In this document: positions 1-64,000 of the stretch, in pieces
How the letters are laid out: each line of letters starts with the position of its first letter
Numbering within the stretch: the stretch's first letter is position 1
Source: Caryophanales bacterium
Lineage (GTDB): Bacteria; Bacillota; Bacilli; Bacillales; Bacillaceae_J
Direction of reading: 5' to 3'
Assembly (NCBI GenBank): GCA_012840465.1
Contig: DULJ01000085.1
Location: forward strand, 1-64,000
Length of the DNA stretch: 64,000 nucleotides
Program-made: the position numbers and the translations under genes
The notes under the pieces: generated by a model
Databases searched by the model: none
The model's input: only the letters and a program-made list of their open reading frames with translations
What the model was told of the DNA's origin: nothing

Positions 1-1
1 G

Positions 2-106
2 ATAGAGCGGTTTGAAGCGCCTGGACACGGTCGCATCCTTGGCGAGATGACAAAGAAACAGATCGAACTTTATCGAGCGCTTGGAGTTGAACCGTCATCG
101 TTATAA
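2..106 (+). CDS. C-terminal end of an unrecognised protein (partial)
   Basis: An open frame enters from the left edge and stops at TAA 104-106, giving the last 34 residues, which end in EPSSL. They contain a basic stretch around MTKKQ. Codon use looks normal for the window and the next gene starts 115 bases later on the same strand, so this is probably the 3' end of a real gene. I do not recognise the family and assign no function. Confidence 0.5.
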   Translation: MERFEAPGHGRILGEMTKKQIELYRALGVEPSSL

Positions 107-221
107 ATTCCGGGAATGCAGGTTGCATGATAATTCTGAAAATATTAAAACCGCAATAATTCTGCTAAAATGATAAAAGTGTAATAATCCTTATCAATAA
201 AATTGGAAAGGTGAACAAGCC

Positions 222-1100
222 TTGAAAACATTCAAAAAAGTATATGTGGAAATTACGAGCGTATGTAATTTAGCTTGTAGTTTTTGCCCACCAACAGAGC
301 GGCTTGCGAATTTTATTAAAATAGATCAATTTAACAATTTATTAGATCAGATCAAACCACATACAAGTTATATTTATCTTCATGTAAAAGGGGAGCCTCT
401 CCTTCACCCGAGGATAGACGAATTGTTAGAGGCTGCTCATACGAAGGGATTTAAGGTAAACATTACAACAAACGGAACGCTCATTGCTAAGAATAGAGAC
501 AAACTATTAGGGAAACCGGCATTGCGTCAGATGAATTTCTCCCTCCACAGCTTTGATGGAAATGAAGGCTCCGCCAATCGAGATGAATACTTGTCTCAAA
601 TTCTTTCGTTTACACGTGAAGCTGCAGAAAGCGGGGTCATTATTTCGTTTAGGTTGTGGAACCTGCATCAGGAAAATGCCACGAGTGCGGAAAAGAGAAG
701 AAATCGTGAAACTTTAGAAACGATTGAAAAAGAATTTAATCTTGATTATCGAATTGATGAAAAAGTAGTACCAGGCAGCGGGGTGAAAATCGCTGATCGA
801 ATTTATCTAAACCAGGATTATGAATTTGAGTGGCCTAGTTTGCAGGCGCCAGAGGATGACGGTAAAGGATTTTGCCATGCGCTTAGAACTCAAGCGGCTA
901 TTCTTGTTGATGGAACCGTTGTTCCGTGCTGTCTTGATGGTGAAGGTGTAATAAATTTAGGCAATATTAATCAAACTCCTTTCTCCGAGATTGTCGAAGG
1001 GGATAGGGCTAATAATCTTTACGAAGGTTTTTCAAGAAGAGAAGCAGTTGAAGAAATGTGCAGGAAATGCGGTTATAGAAAGCGGTTTGGAGCCATTTAG
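222..1100 (+). CDS. Radical SAM/SPASM domain protein
   Basis: 292 residues. The N-terminus carries the radical SAM motif Cys15-x3-Cys19-x2-Cys22, which binds the [4Fe-4S] cluster that cleaves S-adenosylmethionine. The C-terminal third has a SPASM-like cysteine set (GFCHAL, VPCCLD, MCRKCGYRKRF), which suggests auxiliary iron-sulfur clusters. Proteins of this architecture modify peptides or mature enzymes, but the substrate cannot be read from the sequence and no precursor peptide is visible nearby. The start is TTG 222, behind GGAAAGGTG at about 206-213. The stop is 14 bases before the HPr-kinase-like gene, whose Shine-Dalgarno overlaps this stop, so the two are likely co-transcribed. Confidence 0.85.
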   Translation: MKTFKKVYVEITSVCNLACSFCPPTERLANFIKIDQFNNLLDQIKPHTSYIYLHVKGEPLLHPRIDELLEAAHTKGFKVNITTNGTLIAKNRDKLLGKPALRQMNFSLHSFDGNEGSANRDEYLSQILSFTREAAESGVIISFRLWNLHQENATSAEKRRNRETLETIEKEFNLDYRIDEKVVPGSGVKIADRIYLNQDYEFEWPSLQAPEDDGKGFCHALRTQAAILVDGTVVPCCLDGEGVINLGNINQTPFSEIVEGDRANNLYEGFSRREAVEEMCRKCGYRKRFGAI

Positions 1101-1114
1101 GAGGGGATTGCGAG

Positions 1115-2059
1115 ATGATTGAAAAAAAAATTACAGTCGAAGATTTGGCGAAAAAATTTTCATTAAAGGTATTGGCTGGTGAGAATCATCTTCAGAATAT
1201 AATAACGCAACCACGTGTACATCGACCTGGCTTGGAATTCGTTGGGTACTTTGAATTTTTTCCAACGGAAAGAGTTCAAATTTTAGGTGAGAAGGAAGTT
1301 GTCTATTTGCATACATTAACCGAAGAGGAACGGAAATTTCGAATCGGCAATATTGTCCGCTATCACCCACCATGCTTTATTGCTACAGCACCTGAAGAGG
1401 GACTTACGTATTTAAAAGAATATTGCCTCAAAGAGGGCATTCCTTTGTTAATGACAAAAAAGCAAGAGCAGACTTCAGAATTTATCATAAAAGTTGATGG
1501 CTATATGGTAAAGCAATTGGCACCGGAAATGACCGTACATGGCGTTTGTATGAATGTGTTTGGAATCGGAATTTTAATCCGTGGTAATTCTGGGGTTGGG
1601 AAAAGTGAGACAGCACACACTTTAATCGGTCGGGGACACCGTCTTGTGGCTGATGATGTTGTGGTTTTAAAAAAGCTAAGTTCACAAACTCTTTTAGGTA
1701 CCCATGATGAGAAAACAAGGGAGTTTCTTGCCCTTCGCAGCATTGGATTATTAAATGTAGTTCGTATGTATGGACGTAAGGCGTTTCAGGATGAAACTAG
1801 AATTGCACTTGATATTAATCTAACGAAATGGCAGAAGGATGCTTTAAATAATGAATTGGAACAAGAACCCGAATTTGTAGACTATATGGGGATTAAAATT
1901 CCGTCATTGGAAATCCAGCTTCAGCCTGGTCGTGATGTGGCAGGATTAATCGAAGCCGCATCAAATAATTGGTATTTAAGACAGCAAGGCTACAGTGCAG
2001 CAGAGGAATTTTACAGTAGATTAGAGTCGGAATTCTCGGATTCGGACCCGAATAAATAA
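1115..2059 (+). CDS. Divergent HPr kinase/phosphorylase paralogue
   Basis: 314 residues, the full length of HprK, with both the N-terminal HPrK domain and the C-terminal kinase domain. HprK phosphorylates Ser46 of HPr, or removes that phosphate, to signal carbon status. Kept here are the His in TVHGV (residue 142), the Walker A GNSGVGKS (157-164) and the Asp pair in VADD (180-181). The family signature corresponding to EIRGLG in B. subtilis reads ALRSIG (206-211), so its metal-binding glutamate is lost, and the conserved arginine before PGR is glutamine (QLQPGR). The usual hprK partner lgt is absent; the neighbour is a radical SAM gene. I infer a paralogue, not the housekeeping hprK, with altered or no HPr activity. 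The start ATG 1115 follows a strong AGGAGGGG. Confidence 0.8.
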   Translation: MIEKKITVEDLAKKFSLKVLAGENHLQNIITQPRVHRPGLEFVGYFEFFPTERVQILGEKEVVYLHTLTEEERKFRIGNIVRYHPPCFIATAPEEGLTYLKEYCLKEGIPLLMTKKQEQTSEFIIKVDGYMVKQLAPEMTVHGVCMNVFGIGILIRGNSGVGKSETAHTLIGRGHRLVADDVVVLKKLSSQTLLGTHDEKTREFLALRSIGLLNVVRMYGRKAFQDETRIALDINLTKWQKDALNNELEQEPEFVDYMGIKIPSLEIQLQPGRDVAGLIEAASNNWYLRQQGYSAAEEFYSRLESEFSDSDPNK

Positions 2060-2062
2060 TTT

Positions 2063-2099
2063 AAAAAATTCACAGGCAAAGCTTGCTTGTGAATTTTTT
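2063..2099 (+). terminator. Rho-independent terminator after the HPrK-like gene
   Basis: An inverted repeat, AAAAAATTCACA with TGTGAATTTTTT around a GC-containing loop, begins 3 bases after the stop. Its A and T runs let it work on both strands, so it could also serve the leftward DUF5658 gene. Confidence 0.8.
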
Positions 2100-2142
2100 C
2101 GTATGTAAAGACTAGAGTTCCCGCCCCTCTGTCCCGCCAATA

Positions 2143-2502
2143 TCAATCATTCATAATAAATATCGGTAAAATGGAAAACCAGACAAGATGCGATAGATTA
2201 ATAAAAGCATATACGGCGGTGATGCCATTAATCATAATATTAGAATTCTTGAGTTGCCGCACGTTAGCACTTTTCAGCCGGTAAAAGATATACAGCAAAA
2301 GAATAGCGGGTAATAAAACCTTTAGGCAAAAGCTAGCGGTATAATTTTGAACGGCTGAGTTCATTAAAGTATTTGCTTCTATATAATAGCCTGTATTCAG
2401 TAGCAAAAGTGTAAAAACTATATCTGTAACATTAAGTACATATAAAACTATCAGTTTGTTTTTTAAATTATCAAGTGAATAGTCTTTCACATATGCAAGC
2501 AT
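2143..2502 (-). CDS. DUF5658 family small membrane protein
   Basis: 119 residues with about three to four hydrophobic segments. The early motif NVTDIVFTLLLLNTG followed by EANTLM resembles the DUF5658 family (integral membrane, function unknown). ATG at 2502 is preceded on the minus strand by GGAGGT with 7-8 bases of spacing, a strong site. It is a single leftward gene between two rightward units, with no obvious functional partner. Confidence 0.75.
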   Translation of the reverse strand: MLAYVKDYSLDNLKNKLIVLYVLNVTDIVFTLLLLNTGYYIEANTLMNSAVQNYTASFCLKVLLPAILLLYIFYRLKSANVRQLKNSNIMINGITAVYAFINLSHLVWFSILPIFIMND

Positions 2503-2714
2503 CTAAAGCACCTCCCGAAACAGTATATCCACTTTATGTTTGAAATAGACCGTTGCAATAAAGTTGGGGTAAGATAAAGTAACGATTATTTTACGAAAAT
2601 AATTTAATGTCGATTGCGGCAACGAGTGTATTAAAAGGGGTCTTCCTTGCAGGGTGGTTTTGTGGACCCTACACAAAATGCATGGATTAAATCTAAAGAT
2701 AGGTGAAAAAAACA

Positions 2715-5048
2715 ATGAATTTACTTGATAATGATTTATTAAATAAAATTATCGGTCGAAACTTGAATGAGGATATTTTACAAGGCCGGTTTGGGTTGGA
2801 AAAAGAAAATATCAGGGTTGATAAGGAAGGAAGACTTGCCTTTACTCCACATTCGAAGATTTTTGGAAGTAAAAAAGAAAACCCTTATATTAAGACTGAC
2901 TTTTCAGAGAGCCAAATAGAGATGATTACACCTGCTTTTGATTCCATTGAAGAAACCTTTCATTTTCTGGAGACGATTCATGACATTATTACACTTGAGC
3001 TGAAGGATGAATATTTATGGCCGAGCAGTAATCCCCCGATTTTGCCAAATGAAGATGAAATTCCGATTGCTGATATGGAGGATGAAGAAGAAAATAAGTA
3101 TCGTCTTCAGCTTGCAGAAAAATACGGTAGAAAAAAACAATTAGTGAGCGGTATCCATTTTAATTTTTCTTTTCAAGAATCGTTTTTAAGAAAATTACAT
3201 AATGAGATAAATAGCGGGGAAGATTTTCGTGAATTCAAGGATCGTGTTTACTTAAAAGTTGCAAGAAACGTATTGAAGTATCGCTGGCTGTTAATTTATT
3301 TAACCGGTGTAAGCCCGATATTTCACCAAACTTATGCTGAAAAGTGTGTTCAATTGGGAAACCATTTTGATCAAGAAAGCTATTATTTTCCGAACATGAA
3401 TTCATTACGAAACAGTGTGTGCGGGTATCGAAACGAAAAGCCACTCTATGTTTCTTTTGATTCAATCGAGGAATATGTTTATGGGTTGGAAAACCTCGTG
3501 CGTTCCCAGGAACTATTGAGTGCAAAAGAGTTTTATAGCTGTGTGAGGTTAAAATCGGCTAAAGGTCAAGACCAACTCCAAGCATTGCTTGAAAACGGAA
3601 TCGATTATTTAGAATTACGGACAACGGACCTTAATCCATTTGATAAAATCGGCATTAGTAAAGAGACAATGACGTTTAATCATTTATTCCTTATTACTAT
3701 GTTTCTGATTAAGGACGAACCCTTTGGTGAAGAAGAACAACGACTTGCTCAATTAAACCAAGATATTTTAACTCTGGAGGGGATTACAGCAAGGCAGTAT
3801 AGATCAGATGAGTACGAAACAACCTTGCAAAAATCAGGTTTAGAAATCATTGAAAATATGGGGGTAATGATACAGCAGCTGACCGTAAATGACGAAACTT
3901 ATGCAAGGTTGCTGGAACAAAAACAAAGGGTATTAGTAAATCCTGACCTAAGCTTTGCTGAACAGTTAAAATCTGAAATCAAAAATTCAACCTATCTAAT
4001 GTATCACTTGGAAAAAGCAAAGAAATATGCGGAGGAAAGTGCAAAAAGTGGATACAAATTCTTTGGCTATGAGGATTTAGAATTGTCCACACAATTATTA
4101 TTAAAAGCTGCCATAAAAAGAGGAATTCAGTTTGAGATTTTAGACCGTGAAGATAATTTTATTTTATTAAAAAAAGGTGAACACCACGAATACGTCAAGC
4201 AGGCAACGAAGACATCCCTTGATTCCTATATTACCTTTTTAATAATGGAGAATAAAATTGTAACTAAAAAAGTGTTGGGGCGGCACGGAGTAAGGGTTCC
4301 CAAAGGAAATGCATATAATCATCTTAAAGAGGCCTTGAATGATTTTGAGGTCTATCAAGGAAAACCGATTGTGATTAAACCAAAGTCAACTAATTTTGGT
4401 CTAGGAATTACAATTTTTACTACAGATTACTCTAAAGACGATTATTATAGAGCATTTGAAATGGCTTTTGAACATGATCAAACTGTTCTTTTGGAAGAAT
4501 TTTTGACCGGGAAGGAATACCGTTTTTTAGTGATGGGTGATGAAGTGGTGGGCGTACTCCACCGCGTACCGGCAAATGTTGCTGGAGATGGCATCCAAAC
4601 AATAGAACAGCTTGTCACCGAAAAGAATAAGGACCCACTGCGTAGCCGTGGCTATAAAACACCTCTTGAATTCATTCAATTAGGTGAAGTAGAAGAAATG
4701 TTTTTGAAAAACCAAAAGAAAAACCGTACTTATATTCCAACGCAAGGAGAAATTGTTTATTTACGGGAAAATTCTAATATTAGTACAGGCGGAGACAGTA
4801 TTGATTTTACCGATGAAATTCCCGAATCATATAAAAAAATTGCAATCCGTTCCGCAAAAGCAGCAGGGGCAGTATTTTGTGGTGTAGACATGGTCATTGA
4901 CAATATAAATGAGGAAGCAAAATCAACAAATTACGGGATCATTGAAATTAACTTCAATCCAGCCATTCATATTCATTGCTATCCATATAAGGGCAAGAAT
5001 AGAAAAGCCGACGAAAAGATAGTAGATTTATTGTTTGGAAACAAATAA
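2715..5048 (+). CDS. gshF: Bifunctional glutamate-cysteine ligase/glutathione synthetase
   Basis: About 777 residues, the usual size of the GshF fusion. The N-terminal ~450 residues are a GshA-type glutamate-cysteine ligase (GRFGLEKENIRV at the start, then SESQIEMITPAF). The C-terminal ~300 residues are an ATP-grasp ligase (KPIVIKPKSTNFGLGI, LLEEFLTGKEYRF, and IIEINFNPAIHIH near the end) that adds glycine. One protein therefore makes glutathione from Glu, Cys and Gly in the cytosol. I prefer ATG 2715 because AGGTGA (2701-2706) sits 8 bases before it; an in-frame GTG at 2703 has no good site. A short hairpin (TTTTGTG/CACAAAA, 2658-2678) lies just upstream. GshF is notable in a lineage that normally relies on bacillithiol. 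Confidence 0.93.
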   Translation: MNLLDNDLLNKIIGRNLNEDILQGRFGLEKENIRVDKEGRLAFTPHSKIFGSKKENPYIKTDFSESQIEMITPAFDSIEETFHFLETIHDIITLELKDEYLWPSSNPPILPNEDEIPIADMEDEEENKYRLQLAEKYGRKKQLVSGIHFNFSFQESFLRKLHNEINSGEDFREFKDRVYLKVARNVLKYRWLLIYLTGVSPIFHQTYAEKCVQLGNHFDQESYYFPNMNSLRNSVCGYRNEKPLYVSFDSIEEYVYGLENLVRSQELLSAKEFYSCVRLKSAKGQDQLQALLENGIDYLELRTTDLNPFDKIGISKETMTFNHLFLITMFLIKDEPFGEEEQRLAQLNQDILTLEGITARQYRSDEYETTLQKSGLEIIENMGVMIQQLTVNDETYARLLEQKQRVLVNPDLSFAEQLKSEIKNSTYLMYHLEKAKKYAEESAKSGYKFFGYEDLELSTQLLLKAAIKRGIQFEILDREDNFILLKKGEHHEYVKQATKTSLDSYITFLIMENKIVTKKVLGRHGVRVPKGNAYNHLKEALNDFEVYQGKPIVIKPKSTNFGLGITIFTTDYSKDDYYRAFEMAFEHDQTVLLEEFLTGKEYRFLVMGDEVVGVLHRVPANVAGDGIQTIEQLVTEKNKDPLRSRGYKTPLEFIQLGEVEEMFLKNQKKNRTYIPTQGEIVYLRENSNISTGGDSIDFTDEIPESYKKIAIRSAKAAGAVFCGVDMVIDNINEEAKSTNYGIIEINFNPAIHIHCYPYKGKNRKADEKIVDLLFGNK

Positions 5049-5217
5049 AAGTGGGACACGGAGTCAGACCCTGCGCCCCGTTTTCAAAAAATTTTTAAAT
5101 TAGTTGTAGCAATTGTTTTGCTGCTGTTATATAATTTAAATAAATAAAATAATTTGTTATATAACAACAAAATTTCAAATAAAACATTAAAAATTTTGTG
5201 AAAAGGGGAAATCGGAA

Positions 5218-5541
5218 ATGAATAAAATTGATGCGATTGCTCGGAGAATCTTTGGTTGGAAATTAAATAGATGGGATAGATGGTATGATCATGAAAGTCG
5301 TACGTTCATCCATGATTCAGAATTCCAGCCTGAAAAAAACCTTGATCATGCATTGTTAATCGTAGACAAACTACAAAAGTTCGGATTTACTTACAAAACA
5401 AACGGAACATCTGAGGTAAGCTTTAATGATGCAACGGGTACGGGAGAAACACTTGCACAAGCAATTACTAATGCGGCATACTCAATCATCGAAAAAAGTT
5501 CAACTGCGGACAGTAGCAGAATGTGGAGTACTTTGTGCTAA
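5218..5541 (+). CDS. Phage ABA-sandwich domain protein (BC1872 type)
   Basis: 107 residues. The layout of IARRIFGWKLNRWDRWYD, then LDHALLIVDKLQKFGF and LAQAITNAAYSI matches small Bacillus proteins carrying the phage ABA sandwich domain, found both in phages and in chromosomes. The function is unknown. ATG 5218 follows AAAAGGGG. A strong terminator follows directly, so it is monocistronic. No other phage gene surrounds it, so I regard it as a domesticated single gene and not part of a prophage. Confidence 0.7.
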   Translation: MNKIDAIARRIFGWKLNRWDRWYDHESRTFIHDSEFQPEKNLDHALLIVDKLQKFGFTYKTNGTSEVSFNDATGTGETLAQAITNAAYSIIEKSSTADSSRMWSTLC

Positions 5542-5552
5542 TAAATAAGAGA

Positions 5553-5603
5553 AGAGGCTAACCAATAAGTTGAGGTCGTCGACTATTGGATAGCCTCTTT
5601 TTT
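5553..5603 (+). terminator. Rho-independent terminator
   Basis: A long stem AGAGGCTAaCCAATA pairs with TATTGGaTAGCCTCT around a loop of about 16 bases and is followed by a T run. Confidence 0.85.
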
Positions 5604-5671
5604 ATTTTCATTTCCACCCTTGAACATACAATAAAGGGCTTGCATATGATAGTAAAAAGGAGTTTTTTAAA

Positions 5672-5926
5672 ATGGGTGTTGTTTCATTTTTACTCACAGC
5701 TATTATTGTTGTAATAATAGCGGCCGTGGCTGATAAATTATCCCCATTTAGTATGCCAGGAAGTTGGGCAGGATTAATAATAGCTGGCTTTAGTGGTGAA
5801 TGGATAGGCTCAGTTATTTTTGGACCGTGGGGCCCGATGGTTTTTGGGGTATCGTTGATTCCGGCACTAGTGGGAGCGTTTATTGTTATATTTATCGTTG
5901 GTCTGATTGCTGACCTTTTTAAGTAG
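5672..5926 (+). CDS. GlsB/YeaQ/YmgE family stress-response membrane protein
   Basis: 84 residues with three hydrophobic segments, glycine-rich (GSWAGLIIAGFSGEWIG, then GPWGPMVFG). This is the transglycosylase-associated protein family: small integral membrane proteins often induced by general stress, with no proven biochemical activity. ATG 5672 follows AAAAAGGAG at a good distance. It is a single gene between a terminator and glnK. Confidence 0.85.
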   Translation: MGVVSFLLTAIIVVIIAAVADKLSPFSMPGSWAGLIIAGFSGEWIGSVIFGPWGPMVFGVSLIPALVGAFIVIFIVGLIADLFK

Positions 5927-6025
5927 ACGTATCCGCTTAATGTAATGAAAATCATGGTGTTTTAAACAAAAAATATATAATATTTATTATAGGAACAAAT
6001 GGGAAGACGTTGACAGGAGATATCG

Positions 6026-7300
6026 ATGTTTATTACAAATAAGCTTTTTGGCAACAATCAGAATCAAGCTAATCGATTTTATGTTTTGCTTACGGCCTTG
6101 CTGACGACGTTTGCCGGTGAATTTAGACTCGTCCCTTATGAAGGGGACGCTTTTCGTTTTGGGTTGGGAAGTATTATCTTTTTTCTTCTTATACTAGTTA
6201 GACCTCCTGCGGTTTCACTAATCCGTATTGGTGTAGTAACAGGGATCACAGTCGTATGTTTTCGGATGATTGAGGATTTTATCCTTTATGAAGTTTTGTT
6301 TTCAAAAAGCCTTTTAAAGCATGTCGCGGCCTTTTTATTCTATTTTATCTATGCCCTTGGTTTGCATATAATTAAAATCGAAAAGTATAAAACATTTCCC
6401 TTGATATTAGGTGCATGGGCATCCGTATTTGAGGTCATTGCAAATGGGACTGAACATTTCGTAAGGCATCTATTATTGGATCAACCGAGTATAGAGTTAA
6501 AGGATTTTGCACTATTAAGCGGCGTTGCGTTACTTAGAAGCTACTTTGTAGTAGGATTATATGGGTCCATCACTGTTTCCGAACAGAAAAAAAGAGTAGA
6601 GGAGCTGTTAAAGGTCGGCTCAGATTTATATGGTGAAACCTTATACTTACAAAAATCAATGAACCATATTGAAAAAATAACGGCTGAGAGCCATGATCTT
6701 TATCGGAAGTTAAAACAGGAAAATTTAAAACAATTAAGTGCACAAGCATTACATATTGCTCAAGAAATCCATGAGGTCAAAAAAGACTCCCAGCGAATAT
6801 TAGCCGGACTTACAAAAATAGGAGAACAGAAAATGGATAACACTGTCTCGCTATCTGATCTGATGAATCTTGTTATAAGTGCCAATGAAAAATATAGTGA
6901 GCTTTTACAGAAGAAAATAGTTTTAAATGGAACTATCTCAAGTAATTATCAAACCGATCAATTAATTCCTCTTCTTGCTTTATTAAATAATATTACGGCC
7001 AATGCCGTTGAAGCGATTCATGAAAAAGGTGAAATCGATTTGAAAATATATGATGAGCAGGAAAGTACGTTTTTTGTGATTGCCGATTCTGGACCTGGGA
7101 TTCCAAAAGCAGATCTCCCGACTATTTTTGAACCGGGCTATACAACAAAATTCAATGACCGTGGTGTGGCTGCCACAGGGATTGGGCTTTCCCATGTACA
7201 AGAGATTGTTCATACTCTTCAAGGCCAAGTAGAAGTAGATACTTCTGAAAACGGAACTATTTTTAAAATTAAAATTCCAACTACTATTTTGCGAAAGTGA
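6026..7300 (+). CDS. glnK: Sensor histidine kinase, GlnK type
   Basis: 424 residues. About six membrane segments occupy the first ~190 residues, followed by a helical dimerisation region with the phospho-acceptor His in AQEIHEVKKDSQRI and a C-terminal ATPase domain (N box NNITANAVEAI, SGPGIP, GVAATGIGLSHV). The layout and sequence fit B. subtilis GlnK (YcbA), which with GlnL activates glutamine uptake and glutaminase genes in response to glutamine. ATG 6026 follows AGGAGAT. The stop is immediately followed by the partner regulator, with no room for a separate promoter, so the two form one operon. Confidence 0.88.
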   Translation: MFITNKLFGNNQNQANRFYVLLTALLTTFAGEFRLVPYEGDAFRFGLGSIIFFLLILVRPPAVSLIRIGVVTGITVVCFRMIEDFILYEVLFSKSLLKHVAAFLFYFIYALGLHIIKIEKYKTFPLILGAWASVFEVIANGTEHFVRHLLLDQPSIELKDFALLSGVALLRSYFVVGLYGSITVSEQKKRVEELLKVGSDLYGETLYLQKSMNHIEKITAESHDLYRKLKQENLKQLSAQALHIAQEIHEVKKDSQRILAGLTKIGEQKMDNTVSLSDLMNLVISANEKYSELLQKKIVLNGTISSNYQTDQLIPLLALLNNITANAVEAIHEKGEIDLKIYDEQESTFFVIADSGPGIPKADLPTIFEPGYTTKFNDRGVAATGIGLSHVQEIVHTLQGQVEVDTSENGTIFKIKIPTTILRK

Positions 7301-7310
7301 GTGTTTAAAA

Positions 7311-8198
7311 CTGCGGTATTTTATTGTAGATGACGATAGAGCTAGTAGAATGATGTTGAAGAATATTATTACAGAAGGAGAGCTTGGGGTTGTAATTGGA
7401 GAGGCTGAAAGTGGGTCGAAAGGTCTTAAATCAATTATTACGATGCATCCTGATGTAGTTTTGATTGACTTTCTAATGCCGGAGTTCGACGGAATTGAAA
7501 CAATTGAATACTTGAAAAAAGAGGGATTTGAAGGGCAATTCATTATGATCTCCCAAGTTGTCAACAAAGAAATGGTGGCAGAAGCGTATGAAAAAGGGGT
7601 CGAGTTTTTTATAAATAAACCGATTAATCGTGTTGAGGTCCAAAGTATATTAAAAAGAACGGCAGAGCAATATAAACTAAAAGATTCCCTTCAAGCAATC
7701 CGGGAATCCCTCACAAAAATTGGACTCGGTACAATGAAAAGAAAGATTACTGTAAAGGACACGGTACTTTCAATATTAAATGATATGGGGGTTATTGGTG
7801 AAGCCGGCAGTGATGATATCATTGCCATCATTGAATTTTTGATGAACCAAACTGAAAAGACAGCCCAATTACCGCCACTGAAGGATTTATATGAAGCAAT
7901 TGCAATGAAAGGCGAAACTGATAATGTAGACATAGCAAAAGAAAGCAAAGCAATTGAACAGCGCATAAGAAGAACAATCCAAGTTGCGATCAATAATTTA
8001 GCTTCATTAGGGGCTATTGATTATACTAATCCTGAGTTTGAGTATTATGCACCCCGGTATTTCGACTTTCAGGAAGTAAGAAACCATATGATTATGATTG
8101 AAGAAGGCAGAAATGAACAGGTGAAATACAAAATTAACATCCGTAAGTTTCTTCAAGTATTGTATGTGGAAACCATGAAAAAAGTCAGTCAGAATTAA
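7311..8198 (+). CDS. glnL: Response regulator, GlnL/YcbB type, probable CTG start
   Basis: About 295 residues. The receiver domain begins LRYFIVDDDRAS, with the acidic pocket (DDD), the phospho-acceptor Asp in VVLIDFLMPEFDG and the Lys of FINKPIN. The second half is a YcbB-type DNA-binding domain (VLSILNDMGVIGEAGSDDI). The first in-frame ATG (7350) would remove the acidic pocket, and no ATG, GTG or TTG lies upstream in frame. A CTG at 7311, about 8 bases after AAAGTGAG, restores a complete receiver. I infer a CTG start overlapping the translational coupling region of glnK, and a product partnering GlnK. Confidence 0.85.
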   Translation: MRYFIVDDDRASRMMLKNIITEGELGVVIGEAESGSKGLKSIITMHPDVVLIDFLMPEFDGIETIEYLKKEGFEGQFIMISQVVNKEMVAEAYEKGVEFFINKPINRVEVQSILKRTAEQYKLKDSLQAIRESLTKIGLGTMKRKITVKDTVLSILNDMGVIGEAGSDDIIAIIEFLMNQTEKTAQLPPLKDLYEAIAMKGETDNVDIAKESKAIEQRIRRTIQVAINNLASLGAIDYTNPEFEYYAPRYFDFQEVRNHMIMIEEGRNEQVKYKINIRKFLQVLYVETMKKVSQN

Positions 8199-8272
8199 AA
8201 ATAAGAAAGGGAAATTTTTAGCTTATTATGTCGGATTAGGTCGGATTTGATAGGTTACCCATAGAATGAGTA

Positions 8273-8307
8273 TGTAAACGAACTCAATTATGTAGTAAGC
8301 GTTTTCC
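8273..8307 (+). promoter_or_regulatory. Two candidate cre (CcpA) sites upstream of the symporter
   Basis: 8273-8286 (TGTAAACGAACTCA) matches the cre consensus TGWAANCGNTNWCA at all but one position. 8294-8307 (AGTAAGCGTTTTCC) matches at all but the two end positions. They lie in the 133-base gap before the symporter, consistent with catabolite repression. A direct repeat GTCGGATTAG/GTCGGATTTG (about 8230-8249) lies further upstream and could be a GlnL site. Confidence 0.45.
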
Positions 8308-8331
8308 ATACAAAAAAGGGGTGACTTGTTA

Positions 8332-9612
8332 ATGAAGAAAAAGTTTAGCTTTCCTCTTGCTTATCAAATATTGGTAGGTTTAATTCTAGGTATTATCGTA
8401 GGTGCAATCTTTTATGGAAACCCAGCGATTGATACTTACTTGAAGCCACTAGGAACCATCTTCCTAAATATGATTAAAATGATCGTAGTTCCAATCATCG
8501 TTTCTACACTAATTATTGGGGTAGCAGGAACTGGCGACCTTAAACAGTTGGGCAAACTCGGCGGTAAAACACTAATTTATTTTGAAATAGTTACAACAAT
8601 TGCGATTATAGTTGGTTTATTATCCGCGAATATTTTCCAACCTGGAGTAGGCATTGATATGTCTGAACTTACAAAAACAGATATAGGCAGCTATGTTGAA
8701 ACAACTGAACAAGTTTCAGGTCAAGGTCATGGTATTTTTGACATTATTGTAAGCATAGTTCCAACAAACGTTGTATCGGCAATGGCAAATGGCAATATGC
8801 TGTCAATTATCTTCTTCTCGGTAGTATTCGGATTAGGGGTAGCAGCGATTGGCGAAAAAGGAAAACCAGTGCTTGCATTCTTCGAGGGTGTAGCAGATGC
8901 GATGTTCTGGGTAACAAACTTTGTTATGAAATTTGCTCCATTTGGTGTATTCGGTTTAATTGGTGTTACCGTTTCTAAATTTGGTTTAGCATCTTTAGTT
9001 CCACTTGGAAAGTTGATGATCCTTGTTTACTTAACAATGGCATTCTTTATTTTAGTGGTGTTAGGTGGTATAGCTAAACTAGTTGGTATTAATATATTCC
9101 ATGTTTTCAAAGTGTTAAAAGAAGAACTAATTTTGGCATATTCCACATCAAGTTCTGAAACGGTGTTACCGAAGATCATAGAAAAAATGGAAAAGTTCGG
9201 TTGTCCAAAAGATATTGTTTCTTTTGTTGTCCCAACTGGATATTCCTTTAACCTTGATGGTTCAACATTATATCAGGCTCTTGCCGCTATTTTTATCGCG
9301 CAAATGTATGGTATCAATCTTAGCATCAGTGAACAAATTACATTAATATTAGTATTAATGGTTACATCTAAAGGTATTGCTGGTGTACCGGGTGTATCAT
9401 TCGTAGTACTTTTAGCAACACTAGGAACAGTTGGAATTCCGATAGAAGGACTCGCTTTCATTGCTGGTGTTGACAGACTTCTTGATATGGCACGTACAGT
9501 TGTAAACGTATGTGGTAACTCTCTTGCTGCAATTGTTATGTCAAAATGGGAAGGTCGTTTTGACAATACGAAGAAAGAGCAATACTATGCTTCTATCAAA
9601 AATGCAGCTTAA
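8332..9612 (+). CDS. Glutamate/dicarboxylate:cation symporter (GltT/GltP/DctP type)
   Basis: 426 residues, a DAACS-family (PF00375) secondary transporter with eight membrane helices and two re-entrant loops. Diagnostic motifs are the serine-rich loop TSSSETVLP, GYSFNLDGS in helix 7 and DRLLDMARTVVNVCGNS in helix 8. The last motif, with its Asp and Arg, is more like glutamate/aspartate carriers than DctP. I choose ATG 8332 because GGGGTG sits 8 bases before it; the TTG six bases upstream is poorly placed. It lies directly after glnKL, whose B. subtilis counterpart controls glutamine/glutamate genes, so this is a probable target. Candidate cre boxes precede it. Confidence 0.88.
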   Translation: MKKKFSFPLAYQILVGLILGIIVGAIFYGNPAIDTYLKPLGTIFLNMIKMIVVPIIVSTLIIGVAGTGDLKQLGKLGGKTLIYFEIVTTIAIIVGLLSANIFQPGVGIDMSELTKTDIGSYVETTEQVSGQGHGIFDIIVSIVPTNVVSAMANGNMLSIIFFSVVFGLGVAAIGEKGKPVLAFFEGVADAMFWVTNFVMKFAPFGVFGLIGVTVSKFGLASLVPLGKLMILVYLTMAFFILVVLGGIAKLVGINIFHVFKVLKEELILAYSTSSSETVLPKIIEKMEKFGCPKDIVSFVVPTGYSFNLDGSTLYQALAAIFIAQMYGINLSISEQITLILVLMVTSKGIAGVPGVSFVVLLATLGTVGIPIEGLAFIAGVDRLLDMARTVVNVCGNSLAAIVMSKWEGRFDNTKKEQYYASIKNAA

Positions 9613-9634
9613 TAATGGAAAGTAGTATTATGAT

Positions 9635-9663
9635 TTGACAGTTTAGAATGAATAGTATATAAA
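9635..9663 (+). promoter_or_regulatory. Sigma-A promoter for the first amino-acid ABC operon
   Basis: TTGACA (9635-9640), a 17-base spacer and TATAAA (9658-9663). Transcription would start near 9670, giving a leader of about 230 bases before the lipoprotein gene. Confidence 0.75.
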
Positions 9664-9669
9664 TATAAT

Positions 9670-9815
9670 ATAAATCAATTGAATAATAACCTCACTTTTC
9701 AATCAGTGGGGTAAAGGCGCGATAGTTTATTGAGGTGTGCTATCTCATTGGGAAACAGAGAGGGATTTGGGTAACCTGCATATATACGACCTGAGTTGAT
9801 CTCGGGTCGTTTTTA
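9670..9815 (+). ncRNA. Structured 5' leader with terminator (candidate riboswitch or attenuator)
   Basis: Between the promoter and the lipoprotein gene the leader can fold into a CCTCAC/GTGGGG hairpin, a GATAG/CTATC hairpin (about 9720-9752), CTC/GAG and GGG/CCT pairings, and finally a strong terminator, ACGACCTGAG/CTCGGGTCGT (9786-9810) with a T tract. The terminator lies about 90 bases before the start codon, so it attenuates the operon. I cannot place it in a known riboswitch or T-box family: no T-box TGGNACCGCG, lysine-box, glycine or guanidine core is seen. Confidence 0.5.
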
Positions 9816-9902
9816 ATTTTTGCAGTTTTAAGGTACCTATTTGTAGCAACAATCTAGTATACTAATAATAGAAAATTTAAATATTTAACAGGAGGGAAAG
9901 AT

Positions 9903-10766
9903 ATGAGAAAAAAATTATCATTATTTTTTGCCATTTCACTATCAGCCATGCTTCTTTTAGCTGGCTGTGGGACAGGTGATAAAGCAACTGAAAAAGAAAA
10001 TACAGGGGCTCTAGATTCATCAGCTGCAAATGGCGGGACTTTTAAGGTAGGACTTGAAGCAGGGTATGCGCCGTTTAACTGGACTCAAATGGATGAAGCT
10101 AATGGTGCCGTTTCGATAGATGGTGCTGCAGAGTTTGCAGGCGGGTATGATGTGGAAATTGCAAAGAAACTAGCTGAAGGTTTAGGAAAAGAATTAGTGA
10201 TTGTTAAAACTGAATGGGACGGACTTGTGCCAGCTTTAATTTCAGGAAAAGTCGATGCCATTATTGCAGGTATGTCACCAACGGCTAAACGTAAAGAAAC
10301 AATCGACTTCTCAGATAACTATTATAAATCAGATTTAGTAATGGTTGTTAAAAAAGGCGGGAAGTATGAAAGCGCTACTTCTATCCAAGACTTTAATGGT
10401 GCTAAAGTAACAGCGCAATTAAATACGTTCCACTATTCAGTTATTGACCAAATTAAAAATGTGAAAAAACAGCCTGCAATGGATAACTTCCCGGCAATGA
10501 GGGTTGCTCTTGAATCGGGAATTATCGATGGTTATGTTACAGAACGTCCGGAGGCTGTTAGTGCTTCATCTGCTAATGAAAAATTCTCCTTCGTGGAATT
10601 CACAGACGGATTTGAAGCAGATGACGATGACACAGCAATCGCAGTTGGTCTTGCAAAAGGAAGCGAATTAACTTCAAAAATTAATGAAATTTTAGCGGGT
10701 ATCTCGGAAGAAGAACGTATTAATATTATGGATGCTGCTATTAAAAATCAACCTGCAGCACAATAA
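9903..10766 (+). CDS. Amino-acid ABC transporter substrate-binding lipoprotein
   Basis: 287 residues. The signal peptide ends in the lipobox LLAGC, with the lipidated Cys near residue 22. The mature part is a family 3 solute-binding protein (FKVGLEAGYAPFNW, GGYDVEIAKKLAEGLG, DAIIAGMSPTAKRKETIDFS). It binds a polar amino acid outside the membrane and delivers it to the permease encoded next. The ligand cannot be fixed from sequence; lysine, arginine or a related amino acid is possible. ATG 9903 follows AGGAGGGAAAG. A hairpin separates it from the permease, which would favour excess binding protein. Confidence 0.9.
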   Translation: MRKKLSLFFAISLSAMLLLAGCGTGDKATEKENTGALDSSAANGGTFKVGLEAGYAPFNWTQMDEANGAVSIDGAAEFAGGYDVEIAKKLAEGLGKELVIVKTEWDGLVPALISGKVDAIIAGMSPTAKRKETIDFSDNYYKSDLVMVVKKGGKYESATSIQDFNGAKVTAQLNTFHYSVIDQIKNVKKQPAMDNFPAMRVALESGIIDGYVTERPEAVSASSANEKFSFVEFTDGFEADDDDTAIAVGLAKGSELTSKINEILAGISEEERINIMDAAIKNQPAAQ

Positions 10767-10778
10767 AGGTTTTGAAAG

Positions 10779-10857
10779 AGGTTGTCTCAAAATTGTCTAG
10801 CTATCATAAGTGGTGCCGGATAATTTGCACAATTGTACGAAGTGCTTGAGACAGCCT
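10779..10857 (+). repeat. Long inverted repeat between binding protein and permease
   Basis: AGGTTGTCTCAA (10779-10790) pairs with TTGAGACAGCCT (10846-10857) and encloses about 55 bases that can pair further (AATTGT/ACAATT). A short T stretch follows. It probably stabilises or partly terminates the message after the binding-protein gene. A comparable hairpin occupies the same position in the second transporter at 26903-26958. Confidence 0.7.
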
Positions 10858-10885
10858 TTTGTCATGACTGGGATGGAGGGGAAGT

Positions 10886-11668
10886 ATGACCTTAGAATGG
10901 GTTGTAAAAATAATAACAGAAAACTGGCCCATGTTTCTTCGCGGGGCTGGGGTAACACTATACATTTCGATTATTGGTACGATTATAGGCTCCATCATAG
11001 GCTTATTGATAGGTGTAATCCGGACGATTCCAATGGCGGACCGTGGCCCAAAGAAAATTTTATTAAAAATTATTAATGCCATACTTTCTATTTATATCGA
11101 ATTTTTCAGAGGAACACCAATGATTGTACAAGCAATGGTAATATACTATGGATCCGCTTTAGCCTTAGGGATTGACGTGGACCGTATAGTTGCCGCTATT
11201 TTTATCGTTTCTATCAACACTGGTGCCTATATGTCGGAAATTGTTCGCGGCGGTATTGTATCGATTGATAAAGGACAGTTTGAGGCTGCTCAAGCCATTG
11301 GTATGAACCATATTCAAACGATGCTACATGTTGTGTTACCGCAGGTTATTCGCAACATCCTGCCGGCAACAGGTAATGAGTTTGTTATCAATATTAAAGA
11401 TACCTCGGTATTAAACGTTATTTCAGTATCAGAATTATTCTTTGCAACAAAATCAATTGCAGGGAACAACTTCCACTATTTTGAGTCGTTCTTTGTGGCA
11501 TGTATTCTATATTTTATCATGACGTTTACAGTTACTAGAATTCTGCGTTTTATTGAAAGAAAGCTTGAGGGTCCTGATAGCTATATGATGGTGCCAGGCA
11601 ATCAAATGCAAGTTGAAACTGTGGAAGATGCCATTCGCAGAACAGACAAATATGATGGTAATAAATAA
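10886..11668 (+). CDS. Amino-acid ABC transporter permease
   Basis: 260 residues with about five membrane helices. The His/Glu/Gln/Arg/opine permease signature is present (EFFRGTPMIVQ, then the EAA loop GQFEAAQAIGMNHIQTMLHVVLPQ, which contacts the ATPase). The C-terminus has an unusual ~30-residue hydrophilic tail (VETVEDAIRRTDKYDGNK). ATG 10886 follows GGAGGGGAAGT. It is in an operon with the lipoprotein upstream and the ATPase 21 bases downstream. Confidence 0.92.
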   Translation: MTLEWVVKIITENWPMFLRGAGVTLYISIIGTIIGSIIGLLIGVIRTIPMADRGPKKILLKIINAILSIYIEFFRGTPMIVQAMVIYYGSALALGIDVDRIVAAIFIVSINTGAYMSEIVRGGIVSIDKGQFEAAQAIGMNHIQTMLHVVLPQVIRNILPATGNEFVINIKDTSVLNVISVSELFFATKSIAGNNFHYFESFFVACILYFIMTFTVTRILRFIERKLEGPDSYMMVPGNQMQVETVEDAIRRTDKYDGNK

Positions 11669-11689
11669 GCTGGCAAAGGAGTAGAAAAG

Positions 11690-12424
11690 GTGGAAAAGAT
11701 CATTGATATTCAACATTTAAGTAAATCCTTTGGAGCCCATGAAGTATTAAAAGACATCGATTTTTCAGTTAATAAAGGTGAAGTAGTATGTATTATCGGT
11801 TCCTCTGGTTCGGGTAAATCAACACTGCTTCGTTGTGTAAATCTATTAGAAAAGCCGAGCGGCGGCCAAATCATTTATCGTGGTGAAAATATTTTAGACG
11901 ACAGGCATGATATTCCTGCTTATCGTCAAAAGCTGGGCATGGTATTCCAACAATTTAATTTATTTAATAATCACAACGTTTTAAACAATTGTGTTGTTGG
12001 GCAGGTAAAAGTGTTGGGTCGATCAAAGGAAGAAGCGGAAAAGGTCGCCATGAAGTATTTAAAGATTGTTGGCATGGATCAATATGTGAATGCCAAACCT
12101 AAGCAATTATCTGGTGGGCAAAAGCAACGTGTTGCCATTGCCAGAGCGCTTTCAATGGAGCCAGATGTGATTCTTTTTGATGAACCTACATCGGCCTTGG
12201 ATCCAGAAATGGTTGGTGAGGTTCTGAAGATTATGAAGGAGCTTGCAGAATCAGGCCTTACAATGTTAATTGTGACCCATGAAATGGAATTTGCACGAGA
12301 AGTATCTGACCGCGTCGTCTTTATGGATAAAGGGGTCATTGCCGAGGAAGGACCTCCAGAACAAATTTTTAACAAACCAAAACAAGAGCGGACAAAGGAA
12401 TTCTTAAAACGTACGTTAAAATAA
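11690..12424 (+). CDS. Amino-acid ABC transporter ATP-binding protein
   Basis: 244 residues, the standard length for GlnQ/ArtP-type ATPases. It has Walker [11 protein letters not shown]-loop FQQFNLF, signature LSGGQKQR, Walker [13 protein letters not shown] and H-loop VTHEM. It energises the permease upstream. The start is GTG 11690, behind AAAGGAG. It is the last gene of the three-gene operon and a terminator follows. Confidence 0.94.
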
Positions 12425-12485
12425 ATCCGAGCCAGGGAGTTCTTCCAGATCGGTTCAGGGAGAAAAGGTAGTAAATAATTCACGT

Positions 12486-12530
12486 AATAACGTGCCGATT
12501 CGTGGTTGAATTTGCACGTTATTTTTTTCT
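12486..12530 (+). terminator. Rho-independent terminator
   Basis: AATAACGTGC pairs with GCACGTTATT and is followed by seven T. It closes the ABC operon and may also end the convergent thioredoxin-like gene. Confidence 0.85.
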
Positions 12531-12540
12531 TTCCGTATTT

Positions 12541-13098
12541 TTAATAAGCTTCAAATCTTTTCCGTACATCCCGAACAACTGATTGCCAATACTTGGGTTC
12601 AGTTGTTACTGCCTTTTTGAATGATGCAAACATTGCTTTTTGTTTATCAAGAAAATCTGGGGCATCCTGTAGAGGGAGCTCAGCTTTTTTGTCAGACACC
12701 AATTGTTGGACCTCGGGTGACCTTGGCCCCCATACAGCCTTTTCTTCCCCTCTTTCATCAATAAAAATAAAAATTGGAATAGAGCGTGATGTCCCATTTG
12801 TTAAATATTGATCCATTAGTTCCAGATGTTCATCACGAATAAGGAATCTCGTTTTGATCAATGCAATTTCGGCTATTCTTTGTACAACAGGTACACATAG
12901 TGCTGCATCACCACACCAATCCGCAGTAAGGGTCATCATTCGCAGGTTCTTATTTTTTAACCCTGAGAAATACTGAACATCTTCGTGGTTCAGTTCTAAT
13001 TCCTTATAAACTCCCTCTAATTCAGGCCGATTTACTTGCATGTAATTCACGTACTCAGTAAAAGTCATCCCTTTTGAAAACCACTGATTTAATGGCAT
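12541..13098 (-). CDS. Thioredoxin-fold family protein
   Basis: 185 residues. The central MTLTADWCGDAALCVP resembles a thioredoxin active-site region but has a longer spacing between cysteines (WCGDAALC instead of CxxC), as in the Thioredoxin_9 (PF14595) family. FIDERG and a cis-Pro-like SIPIFIF follow. A disulfide or thiol role in the cytosol is likely, with the partner unknown. There is no signal peptide. The start ATG 13098 follows AAGGAGG on the minus strand. It is convergent with the ABC operon. Confidence 0.82.
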   Translation of the reverse strand: MPLNQWFSKGMTFTEYVNYMQVNRPELEGVYKELELNHEDVQYFSGLKNKNLRMMTLTADWCGDAALCVPVVQRIAEIALIKTRFLIRDEHLELMDQYLTNGTSRSIPIFIFIDERGEEKAVWGPRSPEVQQLVSDKKAELPLQDAPDFLDKQKAMFASFKKAVTTEPKYWQSVVRDVRKRFEAY

Positions 13099-13447
13099 AA
13101 AAACTCAGTCCTCCTTGTAACTCTGATTTTTCCCATTCTAACATAGTCTTTATAATTACTAAATTTTTGTGCTCAAGGGAACACTTTTTGAAAATTTAGT
13201 GAAAGTGGAAAATTACCACCTTTATTTTGCGAAAATTGTATTGTGAAAATTCAATTAATTTAATATAATTTCACTAATACCTTCTTCTTTTTTATCTATG
13301 GGTTAGTTTCCAAATTGCACATTGTACGTAATAGCAAGTCGTTATCGTTGAATGATGTTGACACAAAACTTTAGAGACAAAACTGTATAAGTTAAGCAAG
13401 CCAGTATCGAATACTCCCGACGGAAATTTTTAGAGGAGGAATGGAGT

Positions 13448-13528
13448 TTGGTTGTTTGTGAAGAATGTTCTTTAGAGGTTATTCGTAACAGAAAGCAAGT
13501 AGGTCAATTAACAAAATCCCATAGATGA
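13448..13528 (+). CDS. Very small ORF with a CxxC pair
   Basis: 26 codons from TTG 13448, beginning MVVCEECSLEV and ending in LTKSHR. A perfect GAGGAGG (13433-13439) lies 8 bases upstream of the TTG; an ATG at 13441 is too close to it and its frame closes after six codons. The CEEC pair could bind a metal. It lies 16 bases before another small ORF with an equally strong site, so the two may be one message. No family is recognised. Confidence 0.4.
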   Translation: MVVCEECSLEVIRNRKQVGQLTKSHR

Positions 13529-13544
13529 AAATGGAGGAGAGAAA

Positions 13545-13664
13545 ATGACAAAAAAGAAATTAAATAAGCGAGTTATTAAAATGATTAAGTCACACATGAA
13601 AGAGCAACAACAGGTAAATTGGCAAAAATCCGCATTACGCCAGGAAAAGATAAGTTTTAAATAA
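13545..13664 (+). CDS. Small basic protein of 39 residues
   Basis: 39 codons from ATG 13545, preceded by GGAGGAGAG. It starts MTKKKLNKRVIKMIKS and is highly lysine-rich, with no hydrophobic segment. The strong ribosome binding site, the position after another small ORF and the terminator at 13721 support a real gene. It resembles the small basic proteins scattered through Bacillus genomes, but I cannot name it. Confidence 0.5.
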   Translation: MTKKKLNKRVIKMIKSHMKEQQQVNWQKSALRQEKISFK

Positions 13665-13720
13665 TTGTATTTGGAAAGCCCTTTCAAAGTGAATTAATAC
13701 AAGTTGATTAAGAAGAAGGT

Positions 13721-13759
13721 CAGACAGTTCACTCGGACTTGAGTGGACTGTTTGTTTTT
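13721..13759 (+). terminator. Terminator after the two small ORFs
   Basis: CAGACAGTTCACT pairs with AGTGGACTGTTTG, followed by TTTTTG. Directly after it (13761-13787) is a GAAGCAG/CTGCTTC hairpin containing GGGGGACGGTTCTTCTG, an intergenic tag common in Bacillaceae. Confidence 0.75.
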
Positions 13760-13786
13760 GAAGCAGGGGGACGGTTCTTCTGCTTC

Positions 13787-13942
13787 CTATTTTAATATAT
13801 TGTACAATTCATTAAGCTTTCTAATTTCATAGGTTGGGATAATAGTAGTATTATTCGGATTCTTTTCGGGGCTAAACCAACAGGAGTCAGGTCCAGCAAG
13901 CTCGGCTTCTTTTATATCAGAGCCTAATGAATCACCAATTAT
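13787..13942 (-). pseudogene. C-terminal remnant of a YfnB/YjjG-type HAD phosphatase
   Basis: On the minus strand about 51 codons read IIGDSLGSDIKEAELAG, then CWFSP, then IIPTYEIRKLNELYNIL and a stop. GDSLGSDI is HAD motif IV, and the whole matches the C-terminus of YfnB-like nucleotidases. Upstream of it (beyond 13942) the homology ends abruptly and no start or earlier HAD motif exists, so roughly three quarters of the gene is deleted. Confidence 0.65.
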
Positions 13943-14102
13943 CTATTGTACTATCATTTGAAAAGAAATGGCTATATTATGATTTATTGTAAATAGGATG
14001 GATTAAATCTAATGAATTCCATACAATGGTAAGAGGGTAAGAAACCATGCAAGTTCTGGGTGCTGGGTTTCACCCTAAAATACTTGGAGGAAAATTGTAT
14101 CA

Positions 14103-15944
14103 ATGCAGCTTATTATAACATTTTTGATTCTAGGGATTACGATTGTCCTATTTATGAGCAATCGGATTCGTGCTGATTTTGTCAGTTTATTAGCATTATT
14201 AGCTTTGGTGTTGACGGGAATATTGGAACCGTCAGAGGCCTTGGCTGGGTTTTCGAACTCAGTTGTTATCATGATTGCCGGTTTATTTGTTGTCGGAGCA
14301 GGTATTCTTCGTACGGGTCTTGCACAAAAGGCTGGTAATCTACTTTTACATTGGTCCGGTAACAGTGAGAAAAAATTATTTATTTTACTATTGTTAATAG
14401 TGATTTTTGTTGGGTCCTTTATGAGTAATACCGGAACTGTTGCGATTATGCTGCCGGTCGTTATCAGCATCGCAATAAGTATTAAAAAAGATGTTTCAAA
14501 GTTTCTAATTCCGCTTTCTTATGCGGCCAGCCTGTCGGGGCTAATGACACTAATCGCTTCTCCACCTAATTTGATTATTAGTCAAACACTAGCGGAGCAT
14601 GGCTTTGAACGTTTGAAGTTTTTTGATATAACCCCAATTGGCATTATTGCAGCGACAACAGGGATTATTTATCTTTTTTTAGTAAGAAATATATTGCTGC
14701 CAAATGGGCAAAACAAAAAGCAAGTCGAAAATAATCAATTGTCCCCAAAGGATCTTATTCAAAACTATCATTTAGAAGGGATTCTCCATCGAGTTCAAGT
14801 TACGGAAGGGTCTCCGATGGTTGATAAGCTGTTATCTGATCTGAAAATTCCGGCACAATACCAGTTATGTATTTTGAAAATTGACCGCAAAGCCGGGGAA
14901 GGCAGGAGTCTTTTGCCGATCACATATCAAGAGATGGCTGGTCCGGCAAGTGTAATCCATGCCAAGGATATTCTTTACATTCAAGGATCTCGTGCACAGG
15001 TTGAAAAATTAGTGAACGATTATCAACTTGTATTAGAAACAGAAGAACTGGAAAGTAATCAGCTTGTATCAAGTCAACTTGGTGTTGCAGAGGTTCTTTT
15101 AACTCCTTATTCAAAATTAATTAATAAAACGATTCGTGAAATTAACTTTAGGGAAAAATATAATCTAAATATCATTGGCATTAATCGGAAAGGAACATTT
15201 ATTTTAAAAGAAATGTCGAATGTCCATCTTCGTTTTGGGGATGCCCTTTTAGTGCAAGGGTCATGGGACGAAATTGACTTACTTTCTAAAGAAACAAAAG
15301 ATGTCGTAGTTGTTGGTCAGCCGAAGGTGCATGCAAGTATGGCTTCCGCTAGTGGAAAAGCGCCAATAGCCGGAAGTATTCTGCTTTTCATGGTTGTTTT
15401 AATGATCTTCGAAGTATTTCCGCCAGTTATTTCAGTGTTAATTGGTGCTGTGTTAATGATCCTTACTGGATGTTTGCGGAATATGGACGACGCTTATGGT
15501 CAATTAAACTGGGAAAGTATTGTCTTAATTGCGTGTATGCTGCCTTTGGCGACAGCCTTGGAAAAAACAGGCGGAATGGTGTATCTGTCTGAAGGGATTA
15601 TTCGTTTGCTTGGTGATTATGGACCGACCGGTGTTTTAATAGGCATTTATTTAGTCACAATGGTATTCGGACAATTTATAAGCAATACGGCAACGGCCGT
15701 TTTGTTTGCGCCAATAGCGATGAATGCTGCACTCGGTATCGGGGTTAGCCCATATCCGTTTTTAATTGCGGTTGCAGTTGCAGCAAGCATGGCTTTCGCC
15801 ACACCTGTCGCATCACCAACGAATGCATTGGTCATGACAGCAGGTGGCTATAAATTCAGTGACTTTGTGAAAATCGGCATTCCGATGCAAATTGTCATGT
15901 TTATCGTAATGATGCTGGCAATTCCTAAAATTTTTCCATTTTAA
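14103..15944 (+). CDS. SLC13-family permease with two RCK_C (TrkA-C) domains
   Basis: 613 residues. Membrane helices flank a central cytosolic stretch (~residues 200-410) that contains two TrkA-C/RCK_C-like domains (VQVTEGSPMVDKLL and LTPYSKLINKTIREINF). The membrane halves carry anion-symporter motifs such as MSNTGTVAIMLPV, SPPNLI, QFISNTATAVLFAP and TPVASPTNALVM. The family moves sulfate, carboxylates or similar anions with cations; RCK domains often sense nucleotides or ions. The substrate is unknown. ATG 14103 lies 12 bases after GGAGG, a longish spacing. It is monocistronic, with a strong terminator. Confidence 0.88.
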   Translation: MQLIITFLILGITIVLFMSNRIRADFVSLLALLALVLTGILEPSEALAGFSNSVVIMIAGLFVVGAGILRTGLAQKAGNLLLHWSGNSEKKLFILLLLIVIFVGSFMSNTGTVAIMLPVVISIAISIKKDVSKFLIPLSYAASLSGLMTLIASPPNLIISQTLAEHGFERLKFFDITPIGIIAATTGIIYLFLVRNILLPNGQNKKQVENNQLSPKDLIQNYHLEGILHRVQVTEGSPMVDKLLSDLKIPAQYQLCILKIDRKAGEGRSLLPITYQEMAGPASVIHAKDILYIQGSRAQVEKLVNDYQLVLETEELESNQLVSSQLGVAEVLLTPYSKLINKTIREINFREKYNLNIIGINRKGTFILKEMSNVHLRFGDALLVQGSWDEIDLLSKETKDVVVVGQPKVHASMASASGKAPIAGSILLFMVVLMIFEVFPPVISVLIGAVLMILTGCLRNMDDAYGQLNWESIVLIACMLPLATALEKTGGMVYLSEGIIRLLGDYGPTGVLIGIYLVTMVFGQFISNTATAVLFAPIAMNAALGIGVSPYPFLIAVAVAASMAFATPVASPTNALVMTAGGYKFSDFVKIGIPMQIVMFIVMMLAIPKIFPF

Positions 15945-15985
15945 AAAGAGGTTGGCCGCTTTTGTTAGCGGCCAACCTCTTTTTG
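15943..15985 (+). terminator. Strong bidirectional terminator
   Basis: A 17-base stem, AAAAAGAGGTTGGCCGC with GCGGCCAACCTCTTTTT, overlaps the stop codon of the permease. Confidence 0.92.
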
Positions 15986-15997
15986 AACACATTTTGC

Positions 15998-16205
15998 GGA
16001 CAAGTTTGATGTCATGAATCTTATTTCTGTCCTCAAAAGTGATGATTGTGGACAAGTTTGAGGTCGTGAATCTTATTTCTGTCCTCAAAAGCGGGTATTG
16101 AGGACAAATGCGAGCCCTTGAATCAGATTTCTGTCCTCAAAAGTAAGTATTGAAGACACGATAGTGTCTCTAATCTTGAAGTCTGTCCTCAATCCGATTG
16201 GTGGG
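15998..16205 (+). repeat. Tandem array of four 52-bp palindromic repeats
   Basis: Four consecutive 52-base units start at 15998, 16050, 16102 and 16154. Units 1 and 2 are nearly identical; units 3 and 4 are progressively diverged. Each unit begins with GGACA and ends near TTCTGTCCTC, so each can form its own GAGGACA/TGTCCTC hairpin. A solitary related copy is at 44019-44057. No ORF spans the array. Confidence 0.85.
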
Positions 16206-16286
16206 TTCGTTAGCCAAAGAACCCAACCCCGTGTCCCACCAAGAGCCCCTCGTGTCCCACTTACGAAGCTTTCTCCTCTAGCTCAT

Positions 16287-16595
16287 CTACTCCACTACCC
16301 GAGCTTTCGTTCCAACTTTGTCTAATACTAAACCAACGCCTGTCCCAATTAATGTTACAACTAATACAACTGTTTTATAAGTAGCTTTCGGAATTAACTT
16401 TGAAAAATAATGGTCACATGCTGTTGTTAACCCGACAACTGTCGTAAAATAAGCAAGTGTAAAAATCAAGCCAAGTAACATTGTTTCATTTTGACCTAGT
16501 AATAGGGTTGCAACAGCAGAAAGAATTTCTGTTCCATTTTCAAATGTCCCTGTTCCTGCCATTCTTGCGCCAATTACACCAAGTACGCAGTCCAA
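16287..16595 (-). pseudogene. Internal fragment of a BrnQ-type branched-chain amino acid carrier
   Basis: The minus frame reads GTGTFENGTEILSAVATLLLG, then LLGLIFTLAYFTTVVGLTTACDHYFSKL and YKTVVLVVTLIGTG, which matches the middle-to-late part of BrnQ-family carriers (II carrier, sodium-coupled branched-chain amino acid uptake). Intact BrnQ has over 430 residues; here only about 90 align. The beginning is cut off at the junction with the TctA fragment and the last ~20 codons are unrelated. It is a non-functional remnant. Confidence 0.65.
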
Positions 16596-16878
16596 TTCAC
16601 CACATTTGATCTATTCCTACTCATTGATTGCGGGTTAGCTGGTTATTATTTAACGAAAAATGACTTTCCAGTTGCACCGCTTGTATTAGGACTAGTACTA
16701 GGTCCGATGATTGAAAACAATATGCGTCGTGCATTAACAATTTCAAACGGGGAGTTCATGATCTTTTTACAGAAACCATTGTCATTAAGCTTCCTAATCG
16801 TAGCGGTATTGTGGATGGTAATTCCAATGATTTTAAAAAAGAGAGGCAAAAGTGTCATTATAAATGAAGAGGGTTAAT
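16596..16878 (+). pseudogene. C-terminal remnant of a TctA-type tricarboxylate transporter permease
   Basis: The plus frame (TTC 16596 onward) reads GYYLTKNDFPVAPLVLGLVLGP, then MRRALTISNGEFMIFLQKP, and stops at TAA 16876-16878. This is the conserved C-terminus of the large permease of tripartite tricarboxylate transporters; the first ~400 residues are missing and there is no start codon or ribosome binding site. It abuts the BrnQ fragment head to head, marking a deletion or rearrangement. Confidence 0.7.
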
Positions 16879-16885
16879 CTAAGGG

Positions 16886-16920
16886 CAGAGTAGATGAGCG
16901 AAGTCATCTTCTCTTTTTTC
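16886..16920 (+). terminator. Terminator surviving after the TctA remnant
   Basis: AGAGTAGATGA pairs with TCATCTTCTCT, followed by TTTTTTC. Confidence 0.75.
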
Positions 16921-16996
16921 ATGCCTTGTTTTTGCTGATAAAATAGATTACCTTTATTCAAGAGAAGGAACACTAACGAATAGGGGTCCATAAATA

Positions 16997-18442
16997 ATGA
17001 AGACTAAAAAAAGCTTTAAGGACTATCAATTAAGTGAAGAAATAATAAGCGCACTCGAAAGCTTGAATTATAAAAACCCGACTGAAGTTCAAACAGAGGT
17101 AATCCCACTTGCGTTAGCAAAAAGGGACCTAATTGTAAAATCCCAAACGGGAAGCGGGAAAACAGCCTCTTTCGGTATACCGCTTTGCGAGATGGTAGCG
17201 TGGGAGGAAAACAAGCCTCAAGCATTAATCCTTACGCCAACCCGCGAACTTGCTGCTCAAGTGAAAGAGGATGTAACGAATATTGGTCGATTTAAACGGA
17301 TCAAAGCAGTTGCCGTATATGGGAAGCAGTCGTTTGCAAAGCAGAAATTAGAGCTAAAGCAAAAGGCTCATGTAGTAGTTGGGACCCCTGGGCGGGTGCT
17401 AGATCATATTGAAAAAGGGACACTTGTGGTAGAACAACTTAAATTTTTAATTATTGATGAGGCAGACGAGATGCTAAACATGGGATTCATTGATCAAGTT
17501 GAAGCGATCATTAGGAAACTGCCGACAGAGCGAATGACTTGTGTTTTTTCAGCGACCTTGCCTGCTGATATCGAGAATCTCTGCCGTAAATATATGAAAG
17601 ATCCATTTAAGATTAATATTCAGGATAACGGGGTAACTACAGATAAAATTGAACATTCACTTTTAGTAGTAGGGCGGGAAGAAAAACTCCCCCTTCTCAA
17701 AGCTGTAATTACTATTGAAAACCCAGACAGTTGTATTATTTTTTGTGGAACCCAAGAAGAAGTGAATCATGTTCACAAGCAACTGAATCAATCAAAACTC
17801 CCATGTGAAAAATTACATGGAGGCCTGAATCAAGACGACCGGTTTGCAGTTATGAATGATTTTAAAAGAGGCAGGTTTCGTTTTTTAGTTGCTACAAACG
17901 TCGCGGGAAGAGGGATTGACATTGAGGATATTACATTGATCATCAATTATGACATGCCCCATGAAAAAGAAAACTATGTTCACCGCACTGGGAGAACAGG
18001 GCGTGCTGGTAAAACCGGAAAAGCGATAACATTTATGAAACCTCATGAAGAAAAGTATTTAACTGAGATTGAAAAATACTTAGGATTTGAAATTCATAGA
18101 ATTAATCCTCCTTCTGAGGAAAGAGTCCAGCAGGCAATGTCGGCTTTTAAGGCCAAGATTACCGAAAGACCTACACTAAAAGAAGATAAAAGTGCAAAAT
18201 TAAACCAAAACATCATGAGGTTATATTTTAATGGTGGCAAGAAAAAGAGGCTTCGGGCCGTGGATTTTGTAGGCACCATTGCAAAAATTGACGGTGTTAC
18301 AGCGGGTGACATTGGTATAATCACGATTCACGAAAATGAAACCTTTGTTGAAATATTAAATGGAAAAGGTCCACTCGTTTTACGTGCTATGAAGACAACA
18401 ACAGTAAAAGGCAAACTTTTAAAGATTCATAAAGCTAAATAA
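16997..18442 (+). CDS. dbpA: ATP-dependent RNA helicase DbpA (YxiN type)
   Basis: 481 residues, matching B. subtilis DbpA/YxiN. DEAD-box motifs in order: PTEVQ (Q motif), [10 protein letters not shown] (Walker A), [39 protein letters not shown] and [10 protein letters not shown]. The C-terminal ~75 residues form the RRM-like domain ([21 protein letters not shown]) that recognises hairpin 92 of 23S rRNA, so it acts in late 50S ribosome assembly. ATG 16997 is preceded by TAGGGGTCC. It is a single gene. Confidence 0.95.
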
Positions 18443-18549
18443 GCGGGACAGTAATCTGCCCCGCTTGCGTAAACATCATGATTTTCTCCATTGCGATCCA
18501 GTTGGAGATGCTCATCTTAGGGATGGAGAGCTCGACCTTGTGTCCCGTC

Positions 18550-20307
18550 CTAAATGAAATCGACTTCGACCCATTTGCGCACACTATTTATAAACCAAAC
18601 CTTGGTGCTTTTCTTCAAGTCAGACATAGTTACTCTTCTTTCCTTGATTTTCCCTTTATTGATTAATGATTCCCGAAAAGTACCGGCTAATAAGCCACTA
18701 GCAATCGTTGGCGTCCACAGTTGACCATCTATCTCAAGGACAACATTCCCGTTTGTAAATTCCGTTAATTCTTCTGATTCATTCCAAAGAAGTACATCGA
18801 AGACATCTGGGGATTTCTTTTGGAATTGAGTATATACATCTCTATATGTCGTTTTATGATATAAGAATGGATTATCTTTTGTGATAGGTTCGTCTGCTAG
18901 TTTTACCTTCAGTGGTTCTTCTAGTTGGGTAATTGGGCTAGCTTCAATAGTTACCTTTCCACTTATTGATAAGAGGAGACGCACCTTCAATCTTCCCATC
19001 TTATTTTCTTTAGCAAAGTCTTGCAGTGCTTTATGAATGACGTCTCGATTAAAGGGAAATCGACTAAAGTATTGAGCCGAGTTTTGCAAACGCTTGAGGT
19101 GTTCCTCTAATAAGAAATATTCTCCGTCTTTTAATAATAAACTTTCAAGCAGTTGGAACTCTGGGCGCTCCTCCTCAAGGAATCTTGCTTTCTCAAGTAT
19201 TTCATTATACTCTCCTTCCATAGTTGAATCCCATGTGACACCACCGCCAACCCCGTAGGTTGCCTGACCCGAGTGCTGGTCGATGACGACCGTTCTAATC
19301 GGTACATTAAAGATTGCTTCTTTTTGTGGTGTTATAAAGCCGATAGCTCCGCAATATACTTCGCGTGGGGTTGATTCTAGGTCGTTAATTATCTCCATTG
19401 TCCGGATTTTTGGTGCCCCAGTGATGGAACCGCATGGGAAAAGTGCTTTAAAGATGTCGACGAGTGTGGTATTTTCAGATACTTTTGCAGTTATAGTTGA
19501 TGTCATCTGATGAACGGTTGGGTATCGTTCTATTTCAAAAAGTTTTGAAACATGAACCGAACCGGTTTCGGCAATCATTCCTAAGTCATTGCGAAGTAAA
19601 TCGACAATCATGACATTCTCAGCGCGATTTTTTTCTGAATGATAGAGCCACTTGGCTATTGCTTCATCTTCTGTTATGGAATTTCCGCGTTTAGCAGTAC
19701 CCTTCATTGGGCGTGTCGTTATCTGTTCTTCTTTTAAATGGAAAAAAAGTTCAGGTGAAGCAGAAATTATACTATGTTCTCCCGTATTGATATAAGCGCA
19801 ATAATTTGAGGCTTGCGCTCTTCTTAATTTTTCAAAAAAGGCGATATCGTCTCCTTGAAATTGAGAGGTAAGTCGAATTGTATAGTTGACTTGATATGTA
19901 TCACCGCTTGCAATAAATTGTTTGATAGCTGAAATCGCAGACTGGTATTCATCCATACTAACGGAAGGCTGCCATTTCGTAGTATTGTATGTGCCCGAGC
20001 TACTTAACGAATAATGCTGGGGCTCCGAAAATAGGCCAAACCATAAAAGCGGCATCGAATGTTCTTCATTTACATTCAAAGCTTTCTCAAAAGCAGCTGC
20101 ACTTTCGTAGGATAGAAATCCTGCAGCATAGAATCCGTTGTTTACGGCATCCTGTACTAATTGCAGGCTCGGTAGCACCTCATTTATTGTGCGGGCAACA
20201 ATGATCTTTTGCGGATTGCAAAACGTAAGCGGGTTGATTTCACCGGAAAAATCAACATATTCAAAGGATAAAAGTGGTCCGTGGTGTGTTTTGTTCTCTG
20301 TTTGCAT
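18550..20307 (-). CDS. pabB: Fused aminodeoxychorismate synthase component I / lyase (PabB-PabC)
   Basis: 585 residues. Residues ~1-380 are the chorismate-binding PabB part; the RPMKGT motif has the lysine typical of aminodeoxychorismate synthase in place of the alanine of anthranilate synthase, and CGSITGAPK follows. Residues ~380-585 are a class IV aminotransferase-like lyase (PabC), with the probable PLP lysine at about 485 in LYHKTTYRD, then EFTNGN and GLLAGTFRE. One chain would therefore make p-aminobenzoate for folate from chorismate, given a PabA-type glutaminase encoded elsewhere. ATG 20307 has AAAGGAA 8-9 bases upstream. It is divergent from the TetR gene, across the operator array. 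Confidence 0.92.
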   Translation of the reverse strand: MQTENKTHHGPLLSFEYVDFSGEINPLTFCNPQKIIVARTINEVLPSLQLVQDAVNNGFYAAGFLSYESAAAFEKALNVNEEHSMPLLWFGLFSEPQHYSLSSSGTYNTTKWQPSVSMDEYQSAISAIKQFIASGDTYQVNYTIRLTSQFQGDDIAFFEKLRRAQASNYCAYINTGEHSIISASPELFFHLKEEQITTRPMKGTAKRGNSITEDEAIAKWLYHSEKNRAENVMIVDLLRNDLGMIAETGSVHVSKLFEIERYPTVHQMTSTITAKVSENTTLVDIFKALFPCGSITGAPKIRTMEIINDLESTPREVYCGAIGFITPQKEAIFNVPIRTVVIDQHSGQATYGVGGGVTWDSTMEGEYNEILEKARFLEEERPEFQLLESLLLKDGEYFLLEEHLKRLQNSAQYFSRFPFNRDVIHKALQDFAKENKMGRLKVRLLLSISGKVTIEASPITQLEEPLKVKLADEPITKDNPFLYHKTTYRDVYTQFQKKSPDVFDVLLWNESEELTEFTNGNVVLEIDGQLWTPTIASGLLAGTFRESLINKGKIKERRVTMSDLKKSTKVWFINSVRKWVEVDFI

Positions 20308-20408
20308 ATATTTAGTTCCTTTTCATTAGAGTTTTGTTTCATAATAACACATTTGAATCTTGGACAGAGAATCCGCCCCACCGTCCCAAGCCAGACCCTG
20401 TGGCTCAA

Positions 20409-20494
20409 AATTAAATGACATATTGTCATTTAATTGTTGACTTATGACACGGTGTCACTTAAAATCGAGGTATAAAGGACGTGACAAACTGTCA
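20409..20494 (+). promoter_or_regulatory. Triple TGACA-N3-TGTCA operator array
   Basis: Three palindromes with the same core occur at 20416-20428 (spacer TAT, extended to a 27-base near-perfect palindrome 20409-20435), 20445-20457 (CGG) and 20482-20494 (AAC). A degenerate fourth (TGACACATATGTA) starts near 20538. The middle one fills the promoter spacer. It is most likely bound by the adjacent TetR protein. Confidence 0.75.
20437..20465 (+). promoter_or_regulatory. Sigma-A promoter of the TetR gene
   Basis: TTGACT (20437-20442), exactly 17 bases, then TAAAAT (20460-20465). The spacer contains the second operator, so bound repressor would exclude RNA polymerase. Confidence 0.75.
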
Positions 20495-20603
20495 TAATAA
20501 GAAATAAAGAAAATAATTTAAGGTTTCGACATCGTTATGACACATATGTACGTTACCATTAACGGAAAGGGTAAATAGTTCCGAATGAACAGGAGGTATT
20601 ATT

Positions 20604-21218
20604 TTGCCCAAAATTACTTTTTTAAATTTGGCAGATGACAAAAGACAATTATTGATTGAAGCACTTGAACAAGAGTTTTCCAGAGTTCCATTATATCATG
20701 CCTCGATTTCTAATATTGTTAAAGCGGCGAACATACCGAGAGGAAGTTTTTATCAATATTTCGAGGATAAAGAGGATGCTTACTTCTTTTTATTAAAGGA
20801 ACAAATACTTAAAAATAAAGAAAATTTTATTTTATCTTTGCAAAAGTGTGAGGGTGACTTATTTGAGACGATGACTGAATTGTATCGCTTAACTGTAATA
20901 GAATTATCAAAAGGTGAAAATATTAATTTTTTAAAAAATGTCTTTTTGAATATGACGCATGAAATTGAGAATAAATTTAATGAAATATTTCATGCAGACG
21001 GCGATATCGAACATTTTAAAAAAATAAGCTTGCTTATTAAAAGAGATGATTTGAATGTTGCCAATGAGAAAGAATTATTTCATCTTATGAAAATAGTCAT
21101 AACGATCACATTACGCAATCTAATTGAAAAATTCGCACAAAATTTAACTGAAAAAGAAGCTATGAATAATTACTTAATTGAAATTGAATTATTGAAAAAA
21201 GGATTAAAGAAAATCTAA
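20604..21218 (+). CDS. TetR/AcrR family transcriptional regulator
   Basis: 204 residues. The N-terminal helix-turn-helix reads ALEQEFSRVPLYHASISNIVKAANIPRGSFYQYFEDKEDAY, the standard TetR DNA-binding domain. The rest is a helical ligand-binding domain with no recognisable ligand motif. The start is TTG 20604, 7 bases after AGGAGGT. Its own promoter holds a palindrome in the spacer, so autorepression is expected. The Spx-like gene follows about 20 bases downstream with no terminator between, so it is probably co-regulated. Confidence 0.88.
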   Translation: MPKITFLNLADDKRQLLIEALEQEFSRVPLYHASISNIVKAANIPRGSFYQYFEDKEDAYFFLLKEQILKNKENFILSLQKCEGDLFETMTELYRLTVIELSKGENINFLKNVFLNMTHEIENKFNEIFHADGDIEHFKKISLLIKRDDLNVANEKELFHLMKIVITITLRNLIEKFAQNLTEKEAMNNYLIEIELLKKGLKKI

Positions 21219-21238
21219 GACAGAAGGGATGTTTGTTG

Positions 21239-21649
21239 ATGACTGTAACAATTTATGGGTCCCCGTGTGAGTCGTTTCGAAAGGCGAAAGAATGGTTTGA
21301 AAAACATAGTATTCCCTATGTTGAAAGAAATATTTTTAAAAATCCGTTAACAGTCCATGAGCTTCAAGAGGTACTTTCATTAACATCAGAGGGAACAGAT
21401 GAAATTATCGCATCTAGATCAAAAATCTATAAAGATCTTGAACTAGATTTTGAGGATCTTTCCCTATTGGAATTATTAAATTTAGTTGAAAGTCATCCGG
21501 GCTTATTGCGAAACCCCATTATTATTGATAATAAAAAAATGGTAATCGGCTATAATGAAGATGATATCCGGAAGTTCCTTCCTAGGAAAGTTCGTAAACG
21601 CCAATGGCTACAATTATATACGCAACAATTATCGATGGTGGATGGTTAA
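21239..21649 (+). CDS. Spx/ArsC-family regulator paralogue lacking Cys13
   Basis: 136 residues, aligning along its length with Spx (ERNIFKNPLTVHEL, GTDEIIASRSK, HPGLLRNPIIID, VGYNEDDIRKFLPRKVR-like ending). Spx binds the RNA polymerase alpha C-terminal domain and reprograms transcription in thiol stress; a Cys10-Cys13 disulfide switches it. Here Cys10 is kept but position 13 is Phe (PCESFRKA), so that switch cannot form. Its C-terminus is basic (KRQWLQLYTQQ), unlike the usual ClpXP-recognised tail. I choose ATG 21239 over TTG 21233. It is probably co-transcribed with the TetR gene. Confidence 0.85.
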   Translation: MTVTIYGSPCESFRKAKEWFEKHSIPYVERNIFKNPLTVHELQEVLSLTSEGTDEIIASRSKIYKDLELDFEDLSLLELLNLVESHPGLLRNPIIIDNKKMVIGYNEDDIRKFLPRKVRKRQWLQLYTQQLSMVDG

Positions 21650-21718
21650 CATATGTTATTCATCTGCCTTTTTTGTCCGGTTCCAGCGTTTCGATTTGTC
21701 ACGCAAAAAATCTGGGTG

Positions 21719-21740
21719 CAAATACGCCAAGGCGAATTTG
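21719..21740 (+). repeat. 22-bp hairpin repeat, copy 1
   Basis: CAAATACGCC directly followed by AAGGCGAATTTG. The reverse complement recurs at 33647-33668 with one mismatch. Confidence 0.6.
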
Positions 21741-21786
21741 ATATATGATAGAATTTAGAAAAGAACGGTAAAGTGAGGGGTTAAAT

Positions 21787-24216
21787 ATGAACATACAAGA
21801 ATACGAAAATGTTTTATCAATTCATCGGGTACCTGCATCAAAGCTTCGTTCTGAGTTTGAATCAGAAAATTTTTCATTTGAGACAACAGATGATCTTGAA
21901 AAACTGCCCAATGAAATGATTGGGCAGAACCGTGCTGAAAAGGCAATGAATTTTGGACTGACCGTAGAACAATCAGACTACAACTTGTTCGTTGTTGGTC
22001 CTGCAGGTACTGGCAGGATGACGTACACCTTAGATAGTGTTAAAAAGGTTGCGAAGCTACGAGAAGTGCCTACTGATTGGTGCTACGTCTATAACTTTGA
22101 AAATCCAGATATGCCACTAGTAATCTCTTTTCCAGCTGGGATGGGTCAAAAATTCCAACGGGAAATTGAAGTTTTATTAATTGATATAGAACGACTCATT
22201 CGCTCCGCTTTTACAAGTGAAGTATTTGAAAAAGAGAAACGGAGAATACTAGATGAATTTCGGGATGAAATCGAAGAGCTTTGGGAACAGACGGATGCCT
22301 ATGCACTTGATAATCAAATCAAAATAGAACGGACACCTACAGGAATTGAAACAATCCCGCTCCTTTTTGGCCGTCCGGTGGAAATAAAAGAGTTTGAACA
22401 ACTAGCTGACACGAACAAAAAGATGATTAAGGATAGAGAAAATCTAGTTGAGAATAAAATCGATGAAACCATCTATCAAATCCTAAAAATAGAAGACCAA
22501 TTAAGAAAAAAGGTAAATCAATTTATGATGGAAACAGCTGCTAATGCCATTCAGGAGCTTTTTCAACCATTAAGAGAAACTTATAAAGAAAATAAAAAAG
22601 TTCTTGAATACCTTGAAGCCTATTTTCATGATGTCGTTACTCACTTTTCATTTTTTATCGAGGACAAGCCAGAAGATGAGCAGCAAAATATTATGAATGC
22701 ACTGATGGGGTCTAAAGAACAATACCTTCGTCGCTACACGATCAATTTATTTGTCAGCCAAAGAAACTTAAATGGGGCACCAATCATTTATGAAACAAAT
22801 CCAACCTACCATAATTTATTCGGAAAGGTTGAATACCATGGTTCATTGGGAAGTTGGGACACAGACTTCACCTTAGTGAAACCGGGAGCACTGCATCTCG
22901 CCAATGGTGGTTACTTAATCCTCCAAGCTACAGAACTCTTGCAACATCCGAATGCTTGGATTCGTCTAAAAAGAGCCCTGCAAACGGGTAGTATTCAGAT
23001 TGAGAATTTAAATGAGGATAATGGTTTAATTCCAACAAGTGGAATTAAACCAGAGCCGATTCCGTTGAATCTGAAAGTTATTATTATTGGCTCCTATTAT
23101 CTTTATGATTTTCTAGCAGAATTCGATGAGGACTTTCATAAGCTTTTCAAAGTAAAAGTGGAATTTGTGACACTAATGGACAAGGATCAAGAAAACAGCT
23201 GGAAAATGGCCCGTTTTGTGAAAAAATTCGTGGACCAAGAAGGGTTGCTCCCATTCCATCGCAGGGCAATTGCAAAGGTGATTGATTACAGTTCCCGCTT
23301 AGTTGATGAACAATCAAAGCTATCAACAAATTTTCACGAAATCACAAAGGTTTTAGTTGAATCTAGTTATTGGGCAAAGGTGGATAATGAATCTATTGTT
23401 GATGGCCAACACGTCGGAAAAGCGCTATCCGAGAAAGCACTTCGCTCCAATCATGTAACAGAACAGTACCGGGAAATGATTAATAATGGCACGATTATGG
23501 TTGAAACAGATGATTCGCGGATCGGGCAAATTAATGGTCTTGCTGTTCTAGGTACGAGGGATTCGGTATTTGGAATTCCAACGAAAATTACGGCTCAAAC
23601 CTTTGTTGGAAAGAGCGGGATTATGAATATTGAAAGAGAGGCTGCTTTGAGTGGTCAAATTCATAATAAAGGTATGATGATTTTAACCGGCTTCCTTTCC
23701 GGTGAATTTGCAAAAAATCGCCCAATTCCATTATCAGCAAGCATCACCTTTGAACAAACGTATTCAACAATTGATGGTGATAGTGCCTCCAGTACGGAAT
23801 TGTATGTCTTGTTATCTTCGCTCGCCGATGTGCCAATTAATCAAGGCATCGCAGTTACGGGATCAGTAAACCAATGGGGAGAAATCCAATCCATCGGTGG
23901 CGTAAATGAAAAAATCGAGGGCTTTTACCATATTTGTAAAGAGAGAGGCCTAACAGGCAAACAAGGTGTTATCATTCCAAAGCAAAATGTTCAAAATTTA
24001 ATGCTTGAAGATGATGTTGTTGAAGCAGTCAAACAGGATCAGTTCCATATTTGGGCAGTCAGCCATATTGCGGAAGGTATTGAAATATTAACGGGAATTA
24101 GTGCAGGAAATGTTCGAAACGAAAAAGGAAAATATCCTGCAAACACTATTTTTGCAAAAGTTGAAGAACGTTTCAACAAAATGTATGAGTCAACGAAAAA
24201 AATAAAGAATGTATAA
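21787..24216 (+). CDS. Lon-like ATP-dependent protease (AAA_32 / LonH type)
   Basis: 809 residues. The N-terminal half is an AAA_32-type ATPase in which the Walker A reads GPAGTGRMT, with arginine for lysine, and a long coiled-coil insertion occupies ~residues 140-300. The C-terminal ~200 residues are a Lon S16 protease: catalytic Ser in DGDSASSTE and catalytic Lys in GGVNEKIEGF, with VTGSVNQWGEIQSIGG between. It is related to E. coli YcbZ/LonH and is a soluble cytosolic protease with unknown targets. ATG 21787 follows GTGAGGGG. Single gene. Confidence 0.88.
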   Translation: MNIQEYENVLSIHRVPASKLRSEFESENFSFETTDDLEKLPNEMIGQNRAEKAMNFGLTVEQSDYNLFVVGPAGTGRMTYTLDSVKKVAKLREVPTDWCYVYNFENPDMPLVISFPAGMGQKFQREIEVLLIDIERLIRSAFTSEVFEKEKRRILDEFRDEIEELWEQTDAYALDNQIKIERTPTGIETIPLLFGRPVEIKEFEQLADTNKKMIKDRENLVENKIDETIYQILKIEDQLRKKVNQFMMETAANAIQELFQPLRETYKENKKVLEYLEAYFHDVVTHFSFFIEDKPEDEQQNIMNALMGSKEQYLRRYTINLFVSQRNLNGAPIIYETNPTYHNLFGKVEYHGSLGSWDTDFTLVKPGALHLANGGYLILQATELLQHPNAWIRLKRALQTGSIQIENLNEDNGLIPTSGIKPEPIPLNLKVIIIGSYYLYDFLAEFDEDFHKLFKVKVEFVTLMDKDQENSWKMARFVKKFVDQEGLLPFHRRAIAKVIDYSSRLVDEQSKLSTNFHEITKVLVESSYWAKVDNESIVDGQHVGKALSEKALRSNHVTEQYREMINNGTIMVETDDSRIGQINGLAVLGTRDSVFGIPTKITAQTFVGKSGIMNIEREAALSGQIHNKGMMILTGFLSGEFAKNRPIPLSASITFEQTYSTIDGDSASSTELYVLLSSLADVPINQGIAVTGSVNQWGEIQSIGGVNEKIEGFYHICKERGLTGKQGVIIPKQNVQNLMLEDDVVEAVKQDQFHIWAVSHIAEGIEILTGISAGNVRNEKGKYPANTIFAKVEERFNKMYESTKKIKNV

Positions 24217-24220
24217 TGTG

Positions 24221-24253
24221 GGTTACGGGGGGCGTATGAGCGCCCCCGTAACG
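24221..24253 (+). terminator. GC-rich hairpin between convergent genes
   Basis: GTTACGGGGGGCG pairs with CGCCCCCGTAAC around TATGAG. No strong T tract follows on either strand, so it may act as a barrier or weak terminator for both the Lon-like gene and the TusA operon. Confidence 0.6.
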
Positions 24254-24257
24254 AAAT

Positions 24258-24500
24258 CTATTTAGTTACGCGAATATAAAAATATAAATCAGTTCCTTGT
24301 TTTTCCGGTTCGGTTATCAATTCATACCCATGCTTAACAACTTCCTCGGGCACACTGATGAAAGATTGAGGACAATCAGCGATCACTTGTAGTGTTTCAC
24401 CAGTTTTCATTGTTTGTAACGCATCCAGCGTATACATGACTGGGTATGGTCAAGGTTCTCCACGGATATCTAATACAAAGTCTATTGCTTCTTCGTTCAT
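24258..24500 (-). CDS. TusA-family sulfur/selenium carrier with in-frame UGA at the catalytic Cys (candidate selenoprotein)
   Basis: 80 codons on the minus strand from ATG 24500 to TAG 24258, behind a strong GGAGGGTG 7 bases upstream. The product starts MNEEAIDFVLDIRGEP, then codon 17 is TGA (24452-24450), then PYPVMYTLDALQTMKTG. TusA proteins have LDxRGxxCPxP here; the catalytic Cys that carries sulfur is exactly the position of the TGA. All other codons are open and family-like (GETLQVIADCPQSF, then ends in YFYIRVTK). An imperfect stem-loop follows the UGA (24448-24420). The gene starts 22 bases after the YedE-type permease stop, so one operon. I infer selenocysteine at residue 17. A nonsense mutation of TGT/TGC to TGA cannot be excluded; the selA/B/C/D genes are not in this window. 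Confidence 0.75.
24420..24448 (-). promoter_or_regulatory. Candidate bacterial SECIS stem-loop after the UGA
   Basis: In the mRNA, CCAGU (24443-24439) pairs with GCUGG (24429-24425) around a 9-base loop CAUGUAUAC that contains a G. Below a C/A mismatch, further pairs extend to 24448/24420. The apical loop is 12-20 bases after the UGA, slightly closer than the E. coli fdhF element. Only folding and comparison can confirm it. Confidence 0.4.
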
Positions 24501-24522
24501 ATTTTTTCACCCTCCATATAAA

Positions 24523-25770
24523 TTATTGTTTAATAGCAGGTTTGACAATGTAAGTTTCTTTTGGGGCGGGGGTTTTCAACCCTTTTCCATAACGATAATG
24601 CTTTTCCCACCAATTGGATAATAAAAACCATGCAACAAGCAAGCCCATTGTTCCAAACAGCGCCTGATAAGGTCCCCATACCTCAATTAAATTCAATTTA
24701 GGCCATCCTTCTGTTAAAACGCTGTAAAAACCAAGGTGATCCCAGGCGTATGCAAGTACTGTTGCACCAACAATATTCCCAAAACCGACAACCCAAAAGA
24801 GAACCTGACCTTCCATTGCACGGTACATCCAACCGGTTTCACAACCCCCAGCAAGAACGATACCAAGTCCAAATAAAAGACCACCAATAAAAGTACTTGG
24901 TGCTGCTGGTTTAATAACAGCTTCCATTCCAGATTGAAGAAAGATAAATGTAAGCATTACACTTATGCCAATTCCTACAGCTAATGCTTTGGTCATAGTG
25001 GCACGTCCGCTGACCCATAAATCACGAAATGCAGAGGTAAAACAAATTTGCCCTCTTTCTATAAGAATACCAAATCCAGCTCCAAATACCGCTGCAGTAG
25101 CTAATAACGCTTTACCATTTGCAACATATGAAACTAGTATAATAGCAAAAATGAAGGCAATGCCAATCCCAAGATAAACTTGAATATTACTATTTTTGAC
25201 CTGTTTTGGTACGGCTTTACTTAAAGTTGGTTTCTTTCTTTGAAGATTGGGCTTTCCACGCCACCATGTTGTATTAATCACTTTTACTCCTAAGTATGTT
25301 CCAATGCCAGTTGTCACCATGAAAATCCATGAGTGGAAAGAAAACTGTGGGATTCCTGTGAAAAATGCTGCTAAATTACAGCCTAAGGCCAAACGTGCAC
25401 CAAATCCGGCAATAAGTCCACCAATGAAAGCTTGAACTAGACGCCGTTTTTGTTGTGGAACACGAATTTTAAAACTTTTGCCTAGCAAAACGGTAATTAA
25501 GGCACCCGCAAACATTCCAATGATAATCCAACCATCGGTGCGGGTAAAGGTTGTTCCGTTCATGGTGACAAGATTAAAATAAGCCCAATCAGAAATATCG
25601 ACACCGAAAAATTGAAGTAAATGGCCACCGAATCGGGTAAACTCACCTGTTACTGCCCATACAGTTCCGGTCAATGCAAAATATAAAGCACTAAGTACCC
25701 CAGCTAATCCAACTGCAACATAAGGATTCCAGTAATTCACAAAGACTTTCTTATAAAATGATTTAAACAC
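24523..25770 (-). CDS. YeeE/YedE family permease (selenium/sulfur transport)
   Basis: 415 residues with about ten membrane helices in two related halves. The hallmark cysteines are in LALGCNLAAFF and LAGGCETGWMYRAMEGQ, on which thiolate or selenium species are thought to relay. YeeE of this family takes up thiosulfate; YedE has been linked to selenium metabolism by genome comparison. The start is GTG 25770, with GGAG about 10 bases upstream. The TusA-family gene follows 22 bases downstream, a common pairing in which the soluble carrier receives the imported sulfur or selenium. Confidence 0.88.
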   Translation of the reverse strand: MFKSFYKKVFVNYWNPYVAVGLAGVLSALYFALTGTVWAVTGEFTRFGGHLLQFFGVDISDWAYFNLVTMNGTTFTRTDGWIIIGMFAGALITVLLGKSFKIRVPQQKRRLVQAFIGGLIAGFGARLALGCNLAAFFTGIPQFSFHSWIFMVTTGIGTYLGVKVINTTWWRGKPNLQRKKPTLSKAVPKQVKNSNIQVYLGIGIAFIFAIILVSYVANGKALLATAAVFGAGFGILIERGQICFTSAFRDLWVSGRATMTKALAVGIGISVMLTFIFLQSGMEAVIKPAAPSTFIGGLLFGLGIVLAGGCETGWMYRAMEGQVLFWVVGFGNIVGATVLAYAWDHLGFYSVLTEGWPKLNLIEVWGPYQALFGTMGLLVAWFLLSNWWEKHYRYGKGLKTPAPKETYIVKPAIKQ

Positions 25771-25961
25771 TACGTTATCACTCCTTACTCATTTCTAAAT
25801 CTTAATCCAATTCCATGTGTATTAACATATCTTATAATTATAATTAATAATTTTTATTTGTCGATAAAAATGCACTGTGTTATGGGCCAGAGTTCCCGAC
25901 TCGTGACCCACATTGTCCAATAATTACCCACTATTCCTCTTTTTGAATAACCTTTATGATA

Positions 25962-25991
25962 TTGTTTTATATGATATTATAGTGTTATACT
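25962..25991 (+). promoter_or_regulatory. Probable sigma-A promoter of the second amino-acid ABC operon
   Basis: TTGTTT (25962-25967), 18 bases, TATACT (25986-25991), about 60 bases before the lipoprotein start. The rest of the gap back to 25771 is AT-rich, with a GC tag (GAGTTCCCGACTCGTGACCC) near 25888 but no other structure I can support. Confidence 0.5.
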
Positions 25992-26051
25992 ATGGTAGTG
26001 TACTAAAGTGAAATAATAAAAAATAAAAATAAAAAAGGTGGTTTACTGAAT

Positions 26052-26873
26052 ATGAAGCGTTTTGCCTCTATTATTCTAGTAATGGCAGCAGTATTTTTGT
26101 TTGTTACAGGTTGCTCCTCCAACTCAGGTTCAACTACTGATAAGAAAGAGGGGACTCCAACTCAAGGCACTTCTGAAACAGAAAGCAAACCATTGGTAAT
26201 CGGTATTGATGATAAGTTTGCACCAATGGGATTCCGTGATGAGAAAAATGAAATCGTTGGTTTTGATATTGACATGGCAAAAGCAGCAGCTGAAAAAATG
26301 GGGCTAGAAGCAAAGTTCCAGCCAATTGATTGGAAAACAAAAGAATCTGAGCTTAGCAGTGGACGTATTGACTTAATTTGGAACGGATACACTATAACTG
26401 ATGAGCGTAAAGAGAAGGTTCTTTTCACAAAGCCTTATTTAGCAAACGCACAGGTTGTTGTTACCTTAGCTGATTCAGCTATTACAAAATTAAATGACCT
26501 AGAAGGTAAAGTAGTTGGACTTCAATCACTTTCATCTGCGTCTGATGCATTAAGTGTAAACCCAATTGCAGAAAAAATTAAGACAGTGACCGAGTTTGCT
26601 GATAATGTACTAGCATTGAATGATTTAAGAAGTGGACGTTTGGATGCAGTTGTTATTGATGAAGTTGTAATTGATTATTACATGGCTGAACAAGAGGGTA
26701 TATTTAAAGTACTTGATGAAACGCTAGAACCTGAAGAATACGGAATCGGTGTGAAAAAAGGAAATGAAGAGCTTTTAGAGAAACTTCAAAAAGCACTTGA
26801 TGAAATGAACGAAGATGGTACAGCAGCAGAAATCTCAACAAAATGGTTTGGTGAGGATAAAGTATTAAAGTAA
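26052..26873 (+). CDS. Amino-acid ABC transporter substrate-binding lipoprotein
   Basis: 273 residues. The lipobox FVTGC puts the lipidated Cys near residue 21, followed by a Ser/Thr-rich linker. The mature family 3 binding domain reads LVIGIDDKFAPMGF, then EIVGFDIDMAKAAAEKMG and DLIWNGYTITDERKEKV. It is only distantly similar to the lipoprotein at 9903. The ligand is unknown; polar amino acids or cystine are typical. ATG 26052 is preceded by AAAAAAGGTGG. A hairpin separates it from the permease gene. Confidence 0.9.
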   Translation: MKRFASIILVMAAVFLFVTGCSSNSGSTTDKKEGTPTQGTSETESKPLVIGIDDKFAPMGFRDEKNEIVGFDIDMAKAAAEKMGLEAKFQPIDWKTKESELSSGRIDLIWNGYTITDERKEKVLFTKPYLANAQVVVTLADSAITKLNDLEGKVVGLQSLSSASDALSVNPIAEKIKTVTEFADNVLALNDLRSGRLDAVVIDEVVIDYYMAEQEGIFKVLDETLEPEEYGIGVKKGNEELLEKLQKALDEMNEDGTAAEISTKWFGEDKVLK

Positions 26874-26902
26874 TAATGGAATTAACTTTATTAATAAATA
26901 GT

Positions 26903-26958
26903 AAAAAGGGTAGTCTCGAAAGTGCCAGGCACCGTACCTCTGAGACTGCCCTTTTTTT
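26903..26958 (+). terminator. Intra-operon hairpin with T tract
   Basis: AAAAAGGGTAGTCTC pairs with GAGACTGCCCTTTTTTT. The loop contains GTGCCAGGCAC, which is itself palindromic. It sits between binding protein and permease and probably gives partial termination, so the binding protein is made in excess. Confidence 0.75.
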
Positions 26959-26970
26959 GGAGGAACACAC

Positions 26971-27630
26971 ATGTCTTTAGATTATTTAATCACAATCCTA
27001 AAGCCAATGCTCGAAGGGGCACAAATGACAGTGCTATTGTTTTTTATTGCTATTGTTACTTCAATCCCGCTTGGGTTTGGTTTAACATTAGCTGTAAAAA
27101 GCAGATTCAAGCCGGTGTCATGGCTGGCCCATACCTATATTTACGTTATGCGCGGAACACCGCTCTTGCTTCAGCTTTTACTAATTTGCTTCGGACTTCC
27201 CATGCTCCCTGTAGTTGGTGAATATTTAGTATTAGATCGGTTCGTGGCTGCATGTTTAGGCTTTATTTTAAACTATGCTGCCTATTTTGCAGAAATATTC
27301 CGTGGTGGTCTACTTGCTATCGATAAGGGCCAATATGAAGCGGCACAAGTTCTTGGATTGAATAAATGGCAGACAACAACCCGGATTATTATGCCGCAAA
27401 TGTTCCGGATTGCCCTCCCTGCAGTAGCAAATGAATCCGTGACACTTGTTAAGGATACAGCGCTTTTATATGCGGTCGCGGTACCGGAACTGCTGCACTT
27501 TGCTCAGACTGCAGTAAATCGTGATTTTACAATCGTTCCATTCTTCGTGGCTGGTATCATTTATTTAATTATGACACTACTATTAACATTGTTCTTTAAA
27601 TGGCTTGAAAAACGGTTTAAGTTTGAATAG
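26971..27630 (+). CDS. Amino-acid ABC transporter permease
   Basis: 219 residues, typical of His/Glu/Gln/Arg/opine permeases, with about five helices. YVMRGTPLLLQ and the EAA loop GQYEAAQVLGLNKWQTTTRIIMPQ are present. ATG 26971 follows GGAGGAACACAC; its ribosome binding site lies immediately after the terminator-like hairpin. The ATPase gene follows 15 bases downstream. Confidence 0.92.
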   Translation: MSLDYLITILKPMLEGAQMTVLLFFIAIVTSIPLGFGLTLAVKSRFKPVSWLAHTYIYVMRGTPLLLQLLLICFGLPMLPVVGEYLVLDRFVAACLGFILNYAAYFAEIFRGGLLAIDKGQYEAAQVLGLNKWQTTTRIIMPQMFRIALPAVANESVTLVKDTALLYAVAVPELLHFAQTAVNRDFTIVPFFVAGIIYLIMTLLLTLFFKWLEKRFKFE

Positions 27631-27645
27631 GGAGGGGTGGCATCT

Positions 27646-28392
27646 ATGGCAATCATTGAAGTATCCAACCTCAAAAAGTCGTATGGCACTTTGGAAGTAC
27701 TAAAACAAATTACTTTTGATGTAAATAAAAATGATGTGGTAGCCGTAATTGGTCCTTCAGGTTCAGGAAAAAGTACAATGCTTCGTAGTCTTGTACATCT
27801 TGAGGAAATTAACGGCGGAAGCATATGTGTGGATGGGGACTATTTAGTAAAAGACGGTCAATATTCAAGCCCTCAAGAACTAAAAAGAATTTCAGCCAAA
27901 ATGGGAATGGTCTTTCAACATTTTAATTTATTCCCCCATTTAACGGTTATTGAAAATTTAGAAATGGCTCCGCGTTTGTTAAAAAAAGAATCCGTTCAAG
28001 ATATTCAAAAGAGCAGTGCGGAGTTATTAGAGAAAATTGGTTTAACAAATTGGTCTAGGGCCTATCCGGCGAGACTTTCCGGCGGTCAAAAACAAAGGGT
28101 GGCGATCGCCCGGGCGCTAATGATGAACCCTGATATTCTATTGTTTGACGAGCCAACTTCCGCTTTAGACCCGGAATTAACAGGAGAGGTTCTTCAAGTC
28201 ATGAAGGATCTGGCGAAAGAGCATATGACGATGATCGTTGTGACGCATGAAATGGGATTCGCAAAAGAGGTAGCAAACCGCGTTGTTTTCATGGATAATG
28301 GCGAAATTGTTGAATCCGCCCATCCAACGGAATTATTTGAAAATCCTAAACATGAAAGAACAAAAGCGTTTTTAAACCGTAGTTTGAAATAG
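27646..28392 (+). CDS. Amino-acid ABC transporter ATP-binding protein
   Basis: 248 residues. Walker [11 protein letters not shown]-loop FQHFNLF, signature LSGGQKQR, Walker [13 protein letters not shown] and VTHEM are intact. ATG 27646 is 8 bases after GGAGGGG; a GTG nine bases upstream overlaps that site and is unlikely. It is the last gene of the second amino-acid import operon. Confidence 0.93.
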
Positions 28393-28421
28393 AATGACTA
28401 AGAAAGGGCTGGAGTTTATTT

Positions 28422-28571
28422 GTCTAGCTCCAGCGCCTATCGCCTAGCAAACTTCAGGTCTCCTCCCTACGATAAGTCAACTAAGAATTGCTTACGCAAT
28501 TCAAGTTTCCTTTATCTCAGTCGAAGAACCTCCAGTTTGTACGGCGATGGTCAAGGCGCTTGCGCTTTTCT
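28422..28571 (+). repeat. Dispersed ~150-bp Bacillaceae intergenic repeat
   Basis: It starts TGTCTAGCTCCAGCGCC and ends GGCGCTTGCGCTTTTC, so its ends are inverted (AGCGCC/GGCGCT). An internal GAATTGC/GCAATTC hairpin lies in the middle. Similar elements are scattered through Bacillus and related genomes. Partial copies occur at 40363 (GAAAAGCGAAAGCGCCC) and at the right edge (GTCTAGCTAC). Confidence 0.65.
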
Positions 28572-29170
28572 TATTTAAACCAGCCCTTTTCTTTTGATTG
28601 TTTAATTGCTTCTATTCGATTTTTTACCTCTAGTTTATCAAGAATCGTTGAGATATAATTGCGTACGGTTCCTGCTTTAATGCTTAATTCATCGGCGATT
28701 TCCTTTGTGTTTTTGCCGTCGGCCACTAGACCAAGGACTTCGATTTCCCGGTCGGTCAGCGGGTTTCCTTCACCATAAGCAACTTCAATTAACTCAGGTG
28801 CGTAAACACGTTTACCTGCGACAACCCTGCGGATTGAGTTAGCTAATTCTTCGCTGGGGCTGTCCTTCAATAAATAACCATTGACCCCTGCTTTTAAAGC
28901 TCGCTGGAAATAACCTGTTCTCGCAAAGGTAGTTAAGATAATAATTTTACAACCAGAGTCCTTAAGTTCTTCAGCTGCATCCAGTCCTGTTTTACCAGGC
29001 ATTTCAATATCCATAATACAAACATCTGGTTGGAATTTACGAACAAGTGCTATTGCCTCATCCCCATTTGAAGCTTTTCCAACGACCTTCATATCGTCTT
29101 CAAGCTCAAGTAAAGATCCGAAAGCTCCAAGTAATAGCTGCTGATCCTCAGCAATAACAATATGTATCAT
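28571..29170 (-). CDS. desR: Response regulator DesR
   Basis: 199 residues, the length of B. subtilis DesR and close to it throughout. Receiver domain with IAEDQQLLLGAF and phospho-acceptor Asp54 in VCIMDIEMPGKTG; a C-terminal LuxR-type helix-turn-helix (NPLTDREIEVLGLVADGKNTKEIADEL, then GTVRNYIS). Phosphorylated DesR activates the des desaturase gene on cold shift. It starts at ATG 29170, 11 bases after the DesK stop, in an operon with desK. Confidence 0.93.
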   Translation of the reverse strand: MIHIVIAEDQQLLLGAFGSLLELEDDMKVVGKASNGDEAIALVRKFQPDVCIMDIEMPGKTGLDAAEELKDSGCKIIILTTFARTGYFQRALKAGVNGYLLKDSPSEELANSIRRVVAGKRVYAPELIEVAYGEGNPLTDREIEVLGLVADGKNTKEIADELSIKAGTVRNYISTILDKLEVKNRIEAIKQSKEKGWFK

Positions 29171-29181
29171 CTTTAAACCTC

Positions 29182-30303
29182 CTAATCTGCCTGTTTTACA
29201 TCATTTGGGACACGAATAATTAAAGTTGTCCCCTCGGCTTTTAAAATTTCTAGACTTCCATTCACAAATTCCAGACGTTCCTTCATTCCAGCTAATCCGG
29301 ACCCGTTCACTTCTGTTTCGCAAGGCGCTTTAAAAGTGCCATTATCCTTTACTGTCATGATGATTTCTTTCCATGTTTGTTCAATCGAAATGGAGCATTT
29401 GGTGGCACCACTATGTTTAACAATATTTGTTACTGCTTCTTTTAAACACATACCTAAAATATTTTCGGTCAATAAATTCATAGTTGTCAGCTTAAAATCG
29501 TTGACACCTTCAAAGTTAATTTTAGCTGCATTTAAAATTTGGGTAACTAATACAATCTCATCTTTTAAACTAACAACCCTCATTGAGGATACTAATTTAC
29601 GGACTTCATTAAGCGCAGTCCTTGCAGTCTGTTGGACATCCTTTAGCTCTTTTCGAGCCTGCTCGGGATTTTTATTGATTAATTTTCGTGCAAGGTCACT
29701 TTTAAGGCCGATTAACGATAGTTTCTGGCCGAGTGTATCATGAAGGTCCCGGGCAATTCTTTGCCGTTCCTCTATTTTACTTAACTCAGCTAATCTTTTA
29801 TTAGCATCCTGAAGTTTTTCTTCCAGCTGACCCCTTTGATTTTTATTGTGAATATTAAAGGGCAGAAGAATGACACTAATCCACACAATAATAATAAACG
29901 GAAGCTGCTTAAGAAAAAGATGCCCATGCTGCATAATACTAACATAAAAAGAAACGGTGGTACTTATTAAATGGACAATATATAAAGTAAGGAAGGCGGA
30001 TTGTTTTTTTATATTTCCAATAAAATGCACTAGGAAAAATGCAAAATAGATATAACTAAAAACACTAGTCGCTACACCTGAAATCCCAATTAAAATGATG
30101 GTCCAAATGTAGACAAGCCATCCTTTAGAATAAAAGGCAACTTGATAGATGACAAAAAACAGGACCGTAAGTAGGATGCCAACAACCATTTCAGTAGTGG
30201 AATCTAATTGAAAAATATAATAAAATGGTAAAACATATAGAATGGTCCATATGTAAGGTGACATGCCATGATTTTTGTGAAAGGTAATATACCTTTTGAA
30301 CAT
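29182..30303 (-). CDS. desK: Thermosensor histidine kinase DesK
   Basis: 373 residues. Four to five membrane helices in the first ~150 residues sense membrane thickness. The histidine is in RQRIARDLHDTLGQKLSLIGLK (HisKA_3), and the ATPase domain contains LKEAVTNIVKHS and GSGLAGMKERL. It acts as kinase in the cold and as phosphatase when warm. The adjacent des and desR genes make the assignment firm. It is transcribed leftwards, probably with desR, and is separated from des by 110 bases. Confidence 0.93.
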   Translation of the reverse strand: MFKRYITFHKNHGMSPYIWTILYVLPFYYIFQLDSTTEMVVGILLTVLFFVIYQVAFYSKGWLVYIWTIILIGISGVATSVFSYIYFAFFLVHFIGNIKKQSAFLTLYIVHLISTTVSFYVSIMQHGHLFLKQLPFIIIVWISVILLPFNIHNKNQRGQLEEKLQDANKRLAELSKIEERQRIARDLHDTLGQKLSLIGLKSDLARKLINKNPEQARKELKDVQQTARTALNEVRKLVSSMRVVSLKDEIVLVTQILNAAKINFEGVNDFKLTTMNLLTENILGMCLKEAVTNIVKHSGATKCSISIEQTWKEIIMTVKDNGTFKAPCETEVNGSGLAGMKERLEFVNGSLEILKAEGTTLIIRVPNDVKQAD

Positions 30304-30413
30304 AAAATAAACCTCTTGTCCTAAACTTATTTGATATTAGTATAATCCTATCACAAAAGTCCCCAACTACTTAAAAAATCTTTATGACAAAAGTAGAAGA
30401 GGACCTTATGGAT

Positions 30414-31445
30414 TTATTTGGATTGAATCGAAACCTGATTCATTTTTGTCTTCGGTAAAGTTTTAAGATGTTTAAAAGAGACGAATTTTTTCTTTTGCTC
30501 ATCCCAAAGGCGGAATTTTAAACAACTAAGGCTTGTTAATAATGTAATGGTTGGCGCATTTTGTAAGGCTGCAATATTATTATGGGCCTCTTCCAGATGA
30601 TAATTTGGAACTTTTGGGCTTAAATGATGAACATGGTGAAAGCCGATGTTTCCTGTAATCCATTGTAAGACCTTAGGAAGTTTGTAAAAAGAACTGCCTT
30701 CCACTGCGGCTTTTACATAATTCCAATGCTCATTCGGCTCAAAATAGGAATCCTCGTAAGTATGTTGCACATAAAAAAGCCAAACCCCAGCAGCTCCTGA
30801 AATTAAAAAGATAGGACCCTGTACTAAGAGGAAGCTTTGCCATCCAATCGTCAGGCAAAATAGCGTTACAATTGCCGCAATTGCAACATTTGTAATGTAA
30901 GTGTTCAGGCGTTCCTTGGCTCTAGCCTCGCGATGGTTAAAACGATTTTTTAGTAAAAAAACATAGATTGGACCAAGGATTAACATAATAAATGGATTTC
31001 GATAAAGGCGATAAGAGATTTTACTCCACAAGGATGACTTTAAATACTCATCAACAGTAAGAAAAGAAATATCACCTACACCGCGTTTATCAAGATTACC
31101 ACTTGAAGCATGGTGAACAGCATGATCATGCTGCCATTTTCGATATGGAAAAATTGTAATTATCCCGGTAATAGTCCCAATAATATCATTGGCTTTTCGA
31201 CTTTTGAAAAAAGAATAGTGACAACAGTCATGAAATATTATAAAAATTCTTGTCAATAGACCCGCACCAATAACGGTGAGTGCTAAAGTAAGGAAATAGG
31301 AAATGGACAAGCTTTTGTACGCCAAAAACCACACTAGGATGAACGGTAAAACTGTATTTAATAGTTGGAAAATGCTTTTTCTCATTTCTGAATTCTCGTA
31401 GGGCACCATTTGCTTTCTTACTATCAATTGATCCTGCTTTGCCAT
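30414..31445 (-). CDS. des: Fatty-acid desaturase Des
   Basis: 343 residues from ATG 31445. Four to six membrane helices and the three histidine boxes of acyl-lipid desaturases are seen: HDCCHYS, HDHAVHH and HHVHHLSP. B. subtilis Des is a delta-5 phospholipid desaturase that restores membrane fluidity in the cold. I prefer MAKQ at 31445, because AAAGGG precedes it; the ATG 21 bases upstream has no such site. A palindrome like a DesR site lies about 80-105 bases upstream. Confidence 0.93.
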   Translation of the reverse strand: MAKQDQLIVRKQMVPYENSEMRKSIFQLLNTVLPFILVWFLAYKSLSISYFLTLALTVIGAGLLTRIFIIFHDCCHYSFFKSRKANDIIGTITGIITIFPYRKWQHDHAVHHASSGNLDKRGVGDISFLTVDEYLKSSLWSKISYRLYRNPFIMLILGPIYVFLLKNRFNHREARAKERLNTYITNVAIAAIVTLFCLTIGWQSFLLVQGPIFLISGAAGVWLFYVQHTYEDSYFEPNEHWNYVKAAVEGSSFYKLPKVLQWITGNIGFHHVHHLSPKVPNYHLEEAHNNIAALQNAPTITLLTSLSCLKFRLWDEQKKKFVSFKHLKTLPKTKMNQVSIQSK

Positions 31446-31522
31446 TATTTTAGTCCCTTTCCACATTTTTGATTTAGTAATTATAATAATAAGGTCTTAA
31501 ATGAAGTTTGTGCAGACATAGC

Positions 31523-31551
31523 TGTCATGTGATAGGGATGACAAATGTCAT
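31523..31551 (-). promoter_or_regulatory. Candidate DesR operator upstream of des
   Basis: A perfect palindrome ATGACA-AA-TGTCAT (31538-31551) is flanked by a further TGTCAT (31523-31528) on the des side. DesR acts as an activator on such repeated sites upstream of a weak promoter; the -10-like TATAAT lies nearer des without a good -35. Confidence 0.6.
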
Positions 31552-31607
31552 ACTGCATGGTTGACCGCGTTATCACTAGTGGCGTTAACTCTTGTCGGTA
31601 CATTTTT

Positions 31608-32516
31608 TTATAATTCGTCCGCAATTCCCAGGAGGATAATACCTAACATAACAATGATAATCACGGCATAGTGCTTGTTGCTAAGTCTTTCCTTCAGGAA
31701 AATTCGCGACAATATTACAGAAAAGATACTATAAGATGCAATAAGCGGTGCCGCAATAATGGCGTTTTTCGCCATCGCAAACACGTAGAAAAACTGGCCA
31801 GTTGTTTCTAAAACGGCAGCGAGCCCCTTATCGCGTTCTTTAAAAATATTAAATTGTACTTTTTTAAATCCTTTTAAAAATATAAATGTAATAACGGCAC
31901 AAATGAAAAAGGTGTATTCATAAGCAAGAAGAGCGGCTTCTTCACTAATCAGCTTCATTTCATCAAGATAAATTCCATCAGCAAATGTCCCAAGCCCATC
32001 CACTATACAATAAATAATCGGGAACGTAATCGCCAAAAAACCGAATTGATATTTTTTATCAATTTGAACGGCACTTAATTTCAGTGCTCCCGCTTCTGCC
32101 TTCTTTTCTAAAACAGCAAGGCCAATAATACCGAATGTAATAATTACTATTCCGACGACATCGAAAATCCCAAGATCCTGTGGGAAAAAGATAAATAACA
32201 AAATTGCAGTAACAGCTCCGGAAGAGTTTTGTACTGGGGAAGCAATAGAAAGTTCAATATATCGTAAACCAATATAACCAATTGTCATCGATAAAATATA
32301 TAGTCCGGAAACAGGCAAATATCTTACCATGTCGAACGGATCGAAACTAATTCCTTTAAAGAGCATATACCCTGTAGCATGAATTCCCATGACAACGCCA
32401 ACAATAGTTACGATTTTAAGATGGCTGTATTTATCATCGCTATCGGATCCTTTTTTATAAAATAAGTCAGCACCGCCCCAGGCTAATGCTGTTAAAAGTG
32501 CAAAAATAAACCACAT
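31608..32516 (-). CDS. DMT superfamily (EamA) transporter
   Basis: 302 residues with ten predicted membrane helices in two EamA repeats (MWFIFALLTALAWGGADLFY at the start, SVILSRIFLKERLSNKHYAV near the end). The substrate is unknown; family members export metabolites or move nucleotide sugars. ATG 32516 follows AAGGAG on the minus strand. It is upstream of des in the same direction but separated by the regulatory region, so probably independent. Confidence 0.85.
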   Translation of the reverse strand: MWFIFALLTALAWGGADLFYKKGSDSDDKYSHLKIVTIVGVVMGIHATGYMLFKGISFDPFDMVRYLPVSGLYILSMTIGYIGLRYIELSIASPVQNSSGAVTAILLFIFFPQDLGIFDVVGIVIITFGIIGLAVLEKKAEAGALKLSAVQIDKKYQFGFLAITFPIIYCIVDGLGTFADGIYLDEMKLISEEAALLAYEYTFFICAVITFIFLKGFKKVQFNIFKERDKGLAAVLETTGQFFYVFAMAKNAIIAAPLIASYSIFSVILSRIFLKERLSNKHYAVIIIVMLGIILLGIADEL

Positions 32517-32721
32517 AAATTAATCTCCTTGTTATGTATTTTTTGTTTTTTGAAAACAAAAACTGGCATGATATAAATCACACCTAATTATAATTGGGAA
32601 AAACCATTATATAAAGAGAAAATGTCTTCATCAAAATATATAATCAACTTATTTTATATGATTAGTCATTTCATGATAAGATTTTTATAATAACTTTACA
32701 AAGAAAGGATTTGAAGTTGCC

Positions 32722-33639
32722 ATGGAAATTAAAAAAGTTTCAATTATTGGATTAGGTGCACTGGGAATTTTATTTGGTCATCATTTATCGAAAAGAATGG
32801 CAAAAGAAGATTTAAGAATTATCGCTGATAAAGACCGAATCAAAAAATACCAAACCGATGGTGTGTATTGTAATGATGAACGCTGTGATTTCAACTATGT
32901 TTCCCAAGAAGAAGCTTGTGAGCCAGCCGATTTGCTTGTTTTTACAGTTAAGTTTAATGGATTACAAGATGCCATTAAGGCTGTGAAAAATCATGTTGGT
33001 GAAAATACGATCATAATTTCTGCGCTTAATGGTATTTCCAGTGAAGGCATAATCGGCGATGCTTATGGAACGGACAAAGTGTTATATTGTGTCGCCCAAG
33101 GCATGGATGCAGTTAAAGTGGGGAATAAGCTTACATATGCCAATATGGGAATGCTCGTTTTCGGTGACCAGGAACCGGGAATTATTTCTGGAAAAGTAAA
33201 AGCAGTTCAGGCGTTTTTCGAAAAAACGGAATTTGCCCATGAGGTTCTGACTGATATGAAGGAGAAATTGTGGGGGAAATTCATGCTGAATGTCGGAGTC
33301 AATCAAACAGTTGCCGTTTACGAGAGCAATTATGGTGAAATTCAAAAGGACGGACCTGCAAGAGAGATGATGATTGCAGCTATGAGAGAAGTGGCTATGC
33401 TCTCTGAAAAAGAAGGGATCAGCTTAACGGAAGATGACATTACGTATTGGCTAGATGTATTAAGTACATTAAGCCCTGAAGGCAAACCATCAATGGCGCA
33501 GGATGTTGAAGCTAGACGTTTCAGTGAAGTTGATTTATTTGCGGGAACCGTTTTGGGGTTGGGTAAAAAATACGGTATTCCCACGCCTGTAAATAAAGAG
33601 CTATATGATCGGATTACAAAAATTGAAAGTGAATATTAA
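32722..33639 (+). CDS. 2-dehydropantoate 2-reductase family protein
   Basis: 305 residues. NADPH-binding GLGALGILFG at the N-terminus, the central conserved NGISSE segment, catalytic-region Lys and Asn in KLWGKFMLNVGVN and the late SMAQDVEARRFSEVDLFAG motif are typical of ketopantoate reductase. It would reduce ketopantoate to pantoate for coenzyme A, but no panB/panC/panD is adjacent and Bacilli often have paralogues, so I do not assign panE. ATG 32722. Confidence 0.85.
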   Translation: MEIKKVSIIGLGALGILFGHHLSKRMAKEDLRIIADKDRIKKYQTDGVYCNDERCDFNYVSQEEACEPADLLVFTVKFNGLQDAIKAVKNHVGENTIIISALNGISSEGIIGDAYGTDKVLYCVAQGMDAVKVGNKLTYANMGMLVFGDQEPGIISGKVKAVQAFFEKTEFAHEVLTDMKEKLWGKFMLNVGVNQTVAVYESNYGEIQKDGPAREMMIAAMREVAMLSEKEGISLTEDDITYWLDVLSTLSPEGKPSMAQDVEARRFSEVDLFAGTVLGLGKKYGIPTPVNKELYDRITKIESEY

Positions 33640-33646
33640 TAGTAAT

Positions 33647-33668
33647 CAAATGCGCCTTGGCGTATTTG
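33647..33668 (+). repeat. 22-bp hairpin repeat, copy 2
   Basis: CAAATGCGCC followed by TTGGCGTATTTG; inverted copy of 21719-21740 with one mismatch. Confidence 0.6.
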
Positions 33669-33834
33669 TGCCCTTGCCAAAGGTTTCTTTGCTACCCCTA
33701 TAAGAATGATAAAATTGAAAAAGTAAACACTAAAAGTAGATCCTTTTTGAAGTTGTAATTATACAATTTTACGTAAATCTGATAAAGTATGATTGATTAT
33801 TGATTACATTATAGATTACCTGGAGGTAGATTAT

Positions 33835-35160
33835 TTGGGCACCGAAATATTGGTACTCATTGTACTGATTCTTTTAAATGCATTTTTTGCAGCGTCAGAA
33901 ATGGCGCTTGTTTCCTTGAATGATAACAAAATAAAGTTGATGGCAGACAGTGGACATAAAAAGGCGAAAATGGTTCAAACTCTTTTAAATGAGCCAAGCC
34001 GTTTTTTAGCAACGATACAGATTGGTATTACACTTGCTGGATTTTTAGCAAGTGCTTTTGCAGCTGGCAGTTTTGCCGGACGGCTTGCGGAATTTCTTTA
34101 TAATTTAGGATTGCCACTCCCGAAGTCAACCCTTGCTACGCTTTCTACGGTCATGATTACATTAATTCTTTCTTATTTTACGTTAGTTTTTGGTGAACTT
34201 GTCCCGAAAAGGCTTGCATTACAAAAGGCCGAGCAGATCTCGTTTCTTGCTGTCACTCCATTAACATTCTTATCTAAAATTACATCACCGTTTGTAAAGT
34301 TCTTAACTTTGTCTACTAACTTAATGGTAAGAATGCTCGGACTGGACCCAAATGCGGATGAGGAAGATGTGACAGAAGAAGAAATTCGAATGATGGTGGA
34401 TGTTGGACAGGAAAAAGGAACAATTCTCGAGACAGAAAAAGAAATGATCAATAATATCTTTGAATTTGATAATAAAACGGTCTCTGATATCATGACCCAT
34501 AGAACGAATATCGTAGCGATTCCTGTTGAAACGACTTTGAAAGAAGCGCTACATGTTGCTAATGTGGAAAAATATACAAGACTTCCTGTTTATGATAAAA
34601 AAATAGATAATATTGTCGGTATTTTACACGTAAAAGACTTGTTCCAATTTATTGAGAATGGTGACAGGGAGAATTTTAATCTTCGTGATTTAGTACGGGA
34701 ACCCTATTACGTATTAGAATCAATTAAGATCGATCAACTGTTTAGAGACATGCAAAAAAACAATGTCCATTTGGCAATCGTAATTGATGAATACGGCGGA
34801 ACGGACGGAATCATCACAATGGAGGATTTAATTGAAGAAATTGTCGGAAATATTTTTGATGAATATGATGAACCTGAGCTGGATGTAATTGAAATTGAAG
34901 AAATTGATGAGTATCATTATATTATGGTAGGTACGACAAGTCTTTACGAAGTGGAGGATATTTTAAATGTTGATCTTCCTATACATGATTATGATACATT
35001 AAGCGGATTTATGATCGGGCAGCTCGGCTATATCCCTGGAGTAGAGGATCGCCCTGCTATCGAATATAAAAACATCATTTTTGCTGTTGAAGAAATGAAT
35101 GACAGAAGAATAGTTAAAGTAAAGGTGAGCATTAAGGAAAATGTTCCAGAAGAAGCTTAA
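33835..35160 (+). CDS. Hemolysin-family CNNM/CorC transporter (DUF21-CBS-CorC)
   Basis: 441 residues. An N-terminal DUF21 membrane domain with three to four helices (FFAASEMALVSLND, QIGITLAGFLASAFAAG), two CBS domains (SDIMTHRTNIVAIP, LAIVIDEYGGTDGIITMEDLIEEIVG) and a C-terminal CorC_HlyC domain. The family is tied to magnesium or cobalt efflux. I choose TTG 33835 because GGAGGT lies 7 bases upstream; an upstream in-frame start would add 14 residues without a site. A hairpin follows. Confidence 0.88.
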   Translation: MGTEILVLIVLILLNAFFAASEMALVSLNDNKIKLMADSGHKKAKMVQTLLNEPSRFLATIQIGITLAGFLASAFAAGSFAGRLAEFLYNLGLPLPKSTLATLSTVMITLILSYFTLVFGELVPKRLALQKAEQISFLAVTPLTFLSKITSPFVKFLTLSTNLMVRMLGLDPNADEEDVTEEEIRMMVDVGQEKGTILETEKEMINNIFEFDNKTVSDIMTHRTNIVAIPVETTLKEALHVANVEKYTRLPVYDKKIDNIVGILHVKDLFQFIENGDRENFNLRDLVREPYYVLESIKIDQLFRDMQKNNVHLAIVIDEYGGTDGIITMEDLIEEIVGNIFDEYDEPELDVIEIEEIDEYHYIMVGTTSLYEVEDILNVDLPIHDYDTLSGFMIGQLGYIPGVEDRPAIEYKNIIFAVEEMNDRRIVKVKVSIKENVPEEA

Positions 35161-35173
35161 TTGAATAGGTTTT

Positions 35174-35210
35174 AACAAAGGAAACTAGTTGTATAGTTTC
35201 CTTTGTTATT
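35174..35210 (+). terminator. Hairpin terminator after the CNNM gene
   Basis: AACAAAGGAAACTA pairs with TAGTTTCCTTTGTT around a short loop; only a weak T tract follows. Confidence 0.7.
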
Positions 35211-35395
35211 GGACAAAAATATGTTGTGAATTCTCCACAAAAAATGACAGATATTTTGGTTGTTTAGTACAAGGAAATTTCAAAAAAAATTTAATATAAT
35301 AATAAATGAAGATATAAACTCTCGCTGGCAATGGTGAAAATTGTCGAATGTGGGGTTCGTATATTTGAAAAAATTACGGTAGAGGGGTAATCGCT

Positions 35396-36370
35396 ATGTT
35401 TTTAAAAGATTTATTCATTGGTCTTTCTCAAAATCAATTTTTAAATAGTGCTGCTAAAAAATATGGATTAAAAATGGGGGCACAAAGTGTCGTAGCGGGT
35501 ACAAATATTCCTGAAGTAATCAAAAGCATTAAAGAGCTAAATGCACATGGTATTTCTTGTACGGTAGATAACTTGGGCGAATTTGTTTATCAAAAAGAAG
35601 AAGCAACTGAGGCGAAAAATAATATTCTTGCTGTAATCGAGGCTATTCATGAAAACAATGTAGACGCTCACATTTCATTAAAACCAACACAATTAGGATT
35701 AGATATTGATTATGATTTCGCGCTTTTAAATCTTAAAGAAATTCTAGAAAAGGCAAGCGGTTACAACATGTTTGTCAACTTTGACATTGAGGATTCAGGT
35801 CACTTACAGCCTGCTTATGACATTCTTGACGATCTTTTAATGGAATTTGATAACGTTGGTACGGTTATTCAAGCTTATTTCCATCGTGCACAAGAATTTG
35901 TTGAAAAATATAAAGATATGCGAGTACGTATTGTAAAAGGTGCCTATAAAGAGCCTGCTGACCTTGCATACCAAGATAAAAAAGAAATTGATGCAAACTT
36001 TATTCGTATTACAGAGTGGCACCTATTAAATGGAAAGTTTACATCCATCGCCACACACGATCATCACATTATCAATCATTTAAAAAAGTTTATTAAACAA
36101 AACAATATTTCCAAAGATAAATATGAATTCCAAATGTTATATGGTTTCAGAAGAGAGCTTCAATTAGAGCTTGCTAAAGAGGGGTATAACTTCTGTACGT
36201 ATGTGCCATTTGGAAAGGATTGGTATGGCTATTTCATGAGACGTCTTGCTGAAAGACCTAAAAACTTAAACCTTGTTGCCAAAACAGTATTTAACAAGAA
36301 AACAAATACAGTGTTGGGTTTAACAGCAGGTGCCTTTATGTTAGGAAGAATGTCAAAGAAGAAAAAATAA
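35396..36370 (+). CDS. Proline dehydrogenase
   Basis: 324 residues, the size of monofunctional Bacillus proline dehydrogenases. The FAD-binding TIM-barrel motifs are visible: VDNLGEFV, AHISLKPTQLGLDID, VNFDIEDSG, RIVKGAYKEP, ATHDHHI and EFQMLYGFRREL, ending in the RRLAERPKNL helix. It oxidises proline to pyrroline-5-carboxylate at the membrane. No pyrroline-5-carboxylate dehydrogenase or proline permease is adjacent. ATG 35396 follows AGAGGGG. Confidence 0.93.
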   Translation: MFLKDLFIGLSQNQFLNSAAKKYGLKMGAQSVVAGTNIPEVIKSIKELNAHGISCTVDNLGEFVYQKEEATEAKNNILAVIEAIHENNVDAHISLKPTQLGLDIDYDFALLNLKEILEKASGYNMFVNFDIEDSGHLQPAYDILDDLLMEFDNVGTVIQAYFHRAQEFVEKYKDMRVRIVKGAYKEPADLAYQDKKEIDANFIRITEWHLLNGKFTSIATHDHHIINHLKKFIKQNNISKDKYEFQMLYGFRRELQLELAKEGYNFCTYVPFGKDWYGYFMRRLAERPKNLNLVAKTVFNKKTNTVLGLTAGAFMLGRMSKKKK

Positions 36371-36407
36371 GAAGAACCCCGTTTCATCTGAAACGGGGTT
36401 CTTCTTA
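36369..36407 (+). terminator. Bidirectional terminator
   Basis: AAGAAGAACCCCGTTTCA pairs with AAACGGGGTTCTTCTT around TCTG. It serves proline dehydrogenase and the convergent YxcD gene. Confidence 0.9.
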
Positions 36408-36692
36408 ATTAATCAACGCAATAATGCCTTCTTCGTCATCTAGAACTAATTGAATACCTGCATATGGATCTTTATTTAAAAACTCCTCAAGCCATAATCG
36501 CAAAGCCTCAATTAAGTTTCCGTGAGTAAGTACTTGCTTGCGGTCATTTACAAAAACTTCTGCAGAAAAGCCATAGTCATCATCAAACATTAATTCAACT
36601 TCCACATCTTCTGGTTTTACTTGCCGTTTACGAGAAATATAAACGCAGGTTGCATTGATAATATCCTGCTCCGTTAGTACTAGCTCCGCCAT
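36405..36692 (-). CDS. YxcD family protein (DUF2653)
   Basis: 95 residues, close to the YxcD/DUF2653 family: LTEQDIINATCVYISRKRQVKPEDVEVELM at the start, then acidic DDDYGFSAEV. It is a small soluble protein of unknown function, conserved in Bacilli. It overlaps the end of the upstream membrane-protein gene by 13 bases, so the two are translationally coupled. Confidence 0.8.
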   Translation of the reverse strand: MAELVLTEQDIINATCVYISRKRQVKPEDVEVELMFDDDYGFSAEVFVNDRKQVLTHGNLIEALRLWLEEFLNKDPYAGIQLVLDDEEGIIALIN

Positions 36693-37135
36693 GGATTAGT
36701 ATCCTCTTTTTTCTTTTTATTCTTGAAGTAAGTGAAAATACTACGAATCAGTGAAATTAACACCATAATCGCAAGTACATTAATCATTAAACCAAGGATT
36801 GAACCTAAAAATCCCATGTTAGCGAATAAGCCGCCAAATAGTAAACCTGCAAGACCACCAACCATTAAACCTTTCATAAAGCCGCCAGATGAAAATCCTT
36901 TTTTAGCTGTGTTGGGAGTTACAGCTGATTTATTTGTTGTATTTTGATCTGTCTTTTTATTTTGGAAAAAGGAATTGTTGTTGTTTTTCTGAGTATTGTG
37001 ATTGGGACTAAAACCTTTCTTACCTGAACTATACCCTTTGGCGTCAACCGTTGTAGGTTGATCTTGGAAAATAGCTGTTCCAATCGGCGTAAATAAAAGT
37101 GCTGCAGTAATCACAGCTGCAAATAATTTTTTCAT
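36680..37135 (-). CDS. Secreted/membrane protein with Gly-rich TM segment (Tim44-like annotation class)
   Basis: 151 residues. A cleavable-looking signal peptide (MKKLFAAVITAALLFTPIGTA), a low-complexity Asn/Gln/Lys linker (~residues 40-80), then a glycine-rich hydrophobic hairpin (GGFMKGLMVGGLAGLLFGGLFANMG) and a second membrane segment, ending in a lysine-rich tail. The architecture matches Bacillus proteins labelled as Tim44-like, without a proven role. Its gene overlaps yxcD by 13 bases and they are surely co-expressed. ATG 37135 follows GAGGGAAC. Confidence 0.7.
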   Translation of the reverse strand: MKKLFAAVITAALLFTPIGTAIFQDQPTTVDAKGYSSGKKGFSPNHNTQKNNNNSFFQNKKTDQNTTNKSAVTPNTAKKGFSSGGFMKGLMVGGLAGLLFGGLFANMGFLGSILGLMINVLAIMVLISLIRSIFTYFKNKKKKEDTNPWRS

Positions 37136-37348
37136 TTAAAAAGTTCCCTCCGCATTTCTTATTTATATGGTTATCTTTCATTCTATAGTATTTACGTTGA
37201 AAAATAAAATAAGTTTCACTTTTTCATTATCTTTTTAGATACAAGATTTGTAAAAGGGTTCACATAAAGTACAAGCTTTTTGTGAGGTTTAGACTATTGG
37301 TAGTGTTATAATATGGGTTAAAAAGACGGCTTGAAAGGAGAATCAATT

Positions 37349-39166
37349 ATGAAGGTACAAAAAAATTCTCGGAAGCCCATGATTTATTATTTCCTTATTG
37401 CGATGGGTATTGTTTTGCTTCTGAATGCTTTTATAATGCCGATGATTACGGAACAAAAAATAACGGAAGTTGACTATGGGACATTTTTAACAAAAATTGA
37501 GAAAGGGGATATAAAAGAGGTAAAGATCATGTCCAATCAAATAGCTTTTACTGCTAATAATGACCAAGGCAAAGAAGCTACTTTTGTGACGGGACGGATG
37601 GATGATCCAGATTTAGTGAATCGTTTGTATAAAGCTAAAGTCCCCTTTACCTCCACGATTCAAAGTGATGATTCCTCTTTCATCAATTTCATATTAACTT
37701 GGATCCTTCCGCTGATTATTTTTATTTGGATCAGTCAAATTTTCATTAGGAAAATGCAAACGAAGGTAGGAGGGGGCAATCGTACATTAAGCATTGGGAA
37801 AAGTAATGCCAAAATTTACGTGAAGGCGGAAACTGGAAAGTCCTTTGAAGACGTAGCCGGTCAGGATGAAGCAAAGGAAGCATTGCAAGAAATCGTTGAC
37901 TTTTTACATAATCCAACAAGGTATAAACGTATTGGTGCTAAAATTCCGAAGGGGGTATTATTAGTGGGACCTCCAGGTACGGGGAAAACATTGCTTGCAA
38001 AAGCATTAGCAGGCGAATCCAAAGTACCGTTTTTCTCGATATCTGGTTCTGAATTTGTGGAAATGTTTGTTGGTATGGGAGCTGCCAGAGTCAGGGATTT
38101 ATTCAAACAGGCACAAGAAAAAGCGCCGTGCATCGTTTTTATTGATGAAATCGATGCGATTGGCAAAAGCCGCAATTCGATGGGGATCAATAGCAATGAT
38201 GAGAGGGAGCAAACATTAAATCAACTTTTGTCAGAGATGGATGGGTTTGATGCCGATAAAGGGGTCGTTATTTTAGCGGCTACGAATAGACCGGAAACAC
38301 TTGATAAAGCATTGCTTAGACCTGGAAGATTTGACCGTAGAATCCCGGTGGAATTGCCAGATTTGCAGGGACGTGAAGCGATTTTGAAAGTCCATGTTAG
38401 CAAGGTAAGAACGGGAGACGATATTGATTTAAATGCAATTGCAAGAGCAACACCAGGTGCGTCTGGGGCGGATCTGGCCAATATTATTAATGAAGGTGCT
38501 TTGCGAGCTGTTAAAGAGGGCCGTGATCAAGTAAACCAAAGTGATCTCGAAGAGTCTGTAGAGGTCGTTATCGCTGGATATCAGAGAAAAAATGCCGTGA
38601 TTCCGATGAAAGATAAATTAACGATTGCCTATCACGAAATAGGCCATGCCCTAGTTGCGGCCAAACAAAATCACTCAGCACCTGTTCATAAAATAACGAT
38701 TATTCCGAGAACCTCGGGATCGTTGGGTTATACGATGCAGATAGAAGAAGGGGAACAAGTACTGCTTACAAAAGAGCAAGCCATGGATAAAATTACTACC
38801 TATATGGGAGGCCGCTCAGCAGAGGAAATTATTTTCAATACGATAACTTCGGGTGCGGCGAATGACATCCAACAGGCAACCAGAATTGCTAAAGACATGG
38901 TGACGAGATTTGGTATGAGCGACGAATTCGATATGATGGCTTTAGAAACGGTGAACAATCCTTACTTAGGTGGAGATACAACACTGATGGTATCTGCTGA
39001 GACCGCTGCGAAAATAGATGCTGAAGTGCTTAAAATTATTAAAATTGCCCATCAAAGGGCACTTGAAATACTTGAAGAAAATAAAGAAAAGCTACATGAA
39101 TTAGCAAAATACTTGATGGAAAAGGAAACGATCACCGGGGAAGAATTTATGGAGTTTTTAGCTTAA
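37349..39166 (+). CDS. FtsH-family ATP-dependent zinc metalloprotease (paralogue)
   Basis: 605 residues. Two membrane segments (~10-30 and ~105-125) flank an extracytoplasmic domain, then an AAA+ module with Walker A GPPGTGKT, Walker [10 protein letters not shown] and the [23 protein letters not shown]. The protease site is HEIGH (family norm HEAGH), with the third ligand Asp in [10 protein letters not shown]. It lacks the acidic tail of long FtsH proteins and is not next to hprT/tilS, so it is a second FtsH. I choose ATG 37349, 8 bases after AAAGGAG, over TTG 37331. Confidence 0.92.
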
Positions 39167-39173
39167 AAAGCAA

Positions 39174-39220
39174 TCGCTGAATCTATGGGTTCCCATTCAT
39201 AGATTTGGCGACTTTTTTTT
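39174..39220 (+). terminator. Rho-independent terminator after ftsH paralogue
   Basis: TCGCTGAATCTATG pairs with CATAGATTTGGCGA and is followed by eight T. It lies 20 bases before the next start. Confidence 0.85.
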
Positions 39221-39239
39221 AAAAGGAGAGGGATTTATT

Positions 39240-39485
39240 ATGAGTTATATAGTGACCATATCAGCAAAGTTAGTTTTAAAAAACAGTTATAAAAAATTAA
39301 TCTTTTTTTATAGTTTTTTTGGGCTATTTCTCCTATTTCTAACTGTTTTCGTTTCTGATTCACCGACAATCGGAGGAAAATACTTTACTATTCTTTTTAT
39401 CATTTTATCAATCATTAATTTTGCAATAGCGCTTTATTACTACATATTTAAAGTAAGAGGCATAGATAATACCGAAGGTTATTAA
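39240..39485 (+). CDS. Small two-helix membrane protein
   Basis: 81 residues from ATG 39240 with AAAAGGAGAGGG upstream. Two hydrophobic segments (LIFFYSFFGLFLLFLTVFV and FTILFIILSIINFAIALYYY) flank a short polar loop. There is no recognised family. It lies after the ftsH terminator and before the enoyl-CoA hydratase gene; a stress or membrane role is possible but not supported. Confidence 0.6.
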   Translation: MSYIVTISAKLVLKNSYKKLIFFYSFFGLFLLFLTVFVSDSPTIGGKYFTILFIILSIINFAIALYYYIFKVRGIDNTEGY

Positions 39486-39596
39486 CTCGATAATTTTGCT
39501 GTTGACTAAAGTTGGCTGAACATTCAAACTATAATTATGACAGCAAGAAATTAGCAGGTTTTTTTGATAAAATCACTAAAATGGGGGAATAGTAGA

Positions 39597-40361
39597 GTGG
39601 AGTTTTTATCAGTTAGACAAACAGAGGATATTGCTTATATTACTTTGGAAAATATTAAAGAATTTAACACTTTAACATTGCAGGTTCTTAAGGAAATGGA
39701 CCAATTGTTAAAAGAAATTGGCGCGAAAAGAGAAGTTAAAGTTGTTGTAATCGAGGGATCCGAAAGAGTATTTTGTGCAGGACATAGCTTAAAGGAAATT
39801 GAAGCAAAAAGTGAAACTGAAGTGTTGGCGCTTTTCAGGGAATGCTCCATGATGATGCGGACGTTGCGGGAGATTCCACAGATCGTTGTTTCTAAAGTTC
39901 GTAGTGCAGCAGTAGCAGCTGGTTGTCAATTAGTTGCTGCTAGTGATTTAGCGGTTGCTAGTGATGTAGCGAAATTTTCAACTCCGGGTATAAATAGCGG
40001 GCTGTTTTGCAGTACGCCGGCAGTATTTTTAAGTAGAAATATTGGACGGAAAAAGGCTGTGGAATTGCTGTTTACCGGTAATTTCATGTCAGCGCAAGAA
40101 GCACTGCTGCATGGTCTTGTCAATAAAGTTGTCCCTGTTGAGGAGTTAGATGCGGAAACGGAAAGATTGGCTAAAGATATTACAAAACAAAGCCTAAACA
40201 TTATCGAAATAGGAAAGCGTCAGTTTTATCAACAGATTAATATGGAAGATTTCCAAGCTTTACATTATTCAACAGAAGTTATTTCTTTAAATAGTAAGCA
40301 TCCAGATGCACAAGAAGGAATCCGGGCGTTTATTGAAAAAAGAAAGCCAGTTTGGAACTAG
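39597..40361 (+). CDS. Enoyl-CoA hydratase/isomerase family protein
   Basis: 254 residues, a crotonase-fold protein with CAGHSLKEI (oxyanion hole), a central AAGCQLVAASDLAVAS and FSTPGINSGLFCSTPAVFLSR, closest in feel to ECHDC3-like members. One of the two catalytic glutamates of true hydratases is not evident, so the reaction is uncertain. I choose GTG 39597 (VEFLSVRQ), after GGGGG about 10 bases upstream; TTG 39564 would add 11 atypical residues. Confidence 0.8.
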   Translation: MEFLSVRQTEDIAYITLENIKEFNTLTLQVLKEMDQLLKEIGAKREVKVVVIEGSERVFCAGHSLKEIEAKSETEVLALFRECSMMMRTLREIPQIVVSKVRSAAVAAGCQLVAASDLAVASDVAKFSTPGINSGLFCSTPAVFLSRNIGRKKAVELLFTGNFMSAQEALLHGLVNKVVPVEELDAETERLAKDITKQSLNIIEIGKRQFYQQINMEDFQALHYSTEVISLNSKHPDAQEGIRAFIEKRKPVWN

Positions 40362-40362
40362 A

Positions 40363-40408
40363 AAAGCGAAAGCGCCCGTTTAAGGGATTAACGAAAAGTA
40401 CACTGCGA
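40363..40408 (+). repeat. Truncated end of the dispersed ~150-bp repeat
   Basis: GAAAAGCGAAAGCGCCC is the reverse complement of the right end of the element at 28422-28571; the remainder is not recognisable. It lies directly after the enoyl-CoA hydratase stop. Confidence 0.4.
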
Positions 40409-40495
40409 ATTGTTGTTTCAGCTATTGAAGAAACGGAATTTTAAAGGTCCTCAATCGGTAAATATTTGAAGTTTCTAATAGAAATAAAAGTTTTG

Positions 40496-40525
40496 TTGAT
40501 TTTTTTTGAAAAGTCTATGCATAAT
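40496..40525 (+). promoter_or_regulatory. Probable sigma-A promoter of the purC-like gene
   Basis: TTGATT (40496-40501), 18 bases, CATAAT (40520-40525), about 45 bases before the start. No purine riboswitch is visible. Confidence 0.5.
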
Positions 40526-40568
40526 GTAGCTAAAGTAATAGAAATTTTAATAGGGAAGGAATAATGAT

Positions 40569-41252
40569 ATGAAGCTTATTTATACTGGGAAAACTAAAAA
40601 TGTTTATGGTCTTGAGGACGGAAATTACTTATTGCAGTTTAAAGATGATGTTACAGGTGAAAATGGGGTCTTTGACCCAGGTGCCAATACTGTTGGTTTA
40701 ACGATGGAAGGTGCAGGTAGAGCAGGACTTAGACTAACGAAGTTCTTTTTCGAAAAATTAGCAGAGGCTGGAATTCCAACTCATTATATTGGTGCTGACA
40801 TTGAAAAGGCGACAATGACAGTAAAACCGGCAACTGTATTTGGTCAAGGTCTTGAAGTTATTTGTCGTTATCGTGCTGTTGGCAGCTTTTTACGTCGTTA
40901 TGGGATGTATGCTAAAGAAGGTCAGTCACTTGATGCTTTTGTGGAGGTTACAATTAAGGATGATGACCGTCAAGATCCGCCAATTAGCGAAGATGCTCTT
41001 GATATGCTTGGGATCCTTACACTCAGCGAATACAAAGAATTAAAAGAGTTAACTCAAAAGATAGCTGCGATTGTAAAAGTAGAGTTAGCTAAAAAGGAAA
41101 TAGAGCTATATGATATTAAATTTGAATTTGGTCGATTAGCGGATAAACAAATTGTACTAATTGATGAAATTTCAGGCGGAAATATGCGTGCCTATAAAAA
41201 TAGCGAATATATCGAGCCGTTAAAATTAGAACAATTAATGCTTGAAGATTAA
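40569..41252 (+). CDS. SAICAR synthetase (PurC) family protein, stand-alone
   Basis: 227 residues. Motifs of phosphoribosylaminoimidazole-succinocarboxamide synthase are present: IYTGKTKNVYGL, KDDVTGENGVFD, VICRYRAVGSFLRRYG and DEISGGNMRAY. PurC joins aspartate to CAIR in purine synthesis. This gene is alone, with its own promoter and terminator, outside any pur operon, and belongs to the divergent PurC clade also seen in Clostridia. It may be a second copy with an unknown condition of use. ATG 40569 follows AGGGAAGGAA. Confidence 0.85.
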   Translation: MKLIYTGKTKNVYGLEDGNYLLQFKDDVTGENGVFDPGANTVGLTMEGAGRAGLRLTKFFFEKLAEAGIPTHYIGADIEKATMTVKPATVFGQGLEVICRYRAVGSFLRRYGMYAKEGQSLDAFVEVTIKDDDRQDPPISEDALDMLGILTLSEYKELKELTQKIAAIVKVELAKKEIELYDIKFEFGRLADKQIVLIDEISGGNMRAYKNSEYIEPLKLEQLMLED

Positions 41253-41274
41253 TTGTTAAAGGGCTAAATGGATG

Positions 41275-41316
41275 GAGCACCCACACTGGAGCGTAAAGTG
41301 TGGGTGCTTTTTGCGT
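41275..41316 (+). terminator. Rho-independent terminator
   Basis: AGCACCCACACT pairs with AGTGTGGGTGCT, followed by TTTTT. Confidence 0.9.
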
Positions 41317-41485
41317 TTTTAAAACTGTTGCTCATTGTTACTATAACAACGACCGAAAAAAATATCTGCCTTAGTACAGAATTTAGCTTGTTTGTCACAA
41401 AGTTTCGTTTTTTGTCGTAAAATGAATTTTTTATCTAATTTTGAATATATAATTTATTTATAGAACCATGAAGGTGGGGGAGAAA

Positions 41486-43024
41486 ATGAAAACGCATATA
41501 GAGAGAATTAGAGACCCAAGATTACTGGATCGTGTAGTTACAGCTGAGGATGCGGCATCATGGATTAAGGACGGAATGACAATCGGAATCAGCGGTTTTA
41601 CTAGAGCGGGTGATGCTAAAGCGATACCATATGCATTGGTGAAACGTGCTGAGACAGAATCTTTTAAAGTAAATTTATTTACTGGGGCCTCCATTGGCTC
41701 AAATATCGACAAGATGTTTACTGAAGCGGGTATTATTAGAAAGCGTTTGCCATATCAGGCTGACAAAACGATGAGAGATGGAATTAATAAAGGTGATGTC
41801 TTATTTGTAGATACCCATCTTTCACATGTGGCTGAATTAGTTCGTAATAAGGCTTTGGATACCATCGATTTTGCCGTTATTGAGGCACTCTCTATTACTG
41901 AAGATGGAATGATCATCCCAACAACATCAGGTGGAAACTCGCAAGTATTTGCCAATAATGCAAAAAATATCATCATTGAGCTTAATGATGCTTTTCCATT
42001 AAGTTTAGAAGGTTTGCACGACTTTTATGACCCGGGTGAACAAGGTAAAAGACAACCAATTCCATTAACAAAGCCGTCTGACCGAATTGGCACTGTAGGG
42101 ATTCCTTATGATCCTGACAAGGTAAAAGGAATTGTTTTTACTCATTATCCAGATACACCTTCATCAATCGTACCACCAGATGATGAAACTGTAACGATGG
42201 CAAACCATTTGCTAGACTTTTTGCGTAGTGAAATTGCGGCGGGCAAATTACCTGAAAAACTACCAACTTTGCAATCAGGAGTAGGCTCAGTTGCAAATGC
42301 TGTTCTTCATGGATTACTGGAATCAGAATTTGAAGAATTACAACTATATTCAGAAGTACTTCAAGATGCTGTGTTTGACTTAATGGATGCAGGGAAGGTT
42401 ACATTTGCTTCAAGCTGCTCGTTAGGTTTATCAGATGCCAAAATGGATGAGGTATACTCAAACTTTGATAAATATCGTGATCGCATCATGTTACGCCCGC
42501 AAGAATTATCGAATAACCCGGAAATTATTCGACGTCTTGGATTAATTTCCATTAATGCAGCATTGGAATTTGACATCTATGGCAATGTGAATTCCACCCA
42601 TGTAATGGGTACAAAAATGATGAATGGAATTGGTGGCTCTGGTGATTTTGCAAGAAATGCCCGTTTGGCAATCTTCGTTACAAAATCAATCGCCAAAAAT
42701 GGAAAGATTTCAAGCGTCGTGCCTTTCGCTTCACATATTGACCACACCGAACATGATGTAGATGTAGTAGTAACGGAACAAGGCTATGCGGATCTTCGTG
42801 GCTTAGCACCAAGAGAGCGGGCAGAATTAATTATTCATAACTGTGTACACCCTATGTATCGCACTCAGTTGTGGAACTACTATACGGAAGCTTTAACAAG
42901 AGGCGGCCAAACACCACATGTCTTGGAAAAAGCTTTATCATGGCATATTAATTTACAAAAGCACGGAACAATGCAACCAGAGATTGAAGAAAAGCTAGAA
43001 GAAAAAGTGAAAGAAATGGTTTAA
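41486..43024 (+). CDS. Succinyl-CoA:acetate CoA-transferase / acetyl-CoA hydrolase family
   Basis: 512 residues, a class I CoA-transferase with the two halves of the acetyl-CoA hydrolase/transferase family. The probable catalytic Glu lies in LYSEVLQD, and GIGGSGDFARNA (CoA loop) and VTEQGYADLRGLAPRERAE near the C-terminus are diagnostic. It resembles AarC/Cat1, which swaps CoA between succinyl-CoA and acetate, useful in acetate or carboxylate metabolism. I choose ATG 41486 behind GTGGGGGAG; the upstream ATG 41468 overlaps the site. A terminator follows. Confidence 0.9.
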   Translation: MKTHIERIRDPRLLDRVVTAEDAASWIKDGMTIGISGFTRAGDAKAIPYALVKRAETESFKVNLFTGASIGSNIDKMFTEAGIIRKRLPYQADKTMRDGINKGDVLFVDTHLSHVAELVRNKALDTIDFAVIEALSITEDGMIIPTTSGGNSQVFANNAKNIIIELNDAFPLSLEGLHDFYDPGEQGKRQPIPLTKPSDRIGTVGIPYDPDKVKGIVFTHYPDTPSSIVPPDDETVTMANHLLDFLRSEIAAGKLPEKLPTLQSGVGSVANAVLHGLLESEFEELQLYSEVLQDAVFDLMDAGKVTFASSCSLGLSDAKMDEVYSNFDKYRDRIMLRPQELSNNPEIIRRLGLISINAALEFDIYGNVNSTHVMGTKMMNGIGGSGDFARNARLAIFVTKSIAKNGKISSVVPFASHIDHTEHDVDVVVTEQGYADLRGLAPRERAELIIHNCVHPMYRTQLWNYYTEALTRGGQTPHVLEKALSWHINLQKHGTMQPEIEEKLEEKVKEMV

Positions 43025-43032
43025 CTATTAAA

Positions 43033-43077
43033 TAGGGGCTGTTTAAACTATTAAGTTTGACAGCCTCTTTTTTTTTA
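43033..43077 (+). terminator. Rho-independent terminator
   Basis: AGGGGCTGT pairs with ACAGCCTCT across a 17-base loop and is followed by eight or more T. Confidence 0.82.
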
Positions 43078-43192
43078 TTTCAATCTTGACTTTTTCAAAG
43101 GCTATTTTTAAATTTGGACTTTCCATGTATAATAATGAAGTGAATGATGTTTGCATTTTTTTAGATTCAATGTTGAAAGAGAGTGGAACAAA

Positions 43193-43912
43193 ATGGGTCG
43201 TAAGTGGAACAATATTAAAGAAAAAAAGGCATCAAAGGATGCGAATACTAGTCGCATTTATGCTAAATTTGGCGTAGAAATTTATGTAGCAGCTAAACAG
43301 GGCGAGCCTGATCCAGAGTCTAACCAGGCATTAAAGTTTGTTCTAGAACGGGCAAAAACATATAATGTACCAAGACATATCATTGACCGCGCAATTGATA
43401 AAGCAAAAGGTGGATCAGATGAAAATTATTCTGAGCTTCGTTATGAAGGCTTTGGACCTAGTGGTTCAATGGTAATCGTTGATGCTCTAACAAATAACGT
43501 AAACCGTACCGCGTCAGAAGTTCGTGCAGCATTTGGTAAAAATGGCGGAAACATGGGTGTAAGTGGCTCTGTTGCCTACATGTTTGATAAAACAGCCGTT
43601 ATCGGTGTTGAAGGGAAATCTGAGGAAGAAGCGCTTGAAATTTTAATGGAAGCAGACTTAGACGTCCGTGATATTCTTGAAGAAGATGATGCTGTGATTG
43701 TTTATGCAGCACCGGATCAATTTCTTGCTGTTCAAGAGGCCTTTAGAAATGCTGGTGTAAGTGAGTTTACCGTAGCAGAACTTACAATGCTTGCGCAAAA
43801 CGAAGTAACTTTAGATGCAGAGAACTTAGCTCAATTTGAAAAAATGATTGATGCACTTGAAGATTGTGACGATGTTCAGCAAGTGTACCATAACGTTGAT
43901 TTAGGAGAATAA
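43193..43912 (+). CDS. YebC/PmpR family transcriptional/translation factor (YeeI type)
   Basis: 239 residues from ATG 43193: the family always begins [17 protein letters not shown], which fixes the start. Then YGFxS-like [21 protein letters not shown] and a C-terminal half with [20 protein letters not shown]. YebC proteins have been described both as DNA-binding regulators and as ribosome-associated factors that ease translation of proline stretches. The ribosome binding site is weak (GAAAGAGAGTGG). Confidence 0.93.
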
Positions 43913-43952
43913 GTGGGACAGAGGACAAGCTCTTTGTCCCACTTTCTTTTTT
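43911..43952 (+). terminator. Rho-independent terminator
   Basis: AAGTGGGACA pairs with TGTCCCACTT and is followed by TCTTTTTT; it overlaps the stop codon and carries the GTGGGACA tag seen elsewhere. Confidence 0.8.
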
Positions 43953-44018
43953 AAACAAGGAATGTGAGTTAGATATAACTTATGAAACTAGAAACTAGTA
44001 CTATGAAGATGTGTGAAT

Positions 44019-44057
44019 GAGGACAGAAAGTAGGTATGAAGCGTAGATTCTGTCCTC
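44019..44057 (+). repeat. Solitary copy of the GAGGACA palindromic repeat
   Basis: GAGGACAGAAA pairs with TTCTGTCCTC around a ~20-base loop. Same terminal motif and spacing as the tandem array at 15998-16205. Confidence 0.65.
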
Positions 44058-44099
44058 AAATTGGAAGATCGTGCAAGGAATCAAATAGGAGATAAGTCC

Positions 44100-44705
44100 A
44101 TGAAGGAACATTATTATGATAAATTGCTAAACATAAATACAGGGGGAAATCAAAAAGAAACCAGCGGGTCAATCCACTATCATCGCTATGAGCCGACCCA
44201 ATACACAGCCCTAGAAGTTTTATTTGGTGAATATGAATTGAAAAGCAGTGATCATGTCGTTGATTTTGGGTGTGGAAAAGGACGTTTGAACTTTTATATC
44301 CATTATTTTTTTCATGCCTCAGTTGTTGGGATAGAAATGAACGAGACATTTTATAAAGAAGCCCTTCAAAACAAAACTAGCTATCTAAAAAAACATAAAA
44401 GGAATAAAGATAAAATTCAATTTCAATGTTGTTTAGCAGAGGAGTATGAAATTAATCCATTGGATAACCGGTTTTACTTTTTCAACCCGTTTTCGATCCA
44501 GATCTTTATTGCTGTTCTTATAAATATTATAGTTTCAGTCGGGGAAGCGGACAGAGAAGTAGAATTGATTTTGTATTACGCATCGGAGGATTATGTCTAT
44601 TTTTTAGAAAATCATACTGGATTTGAATTAAAAAAAGAAATGATTGTGCCTGGATTATATGAAAATGATCCATATGAAAGATTTTTAATCTATCGATTGG
44701 GTTAG
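44100..44705 (+). CDS. SAM-dependent methyltransferase
   Basis: 201 residues. Class I Rossmann motif VVDFGCGKGRLNFYIHY binds S-adenosylmethionine, followed by VVGIEMNETFYKEA and FYFFNPFSIQIF (motif IV region). The substrate is unknown. I choose ATG 44100 after AGGAG; the ATG 39 bases upstream lies inside the repeat hairpin and adds unrelated residues. It stands alone, and a GC tag follows at about 44730. Confidence 0.83.
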   Translation: MKEHYYDKLLNINTGGNQKETSGSIHYHRYEPTQYTALEVLFGEYELKSSDHVVDFGCGKGRLNFYIHYFFHASVVGIEMNETFYKEALQNKTSYLKKHKRNKDKIQFQCCLAEEYEINPLDNRFYFFNPFSIQIFIAVLINIIVSVGEADREVELILYYASEDYVYFLENHTGFELKKEMIVPGLYENDPYERFLIYRLG

Positions 44706-44824
44706 GTGGGCCCAAGTTTCCTAAATGGACCGAAGTTCCCGCCCCCGCGTCCTATTACTAATCAGAAAATACTGACAACAATGAAGCTAAATGATATATT
44801 CATAGAAAGGGGGGTAATGGAACT

Positions 44825-45847
44825 ATGAAATTTAGAAAAGAAGAAGAATGGTTTACGTTTTATGATGTTCAAGGTAATTTAATAGAACGGAAAACAGAAG
44901 TACGGTTTGATCCGTTGACGGGTGAAACATCCCGGCTTATTTTTGATCCTGGGATGCCAATCACACCACTTGATTATACTGAGTTGGCTGAGCAGACAGG
45001 TGGGGCGAAGTGTCCGTTTTGTCTGGAAAATTTATATAGGATGACTCCAGTTTTTCCAAAAGAAATTTCTCAGGAAGGTAGGGTAACTGAAGGGGAAGCT
45101 GTTGCATTTCCTAACCTTTTTCCATACAGCAAACATAATGCTGTTGTCACTTTTTCGGGGCAACATTATGTGAAATTAGCAGAATTTACGGTGGAAATGA
45201 TTAAGAATGCGTTTATGGCTGCGCAAACCTATACTCAAAATGTCATTGCAGCAGATCCAAAAGCTCAATATGCTTCTATCAATTGGAACTATCTACCACC
45301 ATCCGGGGGAAGTATCTTACACCCACATATTCAAGTGATTTTATCCGAGTCAGCAACGAATACTCAAGCGCTAATAAGTGAAAAAGCTAAGGCGTATGTA
45401 GAAGAAAATGGTCAGGAATATTTTACGTCATTATATGAGGCTGAAAAAGAGCTTGGTGAAAGATGGATTGGTGAAGTAGGAAATGTGGCTTGGATGCATG
45501 CTTATGCACCGAAAAGCCATAATGATTTTGTGGCAATCTTTACGCAATCTCGTTCTATTTTTGATATTACTGAACAAGATTGGGTGAATTTTGCAACAAG
45601 TATAAAAGCAATTTTTGCGGCTCTATCTGAACAAGGATTTGCTAGCTTTAATTTACACCTAAACGCATCAATAGACCTTGAATCAAAGCAGCCTGTACAT
45701 ATTCGACTCATACCTCGGATTACAATGGGGGTACTGAATACTAGTGACATTAACTCTTTCCAAGCTTTACATCAAGAACCACTTTCATTGAAAATACCGG
45801 AAGAGGTAGCAGACAAGGCTCGGAAGCATTTTGAGCAAATAAAATAA
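44825..45847 (+). CDS. Galactose-1-phosphate uridylyltransferase-like (HIT-fold) protein
   Basis: 340 residues. A zinc-type KCPFC motif (~residues 62-66), FPNLFPYSKHNAVVTF, and the HIT-like nucleotidyl-transfer motif SILHPHIQV are present, with HLNASI and HIRLIPRI in the second half. This is the GalT-like fold, but the sequence is far from standard GalT and no other gal gene is near, so the nucleotide sugar is unknown. ATG 44825 follows AAAGGGGGG. Confidence 0.78.
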   Translation: MKFRKEEEWFTFYDVQGNLIERKTEVRFDPLTGETSRLIFDPGMPITPLDYTELAEQTGGAKCPFCLENLYRMTPVFPKEISQEGRVTEGEAVAFPNLFPYSKHNAVVTFSGQHYVKLAEFTVEMIKNAFMAAQTYTQNVIAADPKAQYASINWNYLPPSGGSILHPHIQVILSESATNTQALISEKAKAYVEENGQEYFTSLYEAEKELGERWIGEVGNVAWMHAYAPKSHNDFVAIFTQSRSIFDITEQDWVNFATSIKAIFAALSEQGFASFNLHLNASIDLESKQPVHIRLIPRITMGVLNTSDINSFQALHQEPLSLKIPEEVADKARKHFEQIK

Positions 45848-45857
45848 TAGGTAAAAG

Positions 45858-45908
45858 AAAAGGAGAGTAAATCACCGCATATCCGGCGACGTTGCTCTCC
45901 TCTTTTCT
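45858..45908 (+). terminator. Bidirectional terminator between GalT-like gene and hsp20
   Basis: AGGAGAGTAA pairs with TTGCTCTCCT around a GC-rich loop; T-rich ends on both strands. Confidence 0.75.
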
Positions 45909-46324
45909 TATTCTATTGGAATGTGTTTACGATCTGGTAATGATGGGTTTTTCTTTTCCAAAGTAATAGTCAGAACCCCATCTTCATATTTTGCTTTTGA
46001 AGTATCGCTAATTATTTCAGCAGGTAATGGAATCGTTCTTTCTACTTTCCCATAAGAACGCTCCTGCTTATAGTACTTTTCGCCTTTTTCCTCTTTTTCC
46101 GCAGAACGGGAAGCCTTAATGGTAAGAGAATAGTCATCTAGAGCCAATTCAATTTCTTCTTTGCTGAATCCAGGAAGATCTGCATGAATCGTAATTGTTT
46201 TTTCATTTTCTTTTACATCCACATCAAACATTTTGTTCCATTGCCATGGATTATCAAAGAATTCCTCCAGTTCCTGACCCCGCTTGTTCCAAAATCTAGG
46301 TAGTAAATCATGTAGTGTTGACAT
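45908..46324 (-). CDS. Hsp20/alpha-crystallin small heat-shock protein
   Basis: 138 residues with an alpha-crystallin domain (~residues 40-130: ADLPGFSKEEIELALDDYSLTIKA, then ERTIPLPAEIISDTSKAKYEDGVLTITLEK). It forms oligomers that hold unfolded proteins. The start is ATG 46324 (MSTLHDLLPRFW), 9 bases after AGGAGG. Single gene; I see neither a CIRCE element nor a clear sigma-B promoter in the ~270-base upstream gap. Confidence 0.92.
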   Translation of the reverse strand: MSTLHDLLPRFWNKRGQELEEFFDNPWQWNKMFDVDVKENEKTITIHADLPGFSKEEIELALDDYSLTIKASRSAEKEEKGEKYYKQERSYGKVERTIPLPAEIISDTSKAKYEDGVLTITLEKKNPSLPDRKHIPIE

Positions 46325-46558
46325 AATTATCAACCTCCTGTTTGAAATGTTTTACTTCCAATTCTATTTTAATACTTTTACCCAATATTTGTATACATAT
46401 ACCATATAATGTTCAAGAAGTTGTTAAAATTACCATAGAATATCAAAAAATATTATTCTATTTTTCATGTTTAAGTTTTTAATATTTTACCGCATAAAAG
46501 CATTATGGCGTTAAATTAATAAAAACTAGCAAAATTGCACCCGCTTTTGTAAATATTG

Positions 46559-46587
46559 TTGTCTTTTGTCGAAATAATTTGTATAAT
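46559..46587 (+). promoter_or_regulatory. Sigma-A promoter of the tryptophanase gene
   Basis: TTGTCT (46559-46564), exactly 17 bases, TATAAT (46582-46587). Transcription would begin near 46594. Confidence 0.7.
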
Positions 46588-46603
46588 CCCTTTAATCAAA
46601 AAT

Positions 46604-46644
46604 GGAGATCCAATATGTGTTGGAATCTCGTATATTATTTTTTA
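46604..46644 (+). promoter_or_regulatory. Leader hairpin with T tract before tryptophanase
   Basis: GAGATCCAA (46605-46613) pairs with TTGGAATCTC (46620-46629) around TATGTG; TATATTATTTTTT follows. It starts about 11 bases after the predicted transcription start and ends before the ribosome binding site, so it can act as an attenuator or a 5' stabiliser. No Trp-containing leader peptide is visible. Confidence 0.55.
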
Positions 46645-46670
46645 AAAGTATTAAAAGGAGTGGGTATGAA

Positions 46671-48119
46671 ATGTCGACTGTTAAGTTTTTTTATGGTGAA
46701 AATATTCCGCTAGAGATGCACAAAGCACGTATTGTCCAAAAGATTAATCTTCAACCGATTGAGCGCCGTTTGGAAGCGATTAAGGAAGCAGGCTACAATA
46801 CATTTTTGCTAAAAAATACAGATATTTTTATGGATATGCTGACTGATAGCGGTGTAAATGCGATGAGTGATAAGCAGCAAGCAGCGATGTTGGAAGCCGA
46901 TGACAGCTATGCCGGTTCTATGACTTTTACAAAATTGGAGCAAAAAATTAAAGAGATTTTTGGGAAAGAATATTATTTGCCCGCCCACCAAGGACGCGCC
47001 TGTGAAAATATTATCTCGCAAGCCTACGTGAAACCTGGCACAATTGTTCCGATGAACTACCACTTTACAACTTCCAAAGCGCATGTTGTTTTAAATGGTG
47101 GTACAGTAGAGGAAATTTTCACAGACGAAGCATTGAAAATTAATAGTGATGTTCCGTTCAAGGGCAATATGGACATCGGTAAATTAAGAGATTTAATTGA
47201 AACCAATGGTGCAGATAAAATTGCTTTTGTACGTCTTGAAGCAGGTACCAACTTAATCGGGGGTCAACCGCACTCCCTCGAAAATATGCAGGAAATCCGT
47301 AAAGTGTGCGATGAATATGGAGTCATGCTAGTATTTGATGCGAGTTTACTTGCAGATAATTTATATTTTATAAAAACACGCGAAGAACAATGCAAGGATA
47401 TGAGCATCCGTGATATAATGCGTAAACTTGCCGATTTAGCTGATATTATCTATTTTTCAGCTCGAAAGTTAGGTTGTGCTCGTGGTGGCGGTATTTGTAC
47501 AAATAGCAAGGAAGCCTATTTGAAAATGCGCGAATTAATCACTTTATATGAAGGCTTCCTTACTTATGGTGGGATGTCAGTTCGTGAAATGGAAGCAATG
47601 GTCGTTGGATTAGATGAAACACTGGACGAACATATGATAAATCAGGGACCACAATTTATTGAGTATATGGTAAATGAGCTTGTGGAAAGAGGTGTTCCAG
47701 TTGTAACGCCGGCTGGTGGATTAGGCTGTCATATAAATGCACTGGAATTTGTGGACCATATCCCACAGGAAGAATACCCCGCCGGTGCATTAGCTGCTGC
47801 ATTTTATCTAGTCAGTGGTGTCCGCGGCATGGAGCGTGGAACATTATCGGAACAACGCGATGAAAACGGCAATGAAATCTTATCCCATATGGAACTACTG
47901 CGTTTAGCAATGCCACGTCGTGTATACTCATTGTCCCATGTGAAATATGCAGTAGATCGCATTACATGGCTTTATGAAAACCGCCACTTAATTGGTGGCC
48001 TAAAATTCGTTGATGAACCGAAAGTATTGCGTTTCTTCTTTGGAAAGCTTGAAACAACAACGGATTGGGAAACAAAGCTTGTTGAACAATTTAGAGCGGA
48101 TTTCGGCGATAGCTTGTAA
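46671..48119 (+). CDS. tnaA: Tryptophanase / beta-eliminating lyase
   Basis: 482 residues, PLP-dependent family PF01212. Features: YYLPAHQGRACENI, RLEAGTNLIGGQP, LVFDASLLADNLYF, the PLP-lysine region YFSARKLGCARGGG, and a C-terminal AMPRRVYSLSHVKYAVDRI typical of tryptophanase and tyrosine phenol-lyase. It would split tryptophan into indole, pyruvate and ammonia. The PLP-lysine loop (ARKLGCARGGG) differs from E. coli TnaA, so the substrate is likely but not certain. I choose ATG 46671 (MSTVKFF) with AAGGAG 10 bases upstream; no tnaB permease follows. Confidence 0.83.
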   Translation: MSTVKFFYGENIPLEMHKARIVQKINLQPIERRLEAIKEAGYNTFLLKNTDIFMDMLTDSGVNAMSDKQQAAMLEADDSYAGSMTFTKLEQKIKEIFGKEYYLPAHQGRACENIISQAYVKPGTIVPMNYHFTTSKAHVVLNGGTVEEIFTDEALKINSDVPFKGNMDIGKLRDLIETNGADKIAFVRLEAGTNLIGGQPHSLENMQEIRKVCDEYGVMLVFDASLLADNLYFIKTREEQCKDMSIRDIMRKLADLADIIYFSARKLGCARGGGICTNSKEAYLKMRELITLYEGFLTYGGMSVREMEAMVVGLDETLDEHMINQGPQFIEYMVNELVERGVPVVTPAGGLGCHINALEFVDHIPQEEYPAGALAAAFYLVSGVRGMERGTLSEQRDENGNEILSHMELLRLAMPRRVYSLSHVKYAVDRITWLYENRHLIGGLKFVDEPKVLRFFFGKLETTTDWETKLVEQFRADFGDSL

Positions 48120-48138
48120 GACCGAATTGTGGTAGTCG

Positions 48139-48170
48139 AAGGTCAGAGGATATAACCTCTGGCCTATTTT
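48139..48170 (+). terminator. Rho-independent terminator after tnaA
   Basis: AGGTCAGAGG pairs with CCTCTGGCCT, followed by ATTTTGT. Confidence 0.7.
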
Positions 48171-48184
48171 GTCGTGCGTGGATG

Positions 48185-48250
48185 TGGGGACAGGCACCGC
48201 CGACGCACCAATTGACGTACCAACTGACGCTGGGGGACAGGCACCACTGA
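48185..48250 (+). repeat. GGGGACAGGCAC repeat element, copy 1
   Basis: Two GGGGACAGGCAC boxes flank a ~50-base core with GACGCACC, GACGTACCAACTGACGC. A related element lies at 51041-51115 on the other side of yhgE. Confidence 0.6.
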
Positions 48251-48335
48251 TAATTAAATCCCATAAAGCGCATACTAATATTTAGCAAACCTACATAAAA
48301 TACGCGCTAAAATCTATTTGTGATGTGGTGATTCC

Positions 48336-51020
48336 GTGAAGAATATTTTACATATCTATAAAACAGATTGGTTGAACATATTTAAAGTTCCAATTGCTAC
48401 TCTTCTAATTATTGGTTTAATGGTATTGCCTTCTTTATACGCATGGGTCAATCTGATGGGGGCTTGGGATCCTTATGGAAATACATCACGTGTTCCGATT
48501 GCGGTGACAAATAAAGATGAGGGAACAGTTTTAAATGTTAGGGATATTCATAGAGAAATAAACATTGGGGATGAAATCGTTAATAATTTAAAGGAAAACA
48601 CGAAATTGGGTTGGACATTTGTTTCGAGAGAAGAGGCGGAACAAGGTGTTATTCACGGTGATTACTATGCAAGTTTGTTAATTCCAAAGGATTTTTCTGA
48701 AAAAGTAGCCACGATTATGAGTGATCAGCCCGTTAAGCCTGAGATTCAATATACGGTTAATGAAAAAGTAAATGCGATTGCACCTAAAATAACAGCAAGC
48801 GGTGCCTCTACAGTTGTGGCGCAAGTAAATGAAAGTATTATTAAAACGGCTTCTGAAGCAATTTTTGCAGTTTTTAATAAGGTCGGAATTGAACTAGAAA
48901 AAGAACTGCCGACGGTTAGGAAAATTGAACATCGCATTTTGGAACTTGCCCAGCATATACCTGAAATTGATCAGGCGGCAAACAAGGCTTTTGAAATCGA
49001 AAAAAAGATGCTTGAAATGAATAAAAAGGCTAATAAAATTGTCGAGCTTGAACAATATCTGCCAGAGGTTGAAGCAGCTGGGGACAAAATTCTCTTTTTA
49101 GAAGAAAACATTCCAAAGCTTAAAACCGTCGGCGCTGAAATAGTGACCATTCAACAAAGACTACCCGAAATTGAAACGGCTGCTAATCGTATTGTTGAAA
49201 TCGATCAAAATTTTTATAAAGTAGAAAAGGAATTAAACACGGCTTTAACAGATGCAAAAAAAGCGGATGAGATCATTAATGAAGCGATAATGGCGTTACC
49301 AAAGATTGAGCAAATTTCGGACACAAGCCTAAAGTATATCAATGCCTTACATGGCTTTTTAACAGAAAATGAAGGCGCTTTTGATCAAATAGCCCCAGTT
49401 ATAAAACAAAATTTGCATCTATTACAGCAAACAGCGGATGCTGTAACTCAATTTACAGAGGTGCTAAAACTGGTTAATTTCGATCCGAAGTTAGCTGCCG
49501 ATATGCTTACAATTCTCCAAGGTCAATTGACAACAGGAGTAAATGTAATTGAGCATATCGAAAGCTTACTAACATCATTAAATAATTATTTACCGAATCA
49601 AACACTTACAGGCAATATTGATTCTTTAAATAAACTAAAAACGAATTTTATTAATCAAAAAAAGACATTAGCGGGAATGCAAACTGCAATTGAAAACGGT
49701 GAACGACCAATTTCAACCGCAATTGAAAATTTAAATGAACGCTCCAAACAAGCAAGCAATATACTTGGCGGCATTTTATCGCGTTATGATTCAGAAATTG
49801 TAGCAAAAGTGAATCAAGCTCTAGATGACATTAGATTGACAGCGCGAAATTCGGCAGATGTTCTCGAAGGGGCCAGAAACAGATTACCGGATATCGGGAA
49901 ACTATTGGCTGATTCAGCAAAAGTAGCATCTTTTGCCGTTGACCAATTGACAGAGGTTCAGGAGAATTTACCGGAAATAGGTGCACGGCTTCACCAAGCC
50001 ACAACAACAATACAGTCCAAAATGGGTGATTTGACAAAAGCGGTAAATGAAGCAGCTGATTTTGTTCAAAATGATTTTCCAAAATTAGAACCGAAAATAC
50101 ATCAAGCAGCTGATTTCGTTAGGAACGACCTTCAAAGTGTGGAGGATGATATTCACAGGGTTTCAACATTTGTTCAAACAAGACTTCCTGAAATAGAGGA
50201 AAGTATTCATAAGGTAGGCAATTTAATTCATAAAGATTTACCTGGACTTGAGGATGCTTTAGCTAAAGCCGCAAGAGAAATTCGCCACTTTCAACAAACA
50301 GGTGATATTGGTGAGGTGATTGAGCTTTTAAAGAATGACATTCAGGAGGAAAGTGATTTCTTAGCACATCCGGTACTTATGAAGGAAAAGAAAATGTTTC
50401 CGATTCCAAACTACGGGTCGGCAATGTCGCCATTTTATACTACACTTGCTCTGTGGGTAGGTGCTTTAATACTAGCTTCTCTACTTCGCTTTGATGTGAA
50501 AAATCAAGAACAATTTAAAAGCTATCAAGTATATTTCGGACGGCTTTTTACATTTATGACGATAGGTATCTTTCAAGCTTTGATTGTCACATTGGGAGAT
50601 ATGTATTTGCTTGGAACCTATGTGGCCGATAAACTGCTGTTTGTATTGTTCGGTATTTTAATAAGCCTAGTATTTATGGCAATTACTTACACCTTCGTTT
50701 CGGTGTTTGGAAATATTGGGAAGGCTTTGGCTATTGTTTTGCTTGTTCTTCAGTTATCAGGTTCAGGGGGGACTTTTCCGATTCAAGTGGCACCACCGTT
50801 TTTTCGACTTATAAATCCATTTTTACCATTTACCTATGCGATTAGATTGATGCGGGAAGCGGTCGGCGGAAGCATTTGGGACATCGTCTGGCATAATATA
50901 GCCTTCTTAGTGCTTTTCCTTTGCTCAGCATTTGTAATGGGCGTTCTCTTGAAGAAGCCGCTAAGCAAGTTAGTCGAGCAGACCGCACTAAAAGCAAAAG
51001 AAAGTAAAATCATTCATTAA
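48336..51020 (+). CDS. yhgE: YhgE/Pip-type membrane protein
   Basis: 894 residues, the YhgE/phage-infection-protein family related to ABC-2 exporters. One helix lies near the N-terminus (TLLIIGLMVLPSLYAWVNLM), a large extracytoplasmic region spans ~residues 45-680, and five or six helices lie at the C-terminus. The extracytoplasmic part is helical with ~22-residue repeats (LPEVEAAGDKI, LPEIETAANRI) and a second repeat block near residues 560-640. The biological substrate is unknown; relatives act as phage receptors or in type VII-like secretion (EsaA). The start is GTG 48336 with only GTGGTGA upstream, a weak site. GC-rich repeat elements flank the gene. Confidence 0.85.
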   Translation: MKNILHIYKTDWLNIFKVPIATLLIIGLMVLPSLYAWVNLMGAWDPYGNTSRVPIAVTNKDEGTVLNVRDIHREINIGDEIVNNLKENTKLGWTFVSREEAEQGVIHGDYYASLLIPKDFSEKVATIMSDQPVKPEIQYTVNEKVNAIAPKITASGASTVVAQVNESIIKTASEAIFAVFNKVGIELEKELPTVRKIEHRILELAQHIPEIDQAANKAFEIEKKMLEMNKKANKIVELEQYLPEVEAAGDKILFLEENIPKLKTVGAEIVTIQQRLPEIETAANRIVEIDQNFYKVEKELNTALTDAKKADEIINEAIMALPKIEQISDTSLKYINALHGFLTENEGAFDQIAPVIKQNLHLLQQTADAVTQFTEVLKLVNFDPKLAADMLTILQGQLTTGVNVIEHIESLLTSLNNYLPNQTLTGNIDSLNKLKTNFINQKKTLAGMQTAIENGERPISTAIENLNERSKQASNILGGILSRYDSEIVAKVNQALDDIRLTARNSADVLEGARNRLPDIGKLLADSAKVASFAVDQLTEVQENLPEIGARLHQATTTIQSKMGDLTKAVNEAADFVQNDFPKLEPKIHQAADFVRNDLQSVEDDIHRVSTFVQTRLPEIEESIHKVGNLIHKDLPGLEDALAKAAREIRHFQQTGDIGEVIELLKNDIQEESDFLAHPVLMKEKKMFPIPNYGSAMSPFYTTLALWVGALILASLLRFDVKNQEQFKSYQVYFGRLFTFMTIGIFQALIVTLGDMYLLGTYVADKLLFVLFGILISLVFMAITYTFVSVFGNIGKALAIVLLVLQLSGSGGTFPIQVAPPFFRLINPFLPFTYAIRLMREAVGGSIWDIVWHNIAFLVLFLCSAFVMGVLLKKPLSKLVEQTALKAKESKIIH

Positions 51021-51040
51021 CAGCTGTTCCAACCGCGATA

Positions 51041-51115
51041 GGGGGACAGGCACTACTGGAGTGCTAACTGCGGTACCAACTGACGCACTAACTGCGCTAT
51101 GGGGACAGGCACGCC
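51041..51115 (+). repeat. GGGGACAGGCAC repeat element, copy 2
   Basis: GGGGGACAGGCAC at 51041 and GGGGACAGGCAC at 51101 flank a core with GGTACCAACTGACGC, shared with 48185-48250. Confidence 0.6.
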
Positions 51116-51211
51116 AATATGGTTACAGTTATTTTACATTTTTTCAATTCCTCTCCTTTCCACCATGGTTTACAGTAAAATTAAACTAATGGGCGAAAGG
51201 AGAGGATTTTT

Positions 51212-52816
51212 TTGATAAAAGCGTTTTTAAAGCTAACTGCTGTCGTGACAGTTTGTCTTGGCTTATTATCCGCACCAATTGGTCAAACTTTAGCAGCGGA
51301 AAAAACTGTACGGGTTACTTTACCAACTTTCTCGGTGCAGTTAAATGGAAACAAGGTTGACAATCAATATCGGCAATATCCTTTGATCGTATACAAGGGC
51401 TTGACGTATGTGCCAATGACATGGTTTGATTCGAGATTGTTAGGGTTGAAAACAGAATGGTCCCAAAAGGACGGCCTAACGATTTCAGAAGATAAGGTAA
51501 CTACATCATACGAACCATATAAAACGAAGCAAAAAAATTCAAAAAGCCAAAATGCAACGATACCAACATTCAAAATTACGGTGAATGGTAAACAAATTAA
51601 TAATTCAATAGAGGAGTTCCCACTTTTGAACTTTAGAAATGTAACATATTTTCCACTCACATGGAAATTTGCTCATGATGAATTTGGTTGGGAATATGTT
51701 TGGGACAAATCGAAGGGGTTAACTATTAATTCAAACAACCCTAAAGTACAAACGGTAAAACTACCTTCCTATGCGGGTGAGAATGATGTTGCCCTGTTTA
51801 ATGGTTATTTTTACTATGTAGAAACAGTAGATAATATGAACCTAATTTATAGGTCAAAAGAAGATAATGTAGCAAATAAAGAATGGGTATATTCCTATCA
51901 CATTGATACGATGTATGGCTACCAAAAACATATGAACTTTGAAATTAGGGAAAACGAACTTTGGTTTGGCTACCATCTTGGTGGTGCCACAATGGGATCC
52001 GATTTTTATGGTAAGATAAACAAAGATGGGAAAGCAGCCATCGAGCAATCTGGTTATCTTGATTTTAAAAATGCACCTAACGGAACGCTCATCATCAATC
52101 AATTTCTGCCACCAGGGGGCAATAATTTGATCTTTATTCCGACCGGACAACCGAAGGAAAATGGAAAACAAATAGGGGACCCGAATCTTATTTATGGATG
52201 GCATATTAAACACGATAGTAATGGCACTGGCTATGACCCGGTACAATCGACAACTATACACGATGACGATGTTTATGTACTTGCATCATCAAGCCATTTA
52301 GAAGTCAATAGCCTTAATAAAATTTACAAAATAAACCTAAGTACAAATGAAACAACGCAAATTACAAATTTTGAGGTAGCAAACTTTAAAATCAGTGGCG
52401 ACAAGCTTTATTACGTTAAAAAAAATGACGAATATCTGTATTCAGCGAACTTAGATGGAACAGGGGAACAAAAAATATCCCAATATAATAAGGTTGGTTG
52501 GTACGGAGAAATGGATGGCTATGTATTTTATACAACCGAGATTACATCTGGGAAATATAATCTTTATAAAGTAAATCAAGGGAAAGATGACATTCTCCTA
52601 TTGAAAGAGCCGGTGATGGGCATTCAAATTGCAAATGATAAAATTATTTGCCAGCTTCCACTTAAGGAGGATTATGGGCTTAAAGTCTTCAATAAAGTGG
52701 GTCAACTTGAATTGGCCATCGTAGATCATACTGAAAACCTGTTTGTTCATAACGATGACATTTTAATCATCCCTGCTAAAGACAAAACCATTAAGACAAT
52801 TCACTTGAAAAAATAA
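51212..52816 (+). CDS. Secreted DUF5050 protein with two copper-amine-oxidase-N stalk repeats
   Basis: 534 residues. Signal peptide (~1-29, ending LAA). Two copies of a stalk-type domain follow (VTLPTFSVQLNGNKV...YVPMTWF and ATIPTFKITVNGKQI...YFPLTWK), each ~50 residues, then a beta-propeller-like DUF5050 region with repeated short blades (NKIYKINLSTNETTQIT, YLYSANLDGTGEQKIS). It is likely an exported or cell-surface protein; the function is unknown. The start is TTG 51212 after GAAAGGAGAGG. Confidence 0.8.
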   Translation: MIKAFLKLTAVVTVCLGLLSAPIGQTLAAEKTVRVTLPTFSVQLNGNKVDNQYRQYPLIVYKGLTYVPMTWFDSRLLGLKTEWSQKDGLTISEDKVTTSYEPYKTKQKNSKSQNATIPTFKITVNGKQINNSIEEFPLLNFRNVTYFPLTWKFAHDEFGWEYVWDKSKGLTINSNNPKVQTVKLPSYAGENDVALFNGYFYYVETVDNMNLIYRSKEDNVANKEWVYSYHIDTMYGYQKHMNFEIRENELWFGYHLGGATMGSDFYGKINKDGKAAIEQSGYLDFKNAPNGTLIINQFLPPGGNNLIFIPTGQPKENGKQIGDPNLIYGWHIKHDSNGTGYDPVQSTTIHDDDVYVLASSSHLEVNSLNKIYKINLSTNETTQITNFEVANFKISGDKLYYVKKNDEYLYSANLDGTGEQKISQYNKVGWYGEMDGYVFYTTEITSGKYNLYKVNQGKDDILLLKEPVMGIQIANDKIICQLPLKEDYGLKVFNKVGQLELAIVDHTENLFVHNDDILIIPAKDKTIKTIHLKK

Positions 52817-52829
52817 ATCGAATCCCAAA

Positions 52830-52862
52830 ATAAAAAAGAGTGGCTAATCAACTTAGCCACTC
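52830..52862 (-). terminator. Bidirectional terminator
   Basis: GAGTGGCTAA pairs with TTAGCCACTC; the A run upstream gives a T tract on the minus strand for gdhA. Confidence 0.85.
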
Positions 52863-52875
52863 CAATTATATTTTA

Positions 52876-54276
<1,401 letters not shown>

Positions 54277-54387
54277 TTAGTATAGTCTTTTATTTTAAAA
54301 GTTGTTTGTTATCAATTTCGAATATTTTAATTTGTTAATCTTATTGTATACTTGAAAATTAATCTGTTCCAATATATAAATTAGATA

Positions 54388-54408
54388 ATATCAATGCCAA
54401 AATGATAT
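54388..54408 (+). promoter_or_regulatory. LysR-type operator in the gdhA-gltC intergenic region
   Basis: ATATCA-N9-TGATAT palindrome, matching the T-N11-A rule of LysR regulators, 25 bases before the gltC start and between the two divergent genes. Confidence 0.55.
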
Positions 54409-54433
54409 GATTAAGGAAAGAAGGTGATTTTTT

Positions 54434-55336
54434 ATGGAATTGAGGCAGCTGCAATACTTTATAGAAGTAGCGAATCGGGAACATGTTACGGAAGCTGCCA
54501 ACGCTCTCCATGTTGCCCAATCTGCTGTGAGCAGGCAAATTTTTAAACTGGAGCAGGAGCTTGAAATCGACCTATTTGTTCGGGAGGGGCGAAATGTCAG
54601 ATTGACGCCTATCGGTGAGGTGTTTTTAAAACATGTTGAAGATGCGATGAAGGTTTTGGAAAAAGCAAGAAGAGAAGTAGATGAATTTTTAGACCCGGAG
54701 CAGGGGACGGTTCGAATCGGTTTTCCGAGCAGTATGGCGAATTATACACTGCCGACATGCATCTCTGCCTTCCGTGAAGAGCATCAGAAGGTTAAATTTA
54801 AGTTTCGTCAAGGGTCCTACCACTATTTAATCGACGCTGTAATTACCGGTAAAGTAGACATGGCATTAATTGGTCCGCTGCCAAAGGATAATAATAAGGT
54901 AAACAGCGAGATTTTATTTTTGGAAAAAATCGTAGCATTACTGCCAGAGGACCATCCACTGGCAAGTCAAAAAGAAATTAAATTAAATCAGCTGCGCAAT
55001 GATCCGTTTGTATTATTTCCAGTGGGCTTTGGCTTGCATGATCTTGTAGTAAACGCATGCCGCCAAAATGGCTTTGATCCCGATGTCGCCTTTGAAGGGA
55101 AAGACATTGATGCAATTAAAGGCTTAGTATCGGCGGGACTTGGGGTTACACTAATACCGGAGATTAGTTTGATAGACAGTAAGCCCCGTGCTACAAAGAA
55201 AGTGTTCATTGTGAACCCCGAAGTTACGAGAACGGTTGGGATTATAACTCCAAGCGATCGGGAGTTGTTGCCGACTGAAAAAGTATTTTATGATTTCTTG
55301 AAGGACTTTTTCAAAGTTTTAGATGGATATTATTAA
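54434..55336 (+). CDS. gltC: LysR-type regulator GltC
   Basis: 300 residues, as in B. subtilis GltC, with the winged helix MELRQLQYFIEVANREHVTEAANALHVAQSAVSRQI and a periplasmic-binding-like effector domain (TVRIGFPSSMANYTLP, DAIKGLVSAGLGVTLIPE). GltC activates glutamate synthase (gltAB) when 2-oxoglutarate is high. Here the divergent gene is gdhA and not gltA, so the regulator may have been rewired to the dehydrogenase. ATG 54434 follows GAAGGTGA. Confidence 0.88.
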   Translation: MELRQLQYFIEVANREHVTEAANALHVAQSAVSRQIFKLEQELEIDLFVREGRNVRLTPIGEVFLKHVEDAMKVLEKARREVDEFLDPEQGTVRIGFPSSMANYTLPTCISAFREEHQKVKFKFRQGSYHYLIDAVITGKVDMALIGPLPKDNNKVNSEILFLEKIVALLPEDHPLASQKEIKLNQLRNDPFVLFPVGFGLHDLVVNACRQNGFDPDVAFEGKDIDAIKGLVSAGLGVTLIPEISLIDSKPRATKKVFIVNPEVTRTVGIITPSDRELLPTEKVFYDFLKDFFKVLDGYY

Positions 55337-55352
55337 TGCAAGTTAGTATTAT

Positions 55353-55384
55353 AAATTCAGTGGGGGTAGAACCCCCTGCTGAAT
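55353..55384 (+). terminator. Hairpin after gltC
   Basis: ATTCAGTGGGGGT pairs with ACCCCCTGCTGAAT around AGA. No T tract follows, so it could be a terminator or part of the leader of the next gene. Confidence 0.5.
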
Positions 55385-55440
55385 AAAGTTAAAGCCTCCG
55401 GCGAGCCATGCGATTTTAAGATCATAAGGAGAAAAAAGAG

Positions 55441-55671
55441 ATGTATTTAACCATAAAAGAAACAGCAGACCTGCTATCAATGCCTGAATCATATGTCGAA
55501 GGTCTAATATTGCAAAAGCGCATTCGTGCGATCCACGATGGAATGCAATATCTCATTAATAAAGAACAATTCAATACACATTTTGAACAATTAGAAAAGT
55601 ACAAGAAATTAATAGAAGAAATCAATAATGAACCAATACCCGAAGATATTGATATTAAAGATGAGGATTAG
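55441..55671 (+). CDS. Excisionase-like helix-turn-helix protein
   Basis: 76 residues. MYLTIKETADLLSMPESYVEGLILQKRIRAIHDG is a MerR/excisionase-type DNA-binding helix-turn-helix, followed by a helical acidic tail (PEDIDIKDED). Such small proteins occur in chromosomes as well as with integrases; no integrase or attachment site is seen. ATG 55441 follows AAGGAGAAAAAAG. Confidence 0.8.
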   Translation: MYLTIKETADLLSMPESYVEGLILQKRIRAIHDGMQYLINKEQFNTHFEQLEKYKKLIEEINNEPIPEDIDIKDED

Positions 55672-55798
55672 GCTGAAAAGTAAGGATTTTAGTCAATTAA
55701 ATTGAATTTTCTGAATAAATAGCGCGTTGTAAATATCTTTAGTCGGAGGTATAATTTTCCTATAACTTCTATTATATAGTTGAAAGAAGGCGTATAGG

Positions 55799-57346
55799 AT
55801 GTTTGAGTCGTTTAAACGGGAGTTCCTTGCTGGAATAACGGTTTCAGTTGTAGCCCTACCGCTGGCATTGGCCTTTGGAATGCAGGCGACAGGAAATTCA
55901 GAAGGGGCCATTATTGGACTCTACGGTGCGATCATTACCGGCTTTTTTGCGGCAATGTTTGGTGGTACTCCAAGGCAGGTTACTGGGCCTACAGGACCAA
56001 TCACGATCATTGTAACAGGAATTGTTGCTCAATATGGGTTAACCTATGCTTTTATTGCCGCCTTTATGGGGGGGCTTTTTCAAATTGTTTTTGGTATATT
56101 GAGACTAGGAAACTATTTGAAGTTTATTCCACTTCCTGTTGTAAGCGGATTCATGAATGGGATCGCAATTATCATCATTATTGGGCAATTAAAATATGTA
56201 ACTAGTGGTTTTTTAATCGTGCTGCTTACCATTGTTTTTATGATTGCCTCCATTAAATGGATTAAAATTGTTCCGCCTAGTCTTATGGCGTTAATTATAG
56301 GAACAATAGCTGTTATTGGATTGGAAAGGATCATGCCGGCGATTCATTTTTCGCTCCCTTTTATCAATGAATTTAGTTTATTCAGTGAGGTAGAGCGTAT
56401 TGGGGAAATTCCCAAAGGATTACCGCAACTTCATTTACCAATAGTAGAATTGGATATATTGATTAAATTAATTCCACCGGCGCTTAGTATTGCAATCTTA
56501 GGTTCTATTGACTCCCTATTAACATCTGTTGTTATGGACAACTTAACTGGAACAAAGCATAACAGCAATAAAGAGCTAATTGGCCAAGGTATTGGCAATG
56601 CAATGGCTGGTTTATTTGGAGCAATGCCTGGTGCAGGAGCAACCGTAAGATCGGTCGTAAATTTACGGAGCGGTGCACAAACTGGTCTTTCAGCGATGAT
56701 TCATAGTGTTGTATTATTATCATTTATGCTTGTACTTGGGTCTTTGGCAAGCCAAATTCCGCTTGCAGTACTTGCAGGTATATTGATTGTTACCGGGTTT
56801 ACGATGTTCGATGTTGATAGTATGCGCGTGATCCGCAGTGAACCGCGCTCTGACGCTATTGTTATGATTTTAACAATGGTTTTGACTGTCGTTGTCGATT
56901 TAATGGTGGCGGTAGGTATTGGTATCGTGTTCTCTGCCCTTATCTTCATGAAACGAATGAGTGAAGAGGGAGTTAAGATGACGAATCGAATGGAAGGGGA
57001 CATGTCTATTTATACGTTAGACGGCCCGCTTTACTTCGGTTCAACTGATGCTTTAATTGATATGATCATGAAGGATAAGGGAAAATCAATCGCAATTGAG
57101 ATGGACCGTGTCCCTGTAATTGATGCTACAGGCGCCTTAGCGCTAGTTCAGATCTACGATCAATTGAAGGAACGGGGTCAAACCTTGTATTTAATCGGGG
57201 TACAAAAAAATGTTAAAGTTCGATTACGTAAAATGAAGATATTCGAAAGCCTTGGCAATAAACCAAGATTCAAAGATATTGAGGATTTAAAATATTACGC
57301 GGTCCATGGCTATCGCAAAAATACAGGGAAGGTCTTAAACCATTAG
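55799..57346 (+). CDS. SulP family anion transporter with STAS domain
   Basis: 515 residues. About ten to twelve helices form the SLC26/SulP fold (VALPLALAFG, QVTGPTGPITIIVTG, GLFGAMPGAGATVRSVVN), and the C-terminal ~110 residues are a STAS domain (YTLDGPLYFGSTDAL, IDATGALALVQIYDQL). It carries sulfate, bicarbonate or similar anions; no carbonic anhydrase is nearby to suggest bicarbonate. ATG 55799; a weak GAAGGCG lies upstream. Confidence 0.9.
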   Translation: MFESFKREFLAGITVSVVALPLALAFGMQATGNSEGAIIGLYGAIITGFFAAMFGGTPRQVTGPTGPITIIVTGIVAQYGLTYAFIAAFMGGLFQIVFGILRLGNYLKFIPLPVVSGFMNGIAIIIIIGQLKYVTSGFLIVLLTIVFMIASIKWIKIVPPSLMALIIGTIAVIGLERIMPAIHFSLPFINEFSLFSEVERIGEIPKGLPQLHLPIVELDILIKLIPPALSIAILGSIDSLLTSVVMDNLTGTKHNSNKELIGQGIGNAMAGLFGAMPGAGATVRSVVNLRSGAQTGLSAMIHSVVLLSFMLVLGSLASQIPLAVLAGILIVTGFTMFDVDSMRVIRSEPRSDAIVMILTMVLTVVVDLMVAVGIGIVFSALIFMKRMSEEGVKMTNRMEGDMSIYTLDGPLYFGSTDALIDMIMKDKGKSIAIEMDRVPVIDATGALALVQIYDQLKERGQTLYLIGVQKNVKVRLRKMKIFESLGNKPRFKDIEDLKYYAVHGYRKNTGKVLNH

Positions 57347-57472
57347 GTTTAGGACCTTTTTGAATACGAATATTAAAAAGGCGAAAGTTCTTTTATTTTA
57401 TCTAACGGTTTCGATATGCTAATATTTAAAGATGCTAAATATATAGTTAAAGAGTTGATTTGGAGGAAACTT

Positions 57473-58672
57473 ATGAACCCTAAAAGTAAAGAACAACTAT
57501 GGTCGAGATCCTTTGTGTTGTTAATGTTCGGGAACTTTTTCTTATTTATGTCTTTTCAAATGCTTATTCCAACATTACCCCCGTACATTAAGTCAATAGG
57601 GGCATCAGGTTTAGAGATTGGTTTAGTAACAACCTTATTTTCAGTTGGCGCTGTTTTTTGTCGGCCATTTGTAGGGTATATGCTCCAGTATAAAACTCGG
57701 AAACCACTAGTACTGTCCGCAGCCGTGGCGCTACTTGTATTCACCTTGCTTTATCCGTTGACACAAATTGTTGTGCTGTTTTTAGCTATACGTTTGCTTC
57801 ATGGCATCGCCTGGGGTTGGTCGACCACAGTAAATGGAACAGCCGCAGTTGACGTTGTTCCGAATTCCCGAATTGGGGAAGGAATGGGGTATTTCGGACT
57901 TTCAACAACAATTGGAATGATCATTGCCCCGAGTCTAGGAATTTATCTATATCAGGTTACTGAATTTAAATATTTAATATATATATCAGGTATATTAGGT
58001 GTAATCGCTGTTGTTCTATTTGCAGCGGTGATCTACCATACTCCTGAGGCTGTAAAAAATGCCAATAAAAAAGAACTGAAATTTTCTTACTTAGATTCAT
58101 TAATAGAAAAGACTAGTTTTGGTCCGGCATTGATTATGTTAATGGTTACTTTTGGTTATGGTACGATTGCAACCTTTATTGTTATTTTTAGCGAGGAACG
58201 TGGAATCGATAAAGTTTTCCTTTTTTATTTATGTAATGCGATCATGGCGACCATTTGCCGGCCGATAACAGGCAAATGGTTTGATAAAAAAGGACCAATT
58301 GGACTTACGTTATTCTGTATCATTTTCACCTTCGCTGGAATTTGGGCGCTTTCATTGGCGCATTCCAATTCCTTAATTGCAATATCTGGAGTTCTATTTG
58401 GCATTGGTTTTGGTTCATTAATCCCAACTTTGCAGTCCTGGGCGTTATCGATGACACCACCGAACAGGCGTGGCGTTGCGAACGGGATGATTTTTTCTTC
58501 ATTGGATTTAGGAATTGGACTTGGTGGGCTAGTGTTCGGATTTTTAGCTGAGTTTTTTGAATTGGGGCTCCTTTTTCAAATTTCCAGCTTATTTTTAATA
58601 GTAGCTTTTGTAATAACTTTAATTGAAAAGAAGCGGGCGAAAGAAAAACGCCAGCAGCTGCCGGTGGCGTAA
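57473..58672 (+). CDS. MFS transporter
   Basis: 399 residues, twelve predicted helices. The A-like loop after helix 2 (GAVFCRPFVGYMLQYKTRKP) and the helix-5 motif region (LSTTIGMIIAPSLGIYL) fit the drug or metabolite efflux type of the major facilitator superfamily. The substrate is unknown. ATG 57473 follows TTTGGAGG; an earlier ATG would add a segment without a site. Confidence 0.85.
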   Translation: MNPKSKEQLWSRSFVLLMFGNFFLFMSFQMLIPTLPPYIKSIGASGLEIGLVTTLFSVGAVFCRPFVGYMLQYKTRKPLVLSAAVALLVFTLLYPLTQIVVLFLAIRLLHGIAWGWSTTVNGTAAVDVVPNSRIGEGMGYFGLSTTIGMIIAPSLGIYLYQVTEFKYLIYISGILGVIAVVLFAAVIYHTPEAVKNANKKELKFSYLDSLIEKTSFGPALIMLMVTFGYGTIATFIVIFSEERGIDKVFLFYLCNAIMATICRPITGKWFDKKGPIGLTLFCIIFTFAGIWALSLAHSNSLIAISGVLFGIGFGSLIPTLQSWALSMTPPNRRGVANGMIFSSLDLGIGLGGLVFGFLAEFFELGLLFQISSLFLIVAFVITLIEKKRAKEKRQQLPVA

Positions 58673-58754
58673 TAAATTCACGAGTATTTGCTCTTTTCCT
58701 CCTTATTTTGAGTGTGATATAGTAAAAAGTGAAAAATAAGAGGGGATATGAACG

Positions 58755-60320
58755 ATGAGTGTAAAAAAACAGGTTAATAATAGGCGAACATTTGCAATAA
58801 TTTCCCATCCAGACGCTGGTAAGACAACAATGACTGAAAAATTGCTCCTTTTCGGTAACATTATCCGTGAGGCGGGTACTGTTAAAGGGAAAAAGTCAGG
58901 TAAGTTCGCCACATCTGACTGGATGGAAATTGAGAAAAAAAGGGGAATCTCTGTTACATCAAGTGTAATGAGCTTTCCGTATAAGGATTACTACGTAAAC
59001 ATTCTAGATACCCCAGGGCACGAAGACTTCAGTGAAGATACGTATCGTACGCTGACTGCAGTTGATAGTGTTGTCATGATTATCGATTCGACTAAAGGGG
59101 TTGAGCCGCAAACAATTAAGCTTTTTAAAGTTTGTCGGATGAGAGGGATCCCGATTTTTACATTTATTAATAAGCTTGATCGTGAAGGAAAAGATCCGCT
59201 TGAGCTTTTAGCGGAAATCGAAGCTGTACTCGGTATTGAATCGTATCCGATGAACTGGCCGGTCGGAATGGGAAAACGATTTGAAGGCATTATTGACCGT
59301 TTTAACAATCAGTTTGTTCGTTTTCTTGGTGACGAAAACGAAGAAATCACGCCACTTGATCAGTTGGATAAAGCGGGTAAGCCGACAATCGAAGCCGTTT
59401 TTGATGAGCTTGAGCTTCTTGATGAAGCAGGAAATGAATTTAGCGAAGAGCGTGTTATGAAAGGTGAATTAACACCTGTCTTTTTTGGAAGTGCACTTGC
59501 AAACTTTGGTATCCGGACGTTTTTTGATACGTTTATCCGTTTTGCTTCAGCACCAAAACCGCGGAAAACAGATGATGGTCTTGTCAGCCCTGATTCCGAA
59601 ACATTTACGGGCTATATTTTTAAAATTCAAGCCAATATGAATCCAGCCCATCGTGATCGCATTGCTTTTTTAAGAATTTGTTCTGGAAAATTCACACGCG
59701 GCATGAATGTGCGTTTAACGAGAACAAATAAAACGATAAGTCTTAATCAAACCCAGCAATTTTTGGCGTCGAGCCGTGAAACGGTAGATGAAGCCTATGC
59801 TGGTGATATTATCGGACTATATGACCCGAACATGTATCAAATCGGAGATACAATCACAGCTGGGAAAGAGGATATCCACTATCGTGAGTTGCCGCAATTC
59901 CCACCAGAAATGTTCCGAAAAGTACGTGTGAAAAACGTAATGAAGTCGAAGCAATTTAAAAAAGGGATCGAACAGCTTGTACAGGAAGGTGCAATTCAGC
60001 TTTTTAAACAAGAATCAAATGATGATACGATTCTGGGTGCCATTGGACAGTTGCAGTTTGAAGTGTTTGAATATCGAATGAAGGCTGAATACAATGTTGA
60101 TATCGAGTTTACACATTTAGGTGACCGGATACCAAGATGGCTTGCGGAGCCTCCAAAGGACTTCCGTTTATTCGATTCTAGAAGCTTACTTGTTAAAGAC
60201 CGTTACGACAGATATGCTGTTCTTTTTGAAAATGATTTTACACTTCGTTATTTTAAAGACAAGAATAAAGACGTGGAGCTTATTGATTTGTTTGAGGCAA
60301 ATGATTATAAGAGCGTATAA
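58755..60320 (+). CDS. prfC: Peptide chain release factor 3
   Basis: 521 residues. Translational GTPase with G1 [16 protein letters not shown]2 region [15 protein letters not shown]3 DTPGHEDF and G4 NKLDREG; RF3 domains II and III follow ([35 protein letters not shown]). RF3 removes RF1 or RF2 from the ribosome after termination. It is absent from some Bacillus species, so its presence is informative for lineage. ATG 58755 follows AAGAGGGGA. Confidence 0.94.
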
Positions 60321-60332
60321 ATAATTTGAAAT

Positions 60333-60373
60333 AAGGGGACTCGGTTTTAGATGCTGGGTCCCCTTCCTTTTTC
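60333..60373 (+). terminator. Terminator after prfC
   Basis: AAGGGGACTC pairs with GGGTCCCCTT across a short loop, then CCTTTTTC. From here to 60656 only the fhs promoter and leader are recognisable; I see no further gene. Confidence 0.75.
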
Positions 60374-60565
60374 GTGGTTGGATAATATCCCACCCACTTT
60401 CCGCCGAATACCTTAATTGAATAAGGAACCTCCCCAACCTTTTTCCATACTATGTTAAAAATAGCTAGGGAGAATGTTGATATTATGAATATTTGGATAA
60501 GTGAAGGCTGGAGTTGTATTCGCTCCCGTCTTATTATAAACTTGTAAAAAGTTTGTCGTAAAAAG

Positions 60566-60593
60566 TTGAAACTTTGGTAACATTTCTTAAAAT
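60566..60593 (+). promoter_or_regulatory. Probable sigma-A promoter of fhs
   Basis: TTGAAA (60566-60571), 16 bases, TAAAAT (60588-60593), about 60 bases before the start codon. Confidence 0.45.
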
Positions 60594-60656
60594 AGGATGT
60601 GTTTATAAAAAAAATCCTATAAAATAAAAGTAAAAATAAACAATAGGAGACGGAAA

Positions 60657-62348
60657 ATGAGCGTACAATCAAAAAAGGTAAAATCAGATATTGAGATTGC
60701 CCAAGAGGCGGTCATGAAGCCTATTAAAGATATTGCTGAAGGGTTGAATTTGCGCGAGGATGAGTGGGAGCCATTTGGACATTATAAGGCGAAAATTTCT
60801 TTGGATGTCACGAAACGACTTCAGAATGCACCGGATGGAAAAGTTATTTTAGTAACGTCCATTAACCCAACTCCTGCCGGGGAAGGGAAATCTACAGTTA
60901 CGATTGGACTTGGACAAGCGTTAAATAAGATCGGCCATCAAACAATTGTCGCATTGCGGGAACCCTCACTAGGACCAACGATGGGAATTAAAGGTGGTGC
61001 CAGCGGTGGAGGCTACTCACAAGTCATGCCGATGGAGGACATCAACCTTCATTTTACAGGGGACTTCCATGCTATTACTACTGCAAACAATGCACTTGCA
61101 GCTTTTATCGATAACCACATACATCAAGGCAATGAGTGTCAAATTGATACGAGAAGAATTACGTGGAAGCGAGTTGTGGACTTAAACGACCGTGCGTTAA
61201 GACAGGTTGTTGTCGGACTTGGCGGACCATCGCAAGGGGTGCCGAGAGAAGATGGCTTTAATATTACGGTCGCCTCCGAAATTATGGCAATTCTTTGTTT
61301 AGCAAAGGACTTAACTGATTTAAAAGAAAAGCTGTCCAATATCGTAGTCGGCTATAATTTTAATAAACAGCCAGTTACCGTAAGGGATTTAGGTGTTCAA
61401 GGTGCTTTGACCTTATTGTTGAAGGAAGCGGTTAAGCCCAATCTAGTACAAACGTTAGAAAATACACCTGCAATCGTTCACGGCGGACCATTTGCTAACA
61501 TCGCTCATGGCTGTAACAGTATTATCGCAACTAAATTAGCTAGCAAGCTAGGCGATTATGTTATTACTGAAGCAGGCTTTGGTGCAGACCTTGGCGCGGA
61601 GAAGTTTTTAAATATTAAATCTCGTTTAGGTAAGATCGACCCTAAAGCAGTGGTAATTGTTGCAACGATTCGTGCTTTAAAAATGCATGGCGGTGTCGAT
61701 AAAGCTAACTTGACTTCAGAAAACGTAGATGCATTAAAAACAGGCATGGAAAATTTACAGAAGCATATCGAAACTGTTCAAAGCTTCGGATTGCCATATG
61801 TTGTGGCGATTAACCGATTCACCACCGATACAGACAAAGAAGTTGAACTTATCGAAAAATGGTGTGAAGAAAAAGATTACGAAGTTGCTTTATCTGATGT
61901 ATGGGCAAAAGGCGGCGAAGGTGGAATTGATCTTGCTGTAAAACTATTAAAAGTTTTAGATAAACAAGAAAGCAACTTTAAACCATTGTATGACGTAAAT
62001 GATTCAATTGAAGCTAAGATTGAAACCATTGCTAAAAAAGTATATGGTGCAGTAGGTGTTGATTTTATCCCTAAAGTAAGAAAACAAATCGAAGAATTCA
62101 AGTCTTTTGGATGGGATAAACTGCCGATCTGTATGGCGAAAACACAATATTCACTATCTGATGATCCGGCTAAGCTTGGAAGACCAGAAGGATTTACGAT
62201 CACGGTAAGAGAACTTCGTCCATCCATTGGGGCGGGATTCTTAGTTGCTCTGACAGGCGATGTGATGACAATGCCAGGATTACCAAAAAAACCTGCTGCA
62301 TTAAATATGGATGTTGACGCTGATGGTAAGGCGACAGGGTTGTTTTAA
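60657..62348 (+). CDS. fhs: Formate-tetrahydrofolate ligase
   Basis: 563 residues. The ATP site is [23 protein letters not shown], followed by [31 protein letters not shown] and [11 protein letters not shown], all invariant in the family; the tail has [12 protein letters not shown]. It attaches formate to tetrahydrofolate to feed one-carbon units to purines and initiator fMet. ATG 60657 follows ATAGGAGACGG. Confidence 0.96.
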
Positions 62349-62362
62349 GAATTATAAAGACA

Positions 62363-62397
62363 AAAAGGGAGTTTCCGAATTCGGAAATTCCCTTTAA
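62363..62397 (+). terminator. Bidirectional terminator between fhs and the ABC-F gene
   Basis: AAAGGGAGTTTCCG pairs with CGGAAATTCCCTTT; it is convergent for both genes. Confidence 0.85.
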
Positions 62398-62401
62398 TAA
62401 A

Positions 62402-63958
62402 TTAAAATACCTTCGTTGTCCAAGATTCACAGTTCCATACTTCTGTGGCGACTTCGCTATAAAATTCAGGCTCGTGGCTGATTAATAAAATGCTGCCTTT
62501 ATAAGCCTTAAGCGCACGTTTCAATTCTTCTTTTGCGTCAACATCAAGGTGGTTTGTCGGCTCGTCCAATACAAGTAAATTCGTTTCATTATTGATCAAT
62601 TTACATAAACGAACTTTAGCTTTTTCCCCACCGCTCAATACTTCTACTTTACTTTCAATATGCTTCGTAGTCAGCCCGCATTTAGCAAGAGCGGCACGGA
62701 CTTCATATTGATTGAAGTGAGGAAATTCACTCCAAATTTCTTCAATACAAGTATTGTTATTCGTTGTTTTAATCTCTTGTTCAAAATAGCCGATATGCAA
62801 ATAGTCACCACGTTCAACAGTTCCTGAAATCGGCTTAATTTCCCCAAGGATGCTGCGTAATAAAGTTGTTTTACCAATTCCGTTTGCACCAACGAGGGCA
62901 AGTTTTTGTCCGCGTTCCATTTTCAAGTTTAAGGCCCGAGAAAGCGGCTCATCATAACCAATGATAAGATCCTTTGTTTCAAAAATAACTTTGCCTGATG
63001 TACGAGCTTCTTTGAAATTAAATTCTGGTTTTGGCTTTTCTTTTGCCAATTCAATAACATCCATTTTATCAAGCTTTTTCTGGCGGGACATCGCCATGTT
63101 TCTTGTAGCAACACTTGCTTTGTTACGAGCAACAAAGTCTTTAAGTTTGGCAATTTCCTGTTGCTGCCTTTTAAATGCAGATTCTAACTGCTGCTTTTTC
63201 ATTTCATACACGCTCATGAAGTTGTCGTAATCCCCTACATAGCGATTCAGCTCTTGGTTTTCCATGTGATAAATCAAGTTAATTACGCTATTAAGGAACG
63301 GAATATCATGGGAGATGAGGATAAACGCATTTTCATATTCTTGAAGGTAACGTTTTAACCATTCGATATGCTGCTCATCTAAATAGTTTGTCGGTTCATC
63401 CAAAAGCAGGATGTCTGGCTTTTCAAGCAATAATTTGGCAAGTAGGATTTTTGTTCTTTGCCCACCACTTAAATCGATAACATCACGTTCAAGGCCGATG
63501 TCCTGCAACCCAAGACCACGTGCAACTTCTTCAACTTTTGCATCAATAATATAAAAATCATTATTTGTTAATTGGTCTTGAATCGTTCCCACATCTTCAA
63601 GCAATTTTTCAAGCTCTTCAGGTGTTGCGTCTGCCATCTTTTCATAAATTTGGTTCATTTCAGCTTCAAGGTCAAACAAATATTGGAACGCACTTTTCAG
63701 TACATCACGGATCGTTAATCCTTTTTCAAGAACAGTATGTTGGTCAAGATAGCCTACACGAACATTCTTGGACCATTCCACCTGGCCAGCGTCTGGTTCA
63801 AGCTTTCGAGTAATAATATTCATGAAGGTGGATTTACCTTCACCATTTGCACCAATTAATCCAATATGCTCTCCTTTTAAAAGGCGAAAGGAGACATCGC
63901 TAAAAATGGCACGGTCTCCAAAGCCATGGCTTAAATTTTTGACAGTTAAAATACTCAT
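62402..63958 (-). CDS. ABC-F family ATPase (YkpA type)
   Basis: 518 residues, with two ABC domains in one chain and no membrane part. First: Walker A GANGEGKST, signature LSGGQRTK, ILLLDEPTNYLD. Second: GANGIGKTT, LSGGEKAK, LLVLDEPTNHLD. A ~70-residue linker with basic coiled coil (LESAFKRQQQEIAKLKDFVARNKAS) reaches the ribosomal P site in ABC-F proteins. It is closest to YkpA/YbiT-type translation factors, without evidence of antibiotic specificity. I choose ATG 63958 behind GTGAGGA over the upstream TTG/ATG. Confidence 0.9.
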   Translation of the reverse strand: MSILTVKNLSHGFGDRAIFSDVSFRLLKGEHIGLIGANGEGKSTFMNIITRKLEPDAGQVEWSKNVRVGYLDQHTVLEKGLTIRDVLKSAFQYLFDLEAEMNQIYEKMADATPEELEKLLEDVGTIQDQLTNNDFYIIDAKVEEVARGLGLQDIGLERDVIDLSGGQRTKILLAKLLLEKPDILLLDEPTNYLDEQHIEWLKRYLQEYENAFILISHDIPFLNSVINLIYHMENQELNRYVGDYDNFMSVYEMKKQQLESAFKRQQQEIAKLKDFVARNKASVATRNMAMSRQKKLDKMDVIELAKEKPKPEFNFKEARTSGKVIFETKDLIIGYDEPLSRALNLKMERGQKLALVGANGIGKTTLLRSILGEIKPISGTVERGDYLHIGYFEQEIKTTNNNTCIEEIWSEFPHFNQYEVRAALAKCGLTTKHIESKVEVLSGGEKAKVRLCKLINNETNLLVLDEPTNHLDVDAKEELKRALKAYKGSILLISHEPEFYSEVATEVWNCESWTTKVF

Positions 63959-63989
63959 AATTTCCTCACTTCCGGTCAAAAGATATTTA

Positions 63990-64000
63990 TGTCTAGCTAC
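63990..64000 (+). repeat. Start of a further dispersed repeat copy (cut by the window)
   Basis: TGTCTAGCTAC resembles the first bases of the repeat at 28422-28571. Too short to be sure. Confidence 0.3.

Follow-up and report, generated by a model that had tools for sequence, protein, structure and literature searches.

In published structures of lysine riboswitches the lysine sits in a five-helix junction, and in the known lysine OFF switches lysine favours termination of transcription. One published account (PMC5584792) places lysine riboswitches (L-boxes) upstream of lysine ABC transporters of the lysX-lysY type. The leader analysed here, at positions 9635-9815 on the forward strand of a 64,000 bp stretch of DNA (the window), resembles two kinds of described system. 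With the lysine riboswitch family (Rfam RF00168) it shares a promoter, P0 and P1 strands, a linker, a terminator and the family of the downstream gene, its counterpart being found in Schinkia azotoformans, but it is without a 137-nt core (P2, P3, P4 and half of P5) and does not match the family model. With a plain, sensorless intrinsic-terminator attenuator it shares the order of promoter, short stem-loop, terminator and then operon, but it descends from a riboswitch and still carries P1 and the linker. We consider it quite probable that a standard terminating lysine riboswitch once stood here, before a lysine-transporter operon, and that its aptamer was deleted while the flanking parts were kept.

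Riboswitch catalogues are built on intact aptamers, so remains of this kind are invisible to Rfam scans and appear as "orphan structured leaders"; a warning for riboswitch discovery is that such an orphan may be a relic. Our literature search gave no recognisable report of an aptamer-deleted lysine riboswitch or of a Schinkia riboswitch, although most subscription journals lay outside the search and the absence is unproven.

The leader and its neighbouring genes

The gene upstream of the leader is gltP (8326-9612), and directly upstream of gltP, at 6026-8198, are a histidine kinase and a response regulator with a YcbB domain, which we take to be a pair of the GlnK/GlnL type. Downstream of the leader are, all on the forward strand, a substrate-binding lipoprotein (9903-10766; SBP_bac_3, PF00497) that is probably a lysine-transport binding protein, an ABC permease (10886-11668; BPD_transp_1, HEQRo_perm_3TM) and an ABC ATPase (11690-12424; ABC_tran), in agreement with the earlier note, which had placed an amino-acid ABC operon here. 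The best NCBIfam match of the lipoprotein is TIGR01096 (lysine/arginine/ornithine), and since its score is under the cut-off of that model the substrate is one that we infer: from its sequence and its relatives (below) we take the transporter to be, most likely, an importer of lysine, of the lysX-lysY type.

The clear promoter described by the earlier note can be read in the sequence as TTGACA-17 nt-TATAAA at 9635-9663 (-35 at 9635-9640, -10 at 9658-9663), directly upstream of the element that it had marked from 9670. A promoter scanner reported only an overlapping TTTAGA/TATAAT pair (9642-9669) at the leader, and the number of promoters it found between 9000 and 13000 was not above that in shuffled sequence (10 found, 13.8 expected). 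The -35/-10 arrangement is present as well in loci L001-L005, and 25 of its 29 positions are identical in the intact riboswitch leader of S. azotoformans (genome G004); in a further Schinkia genome, G005, the -35 is TTGAAA.

The strong terminator also stands: ACGACCTGAG-TTGAT-CTCGGGTCGT and the T-run after it occupy 9786-9815, with a G+C-rich stem-loop at 9786-9810 (10 pairs) followed by the run of T, as is expected of an intrinsic terminator. Terminator-like sites in the 9000-13000 region are not more frequent than in shuffled sequence (4 found, 2.9 expected), but we consider this one real because it is conserved across species; it is identical at 26 of 30 positions to that of S. azotoformans, at 25 of 30 to that of a third Schinkia genome, G006, and at 26 of 30 to that of G005.

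An intact counterpart and the missing aptamer

A DNA search for the leader through seven family genomes, the window's own included, found it in three other genomes of the same genus, and in S. azotoformans the copy was recovered in two parts separated by additional sequence. Promoter, P1 strands, linker and terminator recur there in front of the same gltP-ABC genes, and the leader is an intact lysine riboswitch (RF00168, 102 bits, E 1.3e-26). The two leaders align colinearly on either side of a single gap, and between the shared anchors there are 184 nt in S. azotoformans and 47 nt in the window, so that 137 nt are missing. At the deletion junction, 9724|9725, the P1 5' strand with the first part of J1/2 runs straight on into the 3' side of P5; P2, P3, P4 and the 5' half of P5, all present in S. 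azotoformans, are absent. This helix reading is based on the RF00168 structure line of the S. azotoformans match, to which we assigned the presumed helix numbers P1-P5.

The retained parts can be laid out from this alignment as follows: a P0 hairpin (CCTCAC/GTGGGG, 9690-9711), read in the sequence and predicted in the open state, in which it would engage the P1 5' strand instead of P1, with CCTCAC..GTGAGG seen again among leaders that are intact; what is left of the 5' end of the aptamer, namely the P1 5' strand and the first part of J1/2 (9704-9724), the RF00168 match in S. azotoformans beginning at the base that aligns with the start of the window's P1 5' strand; the P5 3' stub, J5/1 and P1 3' strand (9725-9750), of which 9732-9749 are identical in S. 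azotoformans (18/18); and a linker (9750-9785) with a tentative antiterminator strand at 9765-9772, predicted to pair with 9789-9796. The P1 closing strands and the terminator are thus kept, and both are predicted to fold. Comparison with S. azotoformans therefore shows a relic of RF00168 with its core deleted, clearly a descendant of the family though by test not a member of it.

Could what remains still bind lysine, as a miniature aptamer? P1 and part of J1/2 are present, but the window and G006 are without P2, P3 and P4, and the RF00168 five-helix junction that holds the lysine pocket (P1-P5) is absent from the window, where P2-P4 and the P5 5' strand are missing by alignment with S. azotoformans. 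With P2-P4 removed the binding core would be lost, and we regard a surviving small aptamer as extremely improbable. It is scarcely more credible that the organism has a complete aptamer that was collapsed in assembly. The window genome is a draft of 138 contigs, but in two other Schinkia genomes this aptamer carries deletions of another extent, and other lysine riboswitches were assembled in full in all seven family genomes, each of which has at least one above the cut-off elsewhere. In the window genome this second locus is an intact lysine riboswitch of 120 bits, upstream of a reading frame that we take to be dapA-like.

No family in Rfam, T-box or other riboswitch included, matches the 64-kb window at its gathering score, and RF00168 (gathering score 30 bits) gives no match to 9600-9910 even at E<=10. 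Relatives do match (above), and the lack of a direct match in the window is explained by the deletion of the aptamer; the leader that the earlier note could not assign thus has an identifiable ancestor in the lysine riboswitch. The highest-scoring Rfam model at the leader, rli38, reaches 19.7 bits where its cut-off is 49, and it and a viral pseudoknot (E 1.9 and 9.9) were set aside as chance matches. With the terminator included, the fold of the whole leader is better than that of shuffled sequences (z -3.03; 1 of 200 shuffles as good), but when the terminator is left off it is not (z -1.03; 31 of 200). The several hairpins that the earlier note saw beside the terminator are thus not significant by energy alone and can be recognised by homology only, as P0/P1 of an L-box. 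That no Rfam match up to E 10 reaches the cut-off of its family, and the z of the whole-leader fold, are what could favour the earlier note's idea of an unassigned sensor, taken as a new kind of riboswitch or as a leader that answers to a protein. That idea is nonetheless very improbable, as nearly all bases of 9690-9815 have a counterpart in the S. azotoformans lysine riboswitch leader, sequence has been lost and none gained, the fold without the terminator is unremarkable and no new core is common to the three deleted leaders. The architecture of a metabolite-sensing leader is explained by the lysine riboswitch ancestor, but in the window the sensing domain itself is gone.

Lysine riboswitches and their loss among relatives

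An alignment of five orthologous lipoproteins was used as the query for relatives of the transporter, and the best 80 of 143 relatives were taken from named genomes. RF00168 was found upstream on the same strand in 70 of these 80 loci (by batch of loci, 14/20, 18/20, 18/20 and 20/20). The 70 include L123, which is cut by a contig end, and L083 of Cytobacillus gottheilii, in which a group II intron (1157-2965; three Rfam matches) lies between the riboswitch (822-1005) and the transporter gene (3001) and sets them some 2 kb apart. Among the 10 loci without RF00168, three (L047, L053 and L086) keep the terminator platform, only 194 nt are available upstream of the gene in L066, and no platform was recognised by eye in L049, L052, L055, L062, L068 and L093. 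Of 150 genomes sampled across the order, 13 have the gene; the 11 loci scanned, which are those other than the window genome and G005, have RF00168 in 10 cases, Calidifontibacillus being the one without. These proportions, 70/80 and 10/11, indicate that lysine-riboswitch control was the ancestral state of the operon.

Within Schinkia the 184 nt of aptamer sequence are replaced by remnants of 47 nt in the window, 42 nt in G006 and 91 nt in G005, with different end points, and in G005 an RF00168 match can still be made out, decayed and under the cut-off at 18 bits. In a tree built on the three ABC proteins the intact S. azotoformans groups with G006 (support 78), the window is next and G005 branches outside these. 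The topology expected of a single shared loss, with the three deleted leaders together to the exclusion of S. azotoformans, is rejected (AU p=1.3e-6), and there were therefore at least two aptamer losses in this one genus; three are probably to be counted rather than two, although none of the orders among the window, S. azotoformans and G006 is rejected (p-AU 0.16, 0.25 and 0.83). It is this repetition within one genus, shown by comparison of the leaders, that makes the finding interesting: before one and the same operon stand one complete riboswitch and three leaders each with a deletion of its own, all of them with the expression platform, and the Schinkia leaders are a natural experiment on a terminator platform without its sensor.

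Similar remains occur outside the genus. Ammoniphilus resinae (L053) shares 31 consecutive bases, without a mismatch, with the platform of the intact leaders L096 and L112, and Calidifontibacillus (L086) has 31 bases at 93.5% identity to the platform of L070; in both the aptamer is gone. A promoter-like site and a terminator are still visible in all five decayed leaders examined. We offer only as a tentative generalisation, and one that may well be wrong, that lineages of the Bacillaceae type have repeatedly, perhaps adaptively, cut out the sensor and kept promoter, closing stem and terminator as a fixed or differently gated attenuator. If true, they would form a natural aptamer-deletion series that shows the dismantling of riboswitch control.

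Retention of the flanking parts

Have the flanking parts been kept for a use, or are they simply drifting after relaxed selection cost the leader its aptamer, with no regulatory role left? Drift is a possible explanation, though a doubtful one. In its favour, the P1 3' strand of G006 is altered and already eroding (CTATCATCAACG), Calidifontibacillus and Ammoniphilus hold little beyond the terminator, and the intact copy in the sister S. azotoformans suggests that some of the losses are young. The persistence of promoter-like site and terminator in five of five decayed leaders argues against it, however, as does a paired change in the G006 terminator (ACCTAAG/CTTGGGT), which is predicted still to fold. 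The window and G005 also differ at 58% of fourfold sites (0.42 identity), a figure far exceeded by the identity of the kept parts, which is 17/18 in the P1 3' strand, 27/34 in the P0/P1 5' part, 17/22 in the linker and 26/30 in the terminator; between the terminator and the ribosome-binding site 29 of 73 positions are identical. Such identity shows long constraint, which may predate the losses.

A different use, the ending of gltP transcription, could be the chief reason for keeping the terminator. From 9612 to 9786 the window shows no terminator-like site, and a second terminator downstream of gltP was not found in G005 either, so in these two genomes the leader terminator may also serve gltP. 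By contrast, G006 has an extra terminator after gltP (L047 2664-2702), as does S. azotoformans by reading and folding (the scanner gave none there). But G006 keeps the leader terminator although it has both, and the promoter at 9635 is likewise retained, so that we judge it rather unlikely that gltP is the main reason.

Lysine-blind intrinsic attenuation is the most likely function of the window leader on the sequence comparisons above, and lysine has probably ceased to control the operon. The proposed course of events is as follows: In intact leaders the P1 5' strand would pair either with the upstream CCTCAC (P0) or with the P1 3' strand, and lysine should favour P1 and hence termination. 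The deletion would have cut out the five-way junction that binds the ligand, leaving the P1 5' strand fused to the P5 3' stub, and the choice between P0 and P1 would no longer be gated by ligand. RNA polymerase would pass from the old promoter through a short stem-loop where the aptamer used to be to the old terminator, where a roughly fixed share of transcripts would end at any lysine level; the response to lysine would be lost and attenuation constitutive.

The calculated energy of P1 closed minus open is -6.6 kcal/mol in the window, -6.8 in G006, -5.9 in G005 and -6.1 in the intact leader of S. azotoformans, and the median of 25 intact leaders is -6.2 kcal/mol (range -10.3 to -1.8). These nearest-neighbour energies show no difference between deleted and intact leaders and so do not indicate that the deleted stem is "locked off". 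Antiterminator pairing is predicted in the window, S. azotoformans and G006; its duplex energy reaches p<=0.05 in 6 of 34 intact loci and p=0.138 in the window. For covariation 38 loci were tried and 8 dropped because their terminator motif pattern did not match, and alignment of the platform in the other 30 (MAFFT and RNAalifold) recovered the terminator but no consensus antiterminator.

Further downstream in the operon, the gap between the lipoprotein and permease genes contains a strong hairpin (10767-10875; z -4.89, 0 of 200 shuffles as good) that is single-copy in the genome and is perhaps a stem for mRNA processing or differential expression.

Follow-up and report, generated by a model that had tools for sequence, protein, structure and literature searches.

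A probable selenocysteine form of the TusA-family protein YedF paired with the YedE transporter in Bacilli

The closest described counterpart of the gene analysed here is YedF/FdhU (NF008242) of Escherichia coli and Campylobacter jejuni, a single-domain protein of approximately 80 amino acids with the TusA fold and the motifs GEPxPYP and DCPQS, whose gene lies next to yedE/fdhT. In C. jejuni, FdhTU play a part in how selenium is acquired or used (PMC6682613), and a link with selenium has been described for a SirA-like protein since 2008 (PMC2432076) and, under the name YedF, since 2015 (PMC5322559). A transporter and a TusA-fold partner from the same superfamilies also form the thiosulfate uptake system YeeE/TsuA with YeeD/TsuB, in which the catalytic Cys of YeeD binds thiosulfate and bears sulfur modifications, including a probable persulfide (PMC11073785). 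The sulfur carrier TusA has the same fold and CPxP site (3lvj, 1dcj), and long YedF proteins (TIGR03527) combine a TusA-like N-terminal domain with a DsrE domain and are selenium-linked (PMC5322559). Selenocysteine (Sec) is already inventoried in a YeeE/YedE selenoprotein with the motif GUxSG (PMC13188914), and SelD (UxxK), which acts in selenium metabolism, likewise contains Sec.

The yedE-yedF locus described here, located in a 64,000-nt stretch of DNA (the window), differs from each of these systems. E. coli YedF and the Cys relatives have Cys where the window gene has a UGA, very probably a Sec codon, together with a SECIS hairpin. YeeE/YeeD serve a sulfur pathway with a Cys catalytic residue, and the window pair misses the TsuA and TsuB sequence models, while TusA acts in a tRNA thiolation relay and the window protein, unlike long YedF, has no DsrE domain. 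In the known Sec-YeeE/YedE the Sec is in the transporter, whereas here a transporter of the same family is the Cys form and the soluble partner would carry Sec. SelD, which is present in the source genome, is an enzyme unrelated to YedF.

A sequence-only reading of the window had described an 80-codon minus-strand frame with a strong ribosome binding site and a single TGA at codon 17, and re-reading of the DNA agrees: from 24500 to 24258 (-) the gene reads MNEEAIDFVLDIRGEP-TGA-PYPVMYTLDALQ...RVTK-TAG, the TGA is the sole in-frame stop, and GGAGG at 24515-24511 lies 10 nt ahead of the ATG (Table 1). The proposed TusA-family membership was confirmed and narrowed to the YedF subfamily, as the product, with U read as C, scores 68.6 bits against PF01206 TusA (cut-off 28.6) and 101.1 bits against NF008242 YedF (cut-off 79). 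Because the NF008242 cut-off is passed, the protein is specifically a YedF; it does not reach the TusA equivalog model PRK00299 (36 bits vs cut-off 78), the TsuB/YeeD model NF041048 (25.2 bits vs cut-off 147.5) or the long-YedF model TIGR03527 (24.8 bits vs cut-off 110). The Cys expected of a YedF at the CPxP site is replaced by UGA in the window gene, which is accordingly classed as a Sec variant of YedF. An AlphaFold2 model (pLDDT 87.5) superposes on E. coli TusA or the YeeD part of YeeE-YeeD; four of its five top matches have an rmsd of 1.0-1.3 Å, this range applying to two of three YeeD chains, and the YeeD catalytic Cys corresponds to U17. The complexes matched in fold are YeeE(TsuA)-YeeD(TsuB) and IscS-TusA. 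Sec17 and Cys43 are both invariant in the protein alignment (A2). Translation could in principle restart downstream of the UGA, for example at Met22, yielding a short protein that lacks the catalytic site, and Schinkia does have an ATG at codon 22; codon 22 is, however, Ile in most Sec relatives, and residues 10-16 (LDIRGEP), which lie upstream of the UGA and follow a good ribosome binding site, are strongly conserved, making a restart exceedingly improbable.

Table 1 Features of the yedE-yedF locus in the window.
Feature	Position	Strand	Description	Model or basis
yedF	24258..24500	(-)	80-aa TusA-superfamily protein; residue 17 predicted to be Sec (RGEP-U-PYP), residue 43 an invariant Cys (ADCPQS)	
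In-frame UGA (predicted Sec codon), codon 17	24450..24452	(-)	CPxP cysteine position	
SECIS	24415..24436	(-)	UGUA-(U bulge)-ACGC-UGGAU-GCGU-UACA; core 4-bp stem 24431-24428 / 24422-24419; loop UGGAU 24427-24423	
yedF ribosome binding site GGAGGGTG	24508..24515	(-)	Within the 22-nt gap between the yedE stop and yedF	
yedE/fdhT	24523..25770	(-)	Membrane transporter of the YeeE/YedE type (415 aa) in its Cys form; leads the operon	NF033796, PF04143
Candidate promoter TCGACA-16-TATAAT	25837..25864	(-)	Upstream of yedE	Consensus match only
G+C-rich inverted repeat	24222..24252	(.)	Between yedF and the convergent gene 21787-24216	Read from sequence

Relatives were sought in one genome per species across 84,980 species, using patterns drawn from one protein that distant Sec forms may escape, and 67 YedF genes were recovered. 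Alignment at codon 17, a check proposed in the sequence-only reading, placed TGA (52 genes) or TGC/TGT (15 genes) at exactly that codon, giving 53 TGA genes with the window. The TGA genes come from Schinkia, Calidifontibacillus, Aneurinibacillus, Brevibacillus, Tumebacillus, Siminovitchia, Litchfieldia, Mesobacillus, Robertmurraya, Neobacillus, Cytobacillus and other genera, and this breadth excludes the strain-only nonsense mutation that had been named as a refuting outcome. Among named relatives Schinkia azotoformans LMG 9581 is closest (YedF 93% identical), and the same TGA codon is present in all four genus genomes searched and in a fifth genome from the family. The family sequence noted between the TGA and the TAG is indeed kept: median dN/dS after the UGA is 0.044 between TGA genes (39 codons), indicating strong purifying selection, and over these 39 codons the window differs from its two nearest relatives by 7-10 silent and no replacement changes. 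The YedE tree requires three Sec/Cys changes, which may represent one gain and two losses. The two Cys genes of one clade within the Sec group (Oceanobacillus, Cohnella) belong to genomes without detected SelB or tRNA-Sec; the group's remaining Cys gene is from Aneurinibacillus, in a genome that retains SelB and tRNA-Sec. A sample of 299 genomes drawn from the phylum yielded nine matches, with TGA in the source genome only, so that among the genomes searched the Sec form is seen only in Bacilli-like ones. Relatives in plasmid records are all below 60% identity and are labelled yedF wherever a feature was listed. The TusA-like paralogues in the genus (L021, L022 and L023) keep the motif Cys, and a TGA reported for L022 falls outside the motif.

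The loop of the SECIS hairpin begins 22 nt past the UGA. A 4-bp stem with a UGGAU-type loop and an unpaired pyrimidine below the stem can form in all 53 TGA genes, and all four core stem pairs can form in none of the 15 Cys genes. The underlying codons GCG-CTG-GAT-GCG are almost fixed, with GCG at the two Ala codons in 48/53 and 52/53 genes and CTG at the Leu codon in 53/53; in yedE of the same genomes, GCG accounts for 18% of Ala and CTG for 13% of Leu codons, and under this usage the stem would arise by chance in an A-L-D-A-L stretch in ~0.9% of genes. Compensatory replacement of G-C by A-U occurs in the Schinkia group and Tumebacillus flagellatus, where an Ala to Thr change (GCG to ACG) comes with a silent switch from CTR to TTR that keeps the pair, and in one further locus (L098), where Ala to Val (GCG to GTG) is offset by a silent switch from GCG to GCA. 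We infer that these three events are separate, as the YedE tree places them apart among genes with GCG. Published rules for bacterial SECIS elements specify a loop of 3-9 nt, an upper stem of 4-16 bp, a distance of 16-37 nt from the UGA, a G within the first two loop positions and an energy of <=-7.5 kcal/mol (PMC13188914). The yedF hairpin lies within the loop, stem, G-position and spacing limits (UGGAU, 4 bp, 22 nt), and its energy is borderline and varies with the stretch folded (-6.6 to -7.4 kcal/mol for the window hairpin alone, -9.7 for a 48-nt stretch). Over the 48 nt that follow the UGA, folding energy is only modestly below that of synonymous shuffles (mean z -0.7), a weak signal. With the first 12 nt left out to mimic, crudely, the cover of a ribosome, folding predicted the stem (four pairs each >0.5) for 52 of the 53 Sec genes and for no Cys gene. 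The upper stem is short, and support for the SECIS comes from codon conservation and covariation, not raw stability. The bare in-frame stop is the one point in favour of a pseudogene, a sequencing error or a strain-specific nonsense mutation; such readings were rejected and have next to no probability given the identical TGA in 52 further genes of many genera, the dN/dS value after the UGA and the compensated SECIS.

The source genome (138 contigs, rated 99.91% complete) contains the selenocysteine machinery that the sequence-only reading had proposed to look for and whose absence would have counted against it: tRNA-Sec with anticodon TCA (UCA) and SelB; next to the latter lie a LysR-type regulator, SelD and SelA, these three named from their sequence and their place at selB. 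Across the relatives, SelB is present in 34 of 35 TGA genomes, the exception being a fragmented MAG with tRNA-Sec, and a tRNA-Sec match is missing in one other TGA MAG (L081), which has SelB. Among the 15 Cys genomes, eight have both SelB and tRNA-Sec and seven have neither; genomes that use Sec can thus have a Cys-YedF, and the role of the protein does not require Sec. With a SECIS and Sec machinery present, there is no need to treat UGA as a generic sense codon. SelB carrying Sec-tRNA-Sec would bind the hairpin 22 nt past the UGA and insert Sec at the CPxP position. The central proposal of the earlier reading, that this UGA is read as Sec, is very likely correct in view of the SECIS, the machinery and the conservation, and on these sequence grounds yedF is very probably a selenoprotein gene.

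Other selenium-related genes were observed in the same genome. SelD is itself encoded by a UGA gene (TKAGUGCKIG; L024 10848-11822 (-) and upstream) with a 7-bp hairpin ~33 nt after the UGA, and standard ORF calling of selD begins after the Sec. Two formate dehydrogenase alpha genes have an in-frame UGA and GGUCU-loop hairpins (L100, G000:C92:8417-10441; L101, G000:C54:39005). Since selD and the two formate dehydrogenases join yedF, the genome holds at least four UGA genes. A rhodanese-domain protein encoded ~3 kb from tRNA-Sec (L009 5708-6778) resembles MnmH (tRNA 2-selenouridine synthase), which suggests a second use of selenium.

The window YedE scores 571.7 bits against NF033796 (cut-off 350), and tblastn with this protein found a yedE match just upstream of yedF in 67/67 loci. 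The two matches are at most 117 nt apart in 66/67 loci, with a slight overlap in L075, and the distance is 329 nt in Siminovitchia fortis (L082). The candidate promoter region of yedE can be aligned in loci L033, L034 and partly L035, and promoter-scan matches were no more numerous than in shuffles. The inverted repeat downstream of yedF, absent from the terminator-scan output, is probably a terminator shared with the convergent gene, and an Rfam search of window positions 20-30 kb returned no match. Two further elements were observed upstream of yedE. A hairpin, TGGGTCACGAGTCGGGAACTCTGGCCCA, lies at 25882-25909 (-) in the window, its core being single copy in the source genome, and two diverged copies occur upstream of yedE in L034. 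A palindrome, TTATCGATAA, occurs upstream of yedE in Neobacillus and Cytobacillus loci (e.g. L063 and L051), mostly 120-210 nt away, and is matched at >=9/10 positions in 22 of 70 upstream regions vs 2.6 in shuffles; it is a candidate operator that the LysR-type regulator encoded next to selB might bind.

The best overall explanation, to which we assign a probability of roughly 0.75, is that Sec-YedF is a selenium carrier paired with YedE. This role is drawn from the protein family, the operon and the YeeE/YeeD analogy, and the likeness of the window pair to YeeE/YeeD in its working is suggested by fold and operon. By that analogy, a somewhat less secure but still favoured route is that YedE carries a selenium compound across the membrane and delivers it to YedF, where the Sec17 selenolate would accept the Se atom as a selenenyl or perselenide adduct and pass it on; the invariant Cys43 would perhaps help and may resolve the adduct, and YedF would hand Se to SelD or guard it from toxic side reactions. 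YedE could also export rather than import.

Alternatively, Sec could be inserted into a redox or detoxification protein that delivers no Se to SelD, with a Sec17-Cys43 selenenylsulfide pair reducing selenite, polysulfide or peroxide. The invariance of both residues agrees with such a function, redox enzymes are believed to make up the majority of selenoproteins (PMC13188914), and a role in redox was proposed for YedF by Lin et al. (PMC5322559). That proposal leaned largely on the C-terminal DsrE domain, which is missing from the 80-aa YedF; the TusA fold with its CPxP site is moreover a sulfur-carrier design and a transporter is paired with yedF in every locus, and we consider a redox function unlikely. 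Less probable again is that the UGA serves mainly as a selenium-responsive switch, with the chemistry of Sec over Cys secondary, such that without selenium translation ends after 16 residues and YedF is off. A UGA with a SECIS is necessarily selenium dependent, yedF sits in a selenium operon and relatives with Cys forms exist, but the UGA occupies the one catalytic position, which a pure switch would not need, and a switch is compatible with the selenium-carrier explanation rather than exclusive of it. Under the preferred reading of Sec-YedF as a selenium carrier, full-length YedF needs Sec, and the acquisition pair would therefore be whole only in cells that already have some selenium; this requirement would act as a positive-feedback gate that makes the selenium supply self-reinforcing. 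It is a tentative suggestion, slightly short of even odds, that in Bacilli the pairing of YedE with Sec-YedF provides a carrier that selects Se against a large excess of sulfur and an autocatalytic Se supply.

The available text of PMC2432076 and PMC5322559 makes no mention of Sec in YedF or the SirA-like protein, and TusA, SirA and YedF are not among the families of prokaryotic selenoproteins tabulated in 2022 and 2026, in which Sec-YedE is listed (2026: PMC13188914). A search of accessible literature, drawn largely from outside the subscription journals, returned no description of Sec in YedF in the text covered. Sec-YedF thus looks like an unlisted selenoprotein family, as the Sec variant of a known protein, and an existing RefSeq annotation of it is possible. 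Standard gene calling tends to truncate or overlook genes with an in-frame UGA such as that of yedF. If the assignment is true, the selenoprotein inventory gains the TusA/YedF family. Natural Sec/Cys pairs of YedF, including those within Aneurinibacillus, could show what is gained by having selenium in the place of a carrier's sulfur. Specific high-affinity selenium transport in prokaryotes and the delivery of Se to SelD are still listed as open questions in the 2026 review (PMC13188914), and Sec-YedF beside YedE is a concrete candidate for selenium uptake or delivery in cultured Bacillaceae such as Schinkia azotoformans.
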